From: Promethearchaeota archaeon
GTDB taxonomy: Archaea > Asgardarchaeota > Lokiarchaeia > Sigynarchaeales > SOKP01
Direction of reading: 5' to 3'
NCBI GenBank assembly: GCA_016839655.1
Contig: JAEOTW010000067.1
Location: 1-26,749, forward strand
Length of the DNA: 26,749 nt
The notes under the pieces are model-generated. The model worked only from the letters and a program-made list of their open reading frames with translations, was not told where the DNA came from and ran no database searches. Below are positions 1 to 26,749 of the stretch, one piece after another. The first letter of the stretch is position 1. Each line of letters begins with the position of its first letter. The position numbers were made by a program, and so were the translations under genes.

Positions 1-187
<187 letters not shown>

Positions 188-302
188 TCAGTTTTTATAC
201 AATTTCTAAATATTCTCAAATTTGAAATAAGTTTGATTATTAATTGATATGAATTTATATTAATTTTATCAATAGAAATCATTTACAAGGAAGGTTTTAA
301 GG

Positions 303-1469
303 ATGACTGAGAAGTTATATTGGGAAGATGCTTACCAAACACAATTTAATGCTCAAGTAAAAAAAATTGAGGAAAAAGGTATTGTTCTTGACAAAACTTT
401 ATTTTATCCTGAGAGTGGCAATCAAGCAAGTGACCGAGGATATTTACTGTTTGGAGATAATAAATTTGAAGTAGACAAAGTCACTAAAGAAAATGATGAA
501 ATACTACATCACATATCTTCAGATTTTAAAAAAATAATTAATGTGGGGGATAAAGTTAATGGACAAATAGATTGGGATTATAGATACGGTATAATGAAAG
601 CTCATACTTCTCAACACATATTTTCAGCAGTATTTAAAAATAAGTATAACATTGATACCCTCCGAGCCCTTCTAAACTTTGAAGAAGTCTTCCTCCAAGT
701 TTCTCAAAAAATTGATATAGAACAATTAAAGGAAATCTTAATAGAAGTTAATAAAATTTGTAATTCTAAAAATCTAAACTTGAAAGCTCGTATTGTTTCA
801 AGCAGTGAAACTAAAGGCATTTCTAATAAAATAAGAAGTACAATCCCTGATGAATCAAATATTCGATTAATTGAAATTTATAATTTAGATTTGGTTTGTT
901 GTGGAGGGACTCATGTCAAAAATACAACTGAAATTGGACCTATTATTCTTTTTGAATTTAAAAAGGGTAATGAAATTCGATATGTTATTGGAAATAAAGC
1001 TTTAGAAATGGGTTCAAAAATTAATTTAGATATAATAGAGATATCTAATGACATAAACTCTCCAGTTGATCAGTTAAACAGATTGCTTAAGAAGCGTATA
1101 GAACTCCTAAATCGTCTAAAAGAACAAAATAAAAATTTGTCTCTTAGACTTTTAGAATCAATGTCTAAATCTCCTCATAGTAAAATCAACAACATTTCAT
1201 TGTATTATATTGATGTTGACGTTGATATTAAGATTTTAAACAAAGCTTTAGAAAATTATCCTCCAGATTCTCTAATTGTTGTAAAATTTGAAAGTAATAA
1301 AGTTAGAATCATCTCACCTAATGATATAATTGATTCTAACAATTTATTACAGCAACTTATTCAAAAATTCGGTGGTAAGGGAGGTGGAAATCCAAAATCA
1401 TCTCAAGGATTTTTAAAAGAAATGCCTATAAATATAATTTCAGAAGTAGAGGCAATAATTAGAAAATAA
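303..1469 (+). CDS. alaX: Alanyl-tRNA editing protein AlaX, long form
   Basis: A free-standing homologue of the alanyl-tRNA synthetase editing domain, which hydrolyses Ser-tRNA(Ala) (or Gly-tRNA(Ala)) in the cytosol. The zinc-binding signature is complete: HTSQH at residues 101-105 (HxxxH) and CCGGTH at 199-204 (CxxxH, C200 and H204). An N-terminal beta-barrel-like segment contains FYPESGNQASDRG (about 34-46), the usual P-x-GGGQ/DxG region. Residues about 255-388 form a coiled segment and a DHHA1-like C-terminal domain with the glycine-rich GGKGGGNP at 357-364, so this is the long AlaX type. An AAGGAAGG-like ribosome binding site lies about 8 nt before the ATG. It is convergent with hdrB, only 23 nt away, with a hairpin at the junction. 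Confidence 0.93.
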   Translation: MTEKLYWEDAYQTQFNAQVKKIEEKGIVLDKTLFYPESGNQASDRGYLLFGDNKFEVDKVTKENDEILHHISSDFKKIINVGDKVNGQIDWDYRYGIMKAHTSQHIFSAVFKNKYNIDTLRALLNFEEVFLQVSQKIDIEQLKEILIEVNKICNSKNLNLKARIVSSSETKGISNKIRSTIPDESNIRLIEIYNLDLVCCGGTHVKNTTEIGPIILFEFKKGNEIRYVIGNKALEMGSKINLDIIEISNDINSPVDQLNRLLKKRIELLNRLKEQNKNLSLRLLESMSKSPHSKINNISLYYIDVDVDIKILNKALENYPPDSLIVVKFESNKVRIISPNDIIDSNNLLQQLIQKFGGKGGGNPKSSQGFLKEMPINIISEVEAIIRK

Positions 1470-1488
1470 AATAAAGAATAAGGATTTA

Positions 1489-1504
1489 GGTTTTATTTAA
1501 AACC
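1489..1504. terminator. Hairpin between convergent alaX and hdrB
   Basis: GGTTTT-ATTT-AAAACC forms a perfect 6-bp stem with a 4-nt loop. It sits just after the alaX stop and overlaps the hdrB stop codon (1493-1495), and T/A-rich tracts flank it on both sides. The position suggests a bidirectional terminator or mRNA 3'-end structure; archaeal termination depends mainly on T tracts, so the function is inferred. Confidence 0.35.
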
Positions 1505-2362
1505 CTTTTCTTCCAAAAATGAAGTTAATCTAGTTCTATGAAACTTTAATCCAAGATCATCAGGATTTTCTCCAAACGCGAGAGCTAATAATTCAGTCAC
1601 ATATAAAACAGGAACGCTAAATCCCCCAGCTTTTTTCTGATTGCTATCAAATTGTTGAAAGCATGCTGGACAATTTAAAATTACTGCTTCTGCACCTGCA
1701 TTTGTTGCACTCGTTAATTTGTTTTTTAATATTTGCATTGCAGGTTCCTCTTCAGAATTTCCCGTTCCAGTACCGCAGCATAGCATTTCTTCTTCATAAT
1801 CAACAGGAGTAGCTCCTGTAGCTGCTACGATTTCCCTTAATTTGACAGGATTCATAGGATCATCAGTCTGTACTTTTTCTGAGGGCCGATTATAATGACA
1901 TCCAGTATGACAAGCAACTTTTAATCCACTTAATTCTTTTTTTACGTTTTCTTTAATTTTATCAACATGCTCATGTAATACTTCTACAAAATGTTTCACA
2001 TTGATACTTCCCTTAAATTCCTTTCCAACTGTTTTCAAGATCTTATTGATATGTTCCTTTTCATGATCATCATGTTTTAATTCTTCATTAACAAGTTTTA
2101 AAGTTTGAAAACATCCATTACATAAAGAAATTATATCTTTTCCTTCTCCTTCAGCTATAGTAAGATTTCTTGCACCCATTGCCATCCAGCTTAAATGATC
2201 AGTACTATTAAATCCAACGGGATCTGGACAACATGCAAATGCAGCATCAGATGTCTTAATTTCTAGTTTGTCAAAAACTTTTCGTGCTGAAGCCTCTATA
2301 AATGGAATTCTGTTGCCTATAACACATCCTTGAAACATTTTGTATTCTTCTGCTTTAGCCAT
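1493..2362 (-). CDS. hdrB: Heterodisulfide reductase subunit B-like protein
   Basis: HdrB carries the two non-cubane [4Fe-4S] clusters that reduce the CoM-S-S-CoB disulfide, or an equivalent disulfide in non-methanogens. Both CCG domains are visible in the 289 residues: C13, C44-C45, C81, C84 in the first half, and C155, C195-C196, C231, C234 in the second, matching the CX31-39CCX35-36CXXC pattern within a residue or so. The first pair reads CCP and the second CCG, as is common in the family. The usual partners hdrA and hdrC are not nearby, so electron input must come from proteins encoded elsewhere, or the protein belongs to a related CCG-domain complex. The gene is single, minus strand, with an AT-rich 170-bp stretch upstream. 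Confidence 0.87.
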   Translation of the reverse strand: MAKAEEYKMFQGCVIGNRIPFIEASARKVFDKLEIKTSDAAFACCPDPVGFNSTDHLSWMAMGARNLTIAEGEGKDIISLCNGCFQTLKLVNEELKHDDHEKEHINKILKTVGKEFKGSINVKHFVEVLHEHVDKIKENVKKELSGLKVACHTGCHYNRPSEKVQTDDPMNPVKLREIVAATGATPVDYEEEMLCCGTGTGNSEEEPAMQILKNKLTSATNAGAEAVILNCPACFQQFDSNQKKAGGFSVPVLYVTELLALAFGENPDDLGLKFHRTRLTSFLEEKGFK

Positions 2363-2521
2363 ATTAAATCATCTAATAGTATATGTAATTAACAATAATT
2401 TGTATTTGTAAATATTGAATTTTTTAAAAATCTTCTCTCTAATAATTTGGAATGATACTATTAGAATACTTATTAAAAAAAAAAGGATTAAAAATTGAAA
2501 TAGAATTTTAAATGTGGACTC

Positions 2522-2950
2522 TTAATCTTTTAACATTCGTCGAGCAAATATAGCTATTATTACCCCCGCAAGACCATAAATACCATTAAAAGTGTTTAGA
2601 AGTATTAGAGGTAATTCACCTATGGTAGTTCCACCGAAGATGCTCGTGATAAGTAAGATAATTAAACTAATTAAACTAGAACCAATACCAATTCCTACTA
2701 TTAATCTACCTACAAAATCTGAACTATAACCTGCAATAAAAGCTCCTATTATGACTGTGATACCCCCACCCATAGCTATAAAACTAAATACATTTAATAT
2801 TATCTCAATGACAGCCTGCACCTCTGGACCAACAAATCCAGAAAGTAAAGTAAGGATTGTGCCTAAAAAACCAACACGACCGGTTAAGGAGCTTAATAAC
2901 ATCAAAGCTCCACCGATTATACACAAAATTACTCCTTTTTTATGTTCCAT
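2522..2950 (-). CDS. Small four-helix membrane protein, paralogue of the 7224-7853 protein
   Basis: A 142-residue, very hydrophobic protein with about four transmembrane segments (roughly residues 5-25, 45-72, 78-105 and 115-137) and a short basic tail. I do not recognise a named family. It shares an architecture and short matches with the first 155 residues of the protein at 7224-7853: a GG-x-x-M-x-SS motif in helix 1, a GG-x-x-VIIGA motif at the start of the third segment followed by a conserved small-residue stretch, and a closing helix with G-V-x-x-AI. The other protein adds a cytoplasmic zinc ribbon that is missing here. The gene stands alone and is divergent from the aminopeptidase gene. 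Confidence 0.7.
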   Translation of the reverse strand: MEHKKGVILCIIGGALMLLSSLTGRVGFLGTILTLLSGFVGPEVQAVIEIILNVFSFIAMGGGITVIIGAFIAGYSSDFVGRLIVGIGIGSSLISLIILLITSIFGGTTIGELPLILLNTFNGIYGLAGVIIAIFARRMLKD

Positions 2951-3120
2951 TATAGCATCCCTAAAAATATCAGTGTTTTTAATATTAATTTGAATATAAA
3001 ATAAAAAATAGAACTTTTATTTAAATTCTGGTTAAATCTAAATCCACCATTGTTCTCTTATAAAATATTTTGGATTCTCTGATAAGTAACCATTATAAAG
3101 AAGTGGGAATTAATCGAAAT

Positions 3121-4230
3121 ATGATTAATCCCTTTTATGAAAAATTAGCAAAATTAGCGGTAAATTATTCTATCAAAGTTGAAAAGGGAGATAGAGTATT
3201 TATTTTAGGATCGGTATTAGCTGAAGAGCTTTTTCGCGCTTTATATATTGAAATTATTAAAGCAGGAGGTCATCCCCTTTTATATCCCTCTATTGAAGGA
3301 ACAGATGATTTACTTTTTAAATATGCTTCAGAAGAACAACTCACTTATGTAGATGATGTAAGAAAGCAGATACATAAAGAATTTGATTGTATGGTTGCCA
3401 TTAGTGCTGAATATAATACGAAAGATTTGAGTTTAGTGGATCCAAAAGTTCTTGCTAAACGGTTTGGTTCTCCTCAAATAAAAGAACTTTGGGATATATG
3501 GTATGATAGAGCCGCAAAAGAAGAAGCAAGGTGGGTAATCATTCCTTTTCCATGTAATGCATTTGCTCAAGATGCAAATATGGACCTAATTTCTTATTCA
3601 AGTTTCATAGAAAAAGCATTATATCTTGATAAAGAAAATCCTGTTCAAAAGTGGCAAAAGATTGAAGAGGATCAAAATAAATATATTAAATATTTAAATG
3701 GAGTTGAAAAAATCCATATTCTTGGAGAAGATACTGAACTAATTATGTCAATAAAAGGTAGAACATGGGAGAATGATTGTGGACGTTATAACTTACCAGA
3801 TGGAGAAGTCGCAACCAGCCCTGTAGAAGACTCTGTTAATGGGCATATTCGATTTACATACCCCGCTATGCACTTAGGTAATGAAGTAAAAAATATCTAC
3901 TTAGAATTCAATGATGGAAGAGTTGTAAATTCAACTGCAGATAAAGGAGACGAATTTCTTCAGGAGATATTAAAAATTGAAAATGCTGACAGATTAGGAG
4001 AATTCGCTATAGGAACAAATTATGGAATAACTAAATTTACAAAAAATATACTTTTTGACGAAAAAATGGGAGGTACAATTCATGTAGCTCTTGGGGATGG
4101 ATTTAAAGAATTAGGATCTAAAAATGAAAGTGCTATTCATTGGGATATTTTAAAAGATATGAAAAAACCAGATTCCAAAATTATCGCGGACGAAAAAGTT
4201 ATCTATGAAGAAGGATATTGGAAAATTTAA
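3121..4230 (+). CDS. M29 family (thermophilic) aminopeptidase
   Basis: A metal-dependent aminopeptidase of the AmpS/AmpT/PepS family (MEROPS M29), which removes N-terminal residues from peptides in the cytosol. The family landmarks run in order: EKLAKLAVNYSIKVEKGD at the N-terminus, LPDGEV with its metal-binding Glu, RLGEFAIGTN with another Glu, HVALG with the ligand His, and SAIHWDILKD with the final His and Asp. All metal ligands I expect are present. The frame stays open upstream to a TTG at 3070, but family proteins start close to the EKLAKL segment, so I chose the ATG at 3121 (369 aa). It is convergent with fdhD, with 8 nt between the stops. Nothing in the context points to a special substrate. 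Confidence 0.88.
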   Translation: MINPFYEKLAKLAVNYSIKVEKGDRVFILGSVLAEELFRALYIEIIKAGGHPLLYPSIEGTDDLLFKYASEEQLTYVDDVRKQIHKEFDCMVAISAEYNTKDLSLVDPKVLAKRFGSPQIKELWDIWYDRAAKEEARWVIIPFPCNAFAQDANMDLISYSSFIEKALYLDKENPVQKWQKIEEDQNKYIKYLNGVEKIHILGEDTELIMSIKGRTWENDCGRYNLPDGEVATSPVEDSVNGHIRFTYPAMHLGNEVKNIYLEFNDGRVVNSTADKGDEFLQEILKIENADRLGEFAIGTNYGITKFTKNILFDEKMGGTIHVALGDGFKELGSKNESAIHWDILKDMKKPDSKIIADEKVIYEEGYWKI

Positions 4231-4238
4231 GCTTAAGA

Positions 4239-5063
4239 TCAAAGTTCAATTCTATTTGGATGGGAGTATATATTCATTCTAGCCCCACGCGCAAATCCAA
4301 TTAAAGTAATCCCATAACCGAACGCCAGTCGAATTCCAGATTCTATTGCTGCAGAAAGAGAAGCGACAATAGGAATTTTTGCTCTTATTGCTTTAAGTAC
4401 CGAATCTCCTGTCAATCGTCCCGTTGAAGTTAAAAAAACATCTTCAAATTTATAATGTTTGAATAACATTTCTCCAATGACTTTGTCAATAGCGTTATGC
4501 CTACCGATATCTTCTTTGACACATAGCAAATTTCCCTTAACATCAAATATTGCAGCCCCATGACAGCCTCCTGTTTCACGATAAAGAGGTGTGTTTTTTT
4601 GCATTTGTTTTATTGCGGTAAAAATTATACTTGCTTTAATTTTTATGGAATCGTTAGATTTGATTTTATCTTTTGCATTGGATTTTTCTAAAGCTTCTTT
4701 AATCACATTGCGCCAAGGAGATGGTATTCCACAAGTAGTGTCAATAACTCGACTTACTGGATTAAGGTCTAGTTCTTCTTGGGTAAAATCAATATTATCA
4801 TCTAATTCTATGAAAACAGAATTTTCTAATTCATTTACTTTGATTACTTTAATATCTTCCATTGAATTAATTATACCTATTGAAAATAAAAATCCAATAG
4901 CGAGCTCTTTTAGATCTTTAGCTAAACATATAATATTAACTAAAGGTTTTGAATTTACATATAAATCAATGGGAGTTTCATATAATATGATATCTTCTAT
5001 TTCTTCTTTCTTCCCTTTTTTAATGCGATAAATCTTTACTTTTCTTCTGAACAAGAAAACCAT
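4239..5063 (-). CDS. fdhD: Formate dehydrogenase accessory sulfurtransferase FdhD
   Basis: FdhD passes sulfur from a cysteine desulfurase to the bis-MGD molybdenum/tungsten cofactor of formate dehydrogenase-type enzymes. The diagnostic motifs are GGCHGA (165-170), EDIGRHNAIDKVIG (184-197), the TSTGRL..DSVLKAIRAKIPIVAS segment, and GFARGARMNIYSHPNRI near the C-terminus. In E. coli FdhD a CxxC loop carries the transferred sulfur; here the matching loop reads DTTCGIPSPW, so only C111 of the pair remains. No formate dehydrogenase is in view; the nearest Mo/W-pterin enzyme is Fwd, about 3 kb away on the same strand. Length (274 aa) is normal. Confidence 0.92.
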   Translation of the reverse strand: MVFLFRRKVKIYRIKKGKKEEIEDIILYETPIDLYVNSKPLVNIICLAKDLKELAIGFLFSIGIINSMEDIKVIKVNELENSVFIELDDNIDFTQEELDLNPVSRVIDTTCGIPSPWRNVIKEALEKSNAKDKIKSNDSIKIKASIIFTAIKQMQKNTPLYRETGGCHGAAIFDVKGNLLCVKEDIGRHNAIDKVIGEMLFKHYKFEDVFLTSTGRLTGDSVLKAIRAKIPIVASLSAAIESGIRLAFGYGITLIGFARGARMNIYSHPNRIEL

Positions 5064-5150
5064 TTAATTTTTTTATATATACTATTTTTTTTAATATAAT
5101 GTAATAAAAAAGAATTGCACAAATGAAATATAGGAGTTAGAAAATTCAAT

Positions 5151-6089
5151 TCAATTAATTTGATATATTTTTCGTGTTAAATTCTTGTTTACATAAAAAC
5201 CAAATTTCTTATAAAGTCCTAAAGCTTTTTCATTTTTAGTATCTACTCCTAACTTAATATATTTACATCCTTTTTTGCGAAGACTCTCAATCCCAGATGC
5301 GAGTACTGCACTTCCAATTTTACGATGTTGATAGCTTGGAAGAACTCCAAGATTTCCGATTCCGCCACTTTGATCTTGTTCAGGATTTAGAAAAGTATCA
5401 CACATCCCTATTATTTTTTCGTCGTCATAAGCAAGGCAATGTTCAACAATATGGTTCTTTTTGAAGCTCTCTGTCATTTTTTTCCATTTAGTTTTGGTTA
5501 CTGGTTTATATTTGAATGAGTCTGCAAATGCTTTATTTAATACATTAACAGCACCAGTATAATCGTCAAATTCCTTTAGAATTTGAATTTTAATTCCTTT
5601 TGGGGTATTAGGTGGTGAAAATAAATCAAAATTGTCTAAACGCATAGACCATGTGTAATTAACTGGATTATGTCCTAAGTCTTTTAATTTATTGTCAAAG
5701 GGTGCGTGTAATTCTCCATCTGTTTGAAATAAAATTTCTGGAATATTTAGTTTTTTTTTGAGTTTCAATGTGGCATCAATTAATACTTCAGGCAGGTTTG
5801 AATCAAAACACTCTGGTTTTATCGCAGCCACTGTAAGATAAGAATCTTTAAAGAGAGGAGTGATGGCTAATCCAGTAAAACCAACAATTTCTCCTTGTTC
5901 GTTCTCAAAAATTAAAAAATTTCTTGATAAAACAACATCTTTACCTAATATTGTACGGAAAATCTCTTCATTCAATTGAAATGTTGATTCGGGATTTATG
6001 TACTTTACCATTTGATTATATAATTCTACAATCGTAGCTAATCTAAGAGATTCATCATATGGTCTAATCTTATACTTATTCACCTTCAT
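5151..6089 (-). CDS. Double-domain GNAT acetyltransferase, copy 1
   Basis: A 312-residue protein with two GNAT-like halves, an arrangement also seen in MshD-type enzymes. The C-terminal half (about 165-312) has a clear acetyl-CoA site: LGVLPSYQHRKIGSAVL, with the R-x-x-G-x-A turn, then the LYKKFGF motif that ends most GNAT folds. The N-terminal half keeps the strand pattern (EIVGFTGLAITP) but has no recognisable acetyl-CoA turn, so it is probably a degenerate GNAT or substrate-recognition domain. The substrate is unknown. It is a close paralogue of the next gene upstream on the same strand, in tandem, with related upstream sequence too. No signal peptide or membrane segment is visible. Confidence 0.82.
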   Translation of the reverse strand: MKVNKYKIRPYDESLRLATIVELYNQMVKYINPESTFQLNEEIFRTILGKDVVLSRNFLIFENEQGEIVGFTGLAITPLFKDSYLTVAAIKPECFDSNLPEVLIDATLKLKKKLNIPEILFQTDGELHAPFDNKLKDLGHNPVNYTWSMRLDNFDLFSPPNTPKGIKIQILKEFDDYTGAVNVLNKAFADSFKYKPVTKTKWKKMTESFKKNHIVEHCLAYDDEKIIGMCDTFLNPEQDQSGGIGNLGVLPSYQHRKIGSAVLASGIESLRKKGCKYIKLGVDTKNEKALGLYKKFGFYVNKNLTRKIYQIN

Positions 6090-6194
6090 AATCTATATGA
6101 ATGATAATAATACATATAATCATTTCTCATTAAATATTAGATTCAGAATGGGTTTGTAGAAAAAAGATAATGAAAAAAGATTTTAATTAGGAAC

Positions 6195-7133
6195 TCAAAT
6201 AATTTGATATGTTCTTTGTGTCAAATTCTTTTTTATATAAAATCCAAATTTCTTGTAAAGTCCTAAAGCTTTTTCATTTTTGGTATCAACACCCAACTTA
6301 ATAGTTTTACATCCTTTTTTACGAAGCGTTTCAATACAAGTTGCGAGTAGAGCACTCCCTATTTTTCGGTGTTGATGACTCGGAAGAACACCAAAATTTG
6401 CAATTAATCCACTTTGATCTTGTTCAGGATTTAGATAAATATCACATATTCCAATATATTTATCATCTTCATATGCAACGCAATGTTCAACAATATGATT
6501 TTTTTTGGTAGTGTTAGTCATTTTCTTCCATCTAACCTTAGTAATCGGTTTATACATAAATGAATCTGCGAAAGCTTTATTGATTATATTAACAGTACCA
6601 ATAAAATCGTCCATCTCTTTTAAGATATTAATAGTAATACCTTCTGGAATCCCTGGGTGTGAAAATAGATCGAAATCATCTAAGTGCATTGACCAAGTGT
6701 AATTGACTGGACTAAAACCTAGACTTTCTAATTTCTCATCAAAAGGTGCTGAGAGATCTCCCATTGTTTGAAATAAAAATGTTGATACATTTAACTTCTT
6801 TTTAAGGTCCATTGTCGCATCAATCAATTCTCCAGGAAGTTCTGAATCAATATATTCAGGTAATACTGCATAAACAGCGACATGAGAATCTTTAACCCTT
6901 GGAGTAAGCGATAAACCAGTAAAAGCAATAAATTTACCTTGGTTATTTTCAAAAATTAAGTAATCTCTTGAAAATACAGTTTCTTGACCTAAGTACACCC
7001 GAGCAAGTTCTTCAGTTATATGTAATGTTGTTTCAGGATTTAAGTATTTAGCCATTTGATTATATAAATCTACAAGTAAAGATAATCCAATGGATTCATC
7101 ATAAGGTTTAACTGTAAACAAATTTGTCTTCAT
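6195..7133 (-). CDS. Double-domain GNAT acetyltransferase, copy 2
   Basis: Same length (312 aa) and same domain layout as the gene at 5151-6089, with long identical stretches such as KKNHIVEHC, NPEQDQSG, QHRKIGSA and LGVDTKNEKALGLYKKFGF. The acetyl-CoA turn is intact (R-K-I-G-S-A). The N-terminal half differs more between the copies than the C-terminal half, which would fit divergence in substrate choice with retained chemistry. The 5' flanks of the two genes are also alike (both have CTTCATAA followed by an AT-rich block ending near ATTCAG on the plus strand), so the duplication included the promoter. The acceptor molecule cannot be inferred. Confidence 0.82.
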   Translation of the reverse strand: MKTNLFTVKPYDESIGLSLLVDLYNQMAKYLNPETTLHITEELARVYLGQETVFSRDYLIFENNQGKFIAFTGLSLTPRVKDSHVAVYAVLPEYIDSELPGELIDATMDLKKKLNVSTFLFQTMGDLSAPFDEKLESLGFSPVNYTWSMHLDDFDLFSHPGIPEGITINILKEMDDFIGTVNIINKAFADSFMYKPITKVRWKKMTNTTKKNHIVEHCVAYEDDKYIGICDIYLNPEQDQSGLIANFGVLPSHQHRKIGSALLATCIETLRKKGCKTIKLGVDTKNEKALGLYKKFGFYIKKNLTQRTYQII

Positions 7134-7223
7134 AAACTCTATGAATTAAAATTAGATATATAATAATTTCTCTTTAAAATTCAGTAAAAACTTTAAAAAA
7201 ATTAAGAAAAAATAGTGTTAAAT

Positions 7224-7853
7224 TTATGTTCTTTCAATAGTATGCCCACATTCACTACAGAACTCAGCGTTAAATGGTAAGGAAAAACCACATTCAGGGC
7301 AAAAAATCTTCTGAAAAGGTAGAGGTGTTTCTGATTCTCTTGTTTCTTCGGAGATTTCTTCTTCTTCCTCCTCTTTAACTTTCTTAGGTTTCTTCGCTAA
7401 AATCTTACCAATAATAGCAACCGTCACTCCAGAGATTTGAAAAAGGGTATTAGCTTGAACAAGACTAGCAATTTGAGCGATATAACCGAGAATGACAGGA
7501 TCTGTGATAAAATCACTAATAGGTATAACTTGTGTAAGAATCCAAATAATTAAAGTTAGTGTTCCAAATGCTAAACCAATACTAACTAGCCATTTTCCAA
7601 ATCTATAACTTGCAAGTGCTATAATTAAAGCGCCAATTATCACTGCAGCCCCTCCTAGATCAGCAATCCATCTTAAAATAATAAGAAAAACATCTACGAT
7701 TGGTATTAACCACGATAAGTCTGTTGGGATATTATTAGTAATCCAACTTGCAATAAATTCATAGATTCCAATACTTCCAAGAGTGGAACTAACGATCATC
7801 ATAATTCCACCGATAATTAAAAACGTAATTCCTACCTTATTTCTCGGTCTCAT
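7224..7853 (-). CDS. Four-helix membrane protein with C-terminal zinc ribbon
   Basis: The first 155 or so residues form about four membrane-spanning helices and resemble the 142-residue protein at 2522-2950 (shared GG-x-x-M-x-SS and GG-x-x-VIIGAL motifs). A charged linker rich in Glu (about 158-178, KVKEEEEEEISEE) leads to a zinc ribbon with C185-x2-C188 and C199-x2-C202, the rubredoxin-like knuckle pattern common in archaeal proteins. The ribbon should lie in the cytoplasm if the linker does. The gene follows fwdC by 52 nt on the same strand, so co-transcription with the fwd operon is possible but not shown. Function unknown. Confidence 0.72.
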   Translation of the reverse strand: MRPRNKVGITFLIIGGIMMIVSSTLGSIGIYEFIASWITNNIPTDLSWLIPIVDVFLIILRWIADLGGAAVIIGALIIALASYRFGKWLVSIGLAFGTLTLIIWILTQVIPISDFITDPVILGYIAQIASLVQANTLFQISGVTVAIIGKILAKKPKKVKEEEEEEISEETRESETPLPFQKIFCPECGFSLPFNAEFCSECGHTIERT

Positions 7854-7905
7854 ACCATTAACATAGATTATCGGTTATAAAAATTAATTGGTGAAAAAAA
7901 GATTG

Positions 7906-8769
7906 TTATACCATAACAAATAATCTACCATTTGAACTATTGGAAATTTTTCCAGTTTTTTTATCTATCTTGGAATGATTCTTCTCAACTGAATGATCTC
8001 CGCTATACTCTACAAACTTACCTTTAATAATTTCACCGTTCATTAATTCAATTTCTTTCACTTCACCAAGTTTCTTATAAGAGGGAAGAATTCTCGAAAT
8101 TTTACCCTTTACAACGATTGTTCCTCGTATTTGGTCTGCTCCTATGCATCTATCACAATCACCCTCAACAATAATAGTACCACCGTGACCATGGATTCCT
8201 AAGAATGATCCAGCACCACCACAAATCAAAGTTGGAAATCTTTTTGCTGGTTTCGAACCATTTACCCAAGTTAGTGCTTCATTACCTATCTTACCTTTAA
8301 CTTTTATTACTCCGTTTTGCATTCCTTTCCAAAATCCTCTATAAGCAGCACCAACATAGTTTCCCGCATTACCAGTAATTTCTAATTCACCTCCCTTTAA
8401 CATAGCACCAGCCCAGTCATCAACATTCCCATTAACTAATATTTTTCCTCCAGTCATTGTGTTTCCCACATGCATTCCAACATTTCCATTTATTACAATT
8501 TCTCCATCTGTCATTTTTTCACCGATTCTTTTAATATCTGAGAGATCTCCATCAATTGTTATTTTTGTCTCATTTACTTCTCCTCCATTCCCAGAAACAT
8601 CAAAAAAGTCTCCAATTGTTTTTTCTTCATTACCATGATACACTATAAGTTTTTTTATCTCAGCAGCTGATTTTCCAGCAAATTTATCTGGTGTTATAGT
8701 TTCAGCTTCTAATGGAAATTCAGGATTTTTCTTTAATTTTAATTTAACTTCTGCTATGAGTCTATTCAC
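7906..8769 (-). CDS. fwdC: Formylmethanofuran dehydrogenase subunit C
   Basis: FwdC is a right-handed beta-helix subunit of the complex that reduces CO2 and binds it to methanofuran, related to the C-terminal domain of glutamate synthase. The repeats are easy to see from residue about 75 to 225: successive turns such as GEIVINGNVGMHVGN, GKILVNGNVDDWAGA, GELEITGNAGNYVGA and GTIIVEGDCDRCIGA. The gene starts with GTG at 8769 and overlaps the end of fwdB by 8 nt (GGTGAATAG holds both the GTG and the fwdB stop), a sign of translational coupling. It is the last fwd gene of the operon. Length (287 aa) is within the family range. Confidence 0.93.
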   Translation of the reverse strand: MNRLIAEVKLKLKKNPEFPLEAETITPDKFAGKSAAEIKKLIVYHGNEEKTIGDFFDVSGNGGEVNETKITIDGDLSDIKRIGEKMTDGEIVINGNVGMHVGNTMTGGKILVNGNVDDWAGAMLKGGELEITGNAGNYVGAAYRGFWKGMQNGVIKVKGKIGNEALTWVNGSKPAKRFPTLICGGAGSFLGIHGHGGTIIVEGDCDRCIGADQIRGTIVVKGKISRILPSYKKLGEVKEIELMNGEIIKGKFVEYSGDHSVEKNHSKIDKKTGKISNSSNGRLFVMV

Positions 8770-10116
8770 CTTTTTTTATCTTTATTGCATCTAGTAATTT
8801 CTCTAAGATTACTTTATCTGTAAGACATTCTCCTGGAGCTTCTTTGACTTTTCGTAATCTTAAAGGTACACTATCCATACGATAAGCTGTTCCTTCACAC
8901 TCAATTCCAGCAATAGCAGGAGGTAATATAACATCAGCATTCACAGAGGTTGGAGTGTGATGTGGTTCTATAGCAATTAAAGGATGTTTAAACATATTCC
9001 TTACTGAAGCTGCTGGAAAATTGCTAGCTGGATCTGAAGCAACAATTAGCGAGGCATCAATCTCATCTCTTAAAAGAACATCCACTGCGGAAAATTCGCC
9101 TGGATTATAACGGGGATATCCTTTCGCAAAATCAATAGAATAAGAATAACCCGTCTGCCAAGAAAATACCTGATTTGCCCCTGCAACATTGTAATGACCT
9201 CTCATCGGTGTTAATAAGAACTTGGTATGATCATTAAGTTCGCGTACAAGACAAATTGCAGCATCTATATTTCTATGATGAGAAAGGGTCTGAGTTAGCC
9301 CCATTCCAAAAAATAATACACCAAATTTACATGATTTCATGGCATTAACTAATTCTATTATTTTATTTTTTGGAACACCCGAAATTTCATCACCATCCAA
9401 TTCAACACCCCTTAAAGTAGCTCTAATTGCATTTATTAATTCATAATCTTCATTAGGGTTTATTTGAACATGCATATCGGCTAATTGAGCAGTATTTGTA
9501 TTTCTAGGATCAACAACAATTAAAGTTCTATCCTGCGTTCCATCCTTTCTAAAATATCCACGAACAAAATCACTATATCTTCCTAAATGCCTTGGATGCG
9601 CATGAACGGGATTACTACCCCAAAATATTACTAAATCTGCCCTATTTTTATATTCACCTAAAGTTGATGTTGGGGCTCCTACATCTTGGATTGCCAATAA
9701 TGAGGGACCATGACACACAGAAGCAGTATTATCTAGAATTCCTCCTAATATTTCTGCTATTTCTACCCCTTTACCTTGGGCTTCACATTCAGTACTAGAA
9801 AAACCATAAAGTAATGGTCTTTTAGCTTTCAATAAAATATCAGATGCTATATCAATTGCCTCATCCCAAGATACTTCTTTATAGGCGCCATTGTCTTTAA
9901 TTAAAGGTTTATCGTATCGATGTTCACTTGGATTAGAAGAAAAATATTTCTTGGTACCAATTTGACAACCATTGCGAACTTCAATAACTTTTCGTCCTTC
10001 AATATCTACGTCAACTTCGAGGTCGTCACATAAAGTTACAGTATAATAGCGAATTGCTATTTAATTCCGCAGAATGGACAGACCACATCAGTGATGGTTT
10101 TAATTTTTTCTACCAT
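8762..10116 (-). CDS. fwdB: Formylmethanofuran dehydrogenase subunit B, frame interrupted by a 29-nt insert
   Basis: FwdB is the catalytic Mo/W-bis-pyranopterin subunit, of the formate dehydrogenase fold, that reduces CO2 to formate. The start at 10116 follows fwdD by 2 nt and has the site AGAGGT at 10123-10128. It encodes MVEKIKTITDVVCPFCG, then GGA is followed by ATT AAA TAG, an in-frame stop. Another frame, open from 10060, continues as TLCDDLEVDVDIEGRK and runs unbroken to 8762. Taking out 29 nt (10037-10065) rejoins the two to give CPFCGTLCDD and 441 aa, the normal family length. In the joined protein C13, C16, C20 and C41 would bind the [4Fe-4S] cluster, and C125 in SVCHGPS is the likely metal ligand (Cys form, not Sec). 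Without the join, no ATG, GTG or TTG lies in the downstream frame before the TTG at 9832, and a protein starting there would lack the cluster domain. Confidence 0.88.
10037..10065 (-). other. 29-nt hairpin insert in the iron-sulfur loop of fwdB
   Basis: On the mRNA strand the segment lies between GGA (Gly17) and ACT TTA TGT (Thr-Leu-Cys20). It contains AATAGC-AATTC-GCTATT, a perfect 6-bp stem with a 5-nt loop. The boundary is ambiguous by one base, because both junctions share an A. It carries an in-frame TAG, has a length that is not a multiple of three and separates two parts of a strongly conserved motif, so it is foreign to the protein. The flanking GGAATT can also pair with the loop AATTC, giving an alternative, mutually exclusive fold. 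I could not draw a convincing bulge-helix-bulge at the junctions. Whether it is removed from RNA, bypassed or simply disrupts the gene cannot be told from the sequence. Confidence 0.75.
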
Positions 10117-10118
10117 TT

Positions 10119-10514
10119 TTATACCTCTTTTAATAGGTTAATTAATTTTACAGCATCTAACACTTTTCCACGGGGTACCGCTTCTACTCTTGCTTTCATT
10201 CCTTTATATGTAGGAGTACCACATGACTGAGAATCAGGATTTACTACTTGATTTGCCCATGGACCCATTGGTATAGAGATAATACCTGGATGAGGTCCTT
10301 CTTCTGAAATGGTCGAATAAACCATAACCTCTCCATGATCAGTTATTACTTTAACTGGTGTCCCAACAAGGCAATCTAATTTTTTAAAATCATCCTTATC
10401 AAATGCACAAATTCCTGCTGCCCTGACATTCTCTTTGGTATTCTTGCCGCCTTCAAGAGCAATCCCTTGATTAATGGTCCGACATGTTATTAAAATTAAA
10501 TTATTAATGCTCAT
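10119..10514 (-). CDS. fwdD: Formylmethanofuran dehydrogenase subunit D
   Basis: FwdD is the small subunit with a molybdopterin-dinucleotide-binding beta-barrel that completes the active site of FwdB. The hallmark is the segment around GPWANQVVNPDSQSCGTPTYKG, read as GPWAN-x-V...SxGTPxYKG, plus the early ITCRTINQG strand. The frame stays open to 10538, but the ATG at 10514 has an excellent ribosome binding site, AGGAGGAGT at 10521-10529 with 6 nt spacing, and gives the family-typical start MSINNLILIT (131 aa). This site lies inside the last codons of fwdF, so the two genes are 4 nt apart and probably coupled. Confidence 0.93.
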   Translation of the reverse strand: MSINNLILITCRTINQGIALEGGKNTKENVRAAGICAFDKDDFKKLDCLVGTPVKVITDHGEVMVYSTISEEGPHPGIISIPMGPWANQVVNPDSQSCGTPTYKGMKARVEAVPRGKVLDAVKLINLLKEV

Positions 10515-10518
10515 TTTA

Positions 10519-11241
10519 TTACTCCTCCTTCTGCTCACTCCACCTTAAAGTTTTTATTCTTTCTATAAGGGGTTCCCAAAAAAGTTTGCTAAATTCTCCG
10601 GAAGTTTTTATATCTGTGATTTTTAACTTCACGGCGCCGGTTGGGCAAGCATTATCGCACGATCCGCAGAAAATGCATTTTTCAGGATCCACAACAACAT
10701 TTGGGACGGTTTCCCATCCTTCCTTATCTAATTTATCTGGAATTGTTATAGCACCGCTCGGACATACATCTGCACAAGCGTCACAACCACCCGCACATTC
10801 ACTATCTATAATATCAACCTCACCATCAACGTAGATTTTCGCAATTCTTTCAATTCCAGCATTATCAGAAATTTTTTTTGCCTCAAATTCGATTTTAGGT
10901 ACTACATTTTCTTTAACAATTTGAATATCATTTAGTTCAATTAATTCTCCATCTTTCTTGAGCGTTAGTGCACTAAATGGGCACATTACGATACATGTTC
11001 CACAAAAGACACATTTTTCAGGATCATATATTTCTGGGATAATATCTTCTAGATTTGGAAACCTTCGTGCGGCAGCAACAGGGCCACGCGAGATAGCCTC
11101 TTTTGGACAGACACGTGCGCAAGTGCCACATCCAATACATTTTGTTCTGTCTAAAATTAGCTCTAAACTCTCTATTAGGAATTGAACTTTTACATGTTCG
11201 ATTTCTTTACTAATTGATCTTGTTATTTTTGGAAATGACAT
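10519..11241 (-). CDS. fwdF: Polyferredoxin subunit of formylmethanofuran dehydrogenase (FwdF-like)
   Basis: A 240-residue electron-transfer subunit with four [4Fe-4S] sites. The cysteine sets are C35/38/41/45, C77/80/83/87, C149/153/156/160 and C189/192/195/199, each ending in a Cys-Pro or equivalent. The third has the spacing C-x3-C-x2-C-x3-C (CAGGCDACADVCP), while the other three are the common C-x2-C-x2-C-x3-C. Methanogen FwdF has eight clusters, so this is about a half-size version, and the naming rests on operon position between fwdG and fwdD. It should feed electrons from ferredoxin to FwdB. Its ATG follows a GAGGT site and lies 10 nt after the fwdG stop. Confidence 0.87.
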   Translation of the reverse strand: MSFPKITRSISKEIEHVKVQFLIESLELILDRTKCIGCGTCARVCPKEAISRGPVAAARRFPNLEDIIPEIYDPEKCVFCGTCIVMCPFSALTLKKDGELIELNDIQIVKENVVPKIEFEAKKISDNAGIERIAKIYVDGEVDIIDSECAGGCDACADVCPSGAITIPDKLDKEGWETVPNVVVDPEKCIFCGSCDNACPTGAVKLKITDIKTSGEFSKLFWEPLIERIKTLRWSEQKEE

Positions 11242-11251
11242 GATTTTTACC

Positions 11252-11509
11252 TCATTTTTGTTCTACTAAATGTAATTCAATCGCATCAACAGGACAATAT
11301 CTTAAGCAAACACCACATCCATCACAATTTACATCTCTTCCTTCAATATATATATCATAAGCCATTCCATTTTTAACTAAGACTACAGCATTTTCCTTGG
11401 TTAAATAACCTTTTTCTTTTAATTGCTGAAAATTAAGAGGACATGAGACTACGCAGTCATTACAACCTATACATATATTCTTATTAATTTTTAATCGATA
11501 AATTTGCAT
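11252..11509 (-). CDS. fwdG: Two-cluster ferredoxin subunit of formylmethanofuran dehydrogenase (FwdG-like)
   Basis: An 85-residue ferredoxin with two [4Fe-4S] motifs, C13/16/19/23 (CIGCNDCVVSCP) and C62/65/68/72 (CDGCGVCLRYCP). The long linker between them and the position as first gene of the fwd operon match FwdG, which carries electrons within the formylmethanofuran dehydrogenase complex. A GAGG ribosome binding site precedes the ATG. A generic ferredoxin would look similar; the assignment depends mostly on context. Transcription of the whole fwdGFDBC set probably starts in the 314-bp gap upstream. Confidence 0.85.
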   Translation of the reverse strand: MQIYRLKINKNICIGCNDCVVSCPLNFQQLKEKGYLTKENAVVLVKNGMAYDIYIEGRDVNCDGCGVCLRYCPVDAIELHLVEQK

Positions 11510-11823
11510 AATTTTGCCTCATTTTTGAATAGATTAAGCAGTAATTTCCTACATAGGTGTAAAATATTTGTAGATGTATAAACGTTTAATAATATCCTTC
11601 GATATTTTAAATTAACTTACATGGTAGAAAGTATATTTTTATAAAAAATTTATTCTATGAATTGTAAAGTTCATTTAATTTAAAGAGCTGAATTTCATAT
11701 ATTAAATTCAAAATTATTTTCTACTTAAATACATTTTGCTTATCCCTTAAACTTATTAATTCTAACACGAATTTAATATTAAATATCGATGGTATAAAGA
11801 AACTGCAATACTGAAGTGGTAGC
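11510..11823. promoter_or_regulatory. Divergent intergenic region between fwdG and the vWA-RING gene
   Basis: This 314-bp gap has no open frame of note and must hold two promoters. For fwdG (minus) a TATA-like GTTTATAC sits at about 11576-11583, about 70 nt before the ATG. For the plus-strand gene an AT-rich box (TTTAATATTAAATA) sits at about 11772-11785, about 40 nt before the ATG. Two small inverted repeats could be regulator sites: AATATC-CTTC-GATATT at 11591-11606, just upstream of the fwd TATA candidate, and GAATTT..AAATTC at 11690-11709. All are read by eye only. Confidence 0.4.
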
Positions 11824-12966
11824 ATGGAAATCAAAAAAAGCGAAGATTGTCTAATTTTTTATGGTTTTACTCCAGAGGTAACAAAATTAAAAAATGTTTA
11901 TGATGCTATCGCAGGTTTCATGAAAAATAAGCAATTAATTGATCCATCTGATCGATTCAATCTTATTTTATTTTTAGAAGATGGTCCAAATTATTTAGAT
12001 AATTTCACATTCGATCCAGAACGTATTTTAAATACATTAAAATCTCTAAATAAAGAAATAACGACTCCTAATATAGCAGGCGGGATATTTATTGCAATCA
12101 CTTTCATTATTGAAGTTTATAAAAAAATATCTGAAAAAATTTTCAGACTCATAATTTTACTTGATGAGGGTGCTTATGAAATACCAGATGAATATCTTCC
12201 TGCCTTGGAAGAACTCATTAAAAAGGTTAAAGATATGCCTTTCTTTATTGATACAGTTTTTCTAGGATCACCTTATTTGGATCAAGCTCAAAAATTGTTA
12301 AAATTAACTAATTTATCAAATGGAGAATTATACGGGATATGGAATCTAAAAGAATTAGGACCAATTCTAAACGGGCTTTCAGAAAAAAAATATATTTCTG
12401 AACCTTCATTTGTAAAACAAAGGTTAAGGATGATCCTTCCCGATAATGAACCATTTTACCTCAATTTAGCTGATGATCCAAAACCTATTAATGACATAGT
12501 AACTTGCTCAATTTGTTTTCAAAGAGACGACCATCAAATCGTAAAATGCCCCTCTTGTGATACAGTAGCACATAAAGTATGTTGGGCACAATGGGCAGAG
12601 ACATCTAATATAGGTATTATTAACGCTTTTCGATGTCATAATTGTTTTAACATTTTAAAATTTGAAAAAGATTACGTAAAAGATGTCCACACGGGAAAGA
12701 TTCCTACGATTGCTGAATTGAATAAGATGAAAAAGAAGAATATTGTCGAATATTTACACGAATTAGAAGCTAAAGCTGAACCAAAAATTATACATACAGA
12801 TGATCCTATGGCTGTCTTCATTTCACCCAGTTTAGAAACGCAAGATACAAAAAGCAAACAAAAAAAAAAAAGAAGAAAAGCTACAGTCACAATTTGCCCC
12901 AATTGTAGCAAGATTATGGTTGGTGACAAGAAGAAATGTCCTTCTTGTGGATTTTCTTTATTTTAG
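11824..12966 (+). CDS. vWA-like domain protein with RING/PHD-type zinc finger and C-terminal zinc ribbon
   Basis: A 380-residue cytosolic protein of three parts. Residues about 8-185 have the alternating strand/helix pattern of a von Willebrand A-type fold (FNLILFLEDG, FRLIILLDEG), but without the DxSxS metal site. Residues 228-274 form a cross-brace type finger: C228-x2-C231, C242-x2-C245, H250-x2-C253, C271-x2-C274 (a C4HC3 order), with a Trp three residues after C253 as in many RING domains. A lysine-rich linker leads to a zinc ribbon C358/C361/C372/C375. vWA plus RING in one chain recalls eukaryotic Ssl1/p44 of TFIIH, and RING proteins act as ubiquitin ligases; both links are inference. 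No ubiquitin-system gene is in view. It is transcribed divergently from the fwd operon. Confidence 0.72.
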   Translation: MEIKKSEDCLIFYGFTPEVTKLKNVYDAIAGFMKNKQLIDPSDRFNLILFLEDGPNYLDNFTFDPERILNTLKSLNKEITTPNIAGGIFIAITFIIEVYKKISEKIFRLIILLDEGAYEIPDEYLPALEELIKKVKDMPFFIDTVFLGSPYLDQAQKLLKLTNLSNGELYGIWNLKELGPILNGLSEKKYISEPSFVKQRLRMILPDNEPFYLNLADDPKPINDIVTCSICFQRDDHQIVKCPSCDTVAHKVCWAQWAETSNIGIINAFRCHNCFNILKFEKDYVKDVHTGKIPTIAELNKMKKKNIVEYLHELEAKAEPKIIHTDDPMAVFISPSLETQDTKSKQKKKRRKATVTICPNCSKIMVGDKKKCPSCGFSLF

Positions 12967-12988
12967 GAATTTGATTTTCTTTTAGTTT

Positions 12989-13528
12989 CTAAGACTTTAA
13001 GATTTTGGGTTCTTTCCATTCCTTTCTTAGAACACTATAGAGCCCGAAATCTTGCCATTCACCTTGATTAAATATCATATTTCGTATAACACCTTCTTTA
13101 GTGAAGCTTGTTTTTTCAAGAACCTTTTGAGCTCCAATATTTCTAATATCTGTAGTCGCTTGAATACGAGATATATTTTTGGTCAAAAACAAATAATCCA
13201 CAAAAATGGTGACTGCTTCTTCACAGAAACCCTTTTGTCGTTCAGATGGTATTACTATACTACCAATTTCTAATAATTCAACGGGTCCTCCTTTTACTAA
13301 AAAATATAAGATTAATCCAACTCTAGTTTTATCTTTTTTCTCAATTATGAAAATCTGAAGTTCATCACCTATACGGCCAAAGACATTCTTCAACCAATCT
13401 TTTGAGATTTGTCTAAATGCATGTGCATTATAAATACCCATAATTTCAGGTGTATTAATCCACTCATGATAAAGGGGAAGATCTTCTTGCTCTAATATTC
13501 TTAAATTTATATTTGTTCCTTCAAGCAT
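12989..13528 (-). CDS. RimJ/RimL-like GNAT acetyltransferase, copy 1
   Basis: A single-domain GNAT (179 aa) of the type that acetylates protein N-termini or small amines using acetyl-CoA. It starts with the classic MLEGTNINLRILEQEDLPLY and has the acetyl-CoA region IPSERQKGFCEEAV (about 93-106), then the RIQATTDIRNIGAQKVLEKTSF segment typical of RimJ/RimL. The turn reads R-Q-K-G-F-C where most members have G or A in the last place. It is paralogous to the gene at 13937-14470, which has the same substitution. Convergent with the vWA-RING gene, 22 nt apart. Substrate unknown. Confidence 0.85.
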   Translation of the reverse strand: MLEGTNINLRILEQEDLPLYHEWINTPEIMGIYNAHAFRQISKDWLKNVFGRIGDELQIFIIEKKDKTRVGLILYFLVKGGPVELLEIGSIVIPSERQKGFCEEAVTIFVDYLFLTKNISRIQATTDIRNIGAQKVLEKTSFTKEGVIRNMIFNQGEWQDFGLYSVLRKEWKEPKILKS

Positions 13529-13691
13529 AATTTCTCATACTCTTATTATTTTATAACTTTTATTACAAAAACACGACAGTATTTAAATTTTAAGAATAAA
13601 GCAACATATTATCCTAGAAATCTTGAATCGATCTATTTCAATCTTAATAATAGGCAATTTTTTAAAATATCATATCATCAAATTTCTTATC

Positions 13692-13910
13692 ATGTCCATT
13701 AAAAGTTTGTTTGAAATTGATAGCGATATAACACCAATTTGCCCATATTGCGAACAAGAAATTGATGCTGAAGGATTTTTAAAAGGAGGAAATTCCCTAA
13801 TTCAGAAAGTCGAGACTATGACGCTCGGGTTAAAAACAGTTGCATTTATGACAACAGTCTATTTTTGCCCTCATTGTAGAAAGATCCTTGGAATCAATAA
13901 AACAAAATAG
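13692..13910 (+). CDS. Small zinc-binding protein with two CxxC knuckles
   Basis: A 72-residue protein starting at the ATG at 13692; an upstream TTG at 13623 would add 23 hydrophobic residues of low plausibility. It has CPYC near residue 17 and CPHC near residue 59, separated by about 40 residues that include a Gly/Met/Thr-rich helix, giving an extended zinc ribbon. The spacing and the CPYCEQEID opening resemble small archaeal zinc-ribbon proteins that lack a known role. It lies between two paralogous minus-strand GNAT genes and is the only plus-strand gene there. No ribosome binding site is clear, so the start is uncertain. Confidence 0.6.
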   Translation: MSIKSLFEIDSDITPICPYCEQEIDAEGFLKGGNSLIQKVETMTLGLKTVAFMTTVYFCPHCRKILGINKTK

Positions 13911-13936
13911 AAATTTGAATCTTCAATTATCTGTCT

Positions 13937-14470
13937 TCAAAATTTTAAAATTTTTTTTTCTTTCCAATCCTCTCTAAGAATACTAAATAGAGTAATATTT
14001 ACATACTCACCTTTCATAAACAGAGCTCTTCGCATTATTCCTTCTTTTGAAAATCCTGCTTTTTGAAGCACTCTTTGGGAAGCAGCATTTCTACTATCGG
14101 TTGTGGCTTGGATTCGTTCTATTGTTTGTGAAAGGAATAAATAATCGATAAAAATTTGAACCGCTTCTGTACAATAACCATGCTTACGTTCTGACATTAT
14201 CATATAATATCCAATTTCTAGCAAGCGGTATGGACCTCCTTGGACTAAAAAATAAATTATTATCCCTATTTCTGTTCCATTTTTCTTTTCAATCATAAAT
14301 TGTTTATGATCTTCGGTAATTTCAGTAAATCGTCTTTTATAATCTTCTTTTGAATACTGTATCAGAGGAGTATACTGCCCTTGGAATTCCAAATTATTCA
14401 GCCAATCACTCAAGAGAGGAATATCTTTAGGTTCTACTACACGCAAATTAACATAATTACCTTCAAGCAT
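13937..14470 (-). CDS. RimJ/RimL-like GNAT acetyltransferase, copy 2
   Basis: A 177-residue GNAT with the same plan as the gene at 12989-13528: MLEGNYVNLRVVEPKDIPLL at the start, YMIMSERKHGYCTEAV at the acetyl-CoA turn and IQATTDSRNAASQRVLQKAGF near the end, then a shared EDWKEKKIL-type tail. Sequence similarity across the whole length marks the pair as a local duplication, now separated by the small zinc protein. The acetyl acceptor is unknown; N-terminal or lysine acetylation of proteins would be typical of relatives. Confidence 0.85.
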   Translation of the reverse strand: MLEGNYVNLRVVEPKDIPLLSDWLNNLEFQGQYTPLIQYSKEDYKRRFTEITEDHKQFMIEKKNGTEIGIIIYFLVQGGPYRLLEIGYYMIMSERKHGYCTEAVQIFIDYLFLSQTIERIQATTDSRNAASQRVLQKAGFSKEGIMRRALFMKGEYVNITLFSILREDWKEKKILKF

Positions 14471-14589
14471 TATAACTTAAACCTCAATTTTTTTACTATA
14501 CAAGTATATTTTTCTAAAATACTTTGTTATATAAATCTTAAGTAAACTTGTTAGGTTTTTATAAAAATACAGCTAAAATTTATAATCCA

Positions 14590-14600
14590 TATATTTAAAT
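14590..14600 (+). promoter_or_regulatory. Probable TATA box of korAB
   Basis: TATATTTAAAT lies about 60 nt before the korA ATG. With the usual 25-27 nt distance, transcription would start near 14621 and give a leader of about 40 nt that includes the GAGGTTGAT ribosome binding site. A second candidate, TTATATAAAT, lies near 14527. Assigned by eye only. Confidence 0.4.
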
Positions 14601-14659
14601 AATTTTGGGTAAATCCAAATATTATTCGATTGAAAGAATAAAATGAGGTTGATACTGAA

Positions 14660-16318
14660 ATGAATTCAGATGTATTTACATTTTTAGTTGGCGGTAAAGC
14701 AGGTGAAGGTGTAAAAAAAGCTGGTTCTGTTGCCGCACAAATATTTTCGAGTTTAGGTCGTCATGTGTTTCAGATGGATGATTATATGAGTTTGATAAGA
14801 GGAGGTCATAATTTTTCTGTTATAAGCACAGCTCCTAAATGGATAAGTAGTCATTATATGAAAGCGGATTTAGTAGTCAATTTTGATAAAAGAAGTTGTG
14901 AAACGCACATAAATGATAGAGCAAAAAAAGGAATTATGATATATAATTCAGATGAACAAGATCTTGATGACGGTATTGGAATCCCTCTAACTTCAGAAGC
15001 AGAAAAATATCCAATGAAAAAGTTAATGTTTGGAGTTGGCGCTGTAGCGATATTATCAGCAACAATTGGTTTTGAAAAAGAGGAAATGCGTCAAATTATT
15101 AAGAACGAGTATCCAAGAGGAATTGAAGACAATATTGCCTTTGCAAATACAATTTATGATATTGTTTATCCAGATTGTGGGAATAAATATAATCTAGAGA
15201 AAGGAGAAAAAAAAAGGCCAATTATAACAGGCAATGAAGCAATTAGTTTAGGTGCTATAGCAGGTGGTTTAGATGCATATTATGGTTACCCTATGACTCC
15301 TGCATCAACAATTTTACATACACTTGCTCGGGAAGCTGAAAATTTCGGTCTTGCGGTCGTTCATGCTGAAAGCGAAATCGCTGTCATCAATATGGCAATA
15401 GGGTCAGCCTTTACGGGAGCAAAAGCGATGGTGGGTAGTAGTGGTGGTGGATTCGCACTAATGGTCGAGGGTTTCTCTTTAGCAGGCATTACAGAAGCCC
15501 CCGTATTGGTCGTACTATCTCAAAGACCGGGACCTGCGACAGGAGTTCCTACTTACACAGAACAAGCTGATTTATCATTTGCATTAGCTGCTGGTCATGG
15601 GGATTTCCTAAGAATCGTCGCTTCTCCAAGAACGGTTAGGGAAGCTTATTATCTTACCGCACAAATGTTAGATTTAGTATGGAAATTTCAAACTCCAGGA
15701 ATCTTGCTAACTGAAAAGCACCTTTCAGAGAGTAGTATGACAGTAGAAATTGATTTAGAAAAATCAAAATGGGCAGAGCCAAAATTGCATAATGATGGTA
15801 ATTATAAACGATACTTAGATACTGATGATGGAATTTCCCCAATGTTATTTCCACCATCAAATCAAATCATAAAATGGAATAGTTATGAACATGATGAATT
15901 TGGTATTACCACTGAGGATGGTAAGTTAATTTCATTTATGCATGATAAAAGAAATAAAAAAGAAAATGTACTCATAAACTATTTGAAGGGATTAGATACA
16001 GTTAAAATTATTCGAGGAGAGAATCCAACTAATATTTTTACTTATGGCTCAACTTATATGAGTGTCTTAGAGGCTCTTAGGTATGGACGATTGAATCCTA
16101 CTATTGTTGCTCCAATCTATTTAAGTCCATTACCCATTTGGGAATTAGATGAATTTAAGGGTCAGAATAATGTTGTAATTGAACAAAGTTCTACAGGGCA
16201 GTTTACTAAACTTCTACAAGAAAAAGCTGGATTAAAGATAATAAACACAATTAAGCAATATGATGGACGCCCATTTGATCCAATTGAATTATCTCAAAGA
16301 ATTAAGGAGGTGCTCTAA
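14660..16318 (+). CDS. korA: 2-oxoacid:ferredoxin oxidoreductase, fused gamma-alpha subunit
   Basis: This subunit, with the beta subunit encoded next, decarboxylates a 2-oxoacid to an acyl-CoA while reducing ferredoxin. Residues 1 to about 170 are the gamma domain (GGKAGEGVKKAG at 11-22, then RGGHNFSVIS). The alpha part begins near 190 with GNEAISLGAIAGG and carries YPMTPAS at 210-216, the counterpart of the YPITP substrate-pocket motif, followed by QRPGPATGVPTYTEQADL. The fused gamma-alpha layout and lack of a nearby delta ferredoxin gene match the two-subunit enzymes of many archaea. Substrate (2-oxoglutarate, pyruvate or a broader range) is not determined. A GAGGTTGAT site precedes the ATG; korB follows after 2 nt. 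Confidence 0.92.
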   Translation: MNSDVFTFLVGGKAGEGVKKAGSVAAQIFSSLGRHVFQMDDYMSLIRGGHNFSVISTAPKWISSHYMKADLVVNFDKRSCETHINDRAKKGIMIYNSDEQDLDDGIGIPLTSEAEKYPMKKLMFGVGAVAILSATIGFEKEEMRQIIKNEYPRGIEDNIAFANTIYDIVYPDCGNKYNLEKGEKKRPIITGNEAISLGAIAGGLDAYYGYPMTPASTILHTLAREAENFGLAVVHAESEIAVINMAIGSAFTGAKAMVGSSGGGFALMVEGFSLAGITEAPVLVVLSQRPGPATGVPTYTEQADLSFALAAGHGDFLRIVASPRTVREAYYLTAQMLDLVWKFQTPGILLTEKHLSESSMTVEIDLEKSKWAEPKLHNDGNYKRYLDTDDGISPMLFPPSNQIIKWNSYEHDEFGITTEDGKLISFMHDKRNKKENVLINYLKGLDTVKIIRGENPTNIFTYGSTYMSVLEALRYGRLNPTIVAPIYLSPLPIWELDEFKGQNNVVIEQSSTGQFTKLLQEKAGLKIINTIKQYDGRPFDPIELSQRIKEVL

Positions 16319-16320
16319 TA

Positions 16321-17160
16321 ATGGAAGAATTCAAAACCAATGCTCCAATAACTTGGTGTCCGGGTTGTGGTAATTTCGGTATCTTCACTGCTATAAGAAA
16401 TGCGATACCCATATTAGAGCAAAATGGTATAAAAAAAGAAAACATAGTTATGACCGCAGGAATTGGATGTCATGCAAAAATTTTTGATTATCTCAAGTTG
16501 AGTGGAATTTATGGCTTACATGGGCGAAACACTTCAAACTCAGAAGGTATTAAAATTGCAAATCCAGATTTAAAAATCCTAAACTTTTCTGGAGATGCTA
16601 ATGGATTAGCGGAAGGTTTAGCACATACAATGTTCGCAGCAAAAAGAAACCAAGATATAACATTTATTTTACACAATAATAGCGTATATGCTCTTACAAC
16701 AGGTCAATTTTCTCCTTTAGCCGAAAAAGGATGGAAAGGACCGTCTACACCCAGAGGTAGCTATGAAGAACCATTTAATCCAATGTCTTTAATGATTGAA
16801 GCGGGTGCCACTTTCGTAGCAAGGAGTTTTGCGGGAGATATAAAACATCTTACAGATCTTATGGTACAAGGAGTAGAACATGAAGGTTTCGCTTTCATAG
16901 AAGTCTTACAACCTGCCGTTCCATACCATAAATGGGCTGAATATAGAGAAAGAGTTGATTATCTTGAAAAAGAACCGGAAACTTACTTCGAAGCCATAAA
17001 GGCTGCTAAAGAGAATCATAAGTTTACAATAGGAGTATTTTATAGAACTACAAGACCAGTTTATCATAAAGAATTATATGGAGAGTATAATCCTGTTACA
17101 AAAAAAATACCGAGAGTGGCAAGATTAGAAAAAATTCAAAAATTTCTTAGATCTTTATAA
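16321..17160 (+). CDS. korB: 2-oxoacid:ferredoxin oxidoreductase, beta subunit
   Basis: The thiamine-diphosphate-binding beta subunit. The TPP motif is clear: GDANGLAEGL starting at residue 91, then NN at 119-120 after the usual gap. The N-terminal WCPGCG gives C13 and C16, and C50 in GIGC follows. The two-subunit enzymes normally bind a [4Fe-4S] cluster through four cysteines, with the fourth in a QPC motif; here that site reads LQPAVPYH (Ala199) and no other cysteine is present later in the chain. The ribosome binding site GGAGGTG at 16306-16312 lies inside the end of korA, so the two are coupled. Two decayed copies of this gene's 3' part lie downstream. Confidence 0.92.
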   Translation: MEEFKTNAPITWCPGCGNFGIFTAIRNAIPILEQNGIKKENIVMTAGIGCHAKIFDYLKLSGIYGLHGRNTSNSEGIKIANPDLKILNFSGDANGLAEGLAHTMFAAKRNQDITFILHNNSVYALTTGQFSPLAEKGWKGPSTPRGSYEEPFNPMSLMIEAGATFVARSFAGDIKHLTDLMVQGVEHEGFAFIEVLQPAVPYHKWAEYRERVDYLEKEPETYFEAIKAAKENHKFTIGVFYRTTRPVYHKELYGEYNPVTKKIPRVARLEKIQKFLRSL

Positions 17161-17326
17161 AGAATAAGTGCTACTATCCTGAGTAATTGTAGGAATCTCA
17201 TCAGAACTATACAATGGTTGATATCTTCTTATAATCGAATAAAAAAAATTAAAAAATTAATTCAGAATATTCCTAACCCTGGAAAAACTTTTAAATTATA
17301 TAAGACATTAAAAATGGGGGAAATCT

Positions 17327-18576
17327 ATGTCAAATTTAAGTTTAAAATCCCAAATAGTAAGCCCAATGATATCAAAACTTCGAGAAGAAATCAAGATCGA
17401 TAAGAAAACAGCAATCTCGAAGTTCTGGAAAAAAATTGAAAAGAGGGGTACCCCCATTTTTGAGACTATTAAAGGAGATAAAAAAAATTATAACCTTATT
17501 ACTTTTGTTTTTAGGGAAGATGGGGAAGTAGAAAATATTTTGTGTTATATACGAATATATCTTCAGAATATGTTTTTGAAACAAGATATAAAAGAATGCA
17601 TGCTTGAAAGAATCAAAGATACAAATTTATATTTCAAATCATATAAGCTCCGAAAGGAGTAAGGGCAACCTATATTTATAGTAAAAATAATCCATTAGAA
17701 CCAAAAAATCTCCAAGAAAATTGGGTTATGTATTTAGATTCAATTGTTCCTGATTCTTTTAACTCTGAAAAATGCGTATCTAAAATAAAGGGAATTAGTA
17801 TTCCAATTCATGAAATTGAATCTCCTGAGGCTCCTCCTCAACTTTGGTATGGCAAAAGAATTAAAATAGATTATGGTAAAGTGGAAGAATTTACATCTCA
17901 CAGTGAAATATTAGAAAATGAGCGTCAAATTTTAGTTTATACCCCCCCAAATTATTCTAAAACCCATACACCTTATCATTTTCTTTTATTATTTGATGGG
18001 ATACTCTATGAAGAGAATGCCAAAGTATCCTCTACTCTTGATAATCTAATTACAGATGATAAAATTCCTCCCATAGTTGCTGTAATGGTAGAAAATTTTG
18101 GCTCAAGCAACTCTAGCTTAAGAAATAATGAATTATATGCTAATCCTAAATTTACGGAATATATAATTAAAGAATTACTACATTGGGTTAGGGAGAATTT
18201 CAATATCACTAATAGTCCCTCTCTATCTGTTGTTGCAGGAACTAGTGCTGGAGCTATTATGTCTACATTTATTGCATTCAAACATCCAGAGATCTTCGGT
18301 AATGTAATATCTACATCAGGATCTTATTGGAAGTTGGGAGAAGAGTACGCTAATCAATTCGCTCAAAACGAAATCTTACCTTTAAAATTTTATATTGACG
18401 TAGGAGTACTTGAGGCAGCTAGTCCTTCAGGGATTTTTAATGCCAACCGTCATTTCCGTACAGTGTTACTAGAAAAAGGATATCCTGTTTGCTACACGGA
18501 ATTTCTTGGAGGGCATGACTTTATTTGTTTTCGGGGCTCAATAGCAGATGGGCTTATTTATCTTATAGGAAAATAA
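17327..18576 (+). CDS. Enterochelin esterase (Fes/IroE)-like hydrolase, split by a -1 frameshift
   Basis: Two adjacent frames together make one esterase of the Fes family, which cleaves ester bonds of siderophores in bacteria. The first frame, from ATG 17327 (good GGGGGAAA site), gives the N-terminal domain (ISKFWKKIEKRGTPIFETI) and ends at a TAA at 17660. The second frame, open before the ATG at 17728, gives the alpha/beta hydrolase domain with LLLFDG, nucleophile elbow GTSAG, HPEIFGNVISTSGSYW and the catalytic-His motif GGHD. One extra base near 17653-17659 (AAA to AAAA) would join them as KLRKGVRATYIYS and give 416 aa. It may be a true frameshift, a slip site or a sequencing error. Siderophore use by this organism is not implied; the true substrate is open. 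Confidence 0.8.
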
Positions 18577-18731
18577 AACATTCTATAAATTTACATTAGA
18601 GTTATTAAATAGAACTATTAGACTAGTTTATCATAAAGAGTTATATGGATATATTAACCCCAAACTAACGGATTGTCGAGAAACGAAAGATTAGATAGGA
18701 TCAGAAAAACTCTTGAAAAAAAATAATAAAA
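18577..18731 (+). pseudogene. Remnant of the korB 3' end (copy 2)
   Basis: A stretch of about 155 nt directly after the esterase stop aligns with the last 50 or so codons of korB. The segment around 18612-18650 reads RTIRLVYHKELYG against RTTRPVYHKELYG in intact korB. A frameshift near 18668 then leads to GLSRNERLDRIRKTLEK, which matches the intact C-terminus KIPRVARLEKIQKFL in position and pattern. No start and no upstream domain remain, so this is a dead fragment. Confidence 0.7.
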
Positions 18732-18757
18732 AGACATTTCTGCTAAAATGAATATAG

Positions 18758-18765
18758 TTTAAATA
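18758..18765 (+). promoter_or_regulatory. TATA box for HEPN/MNT, predicting a leaderless transcript
   Basis: TTTAAATA has its centre about 30 nt before the ATG at 18792. With the usual archaeal distance the transcript would begin at or just before the start codon. No ribosome binding site is properly placed, which agrees with leaderless initiation. Confidence 0.45.
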
Positions 18766-18791
18766 CTTGTTCGAGGATTTAATAAATATAT

Positions 18792-19193
18792 ATGCATAAA
18801 GATGAAGTAGAATTATTTCTAAAGAGATCAAATAATTTTTTAGAAGCAGCACAAGAAAGGTTTGAAAAGCAAGATTGGGATTTAACTTGTTTCTTTTCTG
18901 AACAAGCTATACAACTATATTTAAAAGCATCTCTATTAGAATTAGGAGGAGAATTTCCTAGATCACACTCTATAAGAACTCTATTTGCAAATCTCTCTCA
19001 ATTTTCGGAAAAGAAAATAGAATACGATAGAAAATCTTTAAGATTCATAGAAGATTCGTATTTTAATGCTAGATATTTAGATTATAAATATGATAAGGAA
19101 GATGCTTCAGATGCATTAAATATTGCAGATAAGTTGAAAAAAATCATTGACCAAGTTAGAAAAGATTTTAGAAATAGGGAAGAACAGAAGTAA
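18792..19193 (+). CDS. HEPN domain protein (probable toxin of a HEPN/MNT pair)
   Basis: A 133-residue all-helical protein of the HEPN family (PF05168 type). Seen in the sequence: DLTCFFSEQAIQLYLKASLL at about 30-49, matching the family's W/A-CFLAQQAxEKALKALL helix, then GGEFPRSHSI (52-61) and YFNARYLD (90-97). HEPN proteins paired with MNT nucleotidyltransferases are toxins, often ribonucleases, kept inactive by their partner. The canonical RX4-6H ribonuclease motif, or the RX4HXY form of HepT, is not obvious here, so catalysis is uncertain. The gene overlaps the MNT gene by 47 nt if that one starts at its TTG. Confidence 0.85.
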   Translation: MHKDEVELFLKRSNNFLEAAQERFEKQDWDLTCFFSEQAIQLYLKASLLELGGEFPRSHSIRTLFANLSQFSEKKIEYDRKSLRFIEDSYFNARYLDYKYDKEDASDALNIADKLKKIIDQVRKDFRNREEQK

Positions 19194-19500
19194 AATACTA
19201 TTAAATTATAAAAAATATTTAGAAAGAATAGTTCCTATTATAGAAGCTAATCTCAAGGATGCCAATATTTACTTATTTGGTAGTGTTTTAGAAAATAATA
19301 TAGTTGCGTCAAGTGATATTGATATAATAATTGAATGTGATGTACCTAAAAACCATATGAGAAGAGCTGAAATTGTAGCTAACATAGAGGAGCAAACAGA
19401 CTTACCATTATATCATCCTTTTCAATTCCATATTTTAACAGAAAAAGAGTTAATTAAATGGAAAAGTATCTATAAAATAAAACCAAAAAAAATCAACTAA
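19147..19500 (+). CDS. MNT-type minimal nucleotidyltransferase (antitoxin partner)
   Basis: A 117-residue minimal nucleotidyltransferase. The catalytic motif GSX10DXD is exact: G45-S46, then D57 and D59 within YLFGSVLENN...SSDIDIII. In characterised MntA/HepT pairs the antitoxin blocks its HEPN toxin by adding AMP to a tyrosine. No ATG, GTG or other good start lies before the motif except the TTG at 19147, which I use; this makes a long overlap with the HEPN gene and indicates coupled expression. A later initiation would remove the first helix. The pair sits between two decayed korB fragments, a typical accessory setting. Confidence 0.82.
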   Translation: MTKLEKILEIGKNRSKILLNYKKYLERIVPIIEANLKDANIYLFGSVLENNIVASSDIDIIIECDVPKNHMRRAEIVANIEEQTDLPLYHPFQFHILTEKELIKWKSIYKIKPKKIN

Positions 19501-19658
19501 TAAATAGGATTTTAAAGCCTTTTACAGAATTATTATCTAGTATTTTAATAACTTCTAAAGCGGTATATATCTTTTGTAAATATATTTATAATATTTCAAT
19601 TAATTTCGCAGAATTACATTAAGTTTTAATTTCTTGTTTTGATTTCATATAATTATTT

Positions 19659-20162
19659 ATAACATTTATCTTACATAATAATAGTGTGTATGCCCTTACA
19701 ACGGGCTAATTTTCACCATTAGCAGAAAAAGGGTGGAAAGGCCCCTCTACTCCAAGAGGAAGCTATGAAGGACCATTTTATCCAATTTCTTTAATGATTG
19801 AGGCTGGTGCTACTTTTGTCGCGAGAGTTTTTGCTGGAGATATAAAACATCTTACAGATCTAATTATACAAGGAGTAGAGCATGAAGGATTTGCTTTTAT
19901 AGAAGTTTTGCAACCTGCCATTCCCAACCATAAATGGGAAGAATATAGAGAATACATTGAATATCTTGAGAAAGAATCTGAAAATTATTTGGAGGCTATA
20001 AAAGTTAATAAGGAAAAACATAAATTTACTATTGGAGTTTTTTTTAGAACATCAAAACCAGTTTATCATAGGAAATTATACGGAGAACATAACCCATTGA
20101 CGAAAAAACTTTCAAGGAAGATACGTTTAGAAAAACTTCACAAAATTCTTGAATTATTATAA
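19659..20162 (+). pseudogene. Truncated korB copy with internal stop (copy 3)
   Basis: From 19659 the translation follows intact korB from its residue 113 onward (ITFILHNNSVYALTTG), then meets TAA at 19707-19709 where korB has CAA (Gln129). After the stop the frame is clean to 20162 and keeps the same end (RLEKLHKILELL). The first 112 residues, with the cysteine motif and most of the TPP site, are missing. Most base differences from korB are at third codon positions, so the copy evolved under protein-level constraint before it decayed. A 122-residue piece could start at the ATG at 19794, but would lack the catalytic region. It also has Ala at the QPC position (LQPAIPNH). Confidence 0.85.
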
Positions 20163-20167
20163 TAGAT

Positions 20168-20572
20168 TTATTTATTATTTAAGATACCAGTACGTAAAAT
20201 ACTTAATACTTCTTTTTCGGTTTTGTTATTATAATCTTTTCCACATGAAACATCCATCCCTTGCTCTTTATTGTCTAATACAAACTGGACAAATTGAACA
20301 ACTCCATGCTCTTTTATACACCGAGCAAAAGCTTTAACTTTTGGATCATGATCAGAACTATACTGATCTTTATCACAGGGAAATATTTGACATTCCCAAC
20401 ATCCATTTAAACCCTTTCTTAAGCAACATATGTATTGGAAACAACCTTCTTCACTTAAATATTTTCCACAGCTATTTGATGTCGATTTACATCCGCCACA
20501 AGTATCAGATAAATGACAAAGTTTACATATCAAACCACAATATGCTACACTTTCAATTAAATCTTCTTTCAT
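20168..20572 (-). CDS. DUF3795-type cysteine-rich protein
   Basis: A 134-residue protein with about fifteen cysteines in its N-terminal two-thirds: YCGLICKLC at 11-19, CGGC at 25-28, C35, C44, CC at 49-50, CWEC at 58-61 and PC at 65-66. The YCGLxCxxC opening is the mark of DUF3795, a family common in anaerobic archaea and bacteria and likely to bind metal. No function is established. The C-terminal 60 residues contain two helices (KVKAFARCIKEHG) and no further motif. The gene ends 5 nt from the stop of the korB pseudogene on the other strand. Confidence 0.8.
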   Translation of the reverse strand: MKEDLIESVAYCGLICKLCHLSDTCGGCKSTSNSCGKYLSEEGCFQYICCLRKGLNGCWECQIFPCDKDQYSSDHDPKVKAFARCIKEHGVVQFVQFVLDNKEQGMDVSCGKDYNNKTEKEVLSILRTGILNNK

Positions 20573-20764
20573 GCATTCTAGTTTTTCTGATATTTTCTCT
20601 CAATTTATTAAAGATGAGCATGGTAAAAATAATTTCTTATCAGATAGAATAAATAAGCTATAAATGGATTTATTTAATACTATACAACATTATCGACAAG
20701 TTATATTCTATAAAACAAAAATAATTAAGTTATAATTATCTAAAAAAAACAAATTAGAATCTCT

Positions 20765-20777
20765 AAAAATTTAAAAA
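20765..20777 (+). promoter_or_regulatory. TATA-like box for the ABC exporter, probably leaderless
   Basis: AAAAATTTAAAAA has its centre about 27 nt before the ATG at 20798, and no ribosome binding site precedes that ATG. The position predicts a transcript starting at or within a few bases of the start codon. The next gene in the operon does have an internal GGAGGGA site. Confidence 0.4.
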
Positions 20778-20797
20778 AATAGTGCGATATAAAAACG

Positions 20798-21616
20798 ATG
20801 TCAAAATCAAAGAAAATAGACCATCCTAGAAATGAGAAATTATTTGGTTCCGATAATCCGAATGCAATTGAAGTCAAGGATTTGAAAAAGATTTATGCGG
20901 GTAGGAATGTCATAAAAGAGGTTAAAGCTGTTGATGGAATATCATTTGCGATAAATAAAGGTGAGCTTTTTGGCTTTTTAGGGCCAAATGGAGCCGGAAA
21001 AACAACTACAATAAATATCTTATGTGGGTTGTTGGATCAAACTGAAGGAGATGCATATGTAGGTGGATATAATGTCAAAAAAGATATGAGCAAAATTAAA
21101 GAATTAATTGGTGTTTGCCCTCAACAAGCCTCTGTTTATCAATATCTTAATGCTAAGGAAAATATTGAATTTTTCGGAAAATTACACTTAGTGAGTAAAG
21201 AAAAAATAAAAGAAAGAATGGAGAAGTTCCTTGAATTGTTAGGTTTGTCGGAAGCTGCTAATAGGTCAGCAAAGAAATACAGTGGTGGAATGTTAAGACA
21301 ACTAAATCTTATTGTGGCTTTGATAAGTGATCCTCCTATTTTGTTTTTGGACGAACCAACGGTTGGAATGGACGCACGAGTTAGGCGCACAACCTGGAGT
21401 TTCATTAAATCTTTAAAGGACAAGAATAAAACCGTAGTCTTGACAACGCATTACATTGAAGAAGCAGAAGCTCTCTGCGATAGAGTTGCTATCATTGATT
21501 TCGGTAAATTGGTCGCATTAGGATCACCAAAAGAATTAATCGAGAAACATAATGCTAAAGACTTAGAGGAAGTATTTTTGAAAATTACAGGAAGAAGAAT
21601 TATGGAGGGAATCTAA
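20798..21616 (+). CDS. ABC transporter ATP-binding protein (exporter type)
   Basis: The nucleotide-binding subunit of an ABC-2-type exporter. The motifs are complete: Walker A GPNGAGKTT (62-70), Q-loop CPQQ (107-110), signature YSGGM (161-165), Walker B ILFLDEP (181-187) and the H-loop TTH (216-218). A Gly-rich AVDGISFAINKGELFGFLG leads into Walker A, as in DrrA/NatA-like proteins. The first 20 or so residues (many Lys and charged) are an extension beyond the family norm. It drives the permease encoded 2 nt downstream; the cargo is not known. Confidence 0.93.
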   Translation: MSKSKKIDHPRNEKLFGSDNPNAIEVKDLKKIYAGRNVIKEVKAVDGISFAINKGELFGFLGPNGAGKTTTINILCGLLDQTEGDAYVGGYNVKKDMSKIKELIGVCPQQASVYQYLNAKENIEFFGKLHLVSKEKIKERMEKFLELLGLSEAANRSAKKYSGGMLRQLNLIVALISDPPILFLDEPTVGMDARVRRTTWSFIKSLKDKNKTVVLTTHYIEEAEALCDRVAIIDFGKLVALGSPKELIEKHNAKDLEEVFLKITGRRIMEGI

Positions 21617-21618
21617 GA

Positions 21619-22389
21619 ATGAAACGACTAAGAATTTTTGCTTTCGTAAAAATACAATTTAAAAGTCTTATCAAAGTACCAACCGCGTTATTTATAGTAC
21701 TATTACTCCCCGTTGCACTAATATTGATATTTGGCTTCGCGTTTGGATCGATATATGTAACAGATTATGGATGGACGGGGCTGGACGGCTATTTATTCGA
21801 ATTTATGGTTCCTGGATTCATTGCTATTAGCGGGCTTTTCATGGCGATTCCCGTTGCCTTATCGTTTTCGGAGGACAGAGAACAAGGTTTGTTGAAAAGA
21901 ATTAACACAACGCCAACAACCTCTGCAGAATTCATGGTAAGTCACATTTTATCAAACATGTGTATGGCAGTCATTCAAGTAACAATAATTTTCATTCTTA
22001 CCTTTCTAATGGGGGGGATGAGGAATATAACACCTGTGGGGATACTCCTTTCATTTGTGATTATGATCATTTTTACCCTGTCCACTATTGGTTTTGGATT
22101 GATTACAGCAACTGTCTCAAAAAGTGCTAAAGCTGCTGGAGGTATTGTTTGGATTTTTCTCCTACCGCAACAGCTGCTTGCATCAAATTTATACCCTTTA
22201 CCTCCGGAGACCCAAATAGTTAGCATGTTCATGCCACTGCATTACGCATCAGACGCTTTATCTCTTATCTTCTTCGGAGTTGATTTAAGTAATTTAAGGA
22301 TTTGGTGGGATTTGATGATTCTTGTAGTTTTTAGCCTTGTATTAATTGTTGCAGGAATCTTATTATTCAAGAAATACGGTAGGGCTTAG
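21619..22389 (+). CDS. ABC-2 type permease
   Basis: The membrane subunit of the exporter, 256 residues with six predicted transmembrane helices (about 22-44, 60-82, 107-130, 138-162, 172-190 and 230-251). The loop EDREQGLLKRINTTP (85-99) is the hallmark of ABC-2 permeases, coupling to the ATPase. The ribosome binding site GGAGGGA lies within the last codons of the ATPase gene. Relatives export drugs, lipids or polysaccharides; which applies here cannot be told. Confidence 0.9.
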   Translation: MKRLRIFAFVKIQFKSLIKVPTALFIVLLLPVALILIFGFAFGSIYVTDYGWTGLDGYLFEFMVPGFIAISGLFMAIPVALSFSEDREQGLLKRINTTPTTSAEFMVSHILSNMCMAVIQVTIIFILTFLMGGMRNITPVGILLSFVIMIIFTLSTIGFGLITATVSKSAKAAGGIVWIFLLPQQLLASNLYPLPPETQIVSMFMPLHYASDALSLIFFGVDLSNLRIWWDLMILVVFSLVLIVAGILLFKKYGRA

Positions 22390-22431
22390 AAATAAATTTG
22401 AAAAAACAAACCAAAGAGATGATAAAATTTT

Positions 22432-23304
22432 ATGAATATGAAAAGGTTGAGTTTAGCTGTTCTTGTCGTTCTTCTCTTTATACCTTCCATAAGAATTTCT
22501 AATGCACAAGGTTCTTATGTTGGAATACAAAATGGTGATCAATATGAAGGGGTGCTAAAAGTACATACAGGGAACTGGAACACATACTTTACAGATGATT
22601 TAGATATCACATTAGGAAAACTTGTACCATTAGGATCATCTAATTTAACCTTGCTTTTTAATCATTGGAGTAGTATCACTCCACCACACCCTTATTGGCC
22701 CCTAGAAGTCACAACTATAGGTAATGAAGAAATAGGGTTATTATTCTCTCCTGATGACAATACAACAATTACATATACATCTGTAAATGGAACTTTTGGA
22801 TGGATAACTTCACCATCTAATAGCCTTGACTGGGATGAAATATGGTACATAGTGAATGATACGTCAAGTTTCTTACGACAGACCATAAATTTAAGTCGCT
22901 CATTTAGTTTCTATACTATGTTTAGTGTTTTTTTTGCCCCAACAACTATTAGCTGGTCATCACTTGTAAGCGAGTTTCTTGCAGAAATGACTACTAAGGG
23001 AGGATTGTATACAAATATTGCTGCTACAGCACAATCAGATGGATATTCAATAGACATCCCAGCTTTAGGATTTGAAAACAACAGCGCTGCTATTAATATA
23101 AATGTAAAATATAATTCTAAAGGTGTTCTTTCCTATTATAAGTTTTCATACGGGGGAAGAACGCTTGTTGACTTCATTCCAGGAAAATACATTCCTGAGC
23201 ATGAACGCGTTCCAGATCAATATATTTTTGTGATTTTTGGTTTAACTGCTATTTTACTCGTGGAAATTATATTCTATTTTTATATAAGGAAGAGAAGAAA
23301 ATAG
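22432..23304 (+). CDS. Extracytoplasmic protein with signal peptide and C-terminal membrane anchor
   Basis: A 290-residue protein with a signal peptide (MNMKRLSLAVLVVLLF, cleavage likely after SNA near residue 25), an external region of about 235 residues rich in Ser, Thr, Trp and Tyr, and one C-terminal helix (about 262-283) followed by the basic tail YIRKRRK. The outside domain is therefore held to the membrane with a short cytoplasmic end. No family is recognised. Several N-x-S/T sites suit archaeal N-glycosylation. It follows the ABC permease by 42 nt on the same strand and may be a partner or an exported-substrate receptor, but that is a guess from position. Confidence 0.75.
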   Translation: MNMKRLSLAVLVVLLFIPSIRISNAQGSYVGIQNGDQYEGVLKVHTGNWNTYFTDDLDITLGKLVPLGSSNLTLLFNHWSSITPPHPYWPLEVTTIGNEEIGLLFSPDDNTTITYTSVNGTFGWITSPSNSLDWDEIWYIVNDTSSFLRQTINLSRSFSFYTMFSVFFAPTTISWSSLVSEFLAEMTTKGGLYTNIAATAQSDGYSIDIPALGFENNSAAININVKYNSKGVLSYYKFSYGGRTLVDFIPGKYIPEHERVPDQYIFVIFGLTAILLVEIIFYFYIRKRRK

Positions 23305-23438
23305 AAATCATAAATCCTTATTTTTTTCTTTTAGTTTTATCATATTTTCTATAAAAAAATTATTTATAAATGAAGAAGTCTAATAAATCCTATATTTTAA
23401 CAGTAAAGAAAATAGTAACACAAAATTTCAATATTAAA

Positions 23439-23458
23439 ATCCTCGAATAACTGAGGAT
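23439..23458 (+). promoter_or_regulatory. Hairpin covering the ribosome binding site of the 23470 gene
   Basis: ATCCTC-GAATAACT-GAGGAT gives a perfect 6-bp stem with an 8-nt loop. The 3' arm, GAGGAT, is also the only Shine-Dalgarno candidate for the ATG at 23470, so folding would hide it. This could be a control point for translation; a chance repeat is possible because the stem is short. Confidence 0.4.
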
Positions 23459-23469
23459 GTGTCAAAAAT

Positions 23470-23838
23470 ATGGTTGATGTGAAGATAGTACTTTCATTCC
23501 TTTGGGTCGCTACAATGTTATGTTATTTATTGGGTGATGTAATGCGTATATTTGCCGGTGATTTTAAACCCGGTGAAATGGATGGCAAGCCAGTAGGTCA
23601 TAAAGTTTGGCTTGGGGCATCGATAGTAATGGTGATCCCAATTGTTATGGTCTTTCTTTCCTTGATATTGGAGGGCCCATTAAATGGTTGGGTAAATGTT
23701 ATCGTAGCCGGTTTCTTTATTCTTTTTAATCTCATTGGGATAAAAGGTTATAAGAGCTATGATATATTTTTGCTAATTGTAAGTTTCGGATTTAATGGGC
23801 TAACTATTTGGTATGGAATAACTCAAATTCTTGTTTAA
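23470..23838 (+). CDS. Four-helix membrane protein, DUF6326-like
   Basis: A 122-residue membrane protein with four helices (about 6-27, 46-67, 72-91 and 97-119). The opening LSFLWVATMLCYLLGDVMRIF and the following loop DGKPVGHKVWLGASIVMVIPIVM resemble the DUF6326 pattern, with a D/R pair near the end of helix 1 and a conserved IPI in helix 2. Function is not known for the family. It precedes the MDR dehydrogenase by 49 nt on the same strand, so the two could share a message. Confidence 0.68.
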   Translation: MVDVKIVLSFLWVATMLCYLLGDVMRIFAGDFKPGEMDGKPVGHKVWLGASIVMVIPIVMVFLSLILEGPLNGWVNVIVAGFFILFNLIGIKGYKSYDIFLLIVSFGFNGLTIWYGITQILV

Positions 23839-23887
23839 TTATAATTTTAAAATACTATTTATTTTTAAAGACTAAAATGGTGAAAAA

Positions 23888-24838
23888 ATGGAAAATAAAG
23901 AAAAAATGAAAGCCATTGTATATACTGAGTATGGCCCTGGGGATGTTCTCAAGCTTAAAGAGGTTGAAAAACCCATTCCAAAGGATAATGAAATATTGGT
24001 AAAAGTGCATGCATCAACTGTCAATTACGCAGTAAGATTGATGCGAAGTGGCACACATCCAGACAAAAAATTTTATACTTTGGCAATACGATTAATGCAA
24101 GGTCTTAAAAAACCAAAAAGACCTATATTGGGGTATGAAGTTGCCGGGGAAGTTGAAGAAGTAGGTACCAATGTGAAATTATTTAAGAAAGGTGACCATG
24201 TTTTTGGTTCTACCACCGGATTGAAGAATGGTGCTTATGCTGAGTATGTGTGTCTACCTGAAGAATGGAAGCAAGGGATGGTGGCATTAAAACCGATTAA
24301 TATGACTTTTGAAGAAGCAGCCGCTGTCCCTACTGGAGGAACTACAGCATTGGCTTATTTAAGGAAAGGAAATATCCAGAGTGGACAAAAAGTTCTTATC
24401 TATGGTGCTTCTGGAAGTAATGGGACATTTGCAGTACAACTTGCGAAGTATTTTGGAGCGGAAGTGACTGGAGTTTGCAGCACTACAAATTTAGAAATGG
24501 TGAAATCTTTGGGAGCCGATAAGATTATTGATTACACTAAAGAGGATTTCACAGAAAAAGGGGAACTTTATGATCTTGTACTTGATGCTGTTGGAAAAGC
24601 CTCCCCTTCAGATTGCAAGAAAGTATTAGCTCCGAATGGTACCTATGTTACAGTTCTTAAAGGATCATATCCCGAAAGAGCCGAAGATTTAAATTTCTTA
24701 AAAGAACTTAGTGAAGCAGGACATCTAAAGTCAGTTATAGATAGAAGCTACCCGCTCGAAAATATTGCCGAGGCTCACAACTACGTTGACAAAGGGCATA
24801 AAAAGGGAAATGTAGTAATAACTGTAGCCGGTAATTGA
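23888..24838 (+). CDS. Zinc-independent MDR oxidoreductase (quinone oxidoreductase-like)
   Basis: A 316-residue medium-chain reductase. It begins [17 protein letters not shown], has [13 protein letters not shown] (81-93), and the nucleotide-binding turn [10 protein letters not shown] at 173-182 followed by the [10 protein letters not shown] segment. The catalytic- and structural-zinc cysteines of alcohol dehydrogenases are absent, which places it with the NAD(P)H:quinone reductase/enoyl reductase group. In [12 protein letters not shown] a Val replaces the Asp often seen after N-x-x. Ribosome binding site GGTGA lies 5 nt before the ATG. The first 12 codons are nearly repeated at the right edge of the window. 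Confidence 0.9.
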
Positions 24839-24946
24839 TTTTCTAACTAATTCTTTTTACTATTATGTGAATTTACTTGATAAAATCCCAAGTCTTTAAA
24901 ATAATTAAATATAAAAATACATAATATCATTTAGAGTGTCGAAAAC

Positions 24947-25300
24947 TTGACTGATATCAAAGAAGTTATTGGTTGGATGCTAGGTGCAGCTATAGCAGTC
25001 GTTTGGATTGCTTTTGCTTTCCTCGGAGCAGGGAATATGGTGTTTCTTGTTGTTGCTATTTCCCTTACCATCTTGTTGGGTACAACTTCTGGGGGTATTA
25101 TTGCAATAAGCAAAAAGCAAACTGATTATAAAGAGGTAATTGGCTGGGTACTAGGTGCAAGTATAGCAGTTGCTTGGATAAGCTGGGCAATACTGGATCC
25201 AGGGAATATGGTAGGGCTCGTTATTGCTCTTGCTGTCACCATCTTGTTGGGTACAGCATCTGGAGGATTAATTGCTCTCAGCAAAAAACAATCTAAATAA
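24947..25300 (+). CDS. Small membrane protein made of two tandem two-helix units
   Basis: A 117-residue protein that is two copies of the same unit: residues 2-57 begin TDIKEVIGWMLGA and residues 59-115 begin TDYKEVIGWVLGA. Each copy has two hydrophobic helices joined by a short GNM loop and ends with the pattern ILLGT-x-SGG-x-IA-x-SKKQ. The likely start is TTG at 24947, since the first in-frame ATG would cut the first unit, and the second unit shows where the repeat begins. The two halves are still very similar at the DNA level, so the duplication is fairly recent. No family is recognised and no ribosome binding site is clear. Confidence 0.7.
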   Translation: MTDIKEVIGWMLGAAIAVVWIAFAFLGAGNMVFLVVAISLTILLGTTSGGIIAISKKQTDYKEVIGWVLGASIAVAWISWAILDPGNMVGLVIALAVTILLGTASGGLIALSKKQSK

Positions 25301-25510
25301 AGTCAATTTTTACTAATCATAGCTATTTTGCTGATGATTTATTTGACTATTTTTTTTTTAATTTTTTATTTTATTAAATCCAAAAGTAATACATTTAAGC
25401 CTTAATATCATTCAGAAATTTATTCATTCCAAGAAGAATTAATCTTTTAAAAAGAGTTATAAAATATGTAAAAGATACAAAATAAATACTAATAATTTAG
25501 AGGTTTTTCT

Positions 25511-26181
25511 ATGACTATTGAAATGAGGTTATCTGGATTTCTTTTTCTACTTATCTTAGTTTTGCAAATTGTAATGGCATTATTTGGCTATATATTAGAA
25601 CCAACAGCTAAGCATTATGAATCAGATGCGAAGTTGCTAACGTTTAACAATAATCCAAAAATGTTTAAAATTGGCTTCACATTAGCTCTTATAGAGCATT
25701 TTAGTGTCATTACACTTGCCATAATGTTGTTTTTTGTTATCAATCCTTATAATATAATACTAGGAGTGATTTTAATTTCTTTCCGAGTAGTAGAGGGTTC
25801 AATCCAAGTTTATCTTGAAAAAGATTATTGGGGGCTTCTTGGTATAGCAAAACAATACTCATCTGCAAGTGGTACAGAAAAGGATTCATTATTCGAATCT
25901 TATCGTTCTATTCTACATACAAAAAGCGATAGATTTTCTTATGCAATGATCGCATGGTCCTTGGTACACTTGCATTTTCAATTGCGTTAATTACATATGG
26001 AATGGCACCACTCTATATTGGATGGATAGGAATTGTAGCCAGCATATCTATTGGCAGTTTTGATGTATTAAAACTCGTAAAGCCTAACTCTAAAATTTAT
26101 GAAAGCATATCATCTATTTTTGGTCTGTTGGCGATTGTATTTGAAGTACTCATCGGAGGATTTTTACTCTTTTTTATTTAA
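25511..26181 (+). CDS. DUF4386-like membrane protein, split by a one-base frameshift
   Basis: Two frames join into one membrane protein of about 223 residues. The first, from ATG 25511 with an AGAGGT site, encodes helices around 10-30, 55-80 and 82-98 and the segment SDRFSYAMIAWS before running into an out-of-family end. The second frame, in view from 25954, gives LGTLAFSIALITYG, a further helix and a final helix to 26181. Adding one base in the run TCCTT near 25960 restores WSLGTLAFS and a clean frame. The order of helices and the central RSILHTKSDRF loop look like DUF4386, a family of unknown role. A true mutation and a sequence error are equally possible. Confidence 0.65.
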
Positions 26182-26201
26182 TTTATCTACAGGTGAATGT
26201 T

Positions 26202-26702
26202 ATGGTTATACTCTGGTTAAAGTGTCCTTACAATAAATCCGTGCTTAATTTCGTTTTGAGATTAGCCATGATGATTTTTGGTACTATAGGGCTATATTTT
26301 TTAAATATATGGGTTGCCGTGGTGTATTTAATATATTATATCGTGTGGTCTTTTTTGCTAATGCCATTAAACCATTGTCAAAACTGTTATTATATGGTAA
26401 AAGAAACATCAAAAGATGTAAAAACAGGGAAAACTGGTGTGAACCTGATACCTAAAGAAAAATGGGTAGAATCATGTTTAGAAAAGCATATAGCTTGCGG
26501 GAAAAAATGGGGGTTCAATTTTTACTTATCATGGTTTATACCTATTATCTTAATAATAGTTTCATTTTTTTTGAATTTCTCCTTATTTGCATTAATTTCT
26601 TTAATTGGATTTGTAGGAACGCTAGCAGGATCAATTGTTTATGTAAGATATAAGATCTGTCCGAAATGTGCAATCATGGAAGAATGTCATGAAGCTTTTT
26701 AA
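26202..26702 (+). CDS. Cysteine-containing membrane protein of unknown family
   Basis: A 166-residue protein with hydrophobic helices at about 15-55 (two) and 107-147 (two). Between the pairs lies a polar loop of about 50 residues with CQNC, then C and C in ESCLEKHIACGKKW, and the C-terminal tail carries CPKC-x5-C. These cysteines could bind a metal or a cluster on one face of the membrane. The ATG at 26202 has AGGTGA five bases before it, so I prefer it over the GTG at 26193. No known family is recognised. It directly precedes the MDR-like start at the right edge. Confidence 0.6.
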   Translation: MVILWLKCPYNKSVLNFVLRLAMMIFGTIGLYFLNIWVAVVYLIYYIVWSFLLMPLNHCQNCYYMVKETSKDVKTGKTGVNLIPKEKWVESCLEKHIACGKKWGFNFYLSWFIPIILIIVSFFLNFSLFALISLIGFVGTLAGSIVYVRYKICPKCAIMEECHEAF

Positions 26703-26713
26703 AATCAAATACG

Positions 26714-26749
26714 ATGAAAAAAATGAAAATTAAAGAAAAAATGAAAGCT
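26714..26749 (+). CDS. Start of a probable second MDR oxidoreductase (cut by the window edge)
   Basis: Only 12 codons are present (MKKMKIKEKMKA). They match the opening MENKEKMKA of the MDR gene at 23888 in spacing and DNA sequence (shared AAAGAAAAAATGAAAGC), so a tandem paralogue is likely to begin here. With so little sequence this is a tentative call; the start could be 26714 or 26723. Confidence 0.45.
   Translation, partial: MKKMKIKEKMKA

Follow-up and report, generated by a model that had tools for sequence, protein, structure and literature searches.

The window (the whole stretch of DNA that we analysed, 26,749 nt of contig JAEOTW010000067.1) carries fwdB on its minus strand. The ATG at 10116-10114 lies 2 nt past the preceding ORF (10538-10119), as the original prediction held. 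Reading from this ATG gives MVEKIKTITDVVCPFCGIK and then a stop codon, and the motif stretch reads CPFCG-I-K-TAG, so the early in-frame TAG that had been described after CPFCG is there. If a 29-nt insert is deleted, then a single ORF of 441 amino acids appears, with CPFCGTLCDD where the motif was broken. Its product matches NCBIfam TIGR03129 (formylmethanofuran dehydrogenase subunit B) with 604 bits (the cut-off is 328), and it is 90% identical to FwdB from a Lokiarchaeota MAG (L001), which marks the window as Lokiarchaeal. The claim that an insert interrupts an otherwise normal fwdB therefore stands.

The insert had also been said to be exactly 29 nt long and to occupy 10037-10065. Removing 29 nt does restore the frame and the 441-aa length, but many other deletion lengths also reopen the frame, so the exact length is fixed by the orthologues. 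The insert has three equivalent positions. 10037-10065 is one of them, but bulge-helix-bulge (BHB) geometry favours 10036-10064, which is where we place a predicted BHB intron. Exon 1 would then run from the ATG to GCGGAA (10065-10116, 52 nt) and exon 2 through the stop codon (8762-10035), all on the minus strand. An Rfam scan of the window gave no match, and so no ribozyme core of a group I or group II intron, and the insert is just 29 nt long. A tRNA scan of the window found no tRNAs.

Structure of the fwdB insert and its exons

Four nucleotides near the end of exon 1 (GCGG, 10067-10070) and four near the 3' end of the predicted intron (CUGU, 10038-10041) form a central helix with four of four pairs. 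On either side of this helix is a 3-nt bulge: AA^U at 10064-10066, with a predicted cut at 10065/10064, and AA^C at 10035-10037, with a predicted cut at 10036/10035. The intron itself holds a hairpin (AAUAGC-AAUUC-GCUAUU, 10045-10061) whose pentaloop has the form NNNUC, and beyond the borders the exons fold onto each other in an outer helix (GGUC and GUCCAU at 10074-10084 on the 5' side; AUG, GAC and GACC at 10021-10031 on the 3' side). The 6-bp stem AATAGC/GCTATT with loop AATTC, which had been taken as the centre of the insert, is real, and the intron core is more stable than shuffled sequences (z -5.9; 5 of 1000 shuffles were equally stable). However, this stem belongs to a larger exon-intron-exon structure that had not been described. 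We rejected a simple 6-bp palindrome as the complete account, since the larger BHB accounts for the ends of the insert. For the 66-nt region as a whole, z was -3.4, and 1 of 200 shuffles folds equally well. The minimum-free-energy (MFE) fold has an internal loop between the outer and central helices, and two border letters are paired instead of bulged, so the clean BHB is an interpretation of the fold and not the literal MFE structure; across the inserts described below, too, the MFE folds do not all give a clean BHB. Selenocysteine or stop read-through was rejected because the frame shifts as well.

We compared how well introns fit their own exons by folding 18 introns either with their own 30-nt flanks or with the flanks of intronless orthologues. 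The native exons gave a more stable structure than the orthologue mean for 17 of the 18; the exception (L149) was less stable. For the window, none of 41 intronless orthologues was as stable as the native exons. Across all 18 introns, 54 of 479 orthologue flanks were as stable, but the orthologues are related, so these trials are not independent. Synonymous differences from the nearest intronless relative were also more frequent near introns (148/287) than far from them (2029/6271), with control comparisons slightly raised as well (105/255 near and 2068/5899 far). The excess was sharpest in L029 (8/15 near, 33/395 far) and strong as well in L037, L008 and L209, whereas neither L208 nor L212 showed it. 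It could be due to co-conversion or to selection for exon pairing. It fits selection for pairing, and if so, the inserts would be working RNA structures.

Related inserts in Lokiarchaeal genes

Of the 47 loci in which we read the fwdB site, 43 are labelled Lokiarchaeota or Lokiarchaeia. The original prediction had proposed comparing the locus in relatives, and inserts do recur there: L008 and L037 have 29-nt inserts at the same site, L010 and L029 have 29-nt inserts 7 nt upstream of it, and L047 (counted as genome G029 on coordinates) has a 31-nt insert near codon 135. The same-site inserts come from independent assemblies and differ in sequence. All six fwdB inserts, including the window's, fit the BHB; the central helix has 4/4 pairs except in L008 and L047, which have 3/4. 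With the predicted cut after the second bulge nucleotide, FwdB is restored in all six. Among the matches listed for FwdB (120 of 4718 database relatives, protein entries only), eight (P0047, P0048, P0050, P0051, P0055, P0056, P0059 and P0078) have N-termini that resemble a translated insert (e.g. ..RFIAVCGTLCDD), and their annotated starts appear to lie inside an intron. Another three entries (P0125, P0126 and P0127) are 427 aa long and begin with exactly MCGTLCDD, which suggests a further intron variant whose end provides the ATG.

Altogether we count 42 predicted introns, 28-37 nt long, which occupy 15 sites within six genes (fwdB, cdhC, cdhD, cooS, rpl11 and an unnamed gene). They are carried by the window and by 25 of 83 genomes of the Lokiarchaeal class, which is not an estimate of frequency because the genomes were partly picked for short frames. 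In cdhC there are three sites in five genomes (L147, L148, L149, L150 with two, and L151), and in cdhD there are three sites across four genomes. In cooS, identified from NCBIfam as carbon-monoxide dehydrogenase, G035 and G042 share one site. The unnamed gene, which has no Pfam or NCBIfam match, has one insert site in G006 and G040, while its orthologues in G049, G047, G003 and G060 are shorter and have no stops. A second copy of this gene, with an identical 30-nt intron, lies next to a run of Ns in G006 (L261:10900-11400, about 691031). Several inserts are 30, 33 or 36 nt long, which is divisible by three, and yet contain stop codons. The spliced proteins agree with intronless orthologues, with the choice among equivalent placements made with the BHB motif in mind.

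The rpl11 inserts were first detected in a de novo scan of G006. In a survey with PF00298, the L11 frames of some Lokiarchaeal genomes had 140-151 aa, as compared to at least 158 in most others. We read rpl11 in 16 short-frame genomes, in G006, and in two long-frame controls (G060, at a contig start, was left out). All 17 short-frame genomes carry one to three inserts (23 inserts at four sites), and neither long-frame control has one. L306 requires three removals; its first insert is truncated by the end of the piece and is outside the tally, and its second was placed by hand. The spliced pieces align to L11 without gaps, in L301 and L306 from mid-domain only, where the piece ends. At the start of L301 (G032, contig end), the residues ahead of ASGGPPIG do not match L11; they look like the end of another site-A rpl11 intron cut by the contig end. 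In a sample of the phylum (180 of 195 genomes matched), and among the matches listed, L11 frames of 140-146 aa were confined to the Lokiarchaeal class, and G105 (contig end) and G197 had frames of about 100 aa.

A split-gene scan of 1.95 Mb in 139 loci, among them 20 ribosomal L4 regions, found at least three supporting loci for fwdB and cdhC only; such scans overlook very short exons, and L010 fell below the cut-off in this one. Three further matches from it were set aside as wrong-strand or poorly aligned, as were weak matches from other scans (ORFs antisense to genes, or variable proteins). Among the matches listed in a PF03599 survey, stops were found only in four delta-type genes (cdhD) and in no full-length gamma-type gene; among those listed for PF03063, no cdhA-type gene had stops or splits. 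A survey of NiFe hydrogenases found no stops and two short frames, in G032 (near a contig end) and in G019. The G019 match (G019:C216:6572-6808) has an open frame of 243 aa, versus about 435-450 in most, and may reflect an intron, a contig end or a remnant. In G006, the de novo scan covered the first 1.2 Mb; its power was modest, and 147 candidates passed the filters. Among the 60 listed, two were convincing (the unnamed gene and rpl11), and the rest look like gene borders or wrong-strand matches.

The central helix recurs throughout the family. In the first 18 introns, whose placements were hand-picked with the BHB motif in mind, 67 of 72 positions are paired. If either arm is shifted by 1 to 4, at most 38 pairs remain, and no more than 52 form in any of 20,000 shuffled versions of the introns, which were permitted the same equivalent placements as the real ones. 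(In L150 s1 and L147, we chose between placements 1-2 nt apart whose proteins differ in a conservative residue, and the shuffles do not mimic this choice.) When each of the 10 sites is represented by a single intron, 38 of 40 positions are paired, and 0 of 20,000 shuffles score as high. Only the first 18 introns were used in this test because the script for rpl11 rewarded pairing; splice positions in rpl11 were partly set by the helix, so pairing there is not independent. Over all 42 introns, each has at least three of the four pairs: 33 have all four and nine have a single unpaired position. At rpl11 site C (8 sequences), 96.9% of positions are paired, as compared to at most 47.9% in slid registers, but the covariation signal is weak, with both partners altered in 2 pairs, a score matched by 69 of 500 shuffles. 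MAFFT alignments of the inserts lose the structural register.

An NNNUC pentaloop closed by at least three pairs is found in 31 of the 42 introns and at 11 of the 15 sites. In 1000 shuffles the mean was 2.7 and the maximum was 9, and the next best 3' dinucleotide also scores 9. The hairpin alone has an average z of -3.6 across 18 introns, although in four of them (L008, L010, L029 and L207) it does not outperform shuffled sequences at the 5% threshold. The BHB is what the tRNA-splicing endonuclease EndA is described as recognising, so we think that the shared loop points to common ancestry or to an additional factor.

Proposed splicing and its alternatives

Candidates for the splicing enzymes are present in related genomes. 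PF01974 (EndA) matched in all six genomes tested, twice in five of them and once in G003, and the RtcB ligase (PF01139) was found in 10 of 10. The EndA alpha protein of G006 aligns with the EndA chains 3p1z_B and 3ajv_B, including the column of the catalytic His; this residue is Ala in 3ajv_B, which we take to be the catalytic mutant of a crenarchaeal enzyme. For the beta paralogue of G002, the best alignment is with the EndA of 1a79, and the catalytic His is missing. Such an alpha and beta pair resembles the hetero-oligomeric enzymes that are tied to cbf5 pre-mRNA splicing in passages of PMC2738675. From these relatives, we infer that the window's own genome encodes EndA and RtcB as well.

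We propose, with a probability of roughly 92%, that the insert in the window is a 29-nt BHB-type pre-mRNA intron that is excised by EndA and whose exons are joined by RtcB. In the transcript, GCGG near the end of exon 1 would pair with CUGU at the 3' end of the intron, leaving a 3-nt bulge at each exon-intron border, the intron hairpin, and the outer helix between the exons. The two-subunit tRNA-splicing endonuclease would cut each bulge behind its second nucleotide, and ligation of the exons by RtcB would give a normal FwdB mRNA. The intron would be one of a family of 28-37 nt, mostly with the NNNUC pentaloop, that sits in conserved stretches of Lokiarchaeal core genes. We infer cleavage and ligation of the fwdB transcript from this geometry, from its recurrence at homologous and other sites, and from the exon fit, which together strongly support one of the ideas in the original prediction, a very small excised RNA segment.

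Another of those ideas was programmed bypass, in which the ribosome would leave the message at GGA and resume translation past the hairpin. The insert of T4 gene 60 and the byp elements of yeast mitochondria are bypassed in this way, and they too are very short hairpins in coding genes; our inserts, which are short hairpins within conserved genes and many of which contain stop codons, would suit this mechanism. However, a matched take-off and landing site is missing: just 2 of 18 inserts share at least three letters at their borders and the other 16 do not, and in the window GGA faces GTA, so the lack of a matching landing codon had been correctly pointed out. Nor do the fixed-register 4-bp exon-intron helix and the outer exon helices have a known role in bypass. 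With stop codons in inserts whose length is a multiple of three, and with three inserts to be removed from rpl11 of L306, we consider bypass very improbable. We give about the same small weight to removal of the inserts from the RNA by some other nuclease that recognises the NNNUC hairpin. The NNNUC loop does lie outside the BHB motif as described in the literature that we consulted, but according to PMC2738675, EndA recognises a BHB in which each bulge is cut behind its second nucleotide, EndA is encoded in the relatives, and the window has no ribozyme match.

A recent insertion that kills the gene, or pseudogenisation, would explain the in-frame stops and the patchy presence among close relatives. 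But the conserved protein is regained in the inserts that we read, including rpl11 in 17 of 17 short-frame genomes, removal is frame-exact, and the exons fit the insert, so a plain null mutation is less probable still. Least probable of all is an error of sequencing or assembly: the window does rest on one contig, but same-site inserts with differing sequences are found in independent assemblies, and inserts are also present within a single-contig chromosome (G006). Finally, a transposition-like insertion, which had been offered as a further explanation, may apply to how the family arose, but it does not account for the way the gene functions.

Possible origin and spread, and known counterparts

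In a tree of FwdB (48 rows), site 1 (the window, L008 and L037) and site 2 (L010 and L029) need two changes each, and their clustering does not exceed that of shuffled labels. L029 and L037 are placed amid close intronless relatives, so gain or loss was recent there. At cdhD site 1, the introns of L207 (8180-8215) and L209 (1159-1194) are 89% identical and their 30-nt flanks are 93-100% identical, as compared to 74-78% at 60-360 nt from the intron. This hints at local transfer between lineages, but it is not proof because the motif itself is conserved; for the remaining same-site pairs, flank similarity is weaker or absent. We give even odds to a broader proposal, that these are a mobile and proliferating family of mini pre-mRNA introns that descend from one NNNUC-hairpin ancestor, spread among genes and genomes (sometimes with co-converted flanks), and are removed by EndA, so that core genes routinely contain introns. 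The family would then be an archaeal counterpart of eukaryotic introners. Introners are spliceosomal and longer, and one small family of them occupies many sites; the Lokiarchaeal inserts share the many sites but are shorter and of predicted BHB type.

Introns in the cbf5 pre-mRNA of Crenarchaeota were reportedly described by Watanabe in 2002. As set out in passages of PMC2738675 (Yokobori 2009), they have the BHB motif and a hetero-oligomeric endonuclease. They resemble the Lokiarchaeal inserts in being BHB introns of a protein-coding gene, with a cut after the second bulge nucleotide (predicted in our case), patchy gain and loss, and a hetero-oligomeric endonuclease. The cbf5 introns in these passages are from one gene of Crenarchaeota, whereas our family is from a different phylum and occupies 15 sites in fwdB and five other genes instead of cbf5, with up to three introns per gene, a common NNNUC loop, and a measured exon fit. 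According to a portion of PMC7714728, cbf5 was the sole earlier case in mRNA, and one case in a 5' UTR of Haloferax was added. This BHB element of HVO_1309 is also an EndA substrate in an mRNA (as predicted here for fwdB), but in that portion of PMC7714728 it is a single case in a 5' UTR, while the Lokiarchaeal inserts lie in coding sequence. The BHB introns of archaeal tRNAs and rRNAs share the motif and, if our reading is correct, the enzyme; the difference is that the Lokiarchaeal inserts are in mRNAs and interrupt the reading frame. In the literature on BHB motifs and introns in Asgard archaea, we found no report of such introns by title or abstract (preprints and most subscription papers were outside the scope of this search).

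If our proposal is correct, then protein-spliced introns break up coding genes in close prokaryotic relatives of eukaryotes. Genes that bear them, from fwdB to L11, are prone to mis-annotation, and phylogenomics and the inference of metabolism can both be led astray by this. It also becomes testable how the introns spread, why highly conserved codons are hit, and whether such splicing of pre-mRNA is older than the spliceosome in the lineage.

We also note three other features of the window. A 122-aa ORF (19794-20162) resembles by eye the C-terminal region of another ORF (16321-17160) and is probably a gene remnant. Two small overlapping ORFs at 18792-19500 look, by eye, like a toxin-antitoxin-type pair (HEPN/nucleotidyltransferase). 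Two adjoining and related 312-aa ORFs at 5151-7133 are acetyltransferase-like and appear, by eye, to be a tandem duplication.
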